Positions 1 to 64,000 of a stretch of 64,000 bases of DNA are shown here, in pieces (position 1 is the first letter of the stretch; each line of letters starts with the position of its first letter). The stretch is from Methanovulcanius yangii (GTDB lineage Archaea; Halobacteriota; Methanomicrobia; Methanomicrobiales; Methanomicrobiaceae), in contig NZ_LTBL01000001.1 of NCBI RefSeq assembly GCF_018687785.1, forward strand, positions 735,780 through 799,779, in the 5' to 3' direction. Under the pieces are notes generated by a model. That model was not told the DNA's origin, made no database searches, and worked only from the letters and a program-made list of their open reading frames with translations. The position numbers and the translations under genes were made by a program.

Positions 1-93
1 CAGTCCATCGGGCGACTTCTTATCATGAAGGACGACAAGCCCATCGGCATCCTCACCCAGTCGGACATCATCAGGGTCTTCCCTGCACTCTGA
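1..93 (+). CDS. C-terminal end of a CBS-domain protein (partial)
   Basis: Frame 1 is open from the window edge to a TGA and gives 30 residues. The stretch ending KPIGILTQSDIIRVFPAL is the typical last strand and helix of a CBS domain (G-I-[LV]-[TS]-x-x-D-[IL]-[IL]). CBS pairs bind adenosyl nucleotides and regulate a partner domain or enzyme; the rest of this protein lies outside the window, so the partner is unknown. A strong terminator-like palindrome follows directly. Confidence 0.75.
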   Translation, partial: QSIGRLLIMKDDKPIGILTQSDIIRVFPAL

Positions 94-128
94 TTGAAAA
101 AATACCTTTTTTCAAACGGCCTTTTTTA
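94..128 (+). terminator. A/T palindrome with T-tracts after the CBS gene
   Basis: TTGAAAAAA and TTTTTTCAA form a perfect 9-bp inverted repeat around TACC (94-115), followed by a second T6 run at 122-127. T-rich tracts are the known archaeal termination signal, and this one immediately follows the CBS stop codon. Confidence 0.6.
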
Positions 129-141
129 CCGAGATTGAAAC

Positions 142-152
142 AATTTAAATAG
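142..152 (+). promoter_or_regulatory. TATA box for the PRC-barrel gene
   Basis: AATTTAAATAG is a good archaeal TATA box. Its centre lies about 27 bp before the ATG at 175, so the message is probably leaderless. Confidence 0.6.
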
Positions 153-174
153 TATCAGGCCCTCCTTTTTTAAT

Positions 175-429
175 ATGAGGAATACATTCTCCCGCAATCT
201 CTCAAAGAAAAAAGTGATGAGTACGGATGGAATGGTGATTGGGACAATACGGAATATCATGGTCGATTTCAAGACCGGGGAAGTCACCGACCTTGTCGTC
301 AAGCCTGAGCAGAACTTCGATACGTCCAGTTATGCCACCGAAGGGGACAAGCTCTTCATCCCGTTCGAGGCCGTCAAGGATATCCGGGATTATATCGTCG
401 TCGACCGGTATCTCTCTTCACGCAAGTGA
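175..429 (+). CDS. PRC-barrel domain protein
   Basis: This 84-residue protein is a stand-alone PRC barrel. Residues 10-80 carry the pattern K-x-V-M-S-T-D-G-x-x-I-G and the V-D-F-K-T-G-E-V-T-D-L-V-V strand pair, followed by a FIPFEAVKDIRDYIVVD end typical of the archaeal family. PRC barrels occur in RimM (ribosome maturation) and photosystem H subunits; short archaeal versions are usually encoded singly and their role is not established. The start is supported by the TATA box 27 bp upstream. The last 12 bp overlap the 3' end of the convergent phosphatase gene. Confidence 0.85.
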   Translation: MRNTFSRNLSKKKVMSTDGMVIGTIRNIMVDFKTGEVTDLVVKPEQNFDTSSYATEGDKLFIPFEAVKDIRDYIVVDRYLSSRK

Positions 430-1125
430 AGGAAATACCGACCTGACCGCTTCTATAAACCCATCCCCGTACTTTTCTTTCGTGACCCGGTCCGCCGCGT
501 CCTTCACATCATCGCTCGCATTTGCGACCGCAACCCCGGTGCCCGCAAGCTCGATCATCTCCCGGTCATTGTGCGAGTCGCCGACCGCAAGGAAATCCCC
601 CACATCAAGGCCCATGTCGCGGGCGACGCAGCCAAACGCAGTGCCTTTGCTGATGCCGTGTCCCTGGAGATGAATCGCAAAACCGGTGTCGAGCACACGC
701 ACGTCGAAGCCTGCAAGTGCGCGTTTCACCTCCTCCGGTTCCACCGTCCGGGCGAAGGCGACGTCGGCGAAACGATATTCCGGGCTGTAGAGCTCGAGCT
801 CTACGCCTTGCCTGCCAAAATAGTGTTCAAGGTGGTGGAACGCGGCCCGGCAGAGCGCGATGTCCCCCAACACGCGCTCTTCACCGTGGAATCCGATCCT
901 GTACAGCCCGCCGTTCTCGCAGATGACTGTCCCGTCGGTGCCGACCATCTTACAGAGGATTGTCAGCGAACAGATGGTATTGCCGCTTGCAAAGATGACC
1001 GGAATCCCGGCATCAACGAGATGCCGGATGCAGTCGACCGCACGGGTGTTCAGGCGCCGTCGTTCGTCGGTGAGTGTGCCGTCCAGGTCCGTGATGACCG
1101 CTTTGGGTTCCCGTTCCACATTCAT
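418..1125 (-). CDS. pgp: Phosphoglycolate phosphatase, archaeal HAD type
   Basis: A 235-residue HAD-superfamily hydrolase of the archaeal phosphoglycolate phosphatase/Cof-like (TA0175) group. Motif I is ITDLDGTLTD (nucleophile and acid/base Asp) near residue 11, motif II the Ser in FASGN near 46, motif III the Lys in GISKG near 159, and motif IV GDSHNDREM near 182. The middle part is a C2-type cap. The family dephosphorylates 2-phosphoglycolate, a product of DNA repair at oxidised 3' ends, though other sugar phosphates are possible. It follows radA by 29 bp on the same strand, which fits a repair-linked transcription unit. Confidence 0.85.
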   Translation of the reverse strand: MNVEREPKAVITDLDGTLTDERRRLNTRAVDCIRHLVDAGIPVIFASGNTICSLTILCKMVGTDGTVICENGGLYRIGFHGEERVLGDIALCRAAFHHLEHYFGRQGVELELYSPEYRFADVAFARTVEPEEVKRALAGFDVRVLDTGFAIHLQGHGISKGTAFGCVARDMGLDVGDFLAVGDSHNDREMIELAGTGVAVANASDDVKDAADRVTKEKYGDGFIEAVRSVFPSLA

Positions 1126-1154
1126 CGTCAGTACATGTGTCAGGTATCTGATAT

Positions 1155-2129
1155 TTAGATTGGTTTGAGACCGGTCAGATCGACCATGAACGCCGCCTCG
1201 CCGTCGGGGAGGCTCGGGCTGTCAACAAGTTTTGCCACCCGTTTGCCTCCCTTGCTCTTTCGCAGGTAGACACGGAACTTGGATGCGTGCCCGACGATGT
1301 TGCCGCCGACGGGTTTGGTCGGGTCGCCGAAGAAGACGGCCGGGTTTGACTGGACCTGATTGGTCACGAGGACGACGGCATTATGCTCCTCGGCCAGTTT
1401 GGCGAGATCGTACATGTGCTTGTTGAGCTTCTGCTGCCGGACGGAGAGCGTGCCCCGTCCCGAGTACTCCGCACGGAAGTGTGCCGTCAGCGAGTCGACG
1501 ATGAACAGCCGGACAGGCTTGTCACTCGTCTTCAGTTCCCCGGCAAGCTCACGGGCGCTGTCGACGAGGAGCATCTGGTGGTCCGAGGTGTACCCCTTTG
1601 CGACATGGATGTGTTCGAGGATGGTCGCAAACGGCGGGTGCTCGATCTCCGGGGGGAGGCCATGTACCATCTGCTCGATACGCTCGGGCCGGAAGGTGTT
1701 CTCCGTGTCGATGTAGATGCACGAGCCGTTCAGACCGCCCTCCTCCTCGGAGAGCTGCACGTTGACCGCCATCTGGTGCGAGATCTGACTCTTTCCCGAC
1801 CCGAACTCTCCGTAGAACTCGGTGATGGACTTCGTCTCCAGACCGCCGCCCATCAGGTCGTCGAAATCAGGGACGAGCGACTGAAGCTTGCGGACCTCCT
1901 TCCGCTCCTCCAGGACCACGGTCCCGGTCTTGAACCCGCCGATATCCGCCATCTTGCGGGCTTCCTTGATCATCTTCTTCGCCGTCGACTCGCCGATCTC
2001 CGCCGCTTCGGCGAGATCCGCGTAGGATGCGGTTGCGATCCCCTCGATGGTCGTGTATCCGCCGTCCCGCAGCTTGTCGGCGGTGGTGGGGCCGACACCT
2101 GGAAGGTCTTCAATATCTAGTTCCGGCAT
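1155..2129 (-). CDS. radA: DNA repair and recombination protein RadA
   Basis: The 324-residue archaeal RecA/Rad51 recombinase, which forms filaments on single-stranded DNA and catalyses homologous pairing and strand exchange. Helix-hairpin-helix repeats occupy residues 1-60 ([13 protein letters not shown]). Walker A is GEFGSGKS at about 107-114 and Walker B is LFIVDS. The L2 loop region contains TNQVQSNP, and the end ([15 protein letters not shown]) is the usual RadA C-terminus. Length is standard, and no intein interrupts it. It lies downstream of the RPA gene (97 bp gap) and upstream of pgp, a recombination cluster. Confidence 0.97.
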
Positions 2130-2226
2130 GCGTATGTACCTCTCATCAATTCAACTGGATAACCATTGCGAAAGTGGCTATAGGTCACTGCGCCGTGCGT
2201 CGTGAAAGTAAAAAAGGGAAAAATAT

Positions 2227-3603
2227 TCAGCGGGAGCCGAGACGCCGGAGCCGCTCCTGGAGACCGACTACGTCCGGCGGCACCTCGCTCACCTCGTACG
2301 GAAGGATCATATCACCGTCGAGCATGCCCTCCACCACCACCTCCGCACCGGGGAGGAGTGCGGCGTCGCAGCGGTAGCAGGTCGTCCCGTCGTCGATGCA
2401 CCGGCCTTCCGCCGTGTCGATGACCGTGCCGGTGATGCGGACTTCGACCGGTTCCCCGAGTGCGGATGCCGTATCGGCTGCGGGGTCCCATCCGGTATCA
2501 TCCTCATCGCTTTCCCCATTTTCCCTGCCGGGCAGTCCGTCACCGGCCCTCTCCACCGCAAGAACGCTCCCCCAGCTGCCGTGCACCTCGAGATCCCCAT
2601 AGCGGCCGCGTTTGACAATCGCGTTGTAAATGGCAAGCGGGGTGCCCTCGATAAGCTCCGTCTTTGCGTCCTCGCCCCAGAGGACGAGGTGCACCCTTCC
2701 GGTGTCCGTTTCCAGTTCCGCGTTGCGGACCCACGAGATGTCACCCTTGCGGGTGGTAAACTCCCGGACGGGGGCGGACGACCTGACGGAACCGGAAAGA
2801 GAGACGCAGTCCCCCTCGGTGATCGCATCCGCCTCATCATAACGGGGCATGAACGCCTCGTCGACAGGCACGACGGACCCCGCCCGCCCGAGCGAGTACT
2901 CGACGCCCTGGCTCCGATCGTTTCGCCGGACGCCGGTGAACCGGTACGACCTGCCGGGCGCAAGTCCCGCAGCGATGGCGGGGTCCCAGACGACGACGAC
3001 CGCACACCCGTCATCACCGCCGACGACGACGTTCGTCTTCGTTCCGTCCGTCCCGTCCCGCCGGGTAAAGGTCTGTGTCGGTCCGACGGCCATGATACGG
3101 CCTGCGACCGACTCCTCGTCGGGCCCCGACGGGGAGAATCCGCCCGGCTCCCGCCGCGTGGGAATGTCGCATGCCGTCCGCTGCATGTCGAGCGCGAATA
3201 CCTCGCCGCCCTCCCGCAGTTTGCCGACGATCTCAAGGACCTCACCCACCCGCATGTCCGCGATGGAGAGCGCCTGTTCGTCCCAGAGGACAAGCCAGAC
3301 TTCCCCGGAAATGTCCCCAAGAAGGACCCTGCCGACCAGTCCCGGCGTCCCGTCCCTGCGCTCGAACTGCCGGGGTTCACGGAGCTCCAGCACCTTCCCG
3401 AAGAACGCAATACAGCTCGGTCCCGCCGCAAGATCGGCGATCTTCCGGTGGCTCCGCCCGGCGTTTCGAACGACGATCATGGCGGCCGTCCGCTCCTCGT
3501 AGATGCCGCCCGACTCCTCGATGACCCGGAAGACCTCCCGTTCGTACTCCTCCCACGGGATGAGATCATCGACCAGTGAAAAATGCGCCCGCATTGTCTT
3601 CAC
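2227..3603 (-). CDS. Replication protein A-like single-stranded DNA-binding protein (multiple OB folds)
   Basis: 458 residues with at least three OB folds. The first is around residues 85-170 (GKVLELREPRQFERRDGTPG followed by V-x-L-G-D-x-S-G-E-V-W-L-V-L-W-D). The second, near 190-260, again has the [ER]xRRDGTxG and W-D signatures, and the third, around 285-360, has REFTTRKGDISWVRN and V-H-L-V-L-W-G. A degenerate C-terminal OB-like segment (CIDDGTTCYRCDA) contains three Cys but not a clear zinc finger. Known archaeal RPAs coat ssDNA in replication and repair. The gene follows lysA by 13 bp and precedes radA, consistent with a joint role in recombination. Confidence 0.88.
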   Translation of the reverse strand: MKTMRAHFSLVDDLIPWEEYEREVFRVIEESGGIYEERTAAMIVVRNAGRSHRKIADLAAGPSCIAFFGKVLELREPRQFERRDGTPGLVGRVLLGDISGEVWLVLWDEQALSIADMRVGEVLEIVGKLREGGEVFALDMQRTACDIPTRREPGGFSPSGPDEESVAGRIMAVGPTQTFTRRDGTDGTKTNVVVGGDDGCAVVVVWDPAIAAGLAPGRSYRFTGVRRNDRSQGVEYSLGRAGSVVPVDEAFMPRYDEADAITEGDCVSLSGSVRSSAPVREFTTRKGDISWVRNAELETDTGRVHLVLWGEDAKTELIEGTPLAIYNAIVKRGRYGDLEVHGSWGSVLAVERAGDGLPGRENGESDEDDTGWDPAADTASALGEPVEVRITGTVIDTAEGRCIDDGTTCYRCDAALLPGAEVVVEGMLDGDMILPYEVSEVPPDVVGLQERLRRLGSR

Positions 3604-3616
3604 CGGAAAAAGAGGG

Positions 3617-4921
3617 TTATTTCTGCCATGGGAGTGATTCCATGGTCATCTTCAGGTCGATGATGGTCTCGGCCCGGCGCATGGGCGCTTCCATGCCGCC
3701 GTTGACCATGATCTCGGCGCACCGTGGCCGGCTGTTGTACTGGGATGACATGGAGAACCCGTACGCCCCGGTGTCGAGGAGGGCGATGACGTCGCCCGGC
3801 GCGACCTCGGGGAGGTCGCGGTCGTGGGCAAGGATGTCGCCGGTCTCGCAGATGGGGCCCGTGACCGTGCAGCGTCCCGCCGGTGCCAGCTCCGCCTTGT
3901 TCGCGACGATGACCTCGTGGTACGAGTCGTACATCACCGGGCGGGCGAGGAGATTGAATCCCGCGTCGACGTTCACGAAGGTCTTGTGCGTCGTCTTCAC
4001 CGAGTTGACGCAGGTGAGAAGCACGGTGGAGTCGCCCATCAGGTTTCTCCCCGGCTCGACCCAGAACGCCGGCTTGATGCCCGCCTTCTCGATACCGTCC
4101 AAAAAGACCGGCATGACCGCATCCGCATACTCCTGTGGCGTGGGGGCGGCCTCGGTCGTGTGGTTGTAGGGGATGCCAAGCCCCCCGCCCATGTCGAGGA
4201 AGCGGAGGGTGACGCCGAGATCGGTGACCTCCTTTGCCACCTTCACGAGCACCTCGGCCTCCTTGGCAAACGGCGCCACATCGAGGATCTGTGAGCCGAT
4301 GTGGCAGTGCAGCCCGACCGGCACGATGTTCGAGGCCTCGACGGCGGCACGGTATGCCTCCTTGATCTGCCCCGCGGGGATGCCAAACTTGCTCGTCGCA
4401 AGGCCCGTTGCGATCTTCGGGTGCGTCGGCACCTCCATTGCGGGATTCACCCTAAAGGAGCACTCGACGGTGGTGCCCATGGCCCGTGCAATCTCGTTGA
4501 GCTGCTTCATCTCGTCGATGGAGTCGAGCGAGACCCGGACGTTCTTCTGGACTGCAAGCTTCAGGTCCTCCGCCGTCTTCGAGCTCCCGTTGAAGAGGAG
4601 GTGTTCGGGGCGCATGCCTGCAACGAGGGCGAGATACAGCTCTCCCGCCGAGAAGACGTCAGCGCCCGCCCCCATGTCGGCAAAGACCCTGAGGACGGCA
4701 AGGTTCCCGTTTGCCTTTGCCGCATAGAGCATCTGTACCCGGTCGTAGTAGCCGGTGAGCGCCTCCCGGTATGCCATGAAGTTCGCCCGGATGCGCTGTT
4801 CGTCGGTCACGTAGAGGGGCGTTCCGTACTTCTTCGCAAGCGCCACGGTGTCGTGGCTCCCGATATGCAGGTGCCCCTCCTTCACCGTCAGGTGCGGCGG
4901 CAGGGTCATGGCGCCGTTCAT
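3617..4921 (-). CDS. lysA: Diaminopimelate decarboxylase
   Basis: 434 residues, a fold-type III PLP enzyme that decarboxylates meso-diaminopimelate to L-lysine. Visible signatures are the PLP-lysine segment [10 protein letters not shown], the HCHIGSQI strand, the GGGLGIPY glycine loop, VEPGRNLMG and the catalytic-Cys motif GPICETGD near the C-terminus. The start overlaps the dapL stop codon by four bases (ATGA), so the two lysine genes are translationally coupled. Together they give the last steps of the DapL variant of the diaminopimelate pathway, with DapF encoded elsewhere. Confidence 0.95.
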
Positions 4922-6069
4922 AGGTCCATGCCCCGCATCCGCTCAATCGCCTCTTCGATACGCTCCACCGACCGGGTGATCGCAAAGCGGACATATCCGT
5001 CGCCGTAGGTGCCGAACCCGACACCCGGGGTGACGACGATGCCCGCTTCATCGAGCATCTTCGCCGCAAAGGCCATCGAATCGTCGACCTTCATCCAGAC
5101 ATAGAAGGTCGCCTTGGGGGCGGTCACGGAGAAGCCGAGATCAGAGAGTCCCGCAACAAGGGCGTCCCGGCGTTCCCGGTACACATCACACGATTGCGCG
5201 ATGCAGTCCTGCGGGGAGGTCAGCGCGGTGATCGCCGCCCGCTGTATCGCATCGAAGGCACCGGAGTCGATGTTCGTCTTCACCCGGCCGAGGCCTGCGA
5301 TGAGATCCGCGCCGCCGCATGCCATGCCGATTCTCCATCCGGTCATATTGTAGGTCTTCGAGAGGGAGTGCATCTCGATGGCGACCTCTTTTGCCCCGTC
5401 GGCCTCCAAAAAGGACGGCGCCCGGTAGCCGTCAAAGGAGATCTCCGAGTACGCGTTGTCGTGAATGACGACGATGTCATGCTCGCGGGCGAATTCGACG
5501 ACTTCATTGAAGAACCCGAGGCCCGCAACCGCACCGGTCGGGTTGTTCGGGTAGTTCAGAAACATCAGCTTCGACCGGGCGAGGACCTCTGCCGGGATCG
5601 CCTCGAGGTCGGGCAAAAATCCGTTCTCCGCGGCAAGCGGCATCTCGTGAACCTTTCCTTCCGCAAAGAGCGTGGCGGTCTTGTACACCGGGTAGCCGGG
5701 GTCCGGTACGAGGACATAGTCACCGGGGTTGACGAATGCCTCGGGCACATGAGCGATCCCCTCCTTCGACCCGATGAGGGCGAGGATCTCGGTCTTCGGG
5801 TCGAGTTCGACGGAGAAGCGCTCCCTGTACCATGCGGCAACGGCCTCCCGGTACGAGAGCATACCGGTGTAATCAGGGTAATGATGCGTTGCCGGGTCGC
5901 GGGCTGCCGCCACGAGTGATTCGACGATATGGTCGGGCGTCGGGAGGTCCGGGTCGCCGACTCCGAGGTCGATCACATCGACTCCCTGGGCTCTCTTTGC
6001 CGCCTTCATGGCGTCTATTCTGGCAAAAAGATATGGTGGGAGGTTATCAAGGCGTTGTGCGTACATCAT
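4918..6069 (-). CDS. dapL: LL-diaminopimelate aminotransferase (class I/II aminotransferase)
   Basis: A fold-type I PLP aminotransferase that makes LL-diaminopimelate directly from tetrahydrodipicolinate. Signatures are [12 protein letters not shown] at the N-terminus, [10 protein letters not shown] in the substrate/PLP region, and [18 protein letters not shown], which carries the PLP lysine. I place the start at the ATG at 6069 (383 residues), not at the upstream in-frame ATG at 6117. A TATA box at about 6092-6102 sits 27-30 bp before 6069, implying a leaderless transcript, and family members begin close to [15 protein letters not shown]. Related aspartate/alanine aminotransferases look similar, but coupling to lysA favours DapL. 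Confidence 0.88.
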
Positions 6070-6091
6070 CCATTCATATAATGCGGACTTC

Positions 6092-6102
6092 CGATATAAT
6101 GT
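6092..6102 (-). promoter_or_regulatory. TATA box for the dapL-lysA-RPA unit
   Basis: On the minus strand the sequence reads GACATTATATC, about 27 bp ahead of the start codon at 6069. It fixes the dapL start and suggests a leaderless message. Confidence 0.5.
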
Positions 6103-6185
6103 CAACCCACGTGCCACGCACGGCCCCCGGTATATCTCAATAATTTATAGGGACGAAGAACGAATACACGCAGGAGGAAGACGCA

Positions 6186-6950
6186 ATGCTCACCGTACGA
6201 TATCCCGGAATTCGGGTCGAGGACGGAAATCCGGAGAAGATCTTTGATACTGTCATCCGGGAGGACCGGTTCAAAATCCACCTGAACAATTCCCTCCTGA
6301 TAGAACAGGTCGCATCGAACGAGATGCTCAGGGAACTGGGTGCCGGGTTTGTGATCTGTGAGGGACTGGCGGAGACGGTCGAGTCGGTGGTCTCAACCGG
6401 AACGGAGATCTGGGTCGAGGCGGACGTGCGCAGATTCGCCGACCTGGAGATGCGGACCGGCGGAGGCCACGGCGTCAAACAGAACGTGCCACCGAGGGTG
6501 ATCTCATCTCTTACCATGGCCCCGGACGCCGTCTATGCTGCAACAGCGGAGATCCATTCCGACACCTGGCAACAGACGGGGGGGGTCCACTGTTCGGTCC
6601 TCGTCCGGGAGGGGGGGGTTGTCGCAAAGAGCTGTGACATCGGACGGCACAACACCGTCGACAAGGTCGTGGGCGCCGCCGAACTCGCCGGCGTCGACCG
6701 TGGAGAATGCTGTCTCGGGTGCACCGGACGCCAGCCGTCCGGGATGGTCGGGAAAGTGGCGAACGCCGGCATCCCGATCCTCATCTCGCGGGCGGCCCCC
6801 ACGGATAAGGGGATCCTCCTTGCAGAAGAGGCGAATGTCACCCTGATCAACTTTTCCCGGGGGAACCGGTTCACCATCTTCGCCCACCCGGAGCGGATCG
6901 AGGGCATCCTCCCCGGCATCCGGCACGACAAGACCATCGAATGGGGATGA
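6186..6950 (+). CDS. FdhD-family sulfurtransferase-like protein lacking the canonical CxxC
   Basis: 254 residues matching the FdhD/NarQ family: TGGVHCSVL, CDIGRHNTVDKVVG, GRQPSGMVGKV, ISRAAPTDKG and a final NFSRGNRF. FdhD normally hands sulfur from a cysteine desulfurase to the molybdenum/tungsten cofactor of formate dehydrogenase through a CxxC loop. Here the segment that should carry that loop reads RTGGGHGVK with no Cys, while a CLGC motif (Cys176/Cys179, with Cys175 adjacent) lies just before the GR-x-x-SG loop. A Shine-Dalgarno AGGAGG at 6172-6177 fixes the start, and a TATA-like AATTTATAG lies at 6142-6150. It is the first gene of an operon with DUF1890 and DUF1894 genes, so its role is likely methanogen-specific cofactor maturation. 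Confidence 0.8.
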   Translation: MLTVRYPGIRVEDGNPEKIFDTVIREDRFKIHLNNSLLIEQVASNEMLRELGAGFVICEGLAETVESVVSTGTEIWVEADVRRFADLEMRTGGGHGVKQNVPPRVISSLTMAPDAVYAATAEIHSDTWQQTGGVHCSVLVREGGVVAKSCDIGRHNTVDKVVGAAELAGVDRGECCLGCTGRQPSGMVGKVANAGIPILISRAAPTDKGILLAEEANVTLINFSRGNRFTIFAHPERIEGILPGIRHDKTIEWG

Positions 6951-7438
6951 CACGACCTATGACAGACACTGACTTGAACAAACCACGAAACGCACTCATT
7001 CTCCTGGGATGCCCCCAGGTGCCAGTCCAGACGAGCATCGCCCTCTGGCTCTGTGCGGCCCTCAACCGCCGGAACATTCCCTGCCTCGTCGGCGGGACGC
7101 CCGCGGCGCGGTCGCTTCTGGAGGTCGCCGACCCGGACCATCATTACCTGACGGAGGTCGCCGATCTCGACACTGTCATCGAGGAGCTTGCCGGGGGAAC
7201 GCGTACTGTCGACGCGGCCTTCGTCCTCGTCCACAACACAGCGGCGGTCGCCTACGCAGCGACGATGCAGGAGATCGCAGGAGGGACGACCTACGCCCTC
7301 CTCTTCGGCGAGGAGACCGAGACGCGGATGGCGGACCTGGAAGGCGTCGGCTGCCGGGTGATTGCCGCAAAGGGAAGCCACAATCCCCTGCCGCTGAAAC
7401 GCAGGGTCCAGGAGGTGCTTGACACATGGGATGCATAG
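6947..7438 (+). CDS. DUF1890 family protein (methanogen-specific)
   Basis: About 163 residues resembling the DUF1890 family, which is confined largely to methanogens and has no settled function. NALILLGCPQVPVQTSIALWL at the N-terminus looks like a first Rossmann strand, loop and helix; alternating strands and helices follow and the end is helical. Starts are possible at 6941, 6947 and 6959. I prefer 6947 because it gives the four-base ATGA overlap with the FdhD-like gene. The 3' end overlaps the DUF1894 start by 13 bp, so all three genes are coupled. Confidence 0.75.
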   Translation: MTRPMTDTDLNKPRNALILLGCPQVPVQTSIALWLCAALNRRNIPCLVGGTPAARSLLEVADPDHHYLTEVADLDTVIEELAGGTRTVDAAFVLVHNTAAVAYAATMQEIAGGTTYALLFGEETETRMADLEGVGCRVIAAKGSHNPLPLKRRVQEVLDTWDA

Positions 7439-7713
7439 AAAAACTGGATTATGAAGTGATCATCCGCCACGCCTCCTTTCCCGAGGCGGCAAAGTATATC
7501 CGCGCCCACTGTGCGGAGGCATACGAGGTGCGGCCGGGGTTCAGGATATTCGACAAGGCGATCATCGGCATTCCGCCGGTCCTCATCGGCCTCGACGGGG
7601 ATGTCGTCACCTTCCCCTTCACCAAACCCTGCCACGGGACCTTCCTCCTCCGCGTTTCGGACGGCGCAGAGGCGGCGATGATCCGCTCGAAGGCAAAACG
7701 CGTCAAACCCTAA
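7426..7713 (+). CDS. DUF1894 family protein (methanogen-specific)
   Basis: 95 residues matching the small DUF1894 family, described only as connected with methanogenesis. It begins MGCIEKLDYEVIIRHASFPE, has a conserved-looking central FRIFDKAIIGIPPVLIG strand pair, and ends with a basic KAKRVKP. It overlaps the preceding DUF1890 gene, and no further gene follows on this strand; a short T6 run at 7724-7729 may terminate the transcript. Function is inferred only from operon membership with the FdhD-like and DUF1890 proteins. Confidence 0.75.
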   Translation: MGCIEKLDYEVIIRHASFPEAAKYIRAHCAEAYEVRPGFRIFDKAIIGIPPVLIGLDGDVVTFPFTKPCHGTFLLRVSDGAEAAMIRSKAKRVKP

Positions 7714-7754
7714 AAATCCCCCATTTTTTGTTGCCCGCCGGGCGGCACCAACCG

Positions 7755-10430
7755 CTACTCCGGGGAGTCGAGAACGCCACGGTAGAGGTGTCCTGCGGTC
7801 AGACCGCCAACGGCGGTTTTCTTCAGATCCTCTTTTTTCCGCTCCAGAAGCGACAGGAGCTCCGCCGCACCCTTCTTCCCGTCGCCTGCCGTCCGTTCCA
7901 TCGCCGCTGCCGCTTCGACGTACGCGGCGGTGACCGTCCGCGTGTATGCCGGAGGCTTGATGCGGCAGTCGAGAATGATCTCTGCAATTCCTGCATCGGC
8001 GAGTCGGGGGAGTGAGTCGACAAGACAGGTCTCCCGGGAGTTCCAGATATGGGTCCGGCACGCATCGTCGGTCGTCACCGGGAATATGTGGCCTTTCGCG
8101 TCGCGTATGCCTGCGACCATCCCGCGGCGGCGGCACCGTTTCCTGCCGGGGCAACCTGTTGCGGTCGCAAAGATGCAGTCCTCGGCGACGGCAAGTTCCG
8201 CCGGTCCGTGGACGAGGTATGCAAGACGGCAGGGTTCCTCCGGGGCGTCCCCCGCGGCGATGGCGGCGCAGGTACGGATCTGATCAAGGGTCATCTCGGG
8301 CGAGAGCGTAAGCGCCCCGCACCACGGCCGAAGGGCCGCCACCGCCGCCGCGTTGAAGACGTTCAGTCCCGCGGCTCCCGCAACGGGCATCACCGGATCA
8401 GCCTCCCGGACCGCCTCTACGGCCCCGAGGCCCTCGACCATCACGCCGTCGACGGAACCCCTGACGCCGGAGAGGAGGGAAACGGCCATCCGCAGCCACG
8501 CTTCCCGGGTGATATGGGGCCACTTCCATACAAGGACGGCACCATGTTCCCGGCAGATTGTCGCCGCCGCTTCGATGGCTCCCTTCAATACTTCCCGCTG
8601 CTCCTCCACGGTGTGGACCCCGGCGCCTCCCTCGTGTTCACCGGGCGCTCCTCCGCATCCAGAGGGTTCGAAACAGACCCGCGTGGCCCCGGCGTGGGCG
8701 GCGGCTGCGACCCCCTCGAGGGTTGAAACCCAGACCGCGACCTCAGGGGGCGCTCCTTCTCCCTTGCGAAGGTCATAAGCGGCGCTTCTCCGGGCGACCT
8801 CCCCGGCGACGGCTCGCTTTGCCGCTTCAACCGCCTCCGCTTCGGGTCGGTACTGCGCCGCGACCGCGGCCACGAGCCCCTCGAAGAAGCTGCGCCGGAA
8901 TGCGTTGATGGCCCCGATGGGAAGGAAGAGATCACCCGGATAATCAATCGTGAACTCTTCTATGGTATACGGGACGTCGCCCGTCCGGCCGATAAGCTCC
9001 CGGAGTTTTCCGGCGGAAACCGGCTGTGTACGGGCCGGCTCCATCGGGACAGGGGAGACGAGTTCGAACGTGACCTCGCCCCGGCGGGTCCGCACCGTCC
9101 CCGCAAGGACAGGGGTCGCCTCCCGGAAGCTCAACCGGAGGTGGAGCGGGAGCGGACGACGAAGCGGTGCATGCATGATATTCGCATGGGCCGCGGCAAC
9201 CGCCTTTCCCGAGGTGAGGAATACCTCAGCCCCAACGGCCACCCGCTCCCGGACCGGGAGTTCCACCACATCACCTCTCCGGTCGGGGTCCCGGCGCAGG
9301 ACGACAGGGACGGCGTCCGAGCGGTCCGGGCGGAGGGCGATCACCATCCCGTCGCCGGCTGCCGGGTCATGCATCCCGTTCAGCCGGACGAGGGCGATGC
9401 GCCGTGACGGCTGCATTTTGATGACCGCCCCGATGAGAAGGCCGCGGTTGGCGGCAAAGTCCTTTCCCATCACCGTACCTGTGCGACCGTCGAGGAGGTA
9501 GCCGCCGGTAAACTCCCTGTTGAACGCCTCCAGAAGGAGACGCATGTCCGCATCCGAGGGCGAAAATCTCCCCTTTGCCGTCGCATCGAGCGCCCGCCGG
9601 TAGACGGCGACGACGGCCGCCACATACTCCGGCGACTTCATCCGCCCCTCGATCTTCAGGGCATCGATACCGGCCGAAAGCACTTCTGCCGTCCGTGGAT
9701 AGGTACAGAGATCCTTCGGCGAGAGGAGATACGACGGCCCCTCCCCCATCGTCCGCACCCGTTCGGGGCGGCCGTATTCATCTGCCTCCCACGTGAGAAG
9801 CTCGTAGTGCTTGCGGCAGGGCTGGGCGCAGGCGCCCCGGTTGCCGCTTCTCCCCCCGATGAGGGAGGAGAGGAGACACTGGCCGGAGTAGGAGTAGCAG
9901 AGGGCCCCGTGGATGAAGACCTCCAGGCCCATCCCAAGCACGTCCGCGGCGGTGCGGGCGTCTGCAATCTCCGACGCCGTCATCTCGCGGGCAAGCACCA
10001 CCCGCCGGGCGCCGAGTTCGTGGACCGCACGAATACCCTCCACCGAGTGGACGGTCATCTGGGTGGAGGCATGCAGCTCGAGGCCGGGGACGAGGCGGTG
10101 GAGGAGGGCGAGGAGACCTGCGTCCTGGACGATGATGCCGTCAACCCCCTCCCGGTAGAGGGCGATAGCGTCACCGAGGGCGTCTGCCATCTCGGCATCG
10201 GCGATGAGGGTGTTGATGGTGACATACACCCTCATGTCCCGCTCGTGGCACCGGGCGATGACGGCGGCGATCTCCTCCGGGCTAAAGTTCGTCGCGTATT
10301 TCCGGGCGCCGAACCGCCTCCCCGAGAGGTAGACCGCGTCCGCTCCGGCGGCGATGGCGGCATCGAGCGCCTCCGGCGACCCGGCCGGTGCAAGAAGCTC
10401 CGGCATATTCTTTCTTGCTGCATCCCCCAT
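7755..10430 (-). CDS. U32 family peptidase-like protein with DUF3656 region
   Basis: 891 residues. The N-terminal TIM-barrel U32 domain begins MPELLAPAGSPEALDAAIAAGADAVY, includes the ELHASTQMTVHS strand and has the signature EVFIHGALCYSYSGQCLLSS, followed by NRGACAQPCR; those Cys form the Fe-S/metal site in family members. Bacterial relatives hydroxylate or modify RNA (RlhA, TrhP) and earlier ones were called collagenases. Residues about 340-530 resemble DUF3656, and a second barrel-like part follows, with late Cys (CPGRKRCRR, DDACRTHIWNSRE). The start may instead be the internal ATG at 10406. A TATA-like GTTTATGC at about 10459-10469 supports 10430. It is transcribed away from gdhA. Confidence 0.85.
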   Translation of the reverse strand: MGDAARKNMPELLAPAGSPEALDAAIAAGADAVYLSGRRFGARKYATNFSPEEIAAVIARCHERDMRVYVTINTLIADAEMADALGDAIALYREGVDGIIVQDAGLLALLHRLVPGLELHASTQMTVHSVEGIRAVHELGARRVVLAREMTASEIADARTAADVLGMGLEVFIHGALCYSYSGQCLLSSLIGGRSGNRGACAQPCRKHYELLTWEADEYGRPERVRTMGEGPSYLLSPKDLCTYPRTAEVLSAGIDALKIEGRMKSPEYVAAVVAVYRRALDATAKGRFSPSDADMRLLLEAFNREFTGGYLLDGRTGTVMGKDFAANRGLLIGAVIKMQPSRRIALVRLNGMHDPAAGDGMVIALRPDRSDAVPVVLRRDPDRRGDVVELPVRERVAVGAEVFLTSGKAVAAAHANIMHAPLRRPLPLHLRLSFREATPVLAGTVRTRRGEVTFELVSPVPMEPARTQPVSAGKLRELIGRTGDVPYTIEEFTIDYPGDLFLPIGAINAFRRSFFEGLVAAVAAQYRPEAEAVEAAKRAVAGEVARRSAAYDLRKGEGAPPEVAVWVSTLEGVAAAAHAGATRVCFEPSGCGGAPGEHEGGAGVHTVEEQREVLKGAIEAAATICREHGAVLVWKWPHITREAWLRMAVSLLSGVRGSVDGVMVEGLGAVEAVREADPVMPVAGAAGLNVFNAAAVAALRPWCGALTLSPEMTLDQIRTCAAIAAGDAPEEPCRLAYLVHGPAELAVAEDCIFATATGCPGRKRCRRRGMVAGIRDAKGHIFPVTTDDACRTHIWNSRETCLVDSLPRLADAGIAEIILDCRIKPPAYTRTVTAAYVEAAAAMERTAGDGKKGAAELLSLLERKKEDLKKTAVGGLTAGHLYRGVLDSPE

Positions 10431-10487
10431 GTATGCATCATCGTATGCGCCGCGGACGCATAAACATCGGGGCGCCGGCGATGGGGG

Positions 10488-10497
10488 TATATATAGG
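10488..10497 (+). promoter_or_regulatory. TATA box for gdhA
   Basis: GTATATATAG is a near-ideal archaeal TATA box about 33 bp before the gdhA ATG at 10526, giving a leader of only a few bases. Confidence 0.65.
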
Positions 10498-10525
10498 GTG
10501 AGAAAGGATGGTTGTTCAACGGTGA

Positions 10526-11779
10526 ATGGTGATGAACGACGAAGATCTTCTGGAAGTGGTGCACCAGAACCTCTGCGCCTGCGCCCTGGACCTCTCGCTC
10601 TCCAAGAACATCGAAGCGCTCCTCAAACATCCCCGGCGTGAGCTGCACGTCTCCATCCCGGTGATGATGGACGACGGGAGAATCGAGACGTTTCAGGGGT
10701 TCCGCATCCAGTACAACAGCGCCCGCGGACCCACCAAGGGCGGCATCCGGTTTCACCCGGCGGAGACCGCGAACACCATCCGCGGCCTTGCCGCCATCAT
10801 GACCTGGAAGTGCGCCCTCCACGACCTCCCCCTCGGCGGGGCGAAGGGGGGGGTCGTCTGCAACCCGAAGACGATGAGCGAGCGGGAGCTCGAGAATCTC
10901 TCCCGCGCCTATGTCCGGGCCGTCGCCGACTTCATCGGGCCGGACCGGGACATCCCGGCACCGGACGTCTACACGAACGAGCAGATCATGGCGTGGATGA
11001 TGGACGAGTACTCGGCGATCACCGGCACGACCACGTTCGGCGTCGTCACCGGCAAACCGGTCGTCCTCGGGGGGTCCGAGGGGCGCCATGACGCGACGGC
11101 CCGCGGGGGGTGGATAGCCATCCGCGAGGCCGCGAAGGAGACCGGCCTGGACCTTGCCGGCGCGACGGTCGCCATCCAGGGCTACGGGAACGTCGGCTCC
11201 AACGCGGCCATCTGCGGTGCCGACCTCTACGGGTGCTCCATCGTTGCCGTGAGCGACTCGAAGGGCGGCATCCACCATCCGGAAGGGCTCGACCCGCATG
11301 CCGTGATGGCGCACAAGGAAGAGACGGGGTCGGTCGTGGGCTTTGCCGGGGCGACGGAGATTACGAACGAAGAACTCGTCGAACTGGACGTGGACATCCT
11401 CATCCCGGCGGCCCTGGAGAACGTGATCACCGAAAAGAATGCGGAGCGGGTGCGGGCACGGATCATCGCGGAGTTTGCAAACGGCCCGACGACGAAGGGC
11501 GCCGACATGATCCTCGAACCGAAAGGAGTGCACATCATCCCCGACTTCCTCTGCAACGGGGGCGGGGTGATCGTCTCATACTTCGAGATGGTGCAGAACT
11601 TCAATATGGACCACTGGTCCGAGGATGAGGTCTACCGCCGCCTCGACGAGAAGATGACGCAGGCCTACCACAAGGTCTTCGAGAGCGGTAAAGGCTACGG
11701 CGTGGGGATGCGGCAGGCCGCCTACTCGGTCGCGGTAGAACGCGTTGTCCAGGCGATGATCGGCCGCGGCTGGATTTGA
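10526..11779 (+). CDS. gdhA: Glutamate dehydrogenase (Glu/Leu/Phe/Val family)
   Basis: 417 residues, a hexameric-type glutamate dehydrogenase that links 2-oxoglutarate and ammonium to glutamate with NAD(P)H. The substrate domain carries RIQYNSARGPTKGGIRFHP and the catalytic-Lys motif PLGGAKGGV; DIPAPDVYTN follows. The Rossmann domain has VAIQGYGNVGSNAA, so a GxGxxG nucleotide loop is present. The C-terminal IIPDFLCNGGGVIVSYFEMVQN segment is standard. A GGTGA just before the ATG at 10526 supports that start; a second ATG at 10532 is nearby. The gene is convergent with the methyltransferase gene 24 bp downstream; the gap is A/T-rich. Confidence 0.96.
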   Translation: MVMNDEDLLEVVHQNLCACALDLSLSKNIEALLKHPRRELHVSIPVMMDDGRIETFQGFRIQYNSARGPTKGGIRFHPAETANTIRGLAAIMTWKCALHDLPLGGAKGGVVCNPKTMSERELENLSRAYVRAVADFIGPDRDIPAPDVYTNEQIMAWMMDEYSAITGTTTFGVVTGKPVVLGGSEGRHDATARGGWIAIREAAKETGLDLAGATVAIQGYGNVGSNAAICGADLYGCSIVAVSDSKGGIHHPEGLDPHAVMAHKEETGSVVGFAGATEITNEELVELDVDILIPAALENVITEKNAERVRARIIAEFANGPTTKGADMILEPKGVHIIPDFLCNGGGVIVSYFEMVQNFNMDHWSEDEVYRRLDEKMTQAYHKVFESGKGYGVGMRQAAYSVAVERVVQAMIGRGWI

Positions 11780-11803
11780 AAAACGAATGGAATAATTATA
11801 TAT

Positions 11804-12637
11804 TTATTCCGCCACGCAGACCCAGGCGTCATAGATGGGATCGGCATCGTGAGCGAAGATCTCGCAGGGACGCCCCATCTCTTCGCACCACTCACCGATG
11901 AGCCGGATCTCCGGTTCGGTCGCGGTCGACATCAGCGTCCGTTTGCTTAAGTACAGGAGCTCCCAGACGATCTGCTGCCACATCTCGCTGTTGAAGGACG
12001 TGATGTCGCCGAGCATGAGACCCGCCCCCAGTTCGGCAGGGCCGATGTACTCGCCCGCGACGGTCGCATCGATGTGCATCGTCTGCTCGGGAAGAAGGCG
12101 ACCGGTGACAAGCCCGAGGGCGATGAGTTCGGGGTCATTGTCGTAGGCGACGGGGTACGCCCCGCAGTCCCGGAGCGCCGCCGAGACGACGCCCGACCCG
12201 CAGCAGCAGTCGATGCAGGACCGGCCGTCCATGTCATCGTTCCAGACCTCCCGGAGGAGGGAAACGATCATCTCCTGGCGCCCCGGCCGGTTGTCCTCGG
12301 GAGCGGGCCGGACATGGCCGCAGAGGCGGACGTTGTAGTACTCCATCAGGGCCCGCATGTACTCCTGCTGGGGCTCCTGATAGACGTCGCCGCCGAGCTC
12401 CTCCATCCGGTCGAATACCGCGGGAGAGCACGGGCGGCAGACGAAGCTTGCCGCCGTCCACGCACCCTTTGCCCGGACCGCAAAGGCAATCGGGTGGTCG
12501 TTCTCGTTGATTAAAAGGCGGCCTTCCTCCGCCTCGAGCTCGAGGAGTTCGGCCGTGTAATAGTCTTCCGTCAGGTTCGCAAATGTCGGTTCGATGCACC
12601 CGATATCCTCTGTTCCAAAAATATTCTCTATCAGCAT
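11804..12637 (-). CDS. Class I SAM-dependent methyltransferase-like protein
   Basis: 277 residues. The first 120 are an N-terminal domain of unknown fold with several Cys. From about residue 138 a Rossmann motif I is visible, CIDCCCGSGVVSAALRDCG, followed by an acidic motif II (VAYDNDPEL), as in S-adenosylmethionine methyltransferases. The substrate is not evident. The gene overlaps the upstream beta-solenoid gene by 7 bp and is therefore coupled to it. I do not recognise a named family. Confidence 0.65.
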   Translation of the reverse strand: MLIENIFGTEDIGCIEPTFANLTEDYYTAELLELEAEEGRLLINENDHPIAFAVRAKGAWTAASFVCRPCSPAVFDRMEELGGDVYQEPQQEYMRALMEYYNVRLCGHVRPAPEDNRPGRQEMIVSLLREVWNDDMDGRSCIDCCCGSGVVSAALRDCGAYPVAYDNDPELIALGLVTGRLLPEQTMHIDATVAGEYIGPAELGAGLMLGDITSFNSEMWQQIVWELLYLSKRTLMSTATEPEIRLIGEWCEEMGRPCEIFAHDADPIYDAWVCVAE

Positions 12638-13479
12638 GGGTTCCTCTCTATCTTCACGCCGCCCAGCGCCTTGATCGTCCCGTCGACGAAGGCCTCCTCA
12701 TGCAGGGAGAGCTTCTCGCACCGGACATCGCCCAAAATGTGCACTTTCTCGCAGATGGTCACGTTGCCGCCTGCGTAGACGTCGCCGTGGATGGCGTTCG
12801 CCTCTTTTATCTCCGCGAACTCGTCGGCCCGCAGGCTCCCGAAGATCGTGCCCCCCTTCGCGACCGTCACCGAGCCCGCCTTGATATTTCCGTGGAGACG
12901 ACAGTTCTCCCCGATGGACATTGCCTTCGGGACGGAAAAGGTCTGCATGTTGAGGACGGAGTGGGAGGGGATCATCAGGGGCACGCCGGTGATATCGTCC
13001 TCATCGTAGCCGAAGAGCTTATCGAGGATCTCCTGGACTTCCTCCTCCTTTTCTATCCCCAGAAGGGTGACGAGATAGAGGACGATGTAGGTGATGACGG
13101 GCATCGGGTTGCGTATCGATATCCACCCCTTCGCCTCGAAGCCCTTTTCAATCTGGACGTTGTCGCCGATGTCGAGGTCGCCGTTGACGATGAGCCGTCC
13201 CTGGATCTTCACTCCTTCACCCAGGTAGGCATCTTCAGTCACGAAGACGTCGCCCGACACCTCGCAGAAGTTATCGATGCGCAGGTCGCCGTCGCAGTGG
13301 ATGTCACCGTTGAGCGAGGAGAACTCGCAGACGATCACATCCTTGCCATCGAGCCCGTAATCGATCCGGCACCGGTCCCCCACGACGATGCAGCGGTCGG
13401 TCATGAGCGTATGCTCCTGCAATTCCGTATTATCGGGGAGTATGCAGTTCTCGAATAGTTCCCGGGAAGTATCCTCCAT
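12631..13479 (-). CDS. Polymer-forming (bactofilin-like) beta-solenoid protein
   Basis: 282 residues with short repeating hexapeptide-like strands in two blocks, about residues 30-115 (GDIHCDGDLRIDNFCEVSGD) and 180-275 (HGNIKAGSVTVAKGGTIFGS). They are separated by a hydrophobic segment (PVITYIVLYLVTLLGI) and an acidic helix. This pattern builds a left- or right-handed beta solenoid, as in bactofilins and acyltransferase LbH domains; the hydrophobic insert could touch the membrane. A TATA-like TTTCTATAGG lies about 15-20 bp upstream. Probably a scaffold or cytoskeletal element, with the methyltransferase-like protein as partner; this pairing is inferred from overlap only. Confidence 0.65.
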   Translation of the reverse strand: MEDTSRELFENCILPDNTELQEHTLMTDRCIVVGDRCRIDYGLDGKDVIVCEFSSLNGDIHCDGDLRIDNFCEVSGDVFVTEDAYLGEGVKIQGRLIVNGDLDIGDNVQIEKGFEAKGWISIRNPMPVITYIVLYLVTLLGIEKEEEVQEILDKLFGYDEDDITGVPLMIPSHSVLNMQTFSVPKAMSIGENCRLHGNIKAGSVTVAKGGTIFGSLRADEFAEIKEANAIHGDVYAGGNVTICEKVHILGDVRCEKLSLHEEAFVDGTIKALGGVKIERNPC

Positions 13480-13545
13480 GATGACGCCTATAGAAAGATA
13501 CGTTGCCGGAACCTTATGATTCTTGCCACTTTGTTTTTCAGGAGG

Positions 13546-14052
13546 TCAGAAGGGACAGGCCCTCCGGCCCCCATGCTTTGTGAAGTACTTCTGGTGATAG
13601 GATTCGGCCTCCCAAAACCGGCCTGCGGGCTCGATGGCGGTCACAATGGGTCGGCCGAATGCATCCTCGTCTGCGAGGCGATCGCGGATATTTTCTGCAA
13701 TTCGGCGTTGGTCGTCGGAATGATAGAAGATCACCGAGCGGTACTGGCTTCCGACATCCGGGCCCTGGCGGTTGTGGGTGGTTGGGTCGTGAATGGAAAA
13801 GAAGATCTCGACGAGCTCGCCATACCCGATTATGGTGGGGTCGAAGGCGACCTCGACAGCCTCGGCGTGCCCCGTCCGGCCGGTGCAGACGTCCTCGTAG
13901 GTCGGATGCGCCATCGTCCCGCCGGTGTAGCCGACACGGGTCGAAACGACGCCCTCGAGTTCAGCAAACCGGGCCTCGACGCCCCAGAAGCACCCTGCCG
14001 CAAAGGTTGCCGTCTCGCGGCGCTCTGCAGCGAAGTCCGCCGTGCCCTCCAT
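13546..14052 (-). CDS. msrA: Peptide-methionine (S)-S-oxide reductase MsrA
   Basis: 168 residues. The catalytic motif is AGCFWGVEARF, with Cys21 as the nucleophile, followed by the usual VGYTGG, YEDVCTGRTGHAEAVEV, FFSIHDPT and SQYRSVIF signatures. MsrA reduces methionine-S-sulfoxide in proteins and free methionine. Length is normal for the single-domain enzyme. No MsrB is fused or adjacent. It lies in the same direction as the ribosomal operon, 110 bp after the eS1 stop, and could be read from it or from its own promoter. Confidence 0.95.
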   Translation of the reverse strand: MEGTADFAAERRETATFAAGCFWGVEARFAELEGVVSTRVGYTGGTMAHPTYEDVCTGRTGHAEAVEVAFDPTIIGYGELVEIFFSIHDPTTHNRQGPDVGSQYRSVIFYHSDDQRRIAENIRDRLADEDAFGRPIVTAIEPAGRFWEAESYHQKYFTKHGGRRACPF

Positions 14053-14162
14053 GGGCGCTTAATCGGCGAGGTATAAGATAATGGTTTGCCCTGCGTGCGC
14101 CGGAGCCATGCCGGGGCGTTTTGAACGGGAAAAAAAGAAAGATGCGATGCCTGAACGGGTGT

Positions 14163-14924
14163 TCAGGCGGTCTCTTCTTCCTCGGAAGCGGCCTCGTCGG
14201 CTGCCTCCTCGGCTTCTTCTGCGGGCTCTTCAACGGGTGCCTCTTCGGGGGCAGGCTCGGCGGCGACAGGCTCGGCGGCGACAGGCTCGGCGGCGACAGG
14301 CTCGGCGGCCTTTGGTGCCGGAGCGGGGGTGCCGGTTGCGGTCACTTCGCCCTTCGACTTGATCACTTCGACACGGCGGGTCGGGTAGATCTTCTTGACG
14401 ATCTTGAAGACCTCGCGGGAGATGTCCCCGAGAACCATCTCGCGGACGAACTGGTCGTAGGTGACGGACCGTGACTTTGCGATGAGGTATTCGGTGATCG
14501 TCTGGCGGATTGCCTTTGCCTGGCTGATGTCCGCACGGGAGATGGTGAAGCACGTCGCTGTCACGCGGATCTTCCGGCCTTCCTTCGTGGTAAGAAGGAC
14601 GAGCGAGTCGATACGGGAGGTGCGGCGCTTGACCATTGCGCGGAGGTAGTCCTTGGTAACCTCGTGGCCGACGAACTCGGTGTATGCGGCGTCGCCTGCG
14701 ACATTGACGACCTTGAAGGCCATCTTCGTGTTCTGCTTCGAGTAGTCGGAGGTCATCTCGCCGAGGGTGGTGCGCATGACGCGCCCGTATACCTTCTCGG
14801 GGTCTGCTGCGATCGTCTCACCAAGGTATGCACGGTCGAAGTATTCCGGTGCATAGACCTTGTACCAGTTCTTGGCCTTCCAGCCTTCAACTCTGCGTCC
14901 AACTTGCTTTTTTCGTTTTGCCAT
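14163..14924 (-). CDS. rps3ae: Small ribosomal subunit protein eS1 (S3ae) with an acidic repeat tail
   Basis: 253 residues from the ATG at 14924, which matches the family start MAKRKKQVGRRVEGWKAKNW; the longer frame to 15023 lies inside serS. Residues 1-195 are a normal archaeal S3Ae: YDQFVREMVLGDISREVFK and IYPTRRVEVIKSKGE. The last 58 or so residues are an extension, Ala/Pro/Glu-rich: PAPAPKAAEPVAAEP repeats, then a very acidic stretch ending EEEETA. It is encoded partly by a 15-bp tandem repeat. It is the last gene of the uS15-DHH-Pcc1-SerS-eS1 unit. Confidence 0.95.
   Translation of the reverse strand: MAKRKKQVGRRVEGWKAKNWYKVYAPEYFDRAYLGETIAADPEKVYGRVMRTTLGEMTSDYSKQNTKMAFKVVNVAGDAAYTEFVGHEVTKDYLRAMVKRRTSRIDSLVLLTTKEGRKIRVTATCFTISRADISQAKAIRQTITEYLIAKSRSVTYDQFVREMVLGDISREVFKIVKKIYPTRRVEVIKSKGEVTATGTPAPAPKAAEPVAAEPVAAEPVAAEPAPEEAPVEEPAEEAEEAADEAASEEEETA
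14253..14309 (-). repeat. 15-bp tandem repeat inside the eS1 tail
   Basis: Four tandem units of AGGCTCGGCGGCGAC (plus strand) encode the AAEPV repeats. The units are virtually identical, so copy number could vary by slippage without changing the frame. Confidence 0.85.
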
Positions 14925-14949
14925 AGTATTACCTTTTTTTTTATTTTTT

Positions 14950-16464
14950 TCAGAGGAACCTGAAGACCTCTTCAGGTTCACCGACCAGCCGGGCGACTTT
15001 CTCCGGCCAGTTTGCCATATCAAATCCTTTCTGTCCGAGGAAGGCTGCCACCCAGCGTTCGAGACCGATGCCCGAACATCCTGACCAGCACTCCTCGCCG
15101 CTCTGCACCTTCACGTTGAAGCCCTTCGGGTACTTGTTCCCGTTGATGCTCACGTTCTGGAACTCGAGGTAGCTGCCGTTGTAGGGCAGGTATGCCTCAT
15201 AGTCGGTCGTCCCGACACGCTCGGTCTCGGAGACGCCCACGAGGCCCTCCTGGGCCATGAACCAGGGGGTCACCCGTGCGGAGCGCCACTCGAGCTCGAG
15301 GATGTCCTCGAAGACCCGGCTGTAGGCCGCGTGGAGTTCGTCTGCGACCGCGATGGTCTGCTCCTTCGTGCCGAGCCAGAGCACCTCGATGCGGTGGAAC
15401 TCGTCCACGCGCTCGATGCCGTGAATCCCGCCGGACTCATACCGGTGGGATGTCCCCGACCGGTCGAAGACCCGGATGGGGAGGCAGTCGTTTGCGAGGG
15501 TCTCGCCCTTGACAAACGGCCAGAAGGGGGGGCACTGTGCATAGCACATGCCGCCGATGGGGCCGTCGATCCGGTCGCGGATCATCTCGATGGGGACTTC
15601 GCCCGTCACCTTGTAATAGTCGGTGACCTCTTCCCAGTAGGCGGGGTCGCGTGACTTCGGGGTGCAGACGTAGTAGATCTCGGGGTAGACGCCCTTTGCG
15701 TGGCCCGAGTTCTTCCAGACATCCCAGGTGACGAGCTTGGGGAAGATCATCTCCTTCCACCCGAGGGGGCGGATGATCTCCTCGATTGCGATCTGTTCGA
15801 GCGCCCGGACGAGCTGGACCGCCTGCGGGGCAAAGATCCACTGGCCGCGGGATGCGCCGTGGCGGATCCACCCGCGGTCCATCATGTCCTCGGTCGGGTT
15901 GCCGGTGTAGACGCCGGTGCGCTTTTCGCTTTCGAAGATGAGTTCCCAGTGCTCGGCCTTGCCGCCGTATGCGGCGCTCTCGGCCTTCTCCTCGATCAGT
16001 TTGACGAGGCGGTCGGGTGCCTTGTTCTCGAGGTCCGCAAGCTCCATCGCAAGCGTGAGCTCGCATCCCTCTTCGTCCGTCTCGACGGACGTGATGAAGG
16101 GGAGCCGCGGGACGCAGGAGTCCTGGACCTCGTCACCGAGACGGATGGAGAAATGACGGACGTCGATGCCGCGAACTCCCAGGCGCAGCTTGCCCATCGC
16201 AGGAGCGATCTGCTTCCTGAACCTGAGCAGTGCGTCGTGGGAGCGGGTGTACGGACCACTCTCGATCCTGAGGCAGAGCCGGTTCTCCTGTACATCCCAG
16301 GACGTAATCTGACCGTACTCGCCTTCAGCGGCGTCCTTGGGGACGCCTTTCATGAAGAGCACGGTATTTGCCTCTGTCACTTTCTCTTCGATGACCGGTT
16401 CCGCCTCAGGGGGAATCGCTGCATTGAAGAGCAGGTCGGCTTCTAATGAGAAACGTAACAACAT
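14950..16464 (-). CDS. serS: Seryl-tRNA synthetase, methanogen type (SerS2)
   Basis: 504 residues of the rare class II SerRS found in methanogens, not the common type. The idiosyncratic N-terminal tRNA-binding domain (MLLRFSLEADLLFNAAIP) has no coiled coil. The core carries GMCYAQCPPFWPF, RSGTSHRYESGG, GIERVDEFHRIEVLW and, near the end, CWSGCSGIGLERW. The first Cys cluster, the motif 2 Glu and the final Cys are the expected zinc ligands that recognise the serine amino group. The start overlaps the end of the pcc1 gene by 22 bp, and eS1 follows 25 bp downstream. Confidence 0.95.
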   Translation of the reverse strand: MLLRFSLEADLLFNAAIPPEAEPVIEEKVTEANTVLFMKGVPKDAAEGEYGQITSWDVQENRLCLRIESGPYTRSHDALLRFRKQIAPAMGKLRLGVRGIDVRHFSIRLGDEVQDSCVPRLPFITSVETDEEGCELTLAMELADLENKAPDRLVKLIEEKAESAAYGGKAEHWELIFESEKRTGVYTGNPTEDMMDRGWIRHGASRGQWIFAPQAVQLVRALEQIAIEEIIRPLGWKEMIFPKLVTWDVWKNSGHAKGVYPEIYYVCTPKSRDPAYWEEVTDYYKVTGEVPIEMIRDRIDGPIGGMCYAQCPPFWPFVKGETLANDCLPIRVFDRSGTSHRYESGGIHGIERVDEFHRIEVLWLGTKEQTIAVADELHAAYSRVFEDILELEWRSARVTPWFMAQEGLVGVSETERVGTTDYEAYLPYNGSYLEFQNVSINGNKYPKGFNVKVQSGEECWSGCSGIGLERWVAAFLGQKGFDMANWPEKVARLVGEPEEVFRFL

Positions 16465-16664
16465 GTGTCCTCCGCTATTGCAAGATTCATCAGGTAATCG
16501 TCCACCGATGCGATCGTCGACCGCAGTTTTTCACTGGTGAGCGTCGTCTCGACGATGCCGTCCAGTGCATGGGTATCCATGCCCAGGAGGTTGTCGGCGT
16601 GCAGCGCGGCCGCGACGCAGTCGGGCCGGGCGTGCCGGGTGCGGATGATGCCGTGCACCTTCAT
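16443..16664 (-). CDS. pcc1: KEOPS complex subunit Pcc1
   Basis: 73 residues from the ATG at 16664. The body matches archaeal Pcc1: IRTRHARPDCVAAALHADNL, then V-E-T-T-L, KLRSTIASVDDYLMNLAIAE. Pcc1 is the dimerising subunit of KEOPS, which with Kae1, Bud32 and Cgi121 makes the t6A modification at position 37 of ANN-decoding tRNAs. Its start overlaps the DHH nuclease stop (ATGA) and its end overlaps serS. TsaC/Sua5, which supplies threonylcarbamoyl-AMP for the same reaction, is encoded at 26.8 kb. Confidence 0.85.
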   Translation of the reverse strand: MKVHGIIRTRHARPDCVAAALHADNLLGMDTHALDGIVETTLTSEKLRSTIASVDDYLMNLAIAEDTCCYVSH

Positions 16665-17890
16665 GCGCAGACCTCCATAAACCCGTTTTTGAACGCTTCG
16701 ATCGTCTCCGCGGGGATCTTTGCCCCGCCGCGGGTGGCGTGTCCACCGCCGACCCCGCCGCATTCGGCGGCAAGGGTCGCCATGAGCTCCGCCAGGTTGC
16801 AGCCGGTCTTTCCGGCCGAGCGGGCGGAGACGGACCAGTTCTCGCCGCGGGGTGCCATCACCGCAAGGGGTGCGGCATTCAGGAGATCGCCTGCGAGGAC
16901 GTCCGCTGCACCGCTGACGACGTCGGGATCATCGACGACGTAGACGGGCCCGGTTGCGGTTGTCGCCGTTTTGACGGCTTCGATTACGCGGAGGCGGTAC
17001 TCCCGGGCAATCTCCCATGCCTCATCGACCGACGCGGTCGACCGGAGGCAGAGGGAGGCCCCGAGGCCCCCGTGCCCGGTCTTGCCGCAGGCGTTGATGA
17101 CGGCGGCAAGACTGTGGGCGTCGCGGATCATGCCGCGCTGGAGGTCCCAGGTGTCACCCCAGATACCGGTCATCGCCGTATCGTTCTGGACGGGGCCCAT
17201 CGCAAGGACAAGGCGCGAGAGGAGGAGATCGTAGTCCGTCTCCCCGCGGACGGTCGTCTCTTCGACGAGCGCCGTGACCGCGTCCTCGTTGCCGGAGAAG
17301 CCGTGGATGTACGGAGCCGCTGCGCAGTAGACTTTCTCGTGGACGTCCCGGCCGAAGAGCGGGATGCCCCGGCCGGGGACGATGTAGTTCTGGGCGATCC
17401 CTTCGTCGACGAGCTCCAGGTTCTTTCCTTCGATCGCCTGCCCGTCGCCGATCATCCCGAGCATCGCGAGACCGACGAGGTCACGGTTGTCTCCCATGTG
17501 CTGGGCGACCATGTAGGCGGCGCCCGCCGCGGAGAGGTTCCGTTCGCCGTCGATGCCGCAGAGCCGCGGGTTGACGTGGTAGCGGCCTTCGAACTGCGGA
17601 ATGTGGTGGTCGATGACCATCACGTCGTCGGAGAGATCCGCAAGGCCCGAGCCGAAGTCGCACAGGACGACGGCATCCGTCCCCTGCACCTCATCGGGTG
17701 AGACGCGGGGGGAGATGCGCAGGCGGACATTCGTCCCCGTGCGCAGGAGGGCATGCGTGATGATCGAGGCCGCAGCTATTCCGTCCGCATCATGGTGGCC
17801 ATAGACCTCCACGTAGTCCTGGGTCTCCAGGTGGGCGGCAAGGTCACCAGCATCGGTGTCAAGCTTGTTTGCAGCGGCGTCGGTCGTCAT
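16661..17890 (-). CDS. DHH-family phosphoesterase, archaeal RecJ-like nuclease
   Basis: 409 residues. The DHH domain shows GHHDADGIAAA, a metal Asp in VVLCDFGSG and the name-giving VMVIDHHIP; SAAGAAYMVA follows. The C-terminal DHHA1 domain ends GGVGGGHATRGGAKIP, the usual substrate-binding glycine motif. Archaeal members include GAN (the GINS-associated exonuclease of the replisome) and related RNA/ssDNA nucleases; which subgroup this is cannot be decided by eye. Placement between uS15 and pcc1 is a conserved archaeal arrangement. It starts 26 bp after the uS15 stop. Confidence 0.9.
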   Translation of the reverse strand: MTTDAAANKLDTDAGDLAAHLETQDYVEVYGHHDADGIAAASIITHALLRTGTNVRLRISPRVSPDEVQGTDAVVLCDFGSGLADLSDDVMVIDHHIPQFEGRYHVNPRLCGIDGERNLSAAGAAYMVAQHMGDNRDLVGLAMLGMIGDGQAIEGKNLELVDEGIAQNYIVPGRGIPLFGRDVHEKVYCAAAPYIHGFSGNEDAVTALVEETTVRGETDYDLLLSRLVLAMGPVQNDTAMTGIWGDTWDLQRGMIRDAHSLAAVINACGKTGHGGLGASLCLRSTASVDEAWEIAREYRLRVIEAVKTATTATGPVYVVDDPDVVSGAADVLAGDLLNAAPLAVMAPRGENWSVSARSAGKTGCNLAELMATLAAECGGVGGGHATRGGAKIPAETIEAFKNGFMEVCA

Positions 17891-17916
17891 GGTGGATGTT
17901 GCCTAATGAATCAGGT

Positions 17917-18375
17917 CTACCGTGAAATCAGGAATTCAGCGGTGTCGGGTTTGTAGGTCCATCCCTCGGGCATCTTGCCGTTGTTGACATAGTAACGGCC
18001 GAGCCTGCGCACCTTTGCCTCCGTAAGCTGGAGCTGGCGCTTGTTGTGGACATCCTTCTTGTTCTCGCTCAGGTGCTTGCGCATGCCGAGTGCCTTTACA
18101 ATGAGGTTTCTCAGGTCTTCAGGAATCTCTGAAGCGATGCCGTTCTCCGCGAGGATCTGCTCGACGCGTTTGCCGGTCGCGAGCTTCACCGAGGGGACGC
18201 CGTGTTTGTCCCTGAGGACGGAGCCGATTTCGGCCGAGGACATGCCCTGTCTGCGGAGTTCGATGATCGTCTTTACAATTTCCGTTGTGTCGGTATTGGA
18301 CCACTCCGGTGCTTCGGAGCGGAACGGGCGGACGGAGCCGGACTGGCCCCGCCGTCGTGCGTGCATTCGTGCCAT
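17917..18375 (-). CDS. rps15: Small ribosomal subunit protein uS15
   Basis: 152 residues, the archaeal/eukaryotic long form of S15 with an N-terminal extension (MARMHARRRGQSGSVRPF). The core contains GMSSAEIGSVLRDKHGVPSVK, LIVKALGMRKHLSENKKD, KRQLQLTEAKVRRLGRYY and the C-terminal GWTYKPDTAEFLISR. It binds the central domain of 16S rRNA. A Shine-Dalgarno GGTGGTGA precedes the ATG by three bases. It heads a five-gene unit through eS1. Confidence 0.97.
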   Translation of the reverse strand: MARMHARRRGQSGSVRPFRSEAPEWSNTDTTEIVKTIIELRRQGMSSAEIGSVLRDKHGVPSVKLATGKRVEQILAENGIASEIPEDLRNLIVKALGMRKHLSENKKDVHNKRQLQLTEAKVRRLGRYYVNNGKMPEGWTYKPDTAEFLISR

Positions 18376-19080
18376 TATTCACCACCTATGTTTATGGTCC
18401 GGGGATGCCGGGGAGGGCGGGTGTTTTCCGTCCTTCATCCCGGCACGGCCGGTAGATACTCGGTTGGATTTTGGTTGAATCCGTGTGGTTCGTGTGTTCG
18501 CGTCGTTCGTTTGTTGGATGTTCGTGCAGTTCATGTGAGTGTGTCCGTGTGTGTTCGGGGAACACCGCCGGGACCGGATGAGCCCGGAATCCCGTGTAAT
18601 TCGATGAATCGACTGATCTTCACTGATATGCTGATTCGCGGATCCGACTGGCCCGGCCACATTAGCGGGTCGGGCGAATCGTGGAATCGACTGAAACGTG
18701 CATGAACGTCGTCGGATTCGGTTGGTAAAGTCCTGAAAATAGTCATCACTGACTTCTTCTGTAATCCCAGAGCCGCATGAGTGCGGCCATGTCGTATGGA
18801 CACGTCGGACTTACCGAGCCAGCATCACATCTGATGTGTGTGCTGGAATAATGTCGATGGGATGGGTATTAAGGGTTGTCCCGGAGGACACCAGACAGCC
18901 GGAGAAATGAGCATGAATCAGTCACGGATATCTGATTGATAACGAAGATTTATGTGGATTTAATGCATATGAAATCCTGCACGATATGCACCATGTGCAC
19001 ACAACCATGTCTGTATCATCATGCGTTTCCACCAACTTCAATTTCATTTCAGTCAATCAATGAATCAATCAAAGTTCCCT
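18376..19080. other. 700-bp gene-free region with hairpins upstream of the uS15 operon
   Basis: No plausible protein frame. The stretch 18480-18560 is unusually G/T-rich (repeats of TGTTCGTG type), and several palindromes are present, notably at 18819-18846 and a smaller one at 18875-18893 (TGTCC/GGACA). I looked for RNase P (no GAGGAAAGTCC-like core), SRP RNA and box C/D guide signatures and found none convincing. It could hold promoters and leader for the ribosomal operon, an unrecognised structured RNA, or both. Confidence 0.4.
18819..18846. other. Strong hairpin in the gene-free region
   Basis: CCAGCA-T-CACATC-T-GATGTG-TG-TGCTGG: two perfect 6-bp stems separated by a small internal loop (T against TG). 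No T-run follows on the plus strand, so it is not a typical terminator. Confidence 0.55.
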
Positions 19081-19151
19081 GCGATTGTAGTCTAGCGGTA
19101 GGACAGTGGCTTCCCAAGCCTCTAACTCGGGTTCGAATCCCGGCAATCGCA
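19081..19151 (+). tRNA. tRNA-Gly (anticodon CCC)
   Basis: A full cloverleaf is visible: acceptor stem GCGATTG/CAATCGC, D arm GTCTAGCGGTAGGAC, anticodon loop TTCCCAA (CCC at 19113-19115), and T arm CGGGTTCGAATCCCG. There is one mismatch in the anticodon stem. CCA is not encoded and no intron is present. Confidence 0.93.
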
Positions 19152-19237
19152 TTTCTGATTTTGAGATTGCAACAGTAATTCTTCAATTCGGTGTTTCGGG
19201 CTATTCTGTTTTCAAAAAAGTTGAGGCATTGTAATTT

Positions 19238-19621
19238 TCAGCAGACTGCACAGGACATGCCAATGGTGCCGCTGGGAAGATGGAATTCATTTGCATCCGT
19301 TGCAATCATGGATTTCGGAGTAAATTTATTTCTGATTTCAAGAGTGATTTGAATATTCAGCTCAATTTTTTCTTCAGACACATCAAGATGGAAATCAATC
19401 TGGCAAGTCCTCATTAGTGCAGATTTTGACACACCAAATCGTTTCGACGCATTCTGTATCTCCACTCCTTTGACATAATTGTCATCTCCGAAATCAATGA
19501 TGACATTGTCCAGATTCACCGAGTGCAGATAATTGGCCCCTTTAAGAAAGAAATACAGACTATCGTTTTCAAAATCATAATCAATTGTATCTCCATCCGT
19601 ATGATAGTGATTTCCAGCCAT
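19238..19621 (-). CDS. DUF2283-like protein, possible antitoxin partner
   Basis: 127 residues. The N-terminal half resembles DUF2283: TIDYDFENDSLYFFLKG followed by a strand with NVIIDFGDDNYVKGVEIQNASKRFG, the usual D-x-x-x-D-x-L-Y and V-G-I-E-I-x-x-A-S-x-x-x-G pattern. A longer-than-usual C-terminal half (about 60 residues) ends in GTIGMSCAVC. DUF2283 genes often sit beside DUF4258-type genes in two-gene modules of suspected toxin-antitoxin type. This gene's ATG immediately follows the TAA of the upstream gene, so the two are cotranscribed. Confidence 0.65.
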   Translation of the reverse strand: MAGNHYHTDGDTIDYDFENDSLYFFLKGANYLHSVNLDNVIIDFGDDNYVKGVEIQNASKRFGVSKSALMRTCQIDFHLDVSEEKIELNIQITLEIRNKFTPKSMIATDANEFHLPSGTIGMSCAVC

Positions 19622-19936
19622 TTACCTCACCCTCCTGCTTCTCTCTTGCTTATAGCACGTAATTAACCGTAATATTATTTCAGGATTGGTATCATCCACA
19701 CCAACGACCATAACGAGGTCATAATTCTCGTTTAAATTGAAGAGAATTACAAATTTATCCTCTTCCTGATTTGTTATTGAGACGGGATCACCACTCCTCA
19801 GGAGTTCGTACATGCCATCAATATCAGGCATCACATCATCTTTCCGTTCCTCGTGCCGAATCCCGAAGTGACCAGTAATATTCAGGTTCTCCCGGCGTAA
19901 TCCGGAAAGCAACTGCAAGAATATTGAGATATTCAT
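19622..19936 (-). CDS. Small DUF4258-like protein, possible toxin partner
   Basis: 104 residues. The pattern HFGIRHEERKDDVMPDIDGMYELLRSGDPV followed by two long strands (KFVILFNLNENYDLVMVVGV, then EIILRLITCYK) is reminiscent of DUF4258/RelE-like folds, which begin with a conserved H-x-x-x-R helix region and end with strand-strand-helix. I am not certain of the family. It is immediately followed by the DUF2283-like gene. A TATA box at 19961-19973 lies about 27 bp upstream of the ATG, so the module is probably transcribed from here without a leader. Confidence 0.55.
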   Translation of the reverse strand: MNISIFLQLLSGLRRENLNITGHFGIRHEERKDDVMPDIDGMYELLRSGDPVSITNQEEDKFVILFNLNENYDLVMVVGVDDTNPEIILRLITCYKQERSRRVR

Positions 19937-19960
19937 TGGATCACATGGAATTTTCTAATA

Positions 19961-19973
19961 TTCTTAAATAAGG
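19961..19973 (-). promoter_or_regulatory. TATA box for the small two-gene module
   Basis: On the minus strand CCTTATTTAAGAA sits about 27 bp before the ATG at 19936, a canonical leaderless layout. Confidence 0.6.
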
Positions 19974-20155
19974 CATTCGCATTCGTGGAGAATGTGACAT
20001 TGACCGGAAATATGGAAATTAATGAGCCACACTTTCGTAGATTTATTTCGCACAAAAGAGATCTTCTCCGCTCATCCGCGGAGGACACTATCCTGCCGCC
20101 AGACTAGAATGATGACGGCAACATACAAGCACGAGTATATTTCTCCATAATTAAA

Positions 20156-22204
20156 TCATGAAATCCCCTCAATCACCCCCTTCGCACACTCCACCAATGC
20201 ATCCGCACACCCCTCCTCGATCTTCTTGCCCTTGAGCGCCTCCACATGATGGATGAATGCCTCCAAAGGCCCGACGGCGCCGTTCACATTCCCGTCCTCC
20301 AGCGAGCGGCCGGCGGCCTCGAGCTTTGCGGTCAGGCTCCGGCAGGTTCCCTTGTCAAGGCCTGCCGCCTCGACCGCCGTGATGAGATCGTCGATCGTCG
20401 GGGGCGACGGTGAGCGGACACAGATGCAGTCATCCATGACGAGCGTGTCGCTCCCGCCCGCATTCGTGACGGTCAGGCAGACGGTGCACATCCCGGCGGT
20501 GGCATAGGTGTGCACCGGGTTCTGCCCGGCGGAGGTCGTCCCGTCGCCGAACTCCCAGAACCATTCCTCCGGTTCGCCCTCCGAGAGATCGGTGAAGGCG
20601 ACCGTCAGCGGGGCCACCCCCTCCGTCACATCGGCCGCAAAAGCCGCCGACGGAGCGGGGGGAACATGCTCCTGCGGTTCATAAATGACAGTCACCCCGG
20701 CGGCCTCCAACGCCTGTATTGCCGTCATCCCCGCCGAACCGGGGGTGAGGTCGAGGCCATTGTACCGGATGTCGACCAGATCCCCCGGCCCGAGCCCGCC
20801 GGCATCGCTGTTTGCGATCAGCGGTGCGAGGTCGCCGATGCTGTTGTTCGAGAGCACCACCTCACGGAGGTCTGTCAGCCCGGCAAGGGGGCAGAGAACG
20901 GTCACGCTGTTGGTGTCGAGCCCGAGAACCTGCAGGCCTGCCGCGTACTCCAGCCCGGCGAGCGATGCGATCCCGCGCTCGGGGGCCTCAAGCGCCGTGA
21001 GCGTTTGCATATCCCCAGCGAAGATGTCGCCCGAGGGAATGCCGAGCGCCTCTCTCACCGCATCTTCGAGATTTGCATCGACAAAGAAGACATATCCACA
21101 CCAGTCAGCACTCTGGCCCTCCACCGTGCACCACGGATACTGATTGCAGCTGCAGCCGAGGTCCTGGTAGACCGCACAGCTCATACTGCTTATGATGCAG
21201 CCGCTGAACACGTTCTCCCATGATTCCCCGAGATAGACGCCGTATCCGGCGGCGAAGATACTGCAGTTCGCAAAAGTGTTCCCGTTGGAGCCGGTGAGGA
21301 CGACCCCGTCGGAGAACATGTAGTCCCACGCCTGAATGGAGCAGCCGCTGATGGTATTGGACGCCGACCCCTCCATAATGATGCCGTCATCCCTCGTGTG
21401 GCTCCCGCAATCCGTGATGGTCGTCGCGCTAGCGCCCCGGAGGATGATGCCGTTGTAGCTGTCGATGATCGCAAGGCCGTCAAACGTGTTCCCGACGGAT
21501 GGGTCGATGGTCACCCCGATGCCGCCGCCACCCAGGAAACAGCCGTCCACCAGGCAGTTCGTGAAGGTGTTGTTCGAACCCGTGACCCAAAAGCTCTCCC
21601 TCGGCCCCCCGACGCCGCCAAACCACCCGGTGAGCACCTCTTCGACGGTATTGTTGTCCGACGCCACCCGCACCCCGTTTCCCATCAAAAGGCCGATAAG
21701 GGTGCTCCCGTCGGCGGTCAGGATAATCGACCCGTCGATCGCCGCATCCCTGCCTCCGTCAATCACAAGGGCTTTGTCCACCACGACGTCCTCCCGGTAC
21801 GTTCCGGGCGTAACCAGGATCGTATCACCGGCCGATGCCGCGTCGACGGCATCCTGTATGGTCGAAAAATCGTCATCCGCCGCAGGACCGACGGTCCAGA
21901 CAAACGCCCGCACCGCCATCGCGTCGCGGACGACATACTCACGGCGGGGAGTAAAGTCTACCCCGAGGGGGATGACGCGGACACGATCATTCCCGGGATC
22001 GTTCACATAGACCGTCCCGTCCGCATCCACCGCAATGCCGTACGGGTGAACGGATTCCCTGCCGGCAGGGGCAAATGACCCCCAGACGGCGACATACTCC
22101 ACCTCGTCCGTTCCTGTAACCGGCGTGCCGGCAGTGACCCCCACCACCACCAGCATACATACCAGTACGATGACCGCCATTCTAATAGACCACATTACGT
22201 TCAC
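20156..22204 (-). CDS. Secreted mosaic protein (NHL-like start, NosD-type beta helix, LRR, PKD)
   Basis: 682 residues with a signal peptide (VIVLVCMLVVVGVTA, residues about 10-25). Then come one NHL-like blade (VHPYGIAVDADGTVYVNDPG), a right-handed parallel beta helix of NosD/periplasmic copper-binding type with N-x-F-x-N-C repeats (about 110-370), and a leucine-rich segment of SDS22 style (LEYAAGLQVLGLDTNSVTVL, about 400-505). A PKD domain (FTDLSEGEPEEWFWEFGDG, about 520-600) and a helical C-terminal domain (620-682, FIVAR-like) complete it. No C-terminal membrane anchor or sorting signal is visible. Such proteins are extracellular and usually act in adhesion or carbohydrate contact; the exact role is unknown. 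Confidence 0.75.
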   Translation of the reverse strand: MNVMWSIRMAVIVLVCMLVVVGVTAGTPVTGTDEVEYVAVWGSFAPAGRESVHPYGIAVDADGTVYVNDPGNDRVRVIPLGVDFTPRREYVVRDAMAVRAFVWTVGPAADDDFSTIQDAVDAASAGDTILVTPGTYREDVVVDKALVIDGGRDAAIDGSIILTADGSTLIGLLMGNGVRVASDNNTVEEVLTGWFGGVGGPRESFWVTGSNNTFTNCLVDGCFLGGGGIGVTIDPSVGNTFDGLAIIDSYNGIILRGASATTITDCGSHTRDDGIIMEGSASNTISGCSIQAWDYMFSDGVVLTGSNGNTFANCSIFAAGYGVYLGESWENVFSGCIISSMSCAVYQDLGCSCNQYPWCTVEGQSADWCGYVFFVDANLEDAVREALGIPSGDIFAGDMQTLTALEAPERGIASLAGLEYAAGLQVLGLDTNSVTVLCPLAGLTDLREVVLSNNSIGDLAPLIANSDAGGLGPGDLVDIRYNGLDLTPGSAGMTAIQALEAAGVTVIYEPQEHVPPAPSAAFAADVTEGVAPLTVAFTDLSEGEPEEWFWEFGDGTTSAGQNPVHTYATAGMCTVCLTVTNAGGSDTLVMDDCICVRSPSPPTIDDLITAVEAAGLDKGTCRSLTAKLEAAGRSLEDGNVNGAVGPLEAFIHHVEALKGKKIEEGCADALVECAKGVIEGIS

Positions 22205-22383
22205 CGGCGACCGATCATTTTTCCGGCAAATAATGGTATGCGAGGCGAAAAGATCGCTTCATGTCGCTTCCGGCAATCCCCCGTCACCCTTCAGTCCCAT
22301 CATGCAGGCGAGGGCACACCCACTGTCGGGAAAGAATGGAAATACTACCATTCCCAATATCCCACCCATACCGAGGAGGTCAT

Positions 22384-23271
22384 ATGCAGATCGTCCCCTT
22401 CATCCACGCCCTCCGGCATCCGTTTACGATCCCGGTGGCACCCGGTGTTGCCCTCGAGCGGTTCGTCTACTCGTTCCTCGTCTACGGCGAGACCATCACC
22501 CTCATCGACACGGGCGTCGCCGGGTGCGAGAGGCGGATCTTCGACTACATCCGGTCCACCGATCGCGAGGCATCTGATATCACGGAGATCGTCCTCACCC
22601 ATTCGCACCCCGACCACATCGGGGCGGCCCGGGCCATCCAGGAGGTGACCGGGTGCAGCATAGCCGCCCACGCCGCCGAGAAGGCATGGATCGAGGATGT
22701 CGCACTCCAGTACAGTGAACGGCCGGTGCCGGGGTTTGCCATGCTCGTGGGCGGGTCCGTGGAGGTGGACCACCCTCTCCGGGACGGCGACACCACCGAA
22801 CCGGACCCGCTCCACGAGTGGGAGCTTGAAGTGATCCACACCCCCGGCCACTCGCCCGGCTCCATCTCCATCTTCATGCACGGGAACGGCGCCCTCTTCT
22901 CCGGCGATGCGATTCCCGTCGAAGGAGACATTCCGGTCTATGACGATGCCCTCGCAACGGTTGCGTCCCTCCAAAGGCTCCGCGACCATCCCGGCATCCG
23001 GGTGCTTCTTTCGGCATGGGATGAACCCACGACCGGCGATGAGATGTATCGCCGGATGGACCGGGGAGCCGCCTACCTCCAGGCTATCCACGACGCCGTC
23101 CGGGCAAGCGCCGGGACCGGCACCACCGACCCGATGGAAGTGACCCGCCGGACCGCGGACGCGTTGGGCCTCCCTTCGGCGGCCGTCACCCCGCTCCTTG
23201 CCCGGACCATCGCAGCAAACCTCCGGCTCAGGGAGATGCCAAACCTCCTTTTGGCCCCTGCGGGGAAATGA
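22384..23271 (+). CDS. MBL-fold metallo-hydrolase
   Basis: 295 residues from the ATG at 22384, which has a strong GAGGAGG Shine-Dalgarno five bases upstream; the longer frame to 22261 has none. Metal ligands are visible as LTHSHPDHIGAA (HxHxDH), a His in VIHTPGHSPGS, and an Asp in LFSGDAIPVEGD. This is the glyoxalase II/lactonase-type metallo-beta-lactamase fold. The C-terminal helical region resembles that of the SoxH/GloB-like group. Substrate unknown. It is divergent from the mosaic surface protein gene. Confidence 0.85.
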   Translation: MQIVPFIHALRHPFTIPVAPGVALERFVYSFLVYGETITLIDTGVAGCERRIFDYIRSTDREASDITEIVLTHSHPDHIGAARAIQEVTGCSIAAHAAEKAWIEDVALQYSERPVPGFAMLVGGSVEVDHPLRDGDTTEPDPLHEWELEVIHTPGHSPGSISIFMHGNGALFSGDAIPVEGDIPVYDDALATVASLQRLRDHPGIRVLLSAWDEPTTGDEMYRRMDRGAAYLQAIHDAVRASAGTGTTDPMEVTRRTADALGLPSAAVTPLLARTIAANLRLREMPNLLLAPAGK

Positions 23272-23447
23272 ATACAGCGAGTTTCCCCGCTCCCGGCAGG
23301 GGGGACAGTGGTCACTCACAGGGGGACAGGAAGGCATCCGCCCAGCCCGCAACGCCACACCAATATTTAAAGGATCCCCTCTTTCTCCATTTTCACCGAA
23401 TCCTTTTTAAGAGAAACTATTTGAAGTATAATAATTTACCCCAATAT

Positions 23448-23546
23448 ATGCAAAGACATCCAATCGTCGATCTCTCATCCAATATCCTAATACTACTCCT
23501 GATGGTCGCCCTCATCTGGTACGCGATGATCTCGTTTGCCTTCTGA
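23448..23546 (+). CDS. Possible 32-residue single-helix membrane peptide
   Basis: A short frame, MQRHPIVDLSSN followed by a 20-residue hydrophobic helix to the end (ILILLLMVALIWYAMISFAF is the whole helix). TATA-like TATAATAATTT lies at about 23427-23437. It has the composition of a real small transmembrane peptide rather than a shadow frame, but there is no homology evidence. The candidate terminator at 23705-23736 lies downstream. Confidence 0.35.
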   Translation: MQRHPIVDLSSNILILLLMVALIWYAMISFAF

Positions 23547-23582
23547 ATGACAGTCCGGTCCGGGAGGGCGTTCGTTGAATAG

Positions 23583-23736
23583 TTCATAAAGAGACGAGCA
23601 CACTAACCCGTCAACACCTCCGGCCCCATGCCCGACGTTCAAGCAGGCCCTCCTTATCAGAGCATTCCCGAACAGGCGGCGATACGCGTTCAAAAACAGC
23701 AGCCCCGGGACAACCTCCCTGTCCCGGTCTTTTTTT
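23583..23736 (+). ncRNA. Candidate small RNA between a TATA-like box and a terminator
   Basis: TTCATAAAG at 23583-23591 could be a TATA box placing a start near 23612; the transcript would end at the hairpin/T-run at 23705-23736, giving about 125 nt. No CDS is convincing in this interval. The evidence is only promoter plus terminator; the hairpin could equally end the transcript of the upstream membrane peptide. Confidence 0.25.
23705..23736 (+). terminator. Intrinsic-type terminator hairpin
   Basis: CCGGGACA and TGTCCCGG (perfect 8-bp stem) enclose ACCTCCC and are followed by TCTTTTTTT. It is oriented for the plus strand and lies in the convergent space before the EamA gene. Confidence 0.7.
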
Positions 23737-23791
23737 CGGATTCCTATCCGCGGAAAAACAGGCAGATGTTCTGTATCCGCGGCCTGACCCT

Positions 23792-24883
23792 CTATTTGAT
23801 TTTCCCATGCCCGTGCCGGTGGTGCAGGTCCGGCTGGTGGGGGTGCTCGTGGGTCATCTCCTCGTGGAAGTGCCGGTGCGAGTGCTCCCCATTCGCCGAG
23901 AGGGGCGGCTCCGTCCCCACGTGGGCGTGGAGGTGGTGGCCGTCGTCGTGGCAGTGCCGGTGCTCATGTTCCATCGGCGGATGATAATGCGGGTGGGAGT
24001 GGTTCTCGGTGATGAGGAGGTACGCCCCCACGACCATGATGGGCAGCGCAATCCAGAAGGTGGATGCGAGCGGCTCCTCGAATATCGCAAAGGAGATCGC
24101 CACACCAAAGAACGGCGAGACGGCAAGAATCGACCCCGTCCGGGCCGTCCCGATGCCCCGGAGCGCCATCATGAAGAGCACGCTCGTGATTCCGCCGTAG
24201 CTGAAGAACCCGACGACCATCACGCCCGCGACCGTCGGCAGGGCAGGGAGGCCGCCCCCCATCAGGAGGGCTGATGCAATGATGACGGCACCCGCGACGA
24301 GTCCCTTGATGGCGACGATGGGGATGGGGTCCTTGGCGGCGATGTTTCTTGAGATGTTGTTGTCGAGCGACCAGAAGGTGCAGGCGAGAAGGATCCCGAC
24401 GGCCCCCAGCGAGAATCCCCACAACGCCGTCGGGCTGTACGAGAGAACCGCACAGGAGGCGGTGATGAGGGCAAGCGCCGTCCAGACATTCCGGCCCACG
24501 TACTCCTTAAAGAACGCCGCCGCGAGGATCGTCGTTGCGACCGCCTCGAAGTTGAGAAGGAGCGCCGCCGTCGCGGCGGGCGTCACTTCAAGCGAGATGA
24601 GGAGGACCACCGGGGCGAGGATGCCGCCGAAGAGGATCACCCCTGCAAGCCACGGCAGGTCGGCCTTCGCAAGCGGCGCCTCCATGTCGTTTCTGTCCTG
24701 CCTGCGCAGGCGGCAGACCCCGAGGTAGAGGGCGAGGCCGGCACCGCTCCCGAGATACAGGAGCCCTGCCAGCATCACGGGCCCGATGCCCGCCAGCAGG
24801 TACTTCGCCGCTGGCGCACAGGACCCGAAGAGCATCGCCGCAAGGACTGCATAGATGACCGGATTGAAAGAGTGGTTCTGCAT
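23792..24883 (-). CDS. EamA/DMT-family transporter with a histidine-rich C-terminal tail
   Basis: 363 residues. Residues 1-290 form ten hydrophobic helices in two EamA repeats (VIYAVLAAMLFGSCAPAAKYL at the start of the first; LGAVGILLACTFWSLDNNI at the start of the second), the drug/metabolite transporter fold. The last 70 residues are cytosolic and extremely His-rich (HSHPHYHPPMEHEHRHCHDD, then HEEMTHEHPHQ and HHRHGHGKIK), resembling nickel/zinc/cobalt-binding tails. This suggests metal-linked transport or metal sensing, but the substrate cannot be read from the sequence. It has its own transcription unit. Confidence 0.85.
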   Translation of the reverse strand: MQNHSFNPVIYAVLAAMLFGSCAPAAKYLLAGIGPVMLAGLLYLGSGAGLALYLGVCRLRRQDRNDMEAPLAKADLPWLAGVILFGGILAPVVLLISLEVTPAATAALLLNFEAVATTILAAAFFKEYVGRNVWTALALITASCAVLSYSPTALWGFSLGAVGILLACTFWSLDNNISRNIAAKDPIPIVAIKGLVAGAVIIASALLMGGGLPALPTVAGVMVVGFFSYGGITSVLFMMALRGIGTARTGSILAVSPFFGVAISFAIFEEPLASTFWIALPIMVVGAYLLITENHSHPHYHPPMEHEHRHCHDDGHHLHAHVGTEPPLSANGEHSHRHFHEEMTHEHPHQPDLHHRHGHGKIK

Positions 24884-25048
24884 ATGACGGTGAGAAGGAA
24901 TGTAGGTCGCCCTTTGAGCCGATAAAACTCTGCTCTTGACATACCCATGTCACGACAATACGGTGGGAACGCGCCGGCTGCAGGGAATGTCAGCGCAGAA
25001 AAATAAGGTGCCGGGGGAAACCGGCACAGGCATGAACTCCGGATGTTT

Positions 25049-25846
25049 TCAGAGTTTCATGTCGTAGGCAACTTTCAGCTCTTCCCAGTAGGGGTCTTCC
25101 ATGAGGTTGGCAAGACCGGCATTGAGCTTTGCAAGAAGCTCGGTGTCGTCCTTGCGGACGGCGATGCCAAACTGCTCATTGGTCTCGATGTATCCGATAA
25201 TCTCGACGTCGCGTCCCTCGATGATGTCTTTCATGGAGAGATCGTCGTACATCGCTGCATCGATACGGCCGGTGGCAAGGTCATCGACTGCCTTCGGGGT
25301 GTCGGGGTAGACCTTGATGTTCTCCTTGTCCATGATGCCGGTGTCGACGAGGTTCTCCTCCATCCAGATGGCAGCCGTACAGCCGCTCTGGGTACCGACG
25401 ACGGCCTTGCCGTTCTGGATATCCTCAATCGTCACGCTCGAGCCGGGCTGAGCGACGACCATCTGGTTGACCGTCCAGTAGGGGTCGGAGAATGCGACCT
25501 TCTCCTTGCGCTCATCGGTGATGGTCATACCGGAGTAGACCATGTCGATCTGTCCTGCCTGGAGTGCGGGGATGATGCCGTCCCATGCAACGACTTCGAA
25601 CTTCACTTCAAAGCCCTGATTGTCTGCAATCCATTTGATGGAGTCCACGTCAAACCCGGTGTACTCGTTTGCAGGAGTCACGTAGGAGAACGGGGGGTAC
25701 GGAACGTCGATACCAACAGTGTAGACCGGGGTCTCTTCCACGCCCGCGCCTTCACCGGCGGAGGCGGTGGAGTCGGTACAGCCGGCAATTGCCACTGCAA
25801 GCACCGCGATACACACCACAAAAATCGTCAGATACTTGTTGTCCAT
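25049..25846 (-). CDS. Amino-acid ABC transporter substrate-binding lipoprotein (orphan)
   Basis: 265 residues of the family 3 periplasmic binding fold. The N-terminus has a signal with a lipobox (VAIAGC, Cys23) and a Thr/Ser/Ala/Glu linker. The body begins TVGIDVPYPPFSYV and contains GFDVDSIKWIADNQG, AGQIDMVYSGMTITDERKEK and the C-terminal YWEELKVAYDMKL, all typical of polar amino-acid receptors. No permease or ATPase gene lies beside it, so it either serves a transporter elsewhere or acts as a sensor-type receptor. A TATA-like GGTTATTTTTCC precedes it by about 25 bp. Confidence 0.88.
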   Translation of the reverse strand: MDNKYLTIFVVCIAVLAVAIAGCTDSTASAGEGAGVEETPVYTVGIDVPYPPFSYVTPANEYTGFDVDSIKWIADNQGFEVKFEVVAWDGIIPALQAGQIDMVYSGMTITDERKEKVAFSDPYWTVNQMVVAQPGSSVTIEDIQNGKAVVGTQSGCTAAIWMEENLVDTGIMDKENIKVYPDTPKAVDDLATGRIDAAMYDDLSMKDIIEGRDVEIIGYIETNEQFGIAVRKDDTELLAKLNAGLANLMEDPYWEELKVAYDMKL

Positions 25847-26171
25847 AACAGGGGTTTAGGGGGGCGGAAAAATAACCTTTTTCAATTGAACATGGTTACC
25901 ATCAGAACCGATAATTAGAATGATCAGGTATACAACCACAAAATCGATTTTTCCGACACGAACGGGGATTTCCACCAGGAGTCTCAATTCATGTGCCGGC
26001 AGGCGCATCACCACACCCGTCCGTCCCCGTGCGAGGGGGAACAGGCATTCCTCATACGCACGAAAAAAGTTCGCCTATCCCGACGGGCCGCAGGGGTCCC
26101 GATAACCAACCCTTAATTACCCACGAATAAAAATCATTCACAACAATCCGGCATCACCGGGGAAGGTTATC
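25847..26171. other. 325-bp intergenic region, divergent promoters
   Basis: Carries the promoter for the binding-protein gene at its left end and an A/T-rich stretch (CCCTTAATTACCC, GAATAAAAATC) at 26107-26140 that probably promotes the ACT-domain operon. I see no gene or convincing RNA structure in the middle. Confidence 0.4.
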
Positions 26172-26849
26172 ATGGACGAACCAAATGCCCTTCATGCACT
26201 CAGCATCCTCTCCGAGAACCAGCACGGCGTTCTGAGGGATGTGGCACTGGTAATGGCGAACCACGGTGCAAACATCGTGAGCACCCAGCAGTCTATTATC
26301 CAGAGCGGCCCCTCGAAAGGGCTCTCCTCCCTCTTCTTCGAATACGAGACGACCGGAGATGTGGAGGCGCTCCTCACCGACCTGAAGACCATTCCGGCGG
26401 TCCGTTCGGTGCAGTCCAATCCGCCCTTCTCGGTGGTGTACGGCAAACGCGTGCTGATCTTCGGCGGCGGGGCGCAGGTCGCACAGGTGGCGCTCGGTGC
26501 GGTCAACGAGGCCGACCGGCACAACATCCGGGGGGAGCGGATCTCGGTCGACACCATCCCCCTCGTGGGTGAAAAGGACCTCGCGACCGCCGTCGATGCG
26601 GCGAGCCACCTGCCCCGGGTCGCGGTTCTCGTCCTTGCGGGGAGCATCATGGGCGGCGAGATCTCGAAGGCCGTCGACCGCGTCCGTGCGGCCGGCATTC
26701 CCGTCATCTCGCTCTCCATGGTGGGTTCCGTCCCCGAGCACGCCGACCTCGTCGTCACCGACCCGATACAGGCCGGGGTCTTTGCGGTGATGCACGCAAG
26801 CTCGAAGGGCGTCTTTACGATCGACCGGGTGAGGGGGAAGAGACTGTGA
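26172..26849 (+). CDS. ACT-domain protein with DUF5612 region
   Basis: 225 residues. Residues 5-75 are an ACT domain (ALHALSILSENQHGVLRDV, then a strand beginning SLFFEYETTGD), a regulatory module that usually binds amino acids. The remaining 140 residues form a Rossmann-like alpha/beta domain (VLIFGGGAQVAQVALGAV; AVLVLAGSIMGGEISKAVD; DLVVTDPIQAGVFAVMHAS) found with ACT in methanogens as DUF5612. Its ligand is unknown. The gene overlaps the TsaC gene (GTGA) and forms an operon with it and a nucleotidyltransferase. Confidence 0.75.
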   Translation: MDEPNALHALSILSENQHGVLRDVALVMANHGANIVSTQQSIIQSGPSKGLSSLFFEYETTGDVEALLTDLKTIPAVRSVQSNPPFSVVYGKRVLIFGGGAQVAQVALGAVNEADRHNIRGERISVDTIPLVGEKDLATAVDAASHLPRVAVLVLAGSIMGGEISKAVDRVRAAGIPVISLSMVGSVPEHADLVVTDPIQAGVFAVMHASSKGVFTIDRVRGKRL

Positions 26850-27424
26850 ACCGCGATATCGAACAGGCGGTCTCCGTCCTCCACCGCGACGGACTCGTCG
26901 TCTACCCGACCGAGACCGTCTACGGGCTGGGGGCGGACGCCCTCTCGGACCATGCGGTCCACCGGGTCTACGAGGTGAAGGGCCGCCCGCTTGGAAAGCC
27001 CATCTCGGTCGCGGTCTGCGATGAGGAGATGCTCGCGGCCGTCGCCGCCCCGGACGATGCGGCGTGGGCGTTCATTGAGACGTTTCTTCCCGGCCCGGTG
27101 ACGGTCGTCGTGCCGGTGAAGAGCTGCCTTCCCCCCATCCTCTCCGGGGGAACGGGGGACATCGGCATCCGGATGCCCGACCACCCGGTGGCGCTCGAGC
27201 TCATCGAGACCTTCGATGCGCCCATCACCGCGACGAGCGCGAACCTCTCGGGCAGGCCCTCCCCCACCACCCGCGAGGAAGTGACCGTCGTCTACGACTT
27301 CATGATCGACGTGGGGGGGCTGCCCGGAACCCCTTCGACCGTCGTCGACCTTATAGGCAGGCAGATCCTCCGGCCCGGCGCGGAGATCGAGAGGATCGCA
27401 CAATTCTTACGGGACATGGAATGA
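26846..27424 (+). CDS. tsaC: L-threonylcarbamoyladenylate synthase (YrdC/Sua5 family)
   Basis: 192 residues starting with GTG. The YrdC signature is VVYPTETVYGLGADAL, followed by KGRPLGKPISVAV, PGPVTVVVP and TSANLSGRPSPT. The enzyme makes threonylcarbamoyl-AMP from threonine, bicarbonate and ATP, which KEOPS then uses for t6A37 in tRNA; the Pcc1 subunit of KEOPS is encoded at 16.5 kb. It lacks the extra Sua5 C-terminal domain. GTG overlaps the preceding TGA, and its own stop overlaps the next ATG (ATGA). Confidence 0.92.
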   Translation: MNRDIEQAVSVLHRDGLVVYPTETVYGLGADALSDHAVHRVYEVKGRPLGKPISVAVCDEEMLAAVAAPDDAAWAFIETFLPGPVTVVVPVKSCLPPILSGGTGDIGIRMPDHPVALELIETFDAPITATSANLSGRPSPTTREEVTVVYDFMIDVGGLPGTPSTVVDLIGRQILRPGAEIERIAQFLRDME

Positions 27425-28356
27425 TTGCAATGACCAGACCCATCCGACTCAGAGACTTCATCGAAGATACCGACGGCCGCCTCTACGCCGTCTCGAACTA
27501 CGACAACACCGAACGCGTGGGCTGCGTGCTCCGTTACGTCCCCGACGAGAACGGGGAGCGGACCGCCCCCGACGGTCGGCGGTACCATAAGCTGGACTTC
27601 GAGGATGCCTTCGACTACATCCGGGAGCACAAGCCGGAGTACCTCGACACGGTCCACCGGGTGCCGCACTCCGATATCGCCCGCGTCCTCAAGCCCGATC
27701 GCGAGATCATCCACATCGCGGCACGTGACGAACGCGTGATGCGGCTCCTGCCGGTGCTCGGCGTCCCCATCGACAACATCGGGTGCACGGGCTCGCTCCT
27801 CTGCGGGCTCGAGAATTCCGGGTCGGACATCGACATGGTCGTCTACGGGCGGGACTGGTTTGCGGCCCAGGCGAACCTGAAGAAGGCCATGGAAACCGGC
27901 GACATCCAGCCCCTCTCCGAGGAGATGTGGGAGAAGGTGTATACGAAGCGGGTGCCCGAGATCGACTACGAGACGTTCCTGCGCCACGAGAAGCGCAAAT
28001 GGAACCGGGGCGAGATCGAGGGAACGTACTTCGACCTCCTCTATACGCGGTCGTACGAGCGGTTGGAAAGCGCCTCGTGGGGGAAGGGCGAGGTGCTGGG
28101 CCGGGACGTGATCGAGGCGACGGTGACGGACGCGTCCCTCTCGTTCGATTCGCCCGCGGTGTATCTCGTGGAGCACGAGGAGATCTCCCGGGTGCTCTCG
28201 TTCACGCACACCTACAGCGGGCAGGCGCTCGCGGGCGAGACTATAGAGGCCGCAGGTGTCGTGGAACAGCATGGCGAGGAGAAGTGGCTCATCGTCGGGA
28301 CGACCCGCGAGGCGAAGGGCGAGTTCATCATCTCCGAAACGCTGATGGACAGCTAA
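27421..28356 (+). CDS. Predicted nucleotidyltransferase domain protein
   Basis: 311 residues. The middle has a minimal polymerase-beta-type nucleotidyltransferase motif, GCTGSLLCGLENSGSDIDMVV (G-S, then D-x-D at SDIDMV), followed by a helical region. The C-terminus is beta-rich (GTTREAKGEFIISE) and repeats an OB/TRAM-like pattern. This corresponds to the archaeal COG2413-type predicted nucleotidyltransferases; the substrate is not known. The start could be the fourth codon (MTRPIRL). It is the last gene of the ACT-TsaC operon and is followed by a T-rich terminator. Confidence 0.75.
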   Translation: MIAMTRPIRLRDFIEDTDGRLYAVSNYDNTERVGCVLRYVPDENGERTAPDGRRYHKLDFEDAFDYIREHKPEYLDTVHRVPHSDIARVLKPDREIIHIAARDERVMRLLPVLGVPIDNIGCTGSLLCGLENSGSDIDMVVYGRDWFAAQANLKKAMETGDIQPLSEEMWEKVYTKRVPEIDYETFLRHEKRKWNRGEIEGTYFDLLYTRSYERLESASWGKGEVLGRDVIEATVTDASLSFDSPAVYLVEHEEISRVLSFTHTYSGQALAGETIEAAGVVEQHGEEKWLIVGTTREAKGEFIISETLMDS

Positions 28357-28360
28357 AACG

Positions 28361-28386
28361 GATTTTTCTTTTTTTTATATTTTTTC
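28361..28386 (+). terminator. Poly-T terminator after the nucleotidyltransferase gene
   Basis: GATTTTTCTTTTTTTTATATTTTTTC directly follows the stop codon, the oligo-T tract typical of archaeal termination, in the gap before the convergent Cas4-like gene. Confidence 0.6.
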
Positions 28387-29050
28387 AGAGCAGGTCCGTG
28401 AGGCGCTTTGCGCTCGTCCCGGTGCAGTGGTCAGCGAGGTAGCAGCCGTCGCAGGGGGCGTCGTGCGGTTTTCGCGGGACGTGGCCGGTGCGGATCTTTT
28501 CTATCAGGCGAATGGCCCGCAGGGCGTTTCTCCGGTCGCGGGGCTGGGGGATGCAGGTGCGGGTGATGCCGGAGGGGACGTATTCGATGGCGACCGACGT
28601 GGCTATGGGATCGATAGCCTCGTTGATGCAAAAGAGAAGGCAGGCCGCCCGGAGGCGGTCGGCGGTGTAGATGCCCGCGTCGGGGGCCTCGGTCGACCGC
28701 AGAATGGCGGCACAGGGTTCGTCCTCGAAGAGGCGGTCGATGGTGCCCGCGATGTTTAATCTGGCGGATTCGACGCGGACGTCGTATTCGGCCGCCTCGC
28801 GCCAGTTCGTCTTTTGGCAGTTGTTCACCCACTCGCGGACGGTCGCCTCGCACTCGTCCGGGGTTTCGGGGGCGACGAGCCGGACGTCCTCCCAGACAAC
28901 GTCCGCGTCGAGTGGGGAGCCGAGGTGGTAGGAGATTTGTTTCGCAAACGTGTAGCGGGCCGGTTCGATGTGGTCGGTCTCCTGTTCGAGGTAGAACCGG
29001 AGCGGGCAGGCGTGGCAGGCGATGACGGAGGATATGCTGATGGGCGGCAT
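28385..29050 (-). CDS. Cas4/RecB-like Fe-S protein with degenerate nuclease motifs
   Basis: 221 residues from the ATG at 29050; the longer frame upstream overlaps the DUF3467 gene. The N-terminus ISSVIACHACPLRFYLEQE and the C-terminal CDGCYLADHC match the cysteine layout of Cas4/Dna2-type PD-(D/E)xK proteins that bind a 4Fe-4S cluster. Motif II Asp survives (IAGTIDRLF), but where the catalytic E-x-K should follow the sequence reads CAAILRST, and the QxxxY motif reads RLRAACLLF. I therefore infer loss of nuclease activity with retention of the Fe-S fold. No cas genes or CRISPR array are in the window. Convergent with the nucleotidyltransferase gene, divergent from the DUF3467 gene. Confidence 0.65.
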   Translation of the reverse strand: MPPISISSVIACHACPLRFYLEQETDHIEPARYTFAKQISYHLGSPLDADVVWEDVRLVAPETPDECEATVREWVNNCQKTNWREAAEYDVRVESARLNIAGTIDRLFEDEPCAAILRSTEAPDAGIYTADRLRAACLLFCINEAIDPIATSVAIEYVPSGITRTCIPQPRDRRNALRAIRLIEKIRTGHVPRKPHDAPCDGCYLADHCTGTSAKRLTDLL

Positions 29051-29116
29051 GGGGCGATCACGGCAGGAGAACGTCGATGACAAAGGATTATCGTTGCGGC
29101 TGATTAATGCTATGGT

Positions 29117-29413
29117 ATGAAAAAGCGGGAAATTTCGGTGAATGTCCCGGGCGATCTCGACCCGGTCTATTCGAATCGCATCCAGGTGGCCTATAAAGAT
29201 GACGAGTTCACCTTTATGTTCCTCCATGAGATTCCCGGCACCAACCAGGCACGTGCGAAGGCTATAGTCTCCATCAGCCCGAAGCACGCCAAGAACTTCT
29301 CCAAGGTGCTCGCAAAGTCCGTTGCCGACTTCGAGGCGAAGTTCGGGGAAGTGAAGGGCGACGTCGCCAAAGAGGAAGAGACCAACGAAGTGACGATTCA
29401 GGGATATTCCTGA
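29117..29413 (+). CDS. DUF3467 family protein
   Basis: 98 residues. YSNRIQVAYKDDEFTFMFLHEIPG and ISPKHAKNFSKVLAKSVADFEAKFGEV match the small DUF3467 family found in bacteria and archaea, an alpha/beta protein of unknown function that resembles a shortened chaperone-like or dimerising domain. The C-terminus is acidic (KEEETNEV). It has its own promoter region, divergent from the Cas4-like gene, and is followed after 175 bp by tRNA-Thr. Confidence 0.75.
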   Translation: MKKREISVNVPGDLDPVYSNRIQVAYKDDEFTFMFLHEIPGTNQARAKAIVSISPKHAKNFSKVLAKSVADFEAKFGEVKGDVAKEEETNEVTIQGYS

Positions 29414-29588
29414 GCAAAAAACTGAGCACAAACTACGCAGGGATGGTGGAAACCGGCGGCCGGAATTCACCCCGGACGGGACGGGAAAAACACCACCTTT
29501 ATAATTTTTCACGAACTACATTATGGAGCACCAGGTGCGACGAGGATTACTTGTTCCTTTCGCGGCTGTTTATCGGTGCAGCATTCGT

Positions 29589-29660
29589 GCCGTTGTGGCT
29601 TAGAGGTATAGCGGCTGATTCGTAATCAGCAGGTCGGGGGTTCAAATCCCTCCAACGGCT
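29589..29660 (+). tRNA. tRNA-Thr (anticodon CGT)
   Basis: Acceptor stem GCCGTTG/CAACGGC, D arm GGCTTAGAGGTATAGC, anticodon arm CTGAT-TCGTAAT-CAG with CGT at 29621-29623, and T arm GGGGGTTCAAATCCCTC; U is the discriminator base. Upstream is a possible TATA stretch (TTTATAATTTTTC at 29498-29510). The sequence composition changes sharply after the 3' end, which makes this a candidate integration boundary. Confidence 0.95.
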
Positions 29661-29784
29661 TAGTTACGGGCGTTACGCCATCAATTTTTGAGTACACCGT
29701 ATAGTGAATGTATTCCGAATTGATTCTTTTTTTACGTTAACAGTTGTGAAAAATTTGGAAAATCCTGTGGGAACCTTACTTTCT

Positions 29785-30888
29785 TCACACATCTTCTGTA
29801 ATTCGAATCAATCGGGGACATGCATAGATCGTTGCTCGCCTTCCTCTCCCTTTTCTGATTACTTCAATAACGTTGTTCTCACTCAGTTCTTTGAGTATAC
29901 GTTGAGCCGTCATATTCGGAATCCCGGAAATACTGACGAAATCCGAAGCCTTGAATATCTGACGGGTAAAAATTGCGTCAATTGCCGATACTGCATATTG
30001 TGAATGGGTGATCTCAGGAACGGTGATTTTCATCTCTTCATAGAGCTCAAGTATATTCCGAGCTTTCATGCAGTTTTCTTTGGCCTGTTCGTTAATTGCG
30101 CGTAAAAAGAATGAAATCCACTGATTCCAGTCATTTTCGCTCGAGATTTCGCCAAGAGCTTCGTAGTATTCATCGCGATTTCTTTCCAGATAGGAGCTGA
30201 TGTAGAATGTTGGCCTGGAAAGCAGACCCTTATTGTAAAGAATTAACGGAACCAGCATTCTCCCGATTCTCCCGTTTCCATCCCTAAATGGGTGTATCAA
30301 CTCGAATTGGGCCTTCAAAACTGCAATCTGCACAAGTGGATCTTTCTCATCGCTATGGAGGTACATCTCCCAGTTTGAGAGAGCATCAGGGACTAAAAAT
30401 GGATATGGTGGAATAAATATGGCCTGTTCTATTGGTTGTCCCGGCTTGGCGATATAGTTCTGAATCGTTCGTAACTGCCCGGGCTCTTTATCCTTCCCCC
30501 GTGCATTATCGAGAAGAACCGCATGAAGCTCCCGTATCAGGTTGACATGGAGAGGCTTTCTTTTAAGTTCCTGTTCTGCCAGTTTGAGTGCCCTGCGGTA
30601 ATTGATGATCTCTGCTATATCATTTCTCTTCTCAATTGGAACATCGCCATCGGGATCAGCCTCGTACTCAAGCACTTCTTCAAGTGAAGCCTGCGTGCCT
30701 TCAATGCGTGATGAAAGGACGGCCTCACGGGTTATCAGAGGAGATATCAGGATTTCAGGATTAACGATCGCCTGCAGAATTCCGTCATAGCGTGCAAGTG
30801 AGGCGTTCGCTTTTCCAATCAGCGAGACGTGCGCAGCCCAGTCTATAGTATCAAGGGGAAGTTGTTGTGGTTCATAGGGTTCAGGCAT
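29785..30888 (-). CDS. Fic-family AMP transferase with C-terminal winged helix
   Basis: About 367 residues. The catalytic Fic motif HPFRDGNGRIGR is complete, with the flap IFIPPYPFLVP upstream. An N-terminal inhibitory helix is present as SSRIEG ([S/T]xxxE[G/N]), so this is an auto-inhibited class II enzyme that transfers AMP (or another NMP) to target proteins. Residues 300-360 form a winged helix (FKASDFVSISGIPNMTAQRI), possibly DNA binding. I chose the ATG at 30888, preceded by GGTGAG, rather than the GTG at 30897. Two palindromes upstream look like operators. Lower GC than the core genes suggests transfer. Confidence 0.92.
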   Translation of the reverse strand: MPEPYEPQQLPLDTIDWAAHVSLIGKANASLARYDGILQAIVNPEILISPLITREAVLSSRIEGTQASLEEVLEYEADPDGDVPIEKRNDIAEIINYRRALKLAEQELKRKPLHVNLIRELHAVLLDNARGKDKEPGQLRTIQNYIAKPGQPIEQAIFIPPYPFLVPDALSNWEMYLHSDEKDPLVQIAVLKAQFELIHPFRDGNGRIGRMLVPLILYNKGLLSRPTFYISSYLERNRDEYYEALGEISSENDWNQWISFFLRAINEQAKENCMKARNILELYEEMKITVPEITHSQYAVSAIDAIFTRQIFKASDFVSISGIPNMTAQRILKELSENNVIEVIRKGRGRRATIYACPRLIRITEDV

Positions 30889-30928
30889 ATTTCTCACCGA
30901 AAAAGATTGCTATCCTATTTCTCTTTTG

Positions 30929-30952
30929 TATCATATTTGGCACAATATGATA
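30929..30952. promoter_or_regulatory. Operator-like palindrome 1 upstream of fic
   Basis: TATCATATT-TGGCAC-AATATGATA: a perfect 9-bp inverted repeat with a 6-bp spacer, 40 bp upstream of the Fic start and overlapping a probable TATA box (AAATATAT on the minus strand at 30951-30958). It shares the ATATTTnGGC core with palindrome 2. Confidence 0.7.
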
Positions 30953-30970
30953 TATTTGTGTTTTTGTATC

Positions 30971-30990
30971 ACATATTTTGGCAAATATGT
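30971..30990. promoter_or_regulatory. Operator-like palindrome 2 upstream of fic
   Basis: ACATATTT-TGGC-AAATATGT: a perfect 8-bp inverted repeat, centred exactly 40 bp from palindrome 1 (about four helical turns). Paired sites of this kind are typical of a cooperatively binding repressor, perhaps the winged helix of Fic itself. Confidence 0.7.
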
Positions 30991-31137
30991 TACACAAACC
31001 AAATAACATATCACCCATGATACAAAACAGAAACCTGATTGGTTAAGAAAATCGGCTATTAAAAATGAGGCCATTTTACAAGCTTTTCCCATTTCCATTC
31101 ACTTTCAATGACGATTTCTTTGGATTCATAATTCAAT

Positions 31138-32019
31138 TCATCGGCTTCTTCCTAGGAAAAGCCCACGACAATACGGATACAACACCAGAAAGTCCTCCAT
31201 CGTATGAATCTCCGGGTTGACAAAGATCGAATGATCAATGGTCTTCATCCACTCCCGGAAACAGGCCCAAAACGCAGGATCGTCTTCTTCGACGACCGGC
31301 CCATGCTTCAGGTGGACATGCAATCCCTTCACTGCCTCGATGGGGATGGCATTGAAGGACACCGGATATGCCTTTTTCTTCGTCTTGTTCGCTGTCCATA
31401 TCCCGGAGATGTCCACAACAAACCCGCAGGACTCTGCCATCGAGGGGTCGGTTGCAATGAGGGTTTCCCAAATTTCCGCGAGCTGAACTCCTGAATGAAC
31501 CCTCGATATCATGAGATTTTCGAGGACGATGCCGGGCCGCCGTCCGGCCTGTTCCTCGAATACATCCTGGAGTGTTTTCATCGCCGCGACATAGTCTGGG
31601 GCTTGGTTCTTGTGGGATCCCGGATGGATCTCAATCGTGTGTGGGACCTTGCCGAGGCGGCAGGCAATCTCGACAAGCATCCGGGCGTAGGCATCCACCC
31701 ACTCCAGATCATACCACCGGAGATACTCGGGGGAATACCCGGAACCAGTGTTGTCGAATCCCGGATCGGTGTGGAGGATATATTCCAACGCTCCCGGCAG
31801 GGCCGACCCTTCGGTATAGAGCAGTGCAATGGTCTCGGGCGTCAGCAGTTCACCATACGACTGTCCGGTCGCTCTCTTCTCGTGTTCGACAAAGACGAAC
31901 GGTGCCGGCATCTCGATGTACCGGCACCCGTGATTCACAGCGAGGTCCCAGCGTTCGGCAAGCCCGCCCCGGTTGCCAGGACGACGGAGATTGGGAAAGA
32001 CATAGTCGATGGTATGCAT
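31138..32019 (-). CDS. TIM-barrel protein, sugar-isomerase/endonuclease IV-like
   Basis: 293 residues. The order of strands fits an AP-endonuclease-2/xylose-isomerase-like TIM barrel: GCRYIEMPAPFVF, LGKVPHTIEIHPGSHKNQ, RRPGIVLENLMISRVHSG, ESCGFVVDISGIW, GLHVHLKHGPV and HSIFVNPEIHTMEDF. Glu and His residues at strand ends (EIHPG, LEN, VDIS, HVHLKH, PEIHT) could bind a metal. The substrate is unknown. It is GC-richer than its neighbours. A short frame remnant (ELNYESKEIVIESEWKWEK) follows its stop on the same strand without a start codon. Confidence 0.65.
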   Translation of the reverse strand: MHTIDYVFPNLRRPGNRGGLAERWDLAVNHGCRYIEMPAPFVFVEHEKRATGQSYGELLTPETIALLYTEGSALPGALEYILHTDPGFDNTGSGYSPEYLRWYDLEWVDAYARMLVEIACRLGKVPHTIEIHPGSHKNQAPDYVAAMKTLQDVFEEQAGRRPGIVLENLMISRVHSGVQLAEIWETLIATDPSMAESCGFVVDISGIWTANKTKKKAYPVSFNAIPIEAVKGLHVHLKHGPVVEEDDPAFWACFREWMKTIDHSIFVNPEIHTMEDFLVLYPYCRGLFLGRSR

Positions 32020-32135
32020 GAATAGAAACCGTCGGGATCTGGAGGGATTAAGGTTTTGAATTGGTTTTTATGCATATTACGAGAAGAAAACTTTCGAAAA
32101 AAATGCTATTAATATCAAATTGTTTGGTATATGAA

Positions 32136-32750
32136 TCATTTTTTACTTTGAATTTGTTCACAAAACATCTCGATCATTGAGGGATCTTGGATTACTTCAA
32201 TTACTTGCAATAATTCCTGCATTAATGAGCCCAAATCCTCCTTATCACAAAATCCTTCCAACTCTTCACTGAGAATAGTTGGAAATTCCTTTTTCTCAAT
32301 CCAATCTTGTAATATGATTCCTGCATTTTCTTCAAAGAAATATTGATAATCAAAATCTTGCGTCTCAAAAGCTGCAATTACAGATTCTAATTGGACATAG
32401 TCATCAGCATATAAATTTTTAATTGAATCCTGATGGCCTTTTAAGTGCTGAATCAAATTAACCATACTTTCTTTGAAATTGTCAAATTTTATTACAAAGT
32501 CGTCAGCGATTTGCGTTGCAATTTCACGTTTCTTACTTGGTTCAGTAAAATTACCAACAACATAAGCTCCAAAAATCATATAATAGGAGCAAATTAGTTC
32601 GTCATGACAATTTTCAAATTTTTCAAAAGGAAGCCTCAATTTACTTGATAATTCATCTTTATTCTGTTCCTGTTGAATTCGCTCTTTCATCTTTTCAAAA
32701 AATGCAAATGCTACAGGTGCGAAAGAAATAATTCCTAAGATATCAGTCAT
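32136..32750 (-). CDS. Hypothetical helical protein, low GC
   Basis: 204 residues, not recognised. Mostly predicted alpha-helical and acidic, with a short hydrophobic N-terminal stretch (GIISFAPVAFAFFEKMKERI) and four Cys. TATA-like TTCATATAAAATTAATATAA lies immediately upstream (about 32765-32785), so the start at 32750 is plausible and leaderless. The A/T-rich composition and codon use differ from core genes, which points to recent acquisition. Confidence 0.5.
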   Translation of the reverse strand: MTDILGIISFAPVAFAFFEKMKERIQQEQNKDELSSKLRLPFEKFENCHDELICSYYMIFGAYVVGNFTEPSKKREIATQIADDFVIKFDNFKESMVNLIQHLKGHQDSIKNLYADDYVQLESVIAAFETQDFDYQYFFEENAGIILQDWIEKKEFPTILSEELEGFCDKEDLGSLMQELLQVIEVIQDPSMIEMFCEQIQSKK

Positions 32751-32827
32751 TATGATAAAAATTATATTAATTTTATATGAACTTTATTCAGAAACTTGTG
32801 TGCAATATTATCAGTATGCCTCAACGT

Positions 32828-33142
32828 CTATTTTGGAATATATTTTTGAAAGATGTAAAACAGTCCAGCAAATAACCCAACAAATACAATTATTGTTTCA
32901 ATTGCCGCAAGCCCTTGAAAGAGGTTAACTAACGCTGTTGCCAAGTCAGATATTTGAGCAATATTTTCAGAATTTTCTAAACCAACAATTTGGTTCATGA
33001 TCGAGGAAAAGGAGATGAATATTGATCCCAATAGACCAAGGATTACTAAACCAACTATATTCCCGATTCTCTCATTTATGATAAAATTCAAAAAATCGCT
33101 AAGCCATTCCAATAGTTCCTCAATCATACGGAATGAACACAT
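32828..33142 (-). CDS. Small membrane protein with two transmembrane helices
   Basis: 104 residues, not recognised. Helix 1 is about residues 28-50 (IGNIVGLVILGLLGSIFISF) and helix 2 about 78-98 (IETIIVFVGLFAGLFYIF); between them is a polar NSENIAQISDL loop. A TATA box (AAAAATTTAAG, about 33168-33178) lies 28 bp before the ATG at 33142, supporting a leaderless start there rather than at the internal ATG at 33127. It runs with the hypothetical gene at 32136, 77 bp apart. Confidence 0.5.
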   Translation of the reverse strand: MCSFRMIEELLEWLSDFLNFIINERIGNIVGLVILGLLGSIFISFSSIMNQIVGLENSENIAQISDLATALVNLFQGLAAIETIIVFVGLFAGLFYIFQKYIPK

Positions 33143-33192
33143 GTTTTTGAATTCTTTTTCCTAGACTTAAATTTTTACAACAGCTCTAAATA

Positions 33193-33486
33193 TTCACTTC
33201 CGCCCCCCACATCCCAAACCCCTATTCATACCCACCCCAACCCTTCTCTCATGCGACCCGACAGGGCCGGGGCATAACCGGCAGGTCCCGCACGCGAGCT
33301 TCAGTTACAGTCAGACACCATCCTGAACAAGAAAAAAACGATCAGGAATTCTTTTCGAGAGACACGTCGGGCGGACCTGCCGAACGACAGCGGACAAATC
33401 AGCCAGGGGGCCACCGGAGATGAGAGGCCGGTGCCCCCTGTGTCCGTGCCGGTGCCCCGCACTCCAGGCCCTCCGCGATCGCGTAC
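33193..33486. repeat. R2 repeat, copy A (about 294 bp, structured)
   Basis: More than 85% identical to 43067-43366 by eye, from TTCACTTCCGCCCCCCACATC to GCGATCGCGTAC. Contains a C-rich left third, a wide inverted repeat CGGCAGGTCC (33279-33288)/GGACCTGCCG (33373-33382), and a second hairpin GGGGGCCACCGG (33406-33417)/CCGGTGCCCCC (33428-33438). No convincing protein frame and no transposase. The sequence just to its right (33445 onward) recurs at 40898-41190. Confidence 0.85.
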
Positions 33487-33543
33487 TCAGGACGTTTTTT
33501 CTCATTACGTCCATTCTTATTGAATCTCTCGCTTCCGGACTGC

Positions 33544-34134
33544 CTATGGAAATAACGATTCCAATGACCATCCTTGACTGAAGATCCATCCGCGTAATAG
33601 TATCATTAGAACGATACTTGTTGCAAGAGACACAAATGCGGCCCGGTCTTTTGATTTTTCATGAAATATCCGTATACCCCAATACGTCATCAAACCAAAG
33701 CAGATGAGTAGTAACAGACTTGCGAAAAGGTTCTGAACAATTACAATCACCCAGAAAAACAGGACGACGGGCGACAAAGCATAGACCGCAGATTTGATTG
33801 TTTTTTCAAATCCCTGTTCTACGTCGACAAAAAGCAGAAAAAAATGCTCAATAAGACTGATTCCCAGGAGTGAAATTACCCCGCTTATCAAACCCTGTAC
33901 CAGACCGATGAATGTGCCCAGCACAATTAGCCCAACAGGATACAATCCACTAATTCCTGATTCGTTTCCCATATCCGCACCCTGAAGAAAGGATATCAGC
34001 GTAAAACAGATTGATACAGCGATCACTATCGCAAAAAAGAATGTGAGAGCCGCCCGCAGTGGTTTTTCATTAAGCTCCTGAAAAATCCTCAGGGGATGGG
34101 AAAAACCAGTTTTTAACTGTCCACCAATCGTCAT
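33544..34134 (-). CDS. Yip1-family integral membrane protein
   Basis: 196 residues with five hydrophobic helices. The opening GFSHPLRIFQELNEKP is the typical Yip1-domain lead-in (P-x-x-x-F-x-x-L), followed by ALTFFFAIVIAVSICFTLISF and a long cluster of helices ending ATSIVLMILLRGWIF. Prokaryotic Yip1 proteins are of unknown function. A diverged copy of the last part of the gene lies at about 40985-41190. The R1 repeat begins 113 bp upstream. Confidence 0.75.
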   Translation of the reverse strand: MTIGGQLKTGFSHPLRIFQELNEKPLRAALTFFFAIVIAVSICFTLISFLQGADMGNESGISGLYPVGLIVLGTFIGLVQGLISGVISLLGISLIEHFFLLFVDVEQGFEKTIKSAVYALSPVVLFFWVIVIVQNLFASLLLLICFGLMTYWGIRIFHEKSKDRAAFVSLATSIVLMILLRGWIFSQGWSLESLFP

Positions 34135-34246
34135 TTTGCCATCCTAAATAATCACGGAAAGGCTCCACACCCAACTCCTCCTACACTCACCCAATCTGAG
34201 GTTTGCGAGTTTCCGTTGGTCACTCCGGTATTAGTACAACGCTTGA

Positions 34247-34363
34247 GGCTCAACCATTCCTGATCTGTTCGGTGAATCCCGTGCGACACCTTTTCGATGC
34301 TACGTGCATGACTTTTAACTCCGGTTTATTAACCGTTTATGGTCCAATCGTTTACGCATCATG
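34247..34363 (+). repeat. R1 repeat, copy 1 (diverged)
   Basis: Runs from GGCTCAACCATTCC to TTTACGCATCAT. Compared with the other long copies it has substitutions such as GAATCCCGTGCGAC for GAGCCCCGTGCAAC. It sits between the start of the Yip1 gene (113 bp away) and the end of the 145-residue protein gene. Confidence 0.85.
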
Positions 34364-34988
34364 CAACTGTTTCCGCAAAAGATGATCTGTGGAATGGCAG
34401 TATTCTCAATTCAGACCTGCATGGCCAAATAGTTACAAATTGAAATAATCGTTCTTAATATTTCACTAAAAAAGAAAAAAACGACTGAACAACCAATGAA
34501 ATCAGTCAGTCTCCCTTAAATTTTGAACAACGTGAAAAAACAACAGGTATGTCTTCAATATCGGCCAGTTTTCCATTTTTGTTCCAGACAGAATAAATCC
34601 TGTCCATGGTAGATTCATTCACTTCAGTATCTTTATTCCACCATATCTCAATGTGTCCTTTATAAGATAGCCCATAACCAACAAGAGGGCCGCCTTTCAG
34701 GCTCATATACTCTGAAAGTTCAGGATTTGACATGTTAATGACATCCAGCATAACTCCGGTATCATAGTCTTCCTGCGAAAAATTTCCATAGCTCTTGAGA
34801 AAAACGGCCGGATCACGGACATCACTGTCTTCACCTTCTAAACCGGGGGTATCTATCATACTGCAGATAACAGCATATGAGAATACGCCAAAAATGATGA
34901 TTGTCAGGACGATAAATCCTGTCGTTTTATATTGTTCATTCATATCTTAGCTCTTAACGTGTCAATGGGGTAATACCGAGATCATATA
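34323..34988. repeat. Segmental duplication, unit 1 (about 665 bp)
   Basis: Covers the right half of R1, a 140-bp spacer, the 145-residue protein gene and 45 bp beyond its start. It matches 37901-38565 closely throughout, including the untranslated spacer, so the duplication is recent. Confidence 0.85.
34506..34943 (-). CDS. Membrane-anchored 145-residue protein, paralogue 1
   Basis: Not a recognised family. An N-terminal transmembrane anchor (TGFIVLTIIIFGVFSYAVICS, residues 7-27) is followed by a polar extracellular domain: VFLKSYGNFSQEDYDTGVML, then NMSNPELSEYM, GYGLSYKGHIEIWW and a Cys near the end (SRCSKFKGD). It is nearly identical to the protein at 38083-38520, differing mainly in the first and middle loops. 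The promoter side faces an R1 fragment at 34992. Confidence 0.7.
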   Translation of the reverse strand: MNEQYKTTGFIVLTIIIFGVFSYAVICSMIDTPGLEGEDSDVRDPAVFLKSYGNFSQEDYDTGVMLDVINMSNPELSEYMSLKGGPLVGYGLSYKGHIEIWWNKDTEVNESTMDRIYSVWNKNGKLADIEDIPVVFSRCSKFKGD

Positions 34989-34991
34989 ATT

Positions 34992-35035
34992 ACTCCGGTA
35001 GATTAACCGTTTATGGCCCAATCGTTTACACATCC
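34992..35035 (+). repeat. R1 fragment (right end)
   Basis: ACTCCGGTAGATTAACCGTTTATGGCCCAATCGTTTACACATCC keeps only the last third of R1, 49 bp upstream of the 145-residue protein gene. Confidence 0.7.
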
Positions 35036-35099
35036 ATTAGGCACATCCAAAGGAGACTATTTCAATCACTGATCAATCCATTCAGGCAAGCAATATTCA

Positions 35100-35828
35100 T
35101 CACTGATACTCCACAACTTCAACCTTTTCAAGGTCAGAGATGGTGAAGACAATGCTACAGGGAGAATCATTCTGTGGGACAGCAACCGGTACTGATTTTT
35201 CCGATGAATGTGCCCCTGATACCGTTACGGATTCATATTCCGTATAATTACAGAGAACGATGTCATAATACGGCTCATCCGTATGAAATACCACTCTTTT
35301 CAGCGGAGTAAGTACACCTGTATCCAGAGCAAAAAGATTTCCATAACCGGCATCGTAGCTCAGGTCTCCCCACTGCGGATCAACTTCAATGACGAGTCCT
35401 GCCTCCTCGCCAATCAGTTCCCGGCAGGGTATCTGCTCGATTTCCGTAAGCAGACTGAGCGGATGGGTCCCCGCAGGTTGTATGCTGCTGATTTTTGATG
35501 AGTACCAGGTAATTGCCCCTGTCGGATTGACTTCAACATGATACCATCGATATATGCCCCCATCGTCTCCGTGGAACTCAAGAATCAGTGATTCGACCGA
35601 TCCGTCCTGCGCAGCTCTTATCCTCAATAGGCTGAGGATTGCAGTAGAATTGTCAACACCGGTCTGGTCTGTGACAATACTCCACAATTTCGATAAAGGA
35701 AGGCCATAGATGTCTGGCGGGAGAAAGAGGTCATCAGAATCATCGTCATGCATGAGCACAAACATGGACCCGGCACCAACAAGGAATGATACGCATATCA
35801 CCAGGATGCTGACCATTTTCTGTTTCAT
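35100..35828 (-). CDS. Membrane-anchored protein of unknown function, 242 residues
   Basis: An N-terminal anchor (MVSILVICVSFLVGAGSMFVL) is followed by an acidic linker (HDDDSDDLF) and a beta-rich domain (SLILEFHGDDGGIYRWYHVE; TGAITWYSSK) with a PepSY-like feel but no defining motif. The ATG overlaps the stop of the preceding small lipoprotein-like gene (ATGA). It is the third gene of the operon that starts at 36587 downstream of an R1 copy. I do not recognise a family. Confidence 0.65.
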   Translation of the reverse strand: MKQKMVSILVICVSFLVGAGSMFVLMHDDDSDDLFLPPDIYGLPLSKLWSIVTDQTGVDNSTAILSLLRIRAAQDGSVESLILEFHGDDGGIYRWYHVEVNPTGAITWYSSKISSIQPAGTHPLSLLTEIEQIPCRELIGEEAGLVIEVDPQWGDLSYDAGYGNLFALDTGVLTPLKRVVFHTDEPYYDIVLCNYTEYESVTVSGAHSSEKSVPVAVPQNDSPCSIVFTISDLEKVEVVEYQ

Positions 35829-36124
35829 GATTCCCCCTTACATCTAAAGTTGTCCGGGCCTGCAAATCCAACAGACTGAACAGGGACTCCACGAGCATCA
35901 ATAGAAAAACCATAGGCAACTATTTCAGCACCATCAGGCACTTCAGGATCAGTCAATGCAAATGGCATATGAGCTCTGGTCTTTTGGAATTTGTCTGTCA
36001 CGCACCCTCTCATATCTACCAGATCGTTCTGAGTGATTGGATTTGACAAATCCGTAATGCCATAGTCCGACAGTGTTTCATTGTTTTCCGCAGTATTTTT
36101 GGTACTGGTGCACCCTACAATCAT
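35825..36124 (-). CDS. Small protein with N-terminal MIVGC, lipoprotein-like but without a signal peptide
   Basis: 99 residues, unrecognised. It begins MIVGCTSTKNTAENNE: the GC and following Ser/Thr/Asn linker look like a lipobox, but there is no hydrophobic stretch before it, and the in-frame upstream codons reach a stop without one. Either the signal was lost or the start is wrong. It is sandwiched between two exported-protein genes in one operon (5 bp after the first, 4 bp overlap with the next). Confidence 0.5.
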   Translation of the reverse strand: MIVGCTSTKNTAENNETLSDYGITDLSNPITQNDLVDMRGCVTDKFQKTRAHMPFALTDPEVPDGAEIVAYGFSIDARGVPVQSVGFAGPDNFRCKGES

Positions 36125-36128
36125 TTCT

Positions 36129-36587
36129 TCATAATGTAGACGTATTCAATCCCGACGAAACCTCAGATACGGTTTTCACAACTTTATCCGTATTTACATC
36201 AACCAGAAAATCAACCGTCGTCATCTCGTAACGAATCCTGAGTGCCGGAAAACATCCAGGATAAGGGTCATCCTTCGGCCCCGGAGGGCAGGAGATAAAC
36301 ACCCCAATGATCTCTCCACCATTTTTAAGAATACTCGCTACACGTCCATCCTTTAGTGCGATATTATAAATGGTCTGTTCATCCGTGCCAATCTCATCCA
36401 AATATGATTTTGTGTCACTGGATACATACAACCCTTCTTCCGACACATGAGTATCGTTCAATGATACATTTTTGTTGGAAGGAATTTGTGCAGAAATGTT
36501 CGTTTGGGCATTAGTATCCTGCATATTAATACAGCATGCACCGAAAGATATCACAATTACGAAAATAAAAAGAATATATTTAGCCAT
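36129..36587 (-). CDS. Secreted lipoprotein of unknown function, 152 residues
   Basis: Start chosen at 36587 because AGGAAGGG stands just upstream. The signal (YILFIFVIVISFGACC) ends in a lipobox-like FGAC. The mature part is Asn/Ser-rich at first, then has the segment NIALKDGRVASILKNGGEIIG and a strand pair with FLVDVNTDKVVKTV. A similar segment, RIALRDEEVANAIRNH, occurs in the lipoprotein at 41371-41856, so the two may be distant relatives. First gene of a three-gene operon downstream of R1 copy 3. Confidence 0.6.
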   Translation of the reverse strand: MAKYILFIFVIVISFGACCINMQDTNAQTNISAQIPSNKNVSLNDTHVSEEGLYVSSDTKSYLDEIGTDEQTIYNIALKDGRVASILKNGGEIIGVFISCPPGPKDDPYPGCFPALRIRYEMTTVDFLVDVNTDKVVKTVSEVSSGLNTSTL

Positions 36588-36667
36588 TATCCCTTCCTTA
36601 CAGCAGAACAATCAATTTGCTGTTCGTAGTCGCACTTCCGAAGGATCAGATATAACATCAACTCCGC

Positions 36668-36813
36668 CAACACGGTTTTGCCTCCGGGCACGCGTGGGGT
36701 TCAACCATTCCTAATCTGTTCGGTGAGCCCCGTGCAACACCTTTTCGATGCTACGTGCATGACTTTTGATTTCGGTTTATTAACCGTTTATGGCCCAATC
36801 GTTTACGCATTAT
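36668..36813 (+). repeat. R1 repeat, copy 3 (long)
   Basis: Includes a left extension AACACGGTTTTGCCTCCGGG shared with copy 6, then the core GGGGTTCAACCATTCCTAAT to TTTACGCATTAT. It lies 81 bp upstream of the minus-strand lipoprotein gene and, on its other side, 62 bp before a decayed signal-peptide gene. Confidence 0.9.
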
Positions 36814-36875
36814 ACAACGTGTAAATGATAGGACCATTAAGGATATATTCAACTTCCAAATTTTCCATTGATACC

Positions 36876-37096
36876 ATGAAGACTATGAGAATTGCTGCCG
36901 TGACACTTGTTGCTGCGGCGCTGGTTATATCGGCAGCCGCTGCACAGGAGACAAACTGAATAATGGATCTATCGTAACCCCTGCAGGGGATACGGATGGA
37001 AAGGAGGATTTCTACCTCTCAGGACATATTGTACGATTACCCTGGGCGACACTGACCGGTATTCAACGTGCGTTTCAGCCCAGACAGATGACCTGA
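36876..37096 (+). pseudogene. Decayed small secreted-protein gene, copy 1
   Basis: ATG at 36876 opens a clear signal peptide (MKTMRIAAVTLVAAALVISA, then AAAQ) but the frame stops at 36957-36959 after 27 residues. In a second frame, offset by one base, coding-like sequence continues (NGSIVTPAGDTDGKEDFYLSG) to a TGA at 37094. TATA-like GGATATATTC lies about 30 bp upstream. A similar broken copy is at 39625, so the intact gene probably exists elsewhere. Confidence 0.65.
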
Positions 37097-37231
37097 TAAA
37101 AAATGGCAATACCTTATTCCATTTCCTTCATTCATCTGAACGGCGTGCAATTCCATGCACATCGTCTTTCACTTCACAGCATTTTTTTCAGGCCCAATAG
37201 ATCCAAAAATCAGAATGATTTGATTGCGGAA

Positions 37232-37819
37232 TCATTCTGATTTTGAGAAGATTGAAAAGACCGCCCAGAATACCGTAGATGCTATCGCCACCTCGATGTA
37301 CAAGCCGAGAGTCACACCGATAATGAAGATCAGATCATACCCCGCCTGCCCTACGATGCCGAGTGCTGTTGCAACTTCATCGAAGATATGCCCCAGCCCG
37401 GGAAGATATTCCACGAAAAGGGGTGGCGGAGCACCTTCCCATAATTCAGGATTTATGAGCAGTCCAGCCAGAAACGGGATCTGGAAGATCGACCCGGTTA
37501 AGATTGCAAGAGTTTTCATTCTTCCGGAAATTGCCGGGGTGAAGAATAGCCGGGTGAAGCAGATGTAGGGCATGACTACGGCCATGGCCGATATGGTCAC
37601 AAGTAAGGCAAGGATTGTGTATGTCAACAACGGATCCGGTGGCGGAGCATGGGAAAACTTCGTCACCCCAATTCTCATAAGTATTGCAAGAGATGTGAGG
37701 AGTACGTAAACGGGAATGCGGCTCTTTTCTCTGAGCAATGCGAACAGTTTATCGAGAATAAACGGATATGCCAGTATGAATATGAGTGCAGCAATCAATC
37801 CAAAAACTATATTTGACAT
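37232..37819 (-). CDS. Integral membrane protein, five transmembrane helices
   Basis: 195 residues, unrecognised. Helices are at about 3-22 (VFGLIAALIFILAYPFIL), 33-52, 65-90 (TYTILALLVTISAMAVVMPY), 103-123 and 165-190 (LIFIIGVTLGLYIEVAIAST). A proline-rich loop HAPPPDPL and another with GAPPPLFVEYLPG are on one side. The gene start is followed at 71 bp by an R1 fragment. No homology to named families that I can see. Confidence 0.6.
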   Translation of the reverse strand: MSNIVFGLIAALIFILAYPFILDKLFALLREKSRIPVYVLLTSLAILMRIGVTKFSHAPPPDPLLTYTILALLVTISAMAVVMPYICFTRLFFTPAISGRMKTLAILTGSIFQIPFLAGLLINPELWEGAPPPLFVEYLPGLGHIFDEVATALGIVGQAGYDLIFIIGVTLGLYIEVAIASTVFWAVFSIFSKSE

Positions 37820-37889
37820 TTTTTACCACCTCAGAAGAAATTTTGAATGGTTTCAGGGATGTGGTGTATCACATCGATTGGCACATCAG

Positions 37890-37940
37890 ATTTTTACTTC
37901 GGTTTATTAACCGTTTATGGCCCGATCGTTTACGCATCAT
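37890..37940 (+). repeat. R1 fragment (right half)
   Basis: TTTTTACTTCGGTTTATTAACC to TTTACGCATCAT, the right half of R1, truncated on the left; it joins directly onto the second unit of the segmental duplication. Confidence 0.8.
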
Positions 37941-38565
37941 TCAACTGTTTCCGCAAAAGATGATCTGTGGAATGGTAGTATTCTCAATTCAGACCTGCAT
38001 GGCCAAATAGTTGCAAATTGAAATAATCGTTCGTAAAATATCACTAAAAAAGAAAAAACGACTGAACAAACAATTAAATCAGTCAGTCTCCCTTAAATTT
38101 TGAACAATGTGAAAAAACAACAGGTATGTCTTCTATACCGGCTATTTTCCCATTTTTGTTCCAGACAGAATAAATCCGGTCCATGGTAGATTCATTTATT
38201 TCCGTATCTTCATCCCAGCAGATCTCAATATAACCTTGATACGATAAGCCATAGGCAACAAGAGGGCCACCTTGCAGGCCCATATACTCTGAAAGTTCAG
38301 GATTTGACATGTTAATGACGTCTAACATAACTCCGGTATCATAGTATTCCTGCGAAAAATTTCCATAACTCTTGAGAAAAACGGCCGGATCACGGACATC
38401 ACCGTCTTCACCTTCTAAACCGGAGGAGTCTGTCATACTGCAGATAACAGCATATGAAAATACGCCAAAAATGATGATTGTCAGGACGATTAATCCTGTC
38501 TTTTTAAATTGTTCATTCATATATTAGCTCTTAACGTGTCAATGGGGTAATACCGAGATCATATA
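37901..38565. repeat. Segmental duplication, unit 2 (about 665 bp)
   Basis: Matches 34323-34988, about 3.6 kb away in the same orientation. The match breaks just after GAGATCATATA, 45 bp beyond the start codon of the 145-residue protein gene. Recombination between the units would delete or duplicate 34.9-38.1 kb. Confidence 0.85.
38083..38520 (-). CDS. Membrane-anchored 145-residue protein, paralogue 2
   Basis: Near-identical sister of the protein at 34506-34943: the same N-terminal anchor (TGLIVLTIIIFGVFSYAVICS), the same extracellular domain, and changes concentrated in short loops (GLQGGPLVAYGLSYQGYIEI against SLKGGPLVGYGLSYKGHIEI). Both frames are intact, which suggests both are used. 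Unlike unit 1 there is no R1 fragment close upstream of this copy. Confidence 0.7.
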   Translation of the reverse strand: MNEQFKKTGLIVLTIIIFGVFSYAVICSMTDSSGLEGEDGDVRDPAVFLKSYGNFSQEYYDTGVMLDVINMSNPELSEYMGLQGGPLVAYGLSYQGYIEICWDEDTEINESTMDRIYSVWNKNGKIAGIEDIPVVFSHCSKFKGD

Positions 38566-38666
38566 TCTGGATCTTTCTTTTTGAAATAACTCCCACAACC
38601 AATTATTCCTAATGCAATACCGACAGTTATCGATGGGATGAAGAAAACAGGGGACTGATGATATCA

Positions 38667-39368
38667 TCATCCATCCAATGGAACCCAGTTCCCATCCAGA
38701 TATTGTGTGATGTGAGCATTTACCGGAATCTCTCCGCGGATTTCAGGCGGAATACGCTCAAGAATGGTTACTCGAAATATATCCCCCAGAATGGAATGGT
38801 TGAGTCCCTCTGATACCGTTAATTTAAGGTCAACGACAATATCCGTTGCATTTGCATTCAGTGGTACGAGATCTTCCGGGAGGAAGATTATCGATACATA
38901 TTCTGATCTGTTCTCTGTTCCGGAGTTCCACTCCTTTGACTCATCTGAGTTCTCACGAATGAGCGGATAAAGAGATTCATCACGGATATCGGTCACCGTT
39001 AGTTCCCCAGGATCAAATTTTTTAAAGAAATCTGCGTCAATATCGGTAAGATCCCCCCCAATTGACTGGAATGCCAGCATTTTGCCATGAGGGGTGACCA
39101 CAATTACCGATTTCCAGTTGCCAAACTGTTGGTTTTGAAGTTCTTCTTCTGAAAATACCAGACTTCCATCTCTCATAGGCATTGGCACAATAATATCTGT
39201 TATTAATCCGCCCTGATACTGGGATAGGCCCTCCGTTGAGATTTTATACTCATAAAATCCCGGGTTTGAGTTTATCCAGGAAGCTCCGAACAGGGGTAAC
39301 AGGACCATAAATGCCGCGATAATCACAATCACCACAAAAATGATTTTGGTTATATTTTTTGATTCCAT
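38667..39368 (-). CDS. Membrane-anchored protein of unknown function, 233 residues
   Basis: Residues 8-28 form an anchor (IIFVVIVIIAAFMVLLPLFG). The rest is a beta-rich extracellular domain: SEEELQNQQFGNWKSVIVVT, then SEYVSIIFLPEDLVPLNANA and a C-terminal ITQYLDGNWVPLDG. No family recognised. R1 copy 5 lies 77 bp upstream of its start. Confidence 0.6.
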   Translation of the reverse strand: MESKNITKIIFVVIVIIAAFMVLLPLFGASWINSNPGFYEYKISTEGLSQYQGGLITDIIVPMPMRDGSLVFSEEELQNQQFGNWKSVIVVTPHGKMLAFQSIGGDLTDIDADFFKKFDPGELTVTDIRDESLYPLIRENSDESKEWNSGTENRSEYVSIIFLPEDLVPLNANATDIVVDLKLTVSEGLNHSILGDIFRVTILERIPPEIRGEIPVNAHITQYLDGNWVPLDG

Positions 39369-39444
39369 CGTGTCTCCAATCCTATGTACGATTACTATCG
39401 GGTAACATAATCCACAAGACCAATGTTATACTTTGCACCAGTGG

Positions 39445-39560
39445 GGTTCAACCATTCCTAATCTGTTCGGTGAGCCCCGTGCAACACCTTTTCGATGCTA
39501 CGTGCATGACTTTTGACTTCGGTTTATTAGCCGTTTATGGTCCAATCGTTTACGCATCAT
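39445..39560 (+). repeat. R1 repeat, copy 5
   Basis: GGTTCAACCATTCCTAATCT to TTTACGCATCAT, almost identical to copy 3 over the core (one change, TTATTAGCCG for TTATTAACCG). It is followed on the plus strand by a degenerate signal-peptide gene, as in copy 3. Confidence 0.9.
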
Positions 39561-39624
39561 TCAACGTGTAAATGATTGGACCATAAAAAGGATATATCCC
39601 AATTCCAAATTCTCCTGCGATAGC

Positions 39625-39830
39625 ATGAAGACTTTCAGAATTGCAATCATGACACTAATCTTTGCGGTACTGGTTATATCGCAGCCGCTGCGCAGGGGAG
39701 ACAACCAGGACTGAACAAAATAATGTATATATCATAACCCCTGCAGGTGATACAAAATAGACCCGGAGGACTTGTTCCTCTCAGTACTGAGGATCATACC
39801 TTTACCTGGAATTAAGGTGAAACACAATCG
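39625..39830 (+). pseudogene. Decayed small secreted-protein gene, copy 2
   Basis: ATG at 39625 begins MKTFRIAIMTLIFAVLVISQ, clearly homologous to copy 1 at 36876, but the frame is lost within the signal-cleavage region (single-base deletion in what should read ISAAAAQ) and further stops follow. Downstream nucleotides still match copy 1 (ATAACCCCTGCAGG). TATA-like GGATATATCC lies about 30 bp upstream. Confidence 0.6.
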
Positions 39831-39850
39831 TAATCTTCCATGAAAATGAG

Positions 39851-40642
39851 ATGACAGTGATGGCAGGAAGACGGCCACTCACCCTCATATGCATCCTTAT
39901 CCTCTTCGTTGTATACCTCATTGGTCCGGCAACGGCAGAACCCGGAGGGTATGTCGTCCAGCCAGCCCCTGACACAGACCCCAATGAAGAGAGACACGAA
40001 TTTACCCCCATATCCTTTTGGGATCTATCTCCCCGTGCAATGCTAATTGGTATTGCACTCTCTATTTCTCCCGCACTGATATTCCCGGTTGAACTTTTGT
40101 TTGCAGTGAAATTATGGATTTATCTGGGATATCGAAAGGTTGCGAAATACAACGTGCTCAATAACACTGTTCGTTCAGAAATGTTTGAATGCATCTGCAA
40201 TAACCCGGGAATTACATTTTCTGCCCTTGCCCGTAAATGCAACATCGGGAAGGGAACGCAACAATATCACCTCAAATTGTTAATGAGGGAACATAAAATA
40301 GTCTCAGTTAAGAAAAAGGGTCAAACCGGATTTTTTGAGAATGATGACAAATATGAAGAAATTCATCGGACCATACTGATGCAGCTCAGGAGCGATACGG
40401 TGCGCCAGATCTATGAAATCCTGATCCGTCATCCCACCATATCACGCAAAGAGCTCGCCCGGTACCTTGGCATATCCGGATCTGCCGTTACTTGGCAAAT
40501 GGAACGGCTCTGTGCTGACGGCACCGTCTTCGCCACGAAATCCGGGAAATACACCTGTTACCTGCTCAATCCAGAAGTAAAAGAAATTCTTAGGGATTAC
40601 CTGCCTGACAATCCTGTTGCACATGTGACCGATCTGGCATAA
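39851..40642 (+). CDS. Membrane-tethered double winged-helix regulator
   Basis: 263 residues. A signal-anchor (LTLICILILFVVYLIGPATA) is followed by a 40-residue external loop, a second transmembrane segment (MLIGIALSISPALIFPVELLF, with LWIYLGY after it), then two winged-helix domains on the cytosolic side. wHTH 1 contains NNPGITFSALARKCNIGKGT and wHTH 2 contains RHPTISRKELARYLGISGSA. This layout, two membrane helices plus tandem ArsR/MarR-like DNA-binding domains, is used in methanogens for one-component surface sensing. It is the only intact plus-strand gene within the R1 array and is a natural candidate for controlling it. Confidence 0.8.
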   Translation: MTVMAGRRPLTLICILILFVVYLIGPATAEPGGYVVQPAPDTDPNEERHEFTPISFWDLSPRAMLIGIALSISPALIFPVELLFAVKLWIYLGYRKVAKYNVLNNTVRSEMFECICNNPGITFSALARKCNIGKGTQQYHLKLLMREHKIVSVKKKGQTGFFENDDKYEEIHRTILMQLRSDTVRQIYEILIRHPTISRKELARYLGISGSAVTWQMERLCADGTVFATKSGKYTCYLLNPEVKEILRDYLPDNPVAHVTDLA

Positions 40643-40712
40643 TAAGGGATCAGATCCGCTCGGATACGACAAAACCGAATCAACAGATTCCTGCAGGATC
40701 ATGATAAGCGCA

Positions 40713-40899
40713 CTACAACGTCCTTCCTCTCAATACCTCTTTTTGTTTTTGATCCTCGAGCTGATCAAGAGCATCTTTCGCAATGGATCTGGCCTCCACT
40801 CTTTTTTCAATTAAAGTATCTTTTCCAGCTGATCCTGCTTGGAAACCTAGTAGAGTGCCAACAAGTGTACCAGTTATCCCTGTGAAGAGACTTACTATT
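40713..40899 (-). pseudogene. 5'-truncated small membrane protein gene
   Basis: Read on the minus strand, about 61 codons are open up to TAG (40713-40715): SLFTGITGTLVGTLLGFQAG then an acidic/basic helix (EARSIAKDALDQLEDQKQK). There is no start codon; the frame runs into the R2 fragment at its 5' side, so its N-terminus was replaced or lost when that fragment arrived. Confidence 0.55.
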
Positions 40900-41190
40900 G
40901 TCCGCGCCCGTGCCCCGCACTCCAGGCCCTCGGCGATCGCGTACTCAGGACATTTTTACTCACTACGTCCATTTTTATTGAATCTCTCGCTTCCGGACTG
41001 CCTATAGAAATAATGATTCCAATGACCTACAATAACAATCCATGACTGAATAACCATCCGCGGAATAGTATCATTAGAACAATAATTGTTGCAAGAGACA
41101 CAAATGCGGCCCGGTCTTTTGATTTTTCATGAAATATCCGTATGCCCCAATACGTCATCAAACCAAAGCACATGATTAATAACAGACTGC
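40898..41190. repeat. R2 copy C fragment joined to a Yip1 gene remnant
   Basis: Matches 33441-33721: first the last 45 bp of R2 (TGCCCCGCACTCCAGGCCCT), then the R2-Yip1 spacer, then the 3' end of the Yip1 gene (to AAACCAAAGCACATGATTAA). The Yip1 part (about 40985-41190, minus strand) lacks the first two thirds of the gene and is a remnant. So a segment spanning the R2/Yip1 junction was copied. Confidence 0.8.
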
Positions 41191-41370
41191 CTGAATGTGC
41201 ACAAGGGAAAACAATTGTGTCCGTTTTACGGAAGAGAGAGAAGAAAGCACTGTAGCATCAGAGATTGTACATCGAAGGATATCTACAGATACCGGCTCAC
41301 ATTTACCGAAATCACCAACAGACAATGTATGAACTGGTCATGTCAATAAATGAAAGGATTTTAGATCAAC

Positions 41371-41856
41371 TCACAGATTATGATATGTACATATCGAGCG
41401 ATTCGTAAGATTCATCCTCATATCGACTGGGACACTGGGCGGATATCGGGGTGGGTATTCCCATGAGCGCTGAACAATTTGTTTCGAATCATTGATGAAG
41501 ACGGAATACATGCCGTCATATGTGCCATATGGACGAGAAGTGCCTTTAAATAACCAAAATCGCACTTTAATGAGTTCTTCAGGCTCATTTAATCCCGATT
41601 GCAGATGTGAAACGTAAATCTCAGTCTCGAACGAGTGGTTACGAATTGCATTGGCGACTTCTTCATCACGGAGGGCGATCCGGACCAGTTCAATCTCTGA
41701 CTCGTTTCCTCGGCAGTCAAGATCATTCATCCAGTAATTACCATCATCATGTCCGGTACCGGTTTCCTGCACGCATCCACACGACAAAACCAAAGAAATG
41801 AGGAGGATGGTCAGGAGACCGTCCAAAACCCTGATGACAGCCTTTACAAAATCCAT
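41371..41856 (-). CDS. Secreted lipoprotein of unknown function, 161 residues
   Basis: Start placed at 41856 (MDFVKAVIRVLDGLLTILLI), overlapping the upstream gene by 13 bp; a longer start at 41886 is possible. The signal ends in a lipobox LSCGC. The mature domain contains LVRIALRDEEVANAIRNHSF, resembling the lipoprotein at 36129, and a strand-rich half ending PVDMRMNLTNRSICTYHNL. Cotranscribed with the larger secreted gene upstream. Confidence 0.6.
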   Translation of the reverse strand: MDFVKAVIRVLDGLLTILLISLVLSCGCVQETGTGHDDGNYWMNDLDCRGNESEIELVRIALRDEEVANAIRNHSFETEIYVSHLQSGLNEPEELIKVRFWLFKGTSRPYGTYDGMYSVFINDSKQIVQRSWEYPPRYPPSVPVDMRMNLTNRSICTYHNL

Positions 41857-42806
41857 GAATCGATCCGATATGCCTGCGACCACCAAGGGATGTACATATC
41901 AACCATCACCGGATAGGAATTCTCACTTTTATGGGTAACCTCTGGCAGGTTATTGTTCCACCATACGGATGTCTGATCGCCAAACAGGTACGAGTCCCAG
42001 AAATATGCATTAGAGACAGGTGTGTAGCTGCTACTGTCGGCCGCGAAATACTCATGATTCTCATCAGGATTTCCTTTTGCAAAAGGTACGTGACCGGTGC
42101 GAATTACCTGACCATTCCATGAAAGCAGATATGGATATCCTTCGGGATATAGAACATTACTGACATAAACTTCAAAGTTGAAATCCTGATTTCCATTGGT
42201 AAAATTGGCATGTGGCTCGAATTGTTCATCTTCCGGCAGTGTGCTATCAACAGTGTATACAACAAACTCATTCGGATCTCCGCCAAATATCTCAGAAAAC
42301 TTTGCTACTCCGACTTCTATCCAGCAAGGATCCCCTCCGACAGGTTGCCCCAAGTGGCTTGTCAGATATTGATGATTTGTGCCTGATGAAGAGACCTCCA
42401 TATCTCCGGGGTGCACGATGCCGTTGATACCACGGTAATTATACTCATCTATCCACATGCGCCCATCTTTTTGAGCCCAGCTGCGAACTTCTGTTTCTTC
42501 CTCTTCCGATTCTTTAGCTCGCTTGTAAATACTTTTCACTCTCTCCGTATCATCTTCTGACCAGCCTGCTAGATAGGTCACACGGGGGGAATTGTGAATT
42601 GCATCTGCAATTGCTTTTTCTGTGTCCTGATTTGAACGACACTCCTGAATCAGTGACGGGGATCTCTCGAGTTGCGTAGCTTCATCGACAACATCTCCTG
42701 AGATCCAAGTAGGCTCATCCGCACTCACCGCCGACACCATCACCACACTCACCAGCAGCAACGCCAAGAGCACAGAAAGTGCCCGCATTTCATTTTTTTG
42801 TTTCAT
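41844..42806 (-). CDS. Secreted protein of unknown function, 320 residues
   Basis: Start at 42806, with GGAGGAAAATGT directly upstream; the frame extends further but without a ribosome site. The signal peptide is MRALSVLLALLLVSVVMVSA. The mature part has an N-terminal helical segment (NQDTEKAIADAIHNSPRVTY, again with an I-A-x-A-I-x-x pattern) and a Trp/Tyr-rich beta-sandwich-like remainder: GDPCWIEVGVAKFSEIFGG, FNFEVYVSNVLYPEGYPYLL and YFWDSYLFGDQTSVWW. It resembles no named family to me. R1 copy 6 begins 65 bp upstream. Confidence 0.65.
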   Translation of the reverse strand: MKQKNEMRALSVLLALLLVSVVMVSAVSADEPTWISGDVVDEATQLERSPSLIQECRSNQDTEKAIADAIHNSPRVTYLAGWSEDDTERVKSIYKRAKESEEEETEVRSWAQKDGRMWIDEYNYRGINGIVHPGDMEVSSSGTNHQYLTSHLGQPVGGDPCWIEVGVAKFSEIFGGDPNEFVVYTVDSTLPEDEQFEPHANFTNGNQDFNFEVYVSNVLYPEGYPYLLSWNGQVIRTGHVPFAKGNPDENHEYFAADSSSYTPVSNAYFWDSYLFGDQTSVWWNNNLPEVTHKSENSYPVMVDMYIPWWSQAYRIDSWIL

Positions 42807-42870
42807 ACATTTTCCTCCGTTTTTCATATCCCCAGTGGTAAAACAGCAAAACTTCCAAGTAATGGTAAGG

Positions 42871-43017
42871 CCAACACAGTTTTGCCTCCGGGCACGCATG
42901 GGGGTTCAACCATTCCTAATCTGTTCGGTGAGCCCCGTGCAACACCTTTTTGATACTACGTGCATGACTTTGACGTAGGTTTATTAACCGTTTATGGCCC
43001 AATCGTTTACGCATCAT
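42871..43017 (+). repeat. R1 repeat, copy 6 (long)
   Basis: Has the left extension AACACAGTTTTGCCTCCGGG as in copy 3, then GGGGTTCAACCATTCCTAAT through TTTACGCATCAT. Ends 50 bp before R2 copy B. Confidence 0.9.
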
Positions 43018-43066
43018 ACAACCTCCGGTATCGGCCGTGAAGAACTATTTCAAATTTCACCTTTCC

Positions 43067-43366
43067 TTCACTTCCGCCCCCCACATCCCAAACCCCTATT
43101 CATACCCACCCCAACCCTTCTCTCATGCGACCCGGCAGGGCCGGGGCATAATCGGCAGGTCCCGCACGCGAGAGCCAGTTACAGTCAGACACCATCCTGA
43201 ACGAGAAAAAAGCGATCAGGAATTCTTTTCGAGAGACGCGTCGGGCGGGACCTGCCGAACGACAGCGGACGACATCAGCCATGGGGCCACCGGAGATGAG
43301 AGGCCGGTGCCCTCCAATGTCCGTTCCCGTGCCCCGCACTCAAGGCCCTCCTCCGCGATCGCGTAC
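43067..43366. repeat. R2 repeat, copy B (about 300 bp)
   Basis: Near-identical to copy A apart from a few substitutions and a 3-bp insertion. The wide inverted repeat is better here: CGGCAGGTCCC/GGGACCTGCCG, 11 bp perfect. The compensating extra G in the right arm supports a conserved stem. Confidence 0.88.
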
Positions 43367-43533
43367 CACAACGGGAACGACCGACATACAACCGATTGTA
43401 TCACCGAACGAACCCCAATCACCGGCACATAACCAACCATCGCAGGCGTAAGCGGAGCGCCTGCGAACCCACCATCACACATCCAGAGGAATACCAATGC
43501 AAAAAAGAGAACCAAGAGAACCGATTTCATCAT
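43216..43533 (-). pseudogene. Small secreted-protein gene truncated by R2
   Basis: Start at 43533 with GAGGTGGTG upstream. A signal peptide (MMKSVLLVLFFALVFLWMCD) and about 55 further residues (GAPLTPAMVGYVPVIGVRSV) are followed by codons that lie inside R2 copy B, where the frame reads through the repeat and stops by chance. The native 3' end appears to be lost. Confidence 0.55.
43440..43466. other. Perfect 9-bp inverted repeat
   Basis: TCGCAGGCG-TAAGCGGAG-CGCCTGCGA, inside the truncated secreted gene and 31 bp before the start of the plus-strand pair. Could be an operator or an RNA hairpin in the plus-strand leader. Confidence 0.5.
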
Positions 43534-43892
43534 CACCACCTCGATTTATCAGAGAAACAGCAATCGTCTACCATCACGAGAATGCAGGCCCAGTGCCGAC
43601 CGCACCACCGGCCTCCCTCTTTCCCCGCTTCCCCGGATCATCGCCGGGACCGTCCGGTGAAGCGGCACCGCCGCCGATATCGGCGCCGCCCTCCGAACAT
43701 CCTCCGGCCACCACCTCCACCGCATCCGACCAGCCGCCCGCCCCCGGCCGGGTCTGGTGGTACGTCCTCTATGAGGAACTCGCCCGACGGGATGCCGTCA
43801 TCGACGCCCTCGCGGAGCGGGTCGAATGCCTCGAATGCGAGTGCTACCGCCGGCAGGTGCCGCCCTTCGAGAGGAGGCGGTACTATGAGTGA
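43497..43892 (+). CDS. Proline-rich protein with C-terminal coiled-coil, first of a small pair
   Basis: 131 residues, unrecognised. The first 75 are disordered and Pro/Ser-rich; the last 50 form a helix with acidic/basic heptads (RVWWYVLYEELARRDAVIDA, then a Cys pair VECLECEC and RRQVPPFERRRYYE). The helix end suggests a real gene, though the N-terminal start is uncertain. Its stop overlaps the following ATG region by eight bases, so the two are coupled. Confidence 0.45.
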   Translation: MQKREPREPISSSPPRFIRETAIVYHHENAGPVPTAPPASLFPRFPGSSPGPSGEAAPPPISAPPSEHPPATTSTASDQPPAPGRVWWYVLYEELARRDAVIDALAERVECLECECYRRQVPPFERRRYYE

Positions 43893-44082
43893 ACAGGCAC
43901 CGGCAACACCAGAGGGCGAGGACGCCGGGGACTACCCGCTCTACCTCATCCCACAGGTCCTCTCCCGCGAGATCCACGCCCGCGGCGGGACAATCTCGGC
44001 GATCGAGATCCGGAGGGCCGGGCGGCACAACTACCGGATCACCATTTCCAATGCAGGTGGTGGAGGGGCCAGTACCCGATAG
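43885..44082 (+). CDS. Small protein of unknown function, second of the pair
   Basis: 65 residues. GAGGAGG lies 9 bases before the ATG at 43885, a good ribosome site. After an acidic start (SEQAPATPEGEDAGD) comes a compact core (YPLYLIPQVLSREIHARGGT, then ISAIEIRRAGRHNYRITISNAG) that looks like strand-helix-strand-strand. Not recognised. High GC sets the pair apart from the surrounding low-GC genes. Confidence 0.55.
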   Translation: MSEQAPATPEGEDAGDYPLYLIPQVLSREIHARGGTISAIEIRRAGRHNYRITISNAGGGGASTR

Positions 44083-44448
44083 CCCCTGAACCCCACCAAA
44101 TGAGGATTTTTTACCCCCCATTCTTTCCAAAAAGAAGCTCAAATCAGCCGTATTTTCAGAGATTTCCAACTCATAAAAAAATACGCGAAATTCTCGAATA
44201 TTACCAAAATCCAACGGTTTTCCAAAGACTATATCTGCCCGCTACAGCCCAACGATTCGCCGAGGTGCCAGAGCCCCACTCCACCCGAGATCCGCCCGTA
44301 TTTCGCGTCTGTATCGATCGCATCTCCGGCCGTTTTCACCAAAAATAGAGGATATTTAAGCTTTTCTTATGAAAGAACGACCGATTCCATGTCCATGTGG
44401 ATGCGAAGAGCCGTCATGCATCCATGCCCTCTGATAAAATGGAAGAGC
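44083..44448. other. Gene-poor region with one possible Cys-rich peptide
   Basis: A 365-bp stretch. A TATA-like GATATTTAAG lies at 44351-44360. Frame 44369-44434 (plus) would encode 21 residues, MKERPIPCPCGCEEPSCIHAL, with four Cys and one His in a zinc-binding-like spacing, but the TATA box is too near for a standard leaderless start. I call nothing else. Confidence 0.3.
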
Positions 44449-45855
44449 TCACAGCCCTCCCCTCCCTCTCCCCGAAGACCCGCCGCGGCCCCGGAGCACC
44501 CGCAGCCCTCCGACGATCACGACGGCGAGCACGACAATTCCGAGCACGACAAGCCCGGCAGTGACCACGTTGAATTCCGGTTCGAGCGTGATGGTGACGA
44601 TCTTCGAACCATCTCCGGGCTCGACATCGAGGACCGCAGAGGCATTTTTATATTCCTCCTTGCGTGCGTCGAAGGTATAGCCCGAACCCGGCTCCAATTC
44701 GACATTCACCTCGCCTGCCGCATCGGTCGTCCCGATCACTTCACCGTCCAGCGTGACCGTCGCCCCCTCCACCACGGTGTGATCCTTCTCCTCGACGATG
44801 ACCGTCACCCCGGTCTTGATGATCGGCAGGGTGGCGTAGATGGTCGCGGTGTCGCCGATGGTGCGGGCCTCCTCCCACTCCTCGTAGTAATCCTTCGAGA
44901 TCGTGAACGTATATGTCCCTTCGATCATTGCCGGGTCGCGATATTCACCGTCCGCGTCGGTCGTTCCGATCCTGTCCCCGTCGATGTATACCGTTGCTCC
45001 GGACAGGGGGTTGCCATGGCCGTCGGTCACCGTGATCGTGAGATAGGATGTCGCCTCCGCAAGTTCGATGAGCTGATACACTGCCGACCCGTCGAGCGTC
45101 ATGCTCGTCGAGTACGTCTCGTATCCGTAACAGACGACCTTGACCTGGTGAGTGCCGCTGCCGCTGATCCGGGTGAAGAGGAGCCCGCCGCTCCCCGTAA
45201 GGCCCTTTGAATCGCCATCAATGATCACCTCTGCGCCATCGATGGCGAGATGCGTATCGGCATCGCGGACCTTGAATGCAACCCGGTCCTCGTTCACCAG
45301 CCAGATAAAGACGGTTTCATCACCATCGGCTATCTCCACGTCCATGGACGAGGCCGCGTAGTCGTCGTCCAGCACCTCGATGGAATAGTCCGTCTCTTCG
45401 GTCACGACGAAGGTGACAGCCCCGCTGCTGTCGGTGTCATCCTCATCCGTGTCACCATATTCACTCTCGATTGCCACCTCGGCGCCGTGTATCGGCAGCA
45501 GGGTATCGGCATCGTAGACATAGATGACCAGGTCGTACTCCTCGATGCTCGACTCGAGCACGACGGTAACCGAGTCCTCATCCTCATCGATGTCGTCTTT
45601 CCAGGTATCGTAGTCCGATTTTACCACCTTGAGTTCAAAGGTGTCGTCCAGCGAATGGTCGAATTCGTATTCACCGTACTCGTCCGTTGCTCCCTCATAG
45701 TCACCATCGATGTAAATGTAGGCGTTCTCTATCGCATCGCCGTCCTCGTCCTCAACCGTGATATCCAGTGTCGTTGCCTGCACGGTGCAGACCAGCAGCA
45801 ACAGCACGCACACCATGGTCAAACACCGACGCAGGTTCATAAGATGAAATTTCAT
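44449..45855 (-). CDS. Membrane-anchored surface protein of tandem carboxypeptidase-regulatory-like domains
   Basis: 468 residues from the ATG at 45855 (AACAGGA upstream; a GTG at 45867 is an alternative). A signal peptide (LTMVCVLLLLVCTVQA) precedes about five to six tandem beta-sandwich repeats of 65-75 residues with D-x-D-G-x-x-[IL]-x-[GN]-A-x-V-x-I-D-G and T-D-x-x-G-E-Y patterns (for example GNPLSGATVYIDGDRIGTTD). Near the end lies a transmembrane helix (VVTAGLVVLGIVVLAVVIVG) and a short basic/Gly tail. It is probably a stalk or cell-surface scaffold. It overlaps or abuts the frameshifted gene upstream. Confidence 0.8.
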   Translation of the reverse strand: MKFHLMNLRRCLTMVCVLLLLVCTVQATTLDITVEDEDGDAIENAYIYIDGDYEGATDEYGEYEFDHSLDDTFELKVVKSDYDTWKDDIDEDEDSVTVVLESSIEEYDLVIYVYDADTLLPIHGAEVAIESEYGDTDEDDTDSSGAVTFVVTEETDYSIEVLDDDYAASSMDVEIADGDETVFIWLVNEDRVAFKVRDADTHLAIDGAEVIIDGDSKGLTGSGGLLFTRISGSGTHQVKVVCYGYETYSTSMTLDGSAVYQLIELAEATSYLTITVTDGHGNPLSGATVYIDGDRIGTTDADGEYRDPAMIEGTYTFTISKDYYEEWEEARTIGDTATIYATLPIIKTGVTVIVEEKDHTVVEGATVTLDGEVIGTTDAAGEVNVELEPGSGYTFDARKEEYKNASAVLDVEPGDGSKIVTITLEPEFNVVTAGLVVLGIVVLAVVIVGGLRVLRGRGGSSGRGRGGL

Positions 45856-45863
45856 TCCTGTTC

Positions 45864-46327
45864 TCACTCCTCCGGGGCCTCACCCTCGGGAAACCCGCCG
45901 GGGCCTCCCTGCCTCGCCGGCATATTCTCCATAATAAAGGCAATGACCATCTCCATATCGCCCTCCCCGAGTGCCGCCTCGGCATCGGTGGTATCGACAC
46001 CGTGCGCCGCGATCATCTCGAGCATTACCCGCGCCTGCTCGCTGTCCATCTCCGGGAGGTCGCCGGGCATCATTCCTCCGTCACCCGCGGGCGGGGTGAA
46101 GTTTCCCTCCATGTCGGGGGCATCTCCCCCGGCGTGAAGTTCCCGCCACCCCGTGGCACTCCTTCATCCACCGGCGGCGTTTCACCGGAGGAGGTCGTTC
46201 CGGCACTCGTCGTCAGTTCGCTTCCCGTGTCGGTTCCGGTGATATACGGCACCATCAATGCCACTGCGATGATGACGGCGATCGCACCCGCAACCAGGGC
46301 AATGATATATGCTTTGTTCCTTTCCAT
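45864..46327 (-). pseudogene. Small membrane protein gene split by a one-base frameshift
   Basis: Two overlapping frames (46070-46327 and 45864-46112) make sense only as one protein. The first gives an anchor (AYIIALVAGAIAVIIAVALM) and a Gly/Pro linker (GGGNFTPGEMPP); the second resumes DMEGNFTPPAGDGGMMPGDL and a helical domain (EQARVMLEMIAAHGVDTTDA). The joint lies at a run of five G (plus strand 46116-46120); a sixth G would restore one 154-residue frame. So this is a sequencing error, a recent mutation, or programmed slippage. The GTGA/ATG junction couples it to the surface-domain gene downstream. Confidence 0.65.
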
Positions 46328-46592
46328 TAAGAATTCATCTCCAGCAAAAGGTGGTCCATAATTAGGGAGTCCCGGCCGACGACTGCCTCCGGGAACCGGT
46401 TGACAGGCATGGTCCTGTTGTGCCAGAATCCCTGTTCATCCGGTTCGCACAGGACGGAATGAATGTAGATCATGTCCCGGATGAAATGAACCAACCACAC
46501 AGTTCCATGATGAAACCGGGGACGTGCCGGAAGTCCCATAGTCAGGATACATTTACCGACGCCTCGGCCCGGCGGCCTCAAAAGCCCTGCAA

Positions 46593-46600
46593 GTATATAT
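46593..46600 (+). promoter_or_regulatory. TATA box for the HEAT-repeat gene
   Basis: GTATATAT centred 27 bp before the ATG at 46624, a leaderless arrangement that rules out the longer frame from 46420. The 296 bp between 46328 and 46623 otherwise hold only an uncertain minus-strand frame (about 50 residues, ending LIMDHLLLEMNS) whose stop overlaps the ATG at 46327. Confidence 0.6.
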
Positions 46601-46623
46601 CAAATGAACCCGGTTTTTTATGT

Positions 46624-48408
46624 ATGGCACCTCTGGGCTTTCTCGGCCGCCCCAATATCGCAAAAATGGCGAGGTGCCATGATCTCGAAGGCCTTATCCG
46701 GGCGCTGGAATACCCGAACGACCCCGCCATACGCAGCGCCGCCGCCGCGGCGCTGGGGGAGACCGGCGATTCCCGTGCCGTCCACCCGTTGATTCGCGCC
46801 CTGAACGACGACGAGGAGGAGGTACGCTTCGCCGCCTTCAAGGCGATCCGGATCGTCGGCCGACCGGCGGTTGAACCCCTCATGGCCGAGCTTCGGGACG
46901 ACGACTCCCCCCATCACGACAACGTTGCAAAGGAACTGGTAATGATCGGGGAGGGGGCTGTCGAACCCCTGGTGGCGGCACTCGCAGACGAGAACGAACG
47001 CGTCGTAACCGCGGCGGCCGTCGCCCTCGCAGAGATCCGGGGACCGGCGATTCCTCCCCTCATCACCGAACTGCAGAACGGGGAGAGCTCCGTCCGCGAC
47101 ATCGCCGCCGCCGTGCTGGCATACATCGGCACCCCGGCGGTGCGGCGGCTGGTCATCGCCCTCATGGACAATGATCCGGGCACCCGCCGCCGCATCGCGG
47201 GCGTCCTGAAAGAGATCGGCCCCGCCGCCCTGCCGGACCTGACCACATTCCTGCTCGCAGGCGACCTTCGGCAGCGGCACGGGGCCGCCGAAGCGCTCGG
47301 GTATATCGCGGACCCTGCAACCGTAGAGCCGCTGATCCACGCCCTCGACGACATGAACCCCGATGTCCGGCACGCCGCCGCCGAAGCGCTCGTCGCGATC
47401 GGGGAGCCCGCCGTCCTCCCCCTCACGAACGCCATGAAGACCGCGGCCCCCGGCATCCGGGACAGTGCCGCAGACGTCCTCGAACAGATCGGCGCACCCG
47501 CCGTCCCTCCACTCATCGCCGCGATGGAAGAGGAGGGAAGCAGCATCCGCAGCCGTGCCGCCGATATACTCGGATGCTGCGGCGACCCCGCTGCCGCCCT
47601 GCCCCTCACAAATGTCCTCGGCGACCCCGACGAGAACGTCCGCCAGGCCGCGGCCGAGGCCCTGGGAAAGATCGGGGACCTCCGTGCCGTGGGCCCCCTC
47701 ACTACCCTCCTCGATGACCCGGACGGAAACGTCCGCATGCGGACCATTGAAGCGCTCATCCGGATCGGTGACGACCGGGCGACAGCCCCCCTCCTTGCGG
47801 CACTCCAGAACGAGACGACGGAAATACGCAGCAACAGCAGGTATGTCCTCGGGACGATCAGCCGCGTCCCCAAGGGCGACCCCCTGATGAGCGCACTTCT
47901 GGAGGAACTCAGGGACGACGAACCCGTCTCCGCCACGGCCTTCTTCTCCCCGGCGATCACCGGGACCCGCACCACCTTCCAGCGGCGGTACACCGATGCA
48001 CAGGAACGTGTATACGAACTCTTCCGGGCGCCGAATCCTGAGAAGGCACGGGCCTTCCTGAAGACGAAGAGCATCCCCCATCCCAACTATTACCTCATCG
48101 TCGAGACACCGGACGGCACCTGGGGCCTCGACAGGGACGGCCTCTTCCTCGAACACCTCGAGCCGTGGCAGGTCTGCTGCACCCCCAATCCCGACTGCGA
48201 CGGAACGATCGTCTCATGGAACCCCGTCCGGCTGGAAATGGCGGCCCGCGGCCTCGCCGACAACTTTGTCTGCGACGTCCGGTGCGGACGGTGCGGACGG
48301 GTCTGGACCGACGGCATCCGCTACCAGAATATCACGGCAGTTCGCTGCCCCGCCTGCACCGCGGTCAACCGGGTCGACAGCACAAGCGCCGTCTGCTACC
48401 ATCTCTGA
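46624..48408 (+). CDS. HEAT-repeat protein with C-terminal zinc-ribbon domain
   Basis: 594 residues. Residues 10-430 comprise about thirteen HEAT/PBS-type repeats of 31-32 residues (V-x-P-L-[IL]-x-A-L-x-D-x-[DN]-x-x-V-R-x-x-A-A-x-A-L-G-x-I-G), close to the lyase-type armadillo. A second domain follows (TFQRRYTDAQERVYELF; ARAFLKTKSIPHPNYYLIVE), and a C-terminal zinc ribbon VRCGRCGRVW...VRCPACTAV provides four Cys. The repeats are probably a protein-protein scaffold; the C-terminal region with HPNYYLI and LEHLEPWQVCC has no known function. Single-gene unit; the next gene is convergent. Confidence 0.8.
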   Translation: MAPLGFLGRPNIAKMARCHDLEGLIRALEYPNDPAIRSAAAAALGETGDSRAVHPLIRALNDDEEEVRFAAFKAIRIVGRPAVEPLMAELRDDDSPHHDNVAKELVMIGEGAVEPLVAALADENERVVTAAAVALAEIRGPAIPPLITELQNGESSVRDIAAAVLAYIGTPAVRRLVIALMDNDPGTRRRIAGVLKEIGPAALPDLTTFLLAGDLRQRHGAAEALGYIADPATVEPLIHALDDMNPDVRHAAAEALVAIGEPAVLPLTNAMKTAAPGIRDSAADVLEQIGAPAVPPLIAAMEEEGSSIRSRAADILGCCGDPAAALPLTNVLGDPDENVRQAAAEALGKIGDLRAVGPLTTLLDDPDGNVRMRTIEALIRIGDDRATAPLLAALQNETTEIRSNSRYVLGTISRVPKGDPLMSALLEELRDDEPVSATAFFSPAITGTRTTFQRRYTDAQERVYELFRAPNPEKARAFLKTKSIPHPNYYLIVETPDGTWGLDRDGLFLEHLEPWQVCCTPNPDCDGTIVSWNPVRLEMAARGLADNFVCDVRCGRCGRVWTDGIRYQNITAVRCPACTAVNRVDSTSAVCYHL

Positions 48409-48497
48409 CGGCCCGATGACCATCCGCGAGGAGTGAGATGCCACCGCATCCCGCTCTCTCGTGCCATTCCTCACAATAAAAAATAGAATGGGGCCTC

Positions 48498-50894
48498 TCA
48501 CGCCCCGCCCTTGAACTCCTTCATCGTCTCCGCCATCTCACGGAGCCTTTTATCAACGAGGAAGTTCACCGTTCCCTCCTCGAACGTCCCGTCGGGCCCC
48601 CGCTTCCCGGCCGGAACACCGGTGAGGACCTCGATGCCCTCGTCGATCGTCGCGACCGGGTAGATGGTGAACTTTCCTTCCTTTCCGGCCTCGATGATCT
48701 CGTCTTTGAGCATCAGGTTCTGGACGTTGCTCGCAGGAATCATCGCTCCCTGCCTGCCGGTGAGCCCCTTCGCCTTGCAGACCTCATAGTACCCCTCGAG
48801 CTTCTCGTTGACGCCGCCTATCGCCTGCACCTCGCCCTTCTGGTTCACGGAGCCCGTGACCGCGATCGCCTGGTTGATGGGCAGGCCGGAGAGGGCCGAA
48901 AGGATCGAGTAGAGTTCGGTGCTCGAGGCGCTGTCGCCGTCGACGCCGCCGTAGCTCTGCTCGAAGACGAGACGGGCCGAGAGCGAGAGCGGCTTGTCCT
49001 GCGCATATGCCGCGTTCATGTAGCCCGATAAAATGAGGACGCCCTTCGTGTGCGTCGGGCCGCCCATCGCGGCCTCGCGTTCGATGTCGATGATCCCGCC
49101 CCGTCCGGTCCCTATCGAGGCGGTCACCCGTGACGGGCGGCCGAAGGCGATATCGCCAAGCCCCATCACGGAGAGCCCGTTCACCTGTCCGACCGTCTCG
49201 CCCTCGGTGTCGATGAGGAAGATCCCCTTCGTGATGTACTCCTGCACCTTCTCCTGGATGAGGTTCGAGCGGTAGATCTTCTCCTCGACGGCCTTCATGA
49301 TGTGGCGGTCACTCGTATACTCCTCCCCGTCCACGCCCGCGTAGTAGCTCGCCTCCCGGATGATATCGGCCACCCGTGAGAACCGGGTGGTGAGCTTGTT
49401 CTGGTCGTCCGCGAGGCGCGAGCCGTACTCAATCACCCGTGCCACCCCCGACGGGTCGAGATGGCGCAGGTCGTTCTCCTCGCAGAGCCCGCAGATGAAG
49501 GAGGCGTAGTTGCGCACATTCTCCTCCGTCCTGTCCATCACGGTGTCGAAGTCGGCCCGGACCTTGAAGAACTCCGAAAAGTCCGGGTCGCCGTTCATGA
49601 GGATCTGGTAAATCTCGGGAGTGCCGATGAGGACCACCTTCACCCCGAGCGGAATCGGCTCGGGCTTGATGCCCTTCGTGGAGATGAAGCCCATCCGCTC
49701 GCCCGGCTCCTCGACGACGACCTCGTCCGTTTTCAAGGCCGTCTTCAGGCCGTCCCACGAGAACTGGTTACGGAAGAGATCCTCGACGAGCATCACAAGA
49801 AAGCCGCCGTTCGCCTTGTGAATCGACCCCGGCCGGATCATCGTGAAGTCGGTCGCGACGACCCCGTACTGGACCTCCTTTTCGATCTTGCCGAATAGGT
49901 TCTGGTAGGAGGGATTCTGCTCGAAGACGACCGGTGCGCCGCCGTTTTCCGTGTTGTCCACGATCACGTTCACCTCGTACTTGCGCAGCGCAAGCTCCCT
50001 GAAGAAGGGGTTTGCAAACTGCGGCGGAAGCTGCTGCTGGGCCGCCTCGGGCATAAACTGGATCAGGTTTTCCACGATATCCTTCTGGACGGCGTCGATG
50101 TACGGGTGGATCTCGTCGATGCCCTCGTACTTGTCCTTCAGCGCCGCCACCCGGTGGCCGATCGCGGTGAGGGCGACGTCCCGGTTCAGCGTCTCGACGG
50201 TCTCCCCGCCCTTCTGGTCGAGCTCCCGCAGCTGGCGGAAGGTGGTGCGAAGCTCCCCCATCAGCTCCTCCTTTGCCTTCTGGAAGGCCGCCTGCACCTC
50301 CGGCGGCAGCGCCGCGAACTCCTCCGGCTGGTACGGCTCGCCGGTCTCCTTTAATGGGAGCGAGAGAAGCCCCTGCGGCCCTGCCTGTATGACGAAGCCC
50401 TTCTGCGCCGCCACCTCGTTGACGTGCTCGATCAGCTTCCCCTTCTCCTCCTCGACCCCCTGGATGGCGGCATTGCGGCGGTCGACGTAGTCCTCGCTCT
50501 CGAAGACCTTCGGGATGAAGCGTTTCGCCTCCTCGATGAAGGCCGCCATATCGTCCCTGAACTCCTTTCCCATCCCCGGCGGCAGACGGATGGCATTTGG
50601 CTCGTAGGGATTTTCAAAGTTGTTTACGTAGATCCAGTCATTGGCCTGCGGCCGGGTCTTCGCAAGCTCAGCGAGGAACTTTTTGACCGCGGTCTTTCGC
50701 CCCGTCCCGTAGATGCCGGAGACGTAGATGTTGAACCCCTTCTCCCCGATGTTCAGGCCGAGGGTGAGCGCCGCAAGGGCACGCTTCTGCCCGACGATCT
50801 CCTCGAGCGGTTTGAGGTCGCGGGTGCTCGTGCAGTCGACAAGCGTCGCGTCGAACCGGTGCCGGTACTGTTCCGGCGGCAGTGGTGTGATCAT
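48498..50894 (-). CDS. ATP-dependent protease of the Lon family (AAA_32 type)
   Basis: 798 residues from the ATG at 50894 (GGAGGAAAC upstream). The N-terminal part has the Walker A-like GIYGTGRKTA of the AAA_32 family, then a coiled-coil and AAA core with VLIGTPEIYQ. The C-terminal S16 Lon proteolytic domain has the catalytic Ser in DGDSASSTEL and Lys in VNQKGEVQAIGGVNEK. Unlike archaeal LonB there is no pair of transmembrane helices in the ATPase domain. These enzymes degrade damaged or unfolded proteins, though ATPase activity is uncertain because GRKT replaces GKT. Confidence 0.88.
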   Translation of the reverse strand: MITPLPPEQYRHRFDATLVDCTSTRDLKPLEEIVGQKRALAALTLGLNIGEKGFNIYVSGIYGTGRKTAVKKFLAELAKTRPQANDWIYVNNFENPYEPNAIRLPPGMGKEFRDDMAAFIEEAKRFIPKVFESEDYVDRRNAAIQGVEEEKGKLIEHVNEVAAQKGFVIQAGPQGLLSLPLKETGEPYQPEEFAALPPEVQAAFQKAKEELMGELRTTFRQLRELDQKGGETVETLNRDVALTAIGHRVAALKDKYEGIDEIHPYIDAVQKDIVENLIQFMPEAAQQQLPPQFANPFFRELALRKYEVNVIVDNTENGGAPVVFEQNPSYQNLFGKIEKEVQYGVVATDFTMIRPGSIHKANGGFLVMLVEDLFRNQFSWDGLKTALKTDEVVVEEPGERMGFISTKGIKPEPIPLGVKVVLIGTPEIYQILMNGDPDFSEFFKVRADFDTVMDRTEENVRNYASFICGLCEENDLRHLDPSGVARVIEYGSRLADDQNKLTTRFSRVADIIREASYYAGVDGEEYTSDRHIMKAVEEKIYRSNLIQEKVQEYITKGIFLIDTEGETVGQVNGLSVMGLGDIAFGRPSRVTASIGTGRGGIIDIEREAAMGGPTHTKGVLILSGYMNAAYAQDKPLSLSARLVFEQSYGGVDGDSASSTELYSILSALSGLPINQAIAVTGSVNQKGEVQAIGGVNEKLEGYYEVCKAKGLTGRQGAMIPASNVQNLMLKDEIIEAGKEGKFTIYPVATIDEGIEVLTGVPAGKRGPDGTFEEGTVNFLVDKRLREMAETMKEFKGGA

Positions 50895-51117
50895 GTTTCC
50901 TCCAACTCCGTTATGCGTGGAATGGTTGCGATACCATAAGAGTCTTATGCGGCAGGATGGGAGGAAGTGCCCCTGAGGAGTGCCACCGGCGGGTGATAGT
51001 TCCCGGAAACGACCGGTCATCTCCGTGGCACGGCGATACATGGGTCGGTATGGGCATCGCCATGGATAAGAGGATGTTCAGAGGAAAAGAAGAAAAAATG
51101 CCCCTCTCGCGCCCTGA

Positions 51118-52425
51118 TCATTGCGAATGTTCGGGAAGCGTCTGTGTATGCAGCTCGAAGGCGAACACGCCGATCGCAAGCCAGACGATGCCGAAGAGCA
51201 TCGCATATTTGCTGAGGAAGATGAGAAGCAGGCTGCAGGAGACGATCCCAAGAAGCGGGGTCAGCGGATACAGGGGGACAGAAAATCCTCGTTCGATGCC
51301 CGGTTCATCCCACCGGAGCTTGATGAGACTCAGGTTGATGAAGAAGAACGTGGTCAGGGTGCCGAAATTGAATATCTGCGCAAGCGTGTCGAGGTCCCCC
51401 CGTGCCGCCAGGATGATCAGCGCCGCCACGATGCCGACCAGAAGGACGGCATAGAGCGGCACGCCCTTCTTCGAGATGACCGAGAGCTTCCCGGGCAAAA
51501 TCCCCTGCCGGGACATCGCAAACAATGCCCGAGACCCCCCGAAGATGCTGGATATGACAACGGAGGCGGTGGCGAAGAGGGCTGCTATAGAGACGTACTT
51601 CAGGATAATGGGATTCGATGTCGCCTGCATGAGCGCCGTTTCGAGCGGTGCGGTGGAGGTCGCAAGGAGATTCCAGTCAAGAAGGCCGACCGCAACGATG
51701 GAGACCGCGATGTAGATGGCGGTGCTCACCAGAAACGCGATCATGAGCGCCCGCGGGACGTTCCGTTCCGGGTCCTTCACCTCTTCAGCGATGACCGTCA
51801 CCGTGTTGAACCCGACGAAGGCGAAGAATATCACCGCCGCACCGTGGATGGTCCCCGACATCCCGTACGGGAAGAAGGGCTGGTACGTTCCGGTCGGGCC
51901 GTTGGTGAGGATGAAGCTCCCCCCGATGACGACGAAGAGGGCGAGCGCAAGGATCTTCAGGAGGACGAGGATGCCGTTTGCGCCTGCAGCCTCCCGCATG
52001 CCGTAGAGGTTCATGAGGGCAAGGACGACCGGGAGCAGGCATCCGACGACGATGAGCGCCACCTGGGTGGATGAAAGGCCGAAGAAGTACAGGAAGTACC
52101 CGGCAAACCCGATGGAGACGGCACTCGCGCCTATGATATAGTCCGCCGACTGCATCCAGCCCACCACAAACCCCCAGAACTTCCCAAACGCCCGGTGCGT
52201 GAAGATGAAGGACCCGCCCGATTCGGTGATGAAGGAGGAGAGTTCCGCGGCGCTGAGCGCCGTGAAGAGGGCAACGAACCCCGCGATTACAAATGAGAGA
52301 ATGACCGACGGCCCGGCGATGCCGGAAGCAACTCCCACCAGCACGAATATCCCCGCACCGATGATGGCGCCGATACTGACGGCCGCGGCGGGCCATACCC
52401 CGAGGGTGCGTTTCAGTTCGGTCAT
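51118..52425 (-). CDS. APC-family amino-acid permease
   Basis: 435 residues from the ATG at 52425; the 66 extra residues of the longer frame are not membrane-like. Twelve hydrophobic helices are visible, starting AAAVSIGAIIGAGIFVLVG with the signature GxGIF of helix 1, and helix 6 in FFAFVGFNTVTVIAEEVKDPERNVPRA. This is the APC superfamily (amino acid/polyamine/organocation), probably a cationic or neutral amino-acid exchanger; the substrate cannot be inferred. It lies alone between Lon and PolX. Confidence 0.9.
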   Translation of the reverse strand: MTELKRTLGVWPAAAVSIGAIIGAGIFVLVGVASGIAGPSVILSFVIAGFVALFTALSAAELSSFITESGGSFIFTHRAFGKFWGFVVGWMQSADYIIGASAVSIGFAGYFLYFFGLSSTQVALIVVGCLLPVVLALMNLYGMREAAGANGILVLLKILALALFVVIGGSFILTNGPTGTYQPFFPYGMSGTIHGAAVIFFAFVGFNTVTVIAEEVKDPERNVPRALMIAFLVSTAIYIAVSIVAVGLLDWNLLATSTAPLETALMQATSNPIILKYVSIAALFATASVVISSIFGGSRALFAMSRQGILPGKLSVISKKGVPLYAVLLVGIVAALIILAARGDLDTLAQIFNFGTLTTFFFINLSLIKLRWDEPGIERGFSVPLYPLTPLLGIVSCSLLLIFLSKYAMLFGIVWLAIGVFAFELHTQTLPEHSQ

Positions 52426-52553
52426 GGATAGGAGTCTGATTCCCTCGGAAGGAGAAGAGTCTTTGCCCACTTCTCCGGCACTGACGAACCTCCATATTTT
52501 CATCCGGCGAAAGAAGGGAACGCCATTTCTTCCGCGGCAGTGACGTTCTCCTC

Positions 52554-54287
52554 CTACTTCTCCAAAAATGCCCGAAGCTCCTTCAGCGGCCGGGTATTGA
52601 CGACATCCCCGGCTTCCAGCCACCCCCTTCGTGCGACGGCGACGCCCAAGGCCATGAACCGGAGGTGGTCGCGATTGTGGGCGTCGGTCCCGATGGCCAT
52701 TGTCACCCCCGCATCACGGGCCCGGCGGCAGTGGACGTCGGAGAGGTCGAGCCGGGTGGGAAAGGCGTTGATCTCCATCATCACGTGCGCCGCGGCCGCT
52801 GCTGAGAAGACCGCGTCCATGTCGAACCGGTAGGCGGGCCGTCGCTGGATAAGGCGGCCGGTGGGGTGGCCGATGATGTCCACGTGGTCGTGGGAGACGG
52901 CCGCAAGGAGGCGCTCGGTCATCTCCGCCCCCGTCTGCCGGAACCCCGAGTGGACGCTTGCGACGACGACGTCGAGGTCGCGGAGGATCTTCTTGGGGAC
53001 GTCAGGGAGTCCGTCCTTGTCGATGTTCGCCTCGATGCCGTGGAGGACGGTGATCCCCTTCCCGGCAAGGTCGCGGTTCACCTGTTCGATCTCTTTTGCC
53101 TGCTCGAGTATTTCACCGGGCGAAATCCCATGGGCGACGGGGAGGCCCGCCGAGTGGTCGCAGACGGCGATGTACTCCCAGCCGCAGGCGAGGGCCGCCT
53201 CCGCCATCTCGCGGATGGTGTTCGCCCCGTCGCTCCAGGTGGTGTGGACGTGCAGGCCCCCCCGGATGTCCCCGTACCCGATGAGGTCGGGAAGCGTCCC
53301 TTCGCGGGCCGCCGCGATCTCGCCCCGGTCCTCGCGGAGCTCCGGCGGGATATACGCCATATCCAGCGCCCCGTAGATATCCTCCTCCCGCTCCCGGGCG
53401 ATGACCGTCTCGCCCTCGCGGGCGAAGAGGCCGTATTCGCTCAGCTTCCACCCCCGGCCGATCGCGATCTGACGCAGGGCGATGTTGTGGGACTTCGAGC
53501 CGGTGAAGTACTGGAGCGCCGCCCCGAACTGCTCCGCTGTGACCACCCGCATGTCCACGTGGAGATTGTCGCCCACGACGATCGTGCTCTTGGTGGGGCC
53601 CGTCATCACGACCCGTGTCGCCTGGGGGAGTGAACAGAAGAATGCGGAAACCGTCCCGGGGTCGTCAGTTGCGACGAGGACGTCCACGTCGCCTATCGTC
53701 TCCTTCCGGCGGCGGATGGAGCCTGCAAGGCAGGCCCGGATGACCGCCGGGTGCCCGGCAAGCGCCGCCTCGATGGCCTCCGCATCGGGGAGGATATAGC
53801 CGAGGAGGAAACGCGAGCCCCGTTCCCGGTACACCTGTATGGCCGCAAGGAGATTCTCTTCAGACGTTTCGCCGAAGCCCGCAAGTCCGCGGATTTTGCC
53901 CGCCTTCGCCGCCGCTTCGAGATCGTCGACGTCGTCCACGCCGAGCTTCTTGTGCAGGAGGAGGGCCTTCTTCGGCCCAATGCCCTCGATCTCGAGGAGC
54001 TCCACCATCCCCGCCGGGAGTTCCTTGCGCAGGTCCGCGAGATACGGGAGCTCGCCCTCCTCGATGAGCGTTACAATCTTCGCCGCGATGTTCTCCCCGA
54101 CGCCGGGGATCTCCTCGAGGTCGCCGCGGGCATAGACGTCACCCACGTCCTCGCCCAGCGACTCGATGCTCTGCGCCGCCCGCTGGTAGGCACGGGGCTT
54201 GAATTTGACGCCTTGGAACTCGAGGAGCTCGGCTATTTCATAGAGGACGGCGGCGATGTCGGCGTTGGTGAGGGAGGTGGGGGGCAT
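52554..54287 (-). CDS. polX: DNA polymerase X with PHP domain
   Basis: 577 residues. The N-terminal 8-kDa-like helical domain and helix-hairpin-helix motifs (LEEIPGVGENIAAKIVTL; LEIEGIGPKKALLLHKKLGV) bind DNA. The nucleotidyltransferase motif GSIRRRKETIGDVDVLVAT carries the catalytic Asp pair. The C-terminal PHP domain has HVHTTWSDGANT, CDHSAGLP, ASVHSGFR, GHPTGR and GTDAHN, giving a metal-dependent phosphoesterase or exonuclease activity. It fills gaps in base-excision repair. Length is standard for bacterial and archaeal PolX. Confidence 0.95.
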   Translation of the reverse strand: MPPTSLTNADIAAVLYEIAELLEFQGVKFKPRAYQRAAQSIESLGEDVGDVYARGDLEEIPGVGENIAAKIVTLIEEGELPYLADLRKELPAGMVELLEIEGIGPKKALLLHKKLGVDDVDDLEAAAKAGKIRGLAGFGETSEENLLAAIQVYRERGSRFLLGYILPDAEAIEAALAGHPAVIRACLAGSIRRRKETIGDVDVLVATDDPGTVSAFFCSLPQATRVVMTGPTKSTIVVGDNLHVDMRVVTAEQFGAALQYFTGSKSHNIALRQIAIGRGWKLSEYGLFAREGETVIAREREEDIYGALDMAYIPPELREDRGEIAAAREGTLPDLIGYGDIRGGLHVHTTWSDGANTIREMAEAALACGWEYIAVCDHSAGLPVAHGISPGEILEQAKEIEQVNRDLAGKGITVLHGIEANIDKDGLPDVPKKILRDLDVVVASVHSGFRQTGAEMTERLLAAVSHDHVDIIGHPTGRLIQRRPAYRFDMDAVFSAAAAAHVMMEINAFPTRLDLSDVHCRRARDAGVTMAIGTDAHNRDHLRFMALGVAVARRGWLEAGDVVNTRPLKELRAFLEK

Positions 54288-54836
54288 TTCGTATGTGTAC
54301 TCCTTTTATATCGGGGTTCTGACCATCCATCCTGCCAAAAGGAGTGCGTGAGTGAATTGGCTCCCGATTGTTCTATATCCAAGAGGAGGAAGTCGGAGTA
54401 TTTATGATCTGGGTATCAGGGCATGGCCCCATTAGTAGGCGACAAAAAAATCAGCCCAATATATATATTAGTTTCTGAGAATCGGATTAAAATGCGAATG
54501 AAATAAATATGATTGTTTGCAGGATCAATTGTATTGCATTGATTGTGTTCATTCCAATTGGTGTTCAACAGAAAGTCGGATAAAATCCACCAAACGACAG
54601 TATCCACACAAATACGAGAGCTTTTCGAAGCGCAGGGTTCCGGGGGGGGCTTGCCCTACAATTATCTCGTCGTTTTTCGGGCAGAGGCATACCAAGAGGT
54701 AACCGAAGGTTGGGAATGGTCAATGATGCGAAGGAGGGGAGAATTATGAGAAATTGGGAGTATCCTAGAGGATGTCAGACAACGCATAAAATTTGTACTT
54801 TTTTGAAAATGGCGAACATTTCTGGAGGGAGCATAT
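54288..54836. other. 549-bp region between polX and the giant surface gene
   Basis: A/T-rich on the left (TATA-like CAATATATATATTAG at 54458-54472). A plus-strand frame at about 54600-54749 (ending QEVTEGWEWSMMRRRGEL) has coding-like composition but no good start, and may be a remnant. TATA-like CATAAAATTTG (54784-54794) and GGAGGGA (54824-54830) serve the gene at 54837. Confidence 0.4.
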
Positions 54837-57800
54837 ATGAGAAATAATTCCATTTGCAAATATTCAGCAATTATTTTACTAATAGTTGGAATTTGTGCTG
54901 TAGGGACGGCATCTGCGTTTGGAGAACCAGATATTGGAGTGAATATCCTTGCCCCGGATGAATTCATGCCCGATTCGACATATTATATCGGAATACAATA
55001 CATTGTCAACGATCCTGACTGGGACAACCCTGCAATTAGCCCCGATATTGATTTGAGTGTGAATAATGCAGAAATTCTTGGTTACATGAGCGACAGTTTC
55101 TCCGCCACCACTTCTCCCCGAGATTACTATTTTTATTTGGATGGAGAAATTCAAGAAAATGAAATTCGAAATATTGTTGTGGTTATTAAAACCGGTTTGT
55201 CCGGGAATGTTGAATTAAATTGCATTGCAAGAGCCCATGATCTAGACGATTATGCAAATATCGTTACAGCCTCTGGCGCGTGGGCCATTCCTATCATAGA
55301 AAAAAACCAAAATAGCGTGGAATATTTTAAAGCTCTTGCAGAACAGCGAAAGACATTATTCCAACAATATTTGTACCAAATTGATGACACAGTTCTTGGT
55401 TCGCCCAGCCAGGTCATGGAGGAGAACGATCAGGCAATGCAAGCAGCCCTCTTACAGCTTACTTCTGTATGTTATGAAATGACTAAACAAGAAATTATCA
55501 GTGCGGGTATTGGGGCCTATGTGAGCCCCTTTATCGGAACGGAGAATTATGAATATATTGACCTCTGTTTTGATACATACGAGGGAGTTGAGGGATATGA
55601 AGGATATCAGGTGTTTGATTTCATTAATTCGAAATTATATCAAACCTCATTAATGGTAGATGGAATACAATTGGATATACGAATTTCTGGTTTATTTGGA
55701 GGGGGGCCAGATGATGCACTTACCGATTATATTTCATTGATTGATCAAGAAATCGATTGCTGGAACAGAAACGATTTCGTTGGTCTCAAAAATGTATTGA
55801 ATGAAGAGAAGGAATTCAGTTCATACGAATCGAATTTTCAAAGTGTTTCATCGGGTATAGATAATTATCAGGATCTTTCTGATGAAACAAGGGCCTTTAT
55901 TCGTCTTTTATATGGAACAGTAGGCAATTCCATTGCCTCAGATAATAGGTTAATTGACGAATATATAGAATCATCAATTGAATCACCAAAACCTACAATT
56001 ATTTCTGTGCCGTCTAGTTCCCAATATTTGGAAAATGGAGGTGAATCTGAACTAATTTTCAAGATTCGTAATGATGGGGGAACAGCAAGTGACTCGTATT
56101 TCTCTTTAAGTATTTCCGATGGATTAAGCATCACCGATACTTCATCAGATAAATCAAATGGCATTTTCAGCACCTCTTATGAAGGAGACTTAATTTGGAC
56201 CAAAGATGGGTACCAGATTCCAGCGAGTTATACCCTCCTCGATTGGTACAGGCCTTGGTTAGGAGCGGGTGAGGAACAGACAATACGCGTTAAAATAAAA
56301 GGGATAGATAATGGCGAACAATGGATTAAATATCGCCTCGCGTTTAAACCACAACTTGATAATTTTGACTATATTCGAAACCCCGCGTCAGGAGAATTGG
56401 ATCAGCAAGGGTGGTATACGTATTTAATCAACGTCGATGTTGGTACATCCCCTCCAGGAAATAATCCTCCTTCCGTCCCAACTCCGTCATCACCTACAAA
56501 CGGTGAAACAGACGTTTCAACAATTAGGTGGTTATTATGGGAATGTTCTGATCCTGATGGGGATACGTTAACGTACGATGTTTATCTTGGCACAAGTCTT
56601 TCCAATATTCCTCTCGTAAAATCGAGAAATACCAATAATCAATATGATCCTGATCTCAACTATGGCACTACCTATTACTGGAAAATTATTGCAAAAGATG
56701 ATGATTATGCCGTACCAGGCGGTCCTTGGAGTTTTACAACGAAAGCGGAAGATTCAGAACCACCAATAAATAATCCACCATCCATTCCAACCCCGAATTA
56801 TCCACTAAACGGCGAAATTGATGTTTCAATAAACCCTTCGCTATCCTGGTCATGTTCTGATCCCGACTTTGACGATTTAAGGTATGATGTCTATCTGGGC
56901 ACAAGTCCGACTTCTCTCAATCTTGTTAGTTCCGGGACTACAGTCAACCAATTTGATCCAATACTGGATTATGATACGACTTACTACTGGAAAATTATTG
57001 CAACAGATGGTACTAGTCCGGTCACAGGAGGGCCATGGAGTTTCACCACGAAGGCGGAAGATTCAGAACCACCAATTAATAATCCACCATCCATTCCAAC
57101 CCCGAATTATCCACTAAACGGCGAAATTGATGTCTCAATAAACCCTTCGCTCTCCTGGTCCTGTTCTGATCCCGATTTTGACGAATTAAGGTATGATGTA
57201 TATCTGGGCACTAGTCCGACTTCTCTTAATCTTGTTAGTTCCGGGACCACAGTGAGCTACTATAATCCTATCTTAGAATACCAAACGACCTATTACTGGA
57301 AAATAACAGCTACAGATGGACATAATCCGGTAACAGGAGGACTTTGGAGTTTTTCAACTATATCAAATACCGCCACAGTTCAAACACATGATGCAATTGA
57401 TATTGGAACCACCTCTGCAAAGCTTAAGGGTTACCTCGAATCAGCCGGAGCCACGTCATCATGCAGGGTATACTTCCAGTACGGAAAAAGTACCTCGTAT
57501 GAATATGAAACAGGTACACAAGTAACTAGCTCATCAAACTTTTTTGAAGAGCCGATAAGCGACCTCTTGCCAGGAACATTATACCATTACCGTGCAGTTG
57601 CAATTAATGATGCAGGGACATTCTTCGGTTCTGATAAGACATTTAAAACAAAACCGGCTTTGGTTTCCATTACCGTCACACCGCAAACAACAAGAGTTCT
57701 CGCTGGATCTCAGGAACAGTTCACCGCCATTGGTTATGATACAAATGGCAACAAAATGAACATTGTTCCAAGTTGGTCAGTCGATGACACCACAGTAGGT

Positions 57801-60800
57801 ACCATCGATGCTTCTAACGGCATTTTCACTGCGCTTTTACCCGGTTCAACCACTGTAAGAGCAATATCTGGTTCGATCCAGGGAACGGTTTCCGTTGCCG
57901 TCGTAGATTCAAATGAGTTAGTTTCTATTGAGATCTCACCACCTTCTCCCGGAATTTTGGTCGGAGATCATCAGCAGTTCCTTGCAATAGGTCACGACTC
58001 GTCTGACAGCCCCATAACCATAAGTCCAAGCTGGTCAGTCGATGACCCCACAATAGGAACTGTTGGTGCCAACAGTGGTCTATTCACAGCACTTTCTACT
58101 GGTTCTACTACAGTGAAAGCAACATTAGGTTCGATTCAGGGTACCTCCTCGGTGACGGTTCTTGAATTCGTGAGAGCTTGGAGGTCTGACGGGGATGATG
58201 AATTCTACGGGCCTGTTGGAATCGCAGTAGACCTTGCTGGTAATGTCTACTTCACTGAGACAAATCTCTTTGCAAGTAGTACAAGTATTCATCGTGTTCA
58301 AAAATACACCTCGAGTGGTACTTATATATCAACATGGGGCTCTGGTGGGAGCGGGATTGGGCAATTTAACAGACCACAGGGCATTGCGGTTGACAACAAT
58401 GGAAATGTGTACGTGGCGGATACAAAAAATAACCGCATTCAAAAGTTTGCACCAGATGGGACATTCATCACCGAATGGGGCACTTATGGCAGTGGAGACG
58501 GCCAATTTCATTCACCCGCAGGTATTGCTATCGACAGCGAAGGATACGTCTACGTATCTGATACGAGTAATAATCGCATTCAGAAATTTACATCGAGCGG
58601 AACATTTGTGAAAAAATGGGGGAAATGGGGAGATCTTCCATATTATTTCAATCTACCCGTTGGTATTGCCGTGGACAAGGATGGATTCATCTATGTCGCA
58701 GATACTATGAATAACCGCATTCAAAAGTTTTCCAGTACAGGCTCACTCCAAACATACTGGACAACAGGGTGTCATGGCGTCGCAGTCGACAGTGCCGGAT
58801 ATGTCTATGTCACGGATGCACATTGTGTCAAAAAATTCACCCCAAATGGCAAGCTTGTTACAACGTGGGGAACGCAGGGGAGTGAAGGCGGTCAATTTGA
58901 TTATCCCAAAGATCTCGCAGTCGACAGTGCCGGATATGTCTATGTTGCTGATTGGGCGAATCAACGAATTCAAGTGTTCAACCAAGGAATTACCTTTGTT
59001 CCCTCTGTGAATACAATTCCTATCGATCCACCTGACCCTAACAATGCAATCCTGCAAGGTCACCTTGATTCGACAGGAGGGGCGTCTTCCTGCACGGTAT
59101 ATTTCCAGTACGATTTAGACACCTCGTACAGCCATACGACCAGCGAACAGACGATGACGTCATCAGGTTCTTTCACTGGATCGATTAGTGGTCTGTCACC
59201 CGATACAGAATACCATTACAGAGCAGTGGCAACCAACAGCGCTGGAACTGTATTTGGACCAGATATGACCTTTACAACACTATCATCAACACAACCCCCA
59301 CCATCCCTCCCTTCGTCCCTTGAGGTGACAATCTACAATTTTGATGGAAGAGCTCTTCCCACATATGGTGTTCCTTACCATGATGGAGCACTAAGGGTTG
59401 ATCTATATGATAGCAACATGAATCTGGTTGATAGCATATATGGCATTCCATATTCTGGGGAGGAATTTTCAAAATCTGTTACATTCACAAAGCTTAACAA
59501 TGGAATTTATTATCTCGATGTTCATTGTGAGCCTTTTCTTGGTGGGCTGATGCCGGAGTATTGGGGAAGGAGTTCGGTATATGTAAATGGAATGACATCG
59601 TTTTCGTTCTATCGCCACACACAATATGTAACTGACGTAACAATAGACGGACAAGACGCATTCTCAAATCAAATTTCTGTCGGAGAAGGAAGCAGCGTCC
59701 CTATAGATGTTACTATTAAAAATGATGACTCCAATCCTCAGCAAATAGTCTTCAAGATGTTATTTGACCGCGATAGAACTGATACATTTGTATATCAACC
59801 ATCCATCCGAGTAACTATTCCCGGCGACACATCATCAACCTTCACCTTCAATTTCAATCCGCCTGGTGAAGGTACATATTATTTTTCATATGATTTATAT
59901 CAGGGAGATATATTCGATAATCTAATTACTGACCAATATTGGTGGATTCCAAACGTGGTTGTCACGCCCATAATCGACGGGACCCCGACTGTGGAAACCA
60001 CCTATACATCCTCAGATGATCTAAATTCGGCGATTCTGAATGGCAAACTCCTCTCAACTGGAGAAACATCCCCTTGCACGGTATACTTTGAGTATGGCAT
60101 CAGCTTCTCATATGGTCATACAACAGTGTCACAGACGATGACATCGCCCGGTTCCTTCAGTCAGCCTATCAATAGCCTTTCACCCGGTGTAACGTACCAC
60201 TACCGTGCGGTGGCGAGCAACAGTGCCGGAACAGTGTATGGATCTGGGATGACATTTACAACACCGAAACCGACGGAGGTACCCCCCTCTGTCAGCACGA
60301 CCGTTGCAGATCACCTCGACCAAGCCTGTGCGGTTCTCAACGGTAACTTGGATTCAACCGGAGAATCGTCTTTATGCACCGTATATTTCCAGTACGGTAC
60401 TGATGCTTCGTACGGGTACACGACGAGCCCACAGACGATGACCTCGTCCGGTTCCTTCAGTCAGCCTATTGGTAGTCTCTCACCCGGTGTAACGTATCAC
60501 TATCGTGCCGTTGCAAGCAACAGCGCAGGGACAACATTCAGCTCTGACAGTTCGTTTACACCACCTGCTGTTTCAACGAATCCGGATCAACCATTTATCG
60601 TAGAGCCGGTTGATTGTCGCTTAGGGGTATCAGCAGGAGGGGTAGGAGGGTACCCAACCTTTGTTTTTGACCCTTCGGGGTTGCCACATGCCGTATACTA
60701 TGCAGATGGTAATGATGTTGCAAATCATGTTGATGTGTCCCACATCATGTATGGATGGAAGGACGACTCGGGATGGCATTATGAACCGGTCCATGAGGCA

Positions 60801-63800
60801 GATGTAGAAATACCACCACATCATGATATTGCATTGGACTCTTCAGGTAACCCCCATATCTTTTTTTCGGCATATCCGGGATTCGAATTGTACCATGCTT
60901 CCAAAGCAGAGGCGGGGTGGGAAATAAGTCCAGTACCCGGTGTATCAGCCGTTTGTATATCCTGTGCCTTTGATGATAATGATGTCCCGCACATTACCTA
61001 TATATCCTCTGGTGGAGTGTTTCATTCGTTCTGGAATGGGGTTGCTTGGGATACAGAATCCATTTCATCTGGTGGTTCGGGTGATCCTTCTTTGAAGCTT
61101 GATTCTGACGGCAATCCCCATGTCAGCTGGGTCACGGGGGATGAGATAAGGTATGCTTGGAAAGACGTAACTGGCTGGCATGTTGAATTGGTAAATAATA
61201 CCGGTGCCAGTTCAAGATACACATCACTCGCCCTCGATCCCACCACTGGATATCCCCGCATCGTGTATAATGATATTGAAGGGTATGATGCAGAGGATTC
61301 GTGGAAAGCAATGTACGCTTGGAAAGATGCTTTGGGATGGCATGTTGAAACAATTGCTGATTCTTTCCCATATACTGTCTCTCTCGGGTTGAGCACTTCA
61401 GGCACTCCAAATATTGCTTTTGTCAATCCGGATTTGATCTTAAAGTATGCGTATAGAACTACCTCCGGATGGAATACCATAGCCGTGGATTCATGCCAGA
61501 AATACGGGCCTTCCCTTGCAATGGATCCTATGGATTGTCCAGCGATAATTTATCATAGAGCTGGTGATTGGGTAATTGCTTGTAACTATGCATACTTGCC
61601 TCACTCGCAAGGGGTCAGTACTCTAGTTATCACAACAAAATGCCCGGTTGATTTACAAATCATTGATCCAGACGGCTGGACGATAAGTAAACAAATCAAT
61701 GAGATCCCAGGAGCCCTCTACATCGAAACGGACCTCAACGGTGATGGTGATCCGGATGATCGCATCATAATCCCCAATAAAAAAGATGGTACCTACCAAG
61801 TCACCATCATCCCCGAAGCAGATGCAAATCCCAGCGACACATTCACTTTTAAAATGGTGGCTGATGATCAAACCGTCTATACTGCAGAAAACGTCCCTAT
61901 CGGTTTGATTCCAGAAGGGCCGTTGGAAGTGACCGTGGCTGGAGAGGACGTGATTGTTAATGATATCTTCGGACCCATAGGCATTCTTACATCACCTGCT
62001 GTGACCACAGGTTCGGTAAGTTTGCTCGGCTCAACCTCCGTTACCCTGAATGGTTATCTTGATTCTCTGGGAGGATACGAAAGTTGCGATGTCTACTTCA
62101 TGTATAAACCATCCAGCGATCAGGTTTGGCAAATATCTTCTTTCAATTTAGGGTTGATAACAACAGGGGCATTCTCAAAGACGATTTATGGCTTAATTCC
62201 TGGAACCAACTATGAATTCAAGGCGATTGCGACAAATCCCACAGGTTCTGACCATGGCGGAATAAATCAATTCACGACAAAAAATGATGTTCCACCCTCC
62301 CCTACACCGACCTTGACATGGACAAAGGGGTATGTCTGGAATGACCTCAATGCCAACGGGGATTGGGATTCAGGAGAACCGGGAATAGAAGGAGTCCCAA
62401 TAGAATTGTGGACTGCTGATGACAACTGGAACCTTGTAACTTGTGTTTATCGGGTCAGCACCGACATGGATGGCTATTACGAGTTTGCATTACCAATCGT
62501 CCCAGGAACAAAACATCTTCTTGTGGAAAATCTCTTTTTCATGGGGAGCCAGTGCGTTCAGACTTATCCCGGACCTGATAGTGCAATATTTATTAATTCT
62601 AACTATGGGTGGGGATGGGAAGTCGATTATTTATCGACACCTTTTGAATCAACTAACAATTTTGGGAATTATCTTCAGGACACCGGAACCATAAGCATAA
62701 TTTCCATACCAGAAGGTGCAACCGTATACGTAGACGACATAGTTAAAGGATCAACTCCGCTAGAAATCTCCGACATATCTCCAGGCATCTACACGGTCAA
62801 ACTTACCAAATCGGGATATGAGGATTATCTAGAAACGGTGGATGTTATTGCCGGACAGACTGAACAGGTCTCTGCAACTTTAGTCCCTACATTCAAGTCC
62901 CAAATCCGTGCGCCTGATATAGTGTTGCAACCGGGAGAAACAATAACAAAAACCATAGATATCAATGGTGTAGACATCTCGGGATTGGAATTGGACCTAG
63001 ATTATGACGCATCTCTTGTGTTAATCTCGGCGGTGGGTAATGAAAGTTTTCCAGCCCCGGTGATGCTGGTATTCAACCCTGATTCAATGAAAATAGCTGC
63101 GATATTCAATGAATATCCTGGAGTAAGCCTCACTTCCTGGACGTCTGTAATTGATCTTACAATTACTTCACTGGGACCGGAGGGCCTGAGCGTGCTTGTA
63201 TTTGAGGGAGCTAATTATATTGACACCACTTTCACAACAAAGGATTTCGCGGAAGTGGCTAATGGAAGCATTCATATCGTTAAAATTCCACAGGACAATG
63301 GTTCAATCATCATTACCTCCACACCAGAAAGTGCAGAAGTATATCTGGATGGAACATTGAAAGGATCTACTCCTCTGGAAATCCCCGACATTCCTCCAGG
63401 TATCTACACGGTCAAACTTACCAAATCGGGCTATGAGGACTATCAAGAAACGGTGAATGTGGTTGGCGGACAGACTGAACAGGTCTCTGCAACTTTGGCA
63501 CCAACATCGAAAATAATTGACCTAACAACCACTGGCGCAACTGTTTCGCATAACGGAGCGATATTAATCCAAGGCGAATTTCCATCAATGGAGGGAATAA
63601 TCCCCTGTGCTCCATTCGTAAGGACGTATAGTAACAATCCAGTTCAGATGAGTTATAACACCGAATACCTTCCGATTCAGGAGGAGTTTGATACCGTCAG
63701 TAATGTTTGGTACACGCACAGCCTCCAACTCAAGGATGTTCCGGTAGAAGAATACCCCGAGGGCAGCGGGCATTATTACTACCAATTCATGGGTAATATC

Positions 63801-64000
63801 AATCAAGTGGCCATTGGAGACCGAGCCCTCCTCTCGATTGATGAGCTAAGGATATTCCTTTCAAATCGGGGGGATCTGCATGATTATAATACCGCTATAA
63901 ATAATTTTGATGCATCCGGCGGCGGGCCAGCCGACCTTGTCTGGGACCTCGACGGAGATCAAGATTCATGGGTCAAACTCAATTACATGCTCGAAGCAGC
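54837..64000 (+). CDS. Giant multidomain secreted surface protein (3' end outside the window)
   Basis: One frame stays open from 54837 to the window end, at least 3,054 residues. GGAGGGA six bases before the ATG fixes the start; the signal peptide is SAIILLIVGICAVGTASA. In order by residue: unknown helical domain (30-380); CARDB-like (about 385-540); three tandem FN3-like SDPDGD modules (542-842); FN3-like (845-940); two BIG2 Ig domains (941-1110); NHL propeller blades (1112-1385); FN3-like (1386-1480); beta domain (1490-1600) and CARDB (1600-1715); two FN3-like (1715-1910); BNR-like propeller (1910-2260); FN3-like (2385-2480); SdrD-B (2500-2620); PEGA (2620-2685); cohesin-like (2686-2820); PEGA (2822-2890). 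Likely an adhesin or large cell-surface scaffold. Window truncation hides any anchor. Confidence 0.85.
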   Translation, partial: MRNNSICKYSAIILLIVGICAVGTASAFGEPDIGVNILAPDEFMPDSTYYIGIQYIVNDPDWDNPAISPDIDLSVNNAEILGYMSDSFSATTSPRDYYFYLDGEIQENEIRNIVVVIKTGLSGNVELNCIARAHDLDDYANIVTASGAWAIPIIEKNQNSVEYFKALAEQRKTLFQQYLYQIDDTVLGSPSQVMEENDQAMQAALLQLTSVCYEMTKQEIISAGIGAYVSPFIGTENYEYIDLCFDTYEGVEGYEGYQVFDFINSKLYQTSLMVDGIQLDIRISGLFGGGPDDALTDYISLIDQEIDCWNRNDFVGLKNVLNEEKEFSSYESNFQSVSSGIDNYQDLSDETRAFIRLLYGTVGNSIASDNRLIDEYIESSIESPKPTIISVPSSSQYLENGGESELIFKIRNDGGTASDSYFSLSISDGLSITDTSSDKSNGIFSTSYEGDLIWTKDGYQIPASYTLLDWYRPWLGAGEEQTIRVKIKGIDNGEQWIKYRLAFKPQLDNFDYIRNPASGELDQQGWYTYLINVDVGTSPPGNNPPSVPTPSSPTNGETDVSTIRWLLWECSDPDGDTLTYDVYLGTSLSNIPLVKSRNTNNQYDPDLNYGTTYYWKIIAKDDDYAVPGGPWSFTTKAEDSEPPINNPPSIPTPNYPLNGEIDVSINPSLSWSCSDPDFDDLRYDVYLGTSPTSLNLVSSGTTVNQFDPILDYDTTYYWKIIATDGTSPVTGGPWSFTTKAEDSEPPINNPPSIPTPNYPLNGEIDVSINPSLSWSCSDPDFDELRYDVYLGTSPTSLNLVSSGTTVSYYNPILEYQTTYYWKITATDGHNPVTGGLWSFSTISNTATVQTHDAIDIGTTSAKLKGYLESAGATSSCRVYFQYGKSTSYEYETGTQVTSSSNFFEEPISDLLPGTLYHYRAVAINDAGTFFGSDKTFKTKPALVSITVTPQTTRVLAGSQEQFTAIGYDTNGNKMNIVPSWSVDDTTVGTIDASNGIFTALLPGSTTVRAISGSIQGTVSVAVVDSNELVSIEISPPSPGILVGDHQQFLAIGHDSSDSPITISPSWSVDDPTIGTVGANSGLFTALSTGSTTVKATLGSIQGTSSVTVLEFVRAWRSDGDDEFYGPVGIAVDLAGNVYFTETNLFASSTSIHRVQKYTSSGTYISTWGSGGSGIGQFNRPQGIAVDNNGNVYVADTKNNRIQKFAPDGTFITEWGTYGSGDGQFHSPAGIAIDSEGYVYVSDTSNNRIQKFTSSGTFVKKWGKWGDLPYYFNLPVGIAVDKDGFIYVADTMNNRIQKFSSTGSLQTYWTTGCHGVAVDSAGYVYVTDAHCVKKFTPNGKLVTTWGTQGSEGGQFDYPKDLAVDSAGYVYVADWANQRIQVFNQGITFVPSVNTIPIDPPDPNNAILQGHLDSTGGASSCTVYFQYDLDTSYSHTTSEQTMTSSGSFTGSISGLSPDTEYHYRAVATNSAGTVFGPDMTFTTLSSTQPPPSLPSSLEVTIYNFDGRALPTYGVPYHDGALRVDLYDSNMNLVDSIYGIPYSGEEFSKSVTFTKLNNGIYYLDVHCEPFLGGLMPEYWGRSSVYVNGMTSFSFYRHTQYVTDVTIDGQDAFSNQISVGEGSSVPIDVTIKNDDSNPQQIVFKMLFDRDRTDTFVYQPSIRVTIPGDTSSTFTFNFNPPGEGTYYFSYDLYQGDIFDNLITDQYWWIPNVVVTPIIDGTPTVETTYTSSDDLNSAILNGKLLSTGETSPCTVYFEYGISFSYGHTTVSQTMTSPGSFSQPINSLSPGVTYHYRAVASNSAGTVYGSGMTFTTPKPTEVPPSVSTTVADHLDQACAVLNGNLDSTGESSLCTVYFQYGTDASYGYTTSPQTMTSSGSFSQPIGSLSPGVTYHYRAVASNSAGTTFSSDSSFTPPAVSTNPDQPFIVEPVDCRLGVSAGGVGGYPTFVFDPSGLPHAVYYADGNDVANHVDVSHIMYGWKDDSGWHYEPVHEADVEIPPHHDIALDSSGNPHIFFSAYPGFELYHASKAEAGWEISPVPGVSAVCISCAFDDNDVPHITYISSGGVFHSFWNGVAWDTESISSGGSGDPSLKLDSDGNPHVSWVTGDEIRYAWKDVTGWHVELVNNTGASSRYTSLALDPTTGYPRIVYNDIEGYDAEDSWKAMYAWKDALGWHVETIADSFPYTVSLGLSTSGTPNIAFVNPDLILKYAYRTTSGWNTIAVDSCQKYGPSLAMDPMDCPAIIYHRAGDWVIACNYAYLPHSQGVSTLVITTKCPVDLQIIDPDGWTISKQINEIPGALYIETDLNGDGDPDDRIIIPNKKDGTYQVTIIPEADANPSDTFTFKMVADDQTVYTAENVPIGLIPEGPLEVTVAGEDVIVNDIFGPIGILTSPAVTTGSVSLLGSTSVTLNGYLDSLGGYESCDVYFMYKPSSDQVWQISSFNLGLITTGAFSKTIYGLIPGTNYEFKAIATNPTGSDHGGINQFTTKNDVPPSPTPTLTWTKGYVWNDLNANGDWDSGEPGIEGVPIELWTADDNWNLVTCVYRVSTDMDGYYEFALPIVPGTKHLLVENLFFMGSQCVQTYPGPDSAIFINSNYGWGWEVDYLSTPFESTNNFGNYLQDTGTISIISIPEGATVYVDDIVKGSTPLEISDISPGIYTVKLTKSGYEDYLETVDVIAGQTEQVSATLVPTFKSQIRAPDIVLQPGETITKTIDINGVDISGLELDLDYDASLVLISAVGNESFPAPVMLVFNPDSMKIAAIFNEYPGVSLTSWTSVIDLTITSLGPEGLSVLVFEGANYIDTTFTTKDFAEVANGSIHIVKIPQDNGSIIITSTPESAEVYLDGTLKGSTPLEIPDIPPGIYTVKLTKSGYEDYQETVNVVGGQTEQVSATLAPTSKIIDLTTTGATVSHNGAILIQGEFPSMEGIIPCAPFVRTYSNNPVQMSYNTEYLPIQEEFDTVSNVWYTHSLQLKDVPVEEYPEGSGHYYYQFMGNINQVAIGDRALLSIDELRIFLSNRGDLHDYNTAINNFDASGGGPADLVWDLDGDQDSWVKLNYMLEA
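56766..57365 (+). repeat. Tandem near-identical 300-bp modules in the giant gene
   Basis: Two adjacent FN3-like modules (about 56766-57065 and 57066-57365) are almost identical at the nucleotide level in their first 200 bases (CCAACCCCGAATTATCCACT in both). A third, more diverged copy precedes them at about 56460. Recent tandem duplication by recombination is the simplest explanation. Confidence 0.8.

Follow-up and report, generated by a model that had tools for sequence, protein, structure and literature searches.

A 9-kb cluster in the window (the whole stretch of DNA analysed, 64,000 nt) contains four long and two shorter copies of a repeat, R1, all in one orientation and each upstream of a minus-strand gene. 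This arrangement, described earlier from the letters alone, was reproduced by matches to an 18-nt R1 core (34247, 36698, 39445, and 42903, all on the plus strand; chance expectation, 0.04) and by profile matches. The copies and the genes around them are as follows.

34239–34366, minus strand: R1 copy 1 (profile bounds); leader truncated past hairpin P2; Yip1-domain gene (33544–34134) downstream
34992–35034, minus strand: promoter-half copy (upstream motif); gene of a 145-aa protein (34506–34943) downstream
36690–36817, minus strand: R1 copy 2; leader truncated right past element a; lipoprotein operon (36587–35100) downstream
36821–36839, plus strand: divergent copy of the upstream motif; broken plus-strand signal-peptide ORF from 36876 downstream
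37881–37943, minus strand: promoter-half copy; gene of a 195-aa membrane protein (37232–37819) downstream
39441–39564, minus strand: R1 copy 3; leader truncated past P2; gene of a 233-aa anchored protein (38667–39368) downstream
39568–39586, plus strand: upstream motif in divergent orientation, on the regulator-gene side
39851–40642, plus strand: membrane-anchored protein with two winged-helix domains (Pfam HTH_24 and HTH_HVO_0163_N), candidate regulator of the R1 promoter
42895–43021, minus strand: R1 copy 4, with the upstream motif, the TATA region, and hairpins P1 and P2; RNA read on the minus strand

The distance from R1 to the gene, given previously as 49–113 bp, was re-measured as ~49–105 nt, in close agreement, and all six targets were confirmed to be membrane, lipoprotein, or signal-peptide proteins. 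The two shorter copies had been called fragments; they do exist as partial copies, and more precisely comprise the promoter half of R1 but no hairpins. Of the four long copies, three lack the 3′ half of the leader predicted to mask the Shine-Dalgarno sequence (SD) and have been rejoined to different genes. The cluster is rich in duplications, and the two divergent copies of the upstream motif form an inverted repeat at 36.8 and 39.5 kb. A search of the organism's own 2.29-Mb genome found no R1 outside the cluster, and the regulon in this genome is limited to it.

The leader RNA and its promoter

R1 is a promoter together with the first part, the 5′ half, of a structured leader RNA; the 3′ half of this leader is predicted to mask the SD. 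Copies aligned on the gene strand share a conserved order: upstream motif, TATA-like box, hairpins P1 and P2, element a, a linker, element b, the SD, and the start codon. The leader occupies ~170 nt of the mRNA, of which R1 covers only the front; the 3′ part comprises element a (GCCCGGAGGCA), element b (TTTTGCCTCC), and the SD. The consensus sequences are GTAGCATC/GATGTTGC for P1, GGGGYTCACC/GGTTGARCCCC for P2, GTGCCCGGAGGCA for element a, approximately UUGGCUUU..AUACUURAA for the linker, TTTTTGCCTCC for element b, and CGGAGG for the SD. The window holds a single full-length leader, at R1 copy 4.

42801–42972, minus strand: sole full-length leader in the window (P1, P2, a, linker, b, SD, and start codon); 169.6 bits, E 6e-39, with a covariance model whose training set includes this leader
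42939–42959, minus strand: hairpin P1 (GTAGTATC / GGTGTTGC); pairs 93% formed in alignment A2; wobble-rich on this strand
42900–42936, minus strand: hairpin P2 (GGGGCTCACC ... GGTTGAACCCC); compensatory changes at 9 of 10 pairs in alignment A3
42883–42895, minus strand: element a (GTGCCCGGAGGCA), candidate anti-anti-SD
42830–42843, minus strand: element b (TTTTACCACTGGGG), candidate anti-SD, degenerate
42814–42818, minus strand: SD (GGAGG) of the secreted-protein gene
41844–42806, minus strand: gene of a 320-aa secreted protein with the signal peptide MKQKNEMRALSVLLALLLVSVVMVSAVSA

The a:b and b:SD helices of this leader were calculated at −12.5 and −6.3 kcal/mol, respectively, as compared with −18.7 and −10.5 kcal/mol in a typical copy. 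Because element b is weakened, control at the window copy may be relaxed or lost. The switch half persists in this genome, in weakened form, at one copy, and the remaining copies would work at most as a promoter with hairpins.

An RNAalifold consensus on a MAFFT alignment (A1) contained almost no structure because P2 was misaligned between genera; a model-based alignment resolved the misalignment. In alignment A3, which was fitted to the covariance model and is biased toward its own structure, 86.6% of the cells pair (at most 53% in slid registers), and 26 of 31 pairs carry double-sided changes (14 after shuffling; no more than 14 in slid registers). The unfitted alignment A2 gave a pairing of 86.1% versus at most 51.8% in slid registers, with double-sided pairs no more numerous than in shuffles. 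The cells of P1 include 116 G-U but 15 A-C combinations, and the RNA is therefore read on the gene strand. A conserved, structured 5′ leader with covariation support, as expected of a riboswitch, is present on this comparison.

The DNA in front of the leader is also conserved. GATTGG.CCATAA and ACGTGTA lie 17 and 27 nt, respectively, before the TATA box in most leaders in which motif and box were both detected; the counts are 15 and 25 of 125 leaders, respectively, versus 0 and 1 in control stretches, which gives the shared site at a fixed TATA distance that characterizes a transcription-factor regulon. Both the window's family and Methanoculleus carry the motif commonly, whereas it was rarely detected in Methanosarcinaceae. 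Eight good sites for the upstream motif GTAAAYGATTGGNCCATAA occur in the organism's own genome, all inside the window cluster, two of them directed toward the plus strand. Homologs of the double-winged-helix protein encoded at 39851–40642 form a sizeable family, and 13 of 39 lie within 1.5 kb of a leader (0.56 expected), mostly divergent and about 600–860 nt away. The protein may bind the upstream motif.

Range across archaea and secreted targets

R1 was found in 9 of 28 genomes of the same family, where its copies again cluster and share one orientation; genome G010, for instance, has about nine of them in a 24-kb stretch. The earlier note had proposed a search of the rest of the genome and of relatives with a tabulation of the flanking genes, and had held that copies at random positions or orientations would speak against a regulatory role. 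No such random placement was seen in the own or the related genomes; the copies in relatives are clustered, co-oriented, and upstream of genes for exported proteins.

A first covariance model, built from 26 leaders of the window's family, gave hits in 72 of 232 genomes searched in the order, with 19 of 40 genera and each of the six families represented. A second model, built from 40 leaders, matched 86 of 393 genomes sampled across the phylum, all of them in families f1–f6, f8 (which we take to be Methanosarcinaceae), f30, and f36. The training leaders match these models by construction, so that counts for the genomes that supplied them are not independent. Among named genomes, a pattern scan identified the leader in Methanoculleus and Methanogenium (M. 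cariaci included); beyond the order, it did so in Candidatus Methanoperedens and Methanosarcinales MAGs. Of its 19 matches, two appear to be chance hits, one in a cyanobacterium and the other in a Streptomyces. A class-level search yielded no further genomes outside the order, and R1 had no match in phage records or viral contigs. In ten genomes searched deeply, the copy number ranged from 5 to 22 per genome.

The targets of the leader are almost uniformly secreted. Of 60 leaders sampled from eight genomes, 59 were followed by an ORF long enough to score, and 58 of these 59 proteins had a signal-peptide-like start, as judged by a simple hydropathy rule (a basic-hydrophobic N-terminus) and not by a trained predictor; the background was 3 of the 26 window genes outside the cluster. 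Together with the co-oriented copies preceding exported-protein genes in relatives, this result supports the earlier suggestion that R1 is a shared control element of a surface-protein regulon and not debris. The N-termini of the targets are stereotyped (MRALSVLLALLLVSVVMVPAVSA; in Methanosarcinaceae ...LLAAMLLVSMAFVPAVSAQ), whereas the mature parts are diverse, forming many clusters that are unrelated to one another and include S8 subtilase, M12 reprolysin-like, M10 matrixin, and transglutaminase-like bodies. A C39-like match among the targets was under its curated cut-off.

Predicted alternative pairings of element b and competing explanations

Two mutually exclusive folds of the leader are predicted because element b is complementary to both element a and the SD region. 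Both helices were predicted to be stabler than shuffled controls. Minimum-energy folds of 58 leaders mostly contained a:b with a free SD, and about a dozen contained b:SD. On alignment A4, double-sided changes occur in seven of nine b:SD pairs, with a score of 0.203 versus at most 0.112 in slid registers. Element b also pairs better with the SD of its own leader than with permuted SDs: among 107 leaders, 0 of 5000 permutations were as good. The same cis-matching was observed among 18 sister leaders of the single genome G426 (0 of 10,000 permutations) and in G406 (8 of 10,000); it was weaker in G534 (388 of 10,000) and not significant in G079 (1778 of 10,000). Matching within one genome is not attributable to shared genome ancestry, although copies inside one genome are still related to each other. 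By this comparison of sequences, b:SD is the best supported interaction of the leader. For a:b, cis-matching was present in Methanosarcinaceae; no cis-specific matching was found outside that family because elements a and b hardly vary there. Inside single genomes, a:b matching was weaker than that of b:SD, with none in G079, and many leaders have an A-C mismatch in a:b. The predicted helices and the cis-matching of b to the SD are what an expression platform with two exclusive, SD-affecting folds would be expected to display. The linker varies between leader subtypes, for example in G406, and the leaders may therefore not share a single ligand pocket.

We consider it probable, at roughly 70%, that R1 supplies the promoter and 5′ half of a module conserved in front of exported-protein genes, in which the transcription start would fall between the TATA box and P1 and whose leader RNA likely acts as a translational switch. 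In the a:b fold, the SD would be open and translation on; in the b:SD fold, the SD would be hidden and translation off. Something that binds or stabilizes the domain enclosed by a:b would set the balance between the folds, and hence the output of secreted enzymes. Transcription would probably be set by a factor at the upstream motif, for which the membrane-anchored double-winged-helix protein beside the leaders is the best candidate.

The SD could also be freed from element b by temperature or ribosome loading only, with no ligand, as in an RNA thermometer or an unregulated SD-masking fold. The prominence of b:SD among the pairings is what such a fold would predict, and the long 5′ UTRs with predicted masked ribosome-binding sites reported in Methanolobus psychrophilus (PMC5378194) can be cited in its favour, as can the range of the leader hosts from cold to warm habitats. 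As to an SD paired in a fold that would melt with temperature, a b:SD helix exists, but at 37 °C the SD is unpaired in most of the minimum-energy folds. A thermometer requires b:SD alone, whereas element a is near-invariant and captures b in most folds, and the conserved linker and P2 would be left unexplained; we regard this explanation as unlikely.

Attenuation by a leader peptide appears more doubtful. Element a would then serve a short upstream ORF as its SD (for example VLALPLLESFAFLPPG, MLALRILKVWL), and translation of this ORF would melt b or leave it. Many leaders do hold a GGAGG or similar run in element a followed by a start codon, and a motif resembling LAL-x-[ILV]-L-[KE] is seen repeatedly. 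In 64 of 112 leaders, an upstream ORF extends through b, versus 43% expected in shuffled linkers, and such an ORF is absent in whole genera, which does not amount to a conserved leader peptide. Because 43% of the leaders have no such ORF (11 are without any start codon), this explanation is weakened; moreover, the ORF is interrupted by stops in whole genera that retain the leader, and element a is often GAAGG or degraded, yet still kept as an element.

It is slightly less probable again that R1 is purely a DNA promoter, with a transcribed part that is passive or acts in mRNA stability or membrane targeting. The promoter half does stand alone upstream of some genes (34992 and 37881), the upstream motif and the TATA box are conserved at fixed spacing, and a role in mRNA localization would suit the link to signal peptides; however, neither the coevolution of b and the SD inside one genome nor the wobble-rich P1 is predicted by a promoter. 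A duplication-rich cluster in which three copies are truncated at different points and joined to other genes would fit an origin of R1 as debris of repeats, as a miniature mobile element, or as intergenic DNA carried along in gene duplications. The comparative data contradict such an origin, which is very improbable: R1 keeps the same orientation and position upstream of exported-protein genes over two archaeal classes with compensatory change, has no copies elsewhere in its own genome, and lacks the scattered, both-orientation copies of an interspersed repeat.

Relation to known systems and significance

The putative switch may resemble the platform of translational riboswitches in its working: these also have a structured 5′ leader in which one segment pairs exclusively with an upstream partner or with the SD, and recur before many genes. 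The present leader differs in being archaeal, in having secreted-protein targets instead of one metabolic pathway, and in its absence from Rfam 15. ROSE and FourU are RNA thermometers that mask the SD, likewise by a complementary segment; unlike them, the leader conserves a competing element a and an enclosed linker, which are superfluous for a simple melting hairpin. SecM and MifM are leader-peptide attenuators of secretion genes. The leader shares with this type a control region before secretion-related genes and, in about half of the copies, a possible short ORF, but this ORF is not conserved. Within the window, Rfam matched the S15-Methanomicrobia ribosomal-protein leader (RF03137; 18761–18844), which is an archaeal cis-regulatory leader of the same order and differs from the R1 leader in sequence and gene. 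Neither R1 nor full leaders from two classes matched Rfam 15 at gathering or relaxed thresholds.

The leader is not described in the open-access literature searched; a mention in subscription journals or in a 2017 survey of 224 RNA candidates is possible. We rate it as a structured cis-regulatory element of a recognizable type that is unusual in its archaeal range, its copy number, and its link to secretion. It may go further and represent an unnamed riboswitch-like class of archaeal RNA in Methanomicrobiales, Methanosarcinaceae, and Methanoperedens, which would control a whole secretome of exported proteins, proteases among them, and would work with a membrane-anchored winged-helix regulator, the RNA moving as a module together with its promoter site and a signal peptide of stereotyped form; we put this forward tentatively, as somewhat short of an even chance.

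Few archaeal riboswitches have been predicted, and even fewer validated, according to a 2024 paper on tools for Methanosarcina mazei (PMC11549558). The present leader occurs in up to 22 copies per genome, nearly all of its targets are secreted, and it is found in groups with genetic tools (Methanosarcina). It brings a number of genes without annotation together as a single regulated group and offers a testable handle on the control of export in methanogens and anaerobic methane oxidisers.

Leader variants in related genomes

In a second subtype of the leader, the linker between elements a and b differs (...UAUAUAAGCGUAGCUUUGCC), and elements a and b and the SD element are unchanged. Its members are L185, L187, L189, L190, L192, and L193 from one genome (G406) and L216 and L217 from another (G305). 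In about half of leaders L036–L134, the stretch separating element a from element b could code for a short peptide; the motif LAL-x-[ILV]-L-[KE] recurs among these peptides, with incomplete conservation across the leaders. A typical leader (L090, 3939–4091) and a secreted-protein gene resembling those of Methanosarcinales were found on a contig labelled as candidate division WOR-3, which is probably misbinned.

Other features of the window

The following were also observed.
18761–18844 (−): S15-Methanomicrobia ribosomal-protein leader (RF03137)
46420–48408 (+): 662-aa ORF built from repeated ALGEIGD-like units, HEAT-repeat-like

Duplicated and broken genes around R1

Two related plus-strand ORF starts are soon interrupted:
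36876–37100 (+): MKTMRIAAVTLVAAALVIS...
39625–39760 (+): MKTFRIAIMTLIFAVLVIS...
They look like broken exported-protein genes, each with its own upstream motif. The DNA of the 145-aa paralogues (34506–34943 and 38083–38520) is about 89% alike; the promoter half of R1 lies upstream of one paralogue and has been lost from the other. This part of the window is a hot spot for duplications: it has duplicated segments, 92–97% alike (33193–33720, 40892–41188, and 43067–43351), among them a second, broken copy of the 3′ end of the Yip1 gene.
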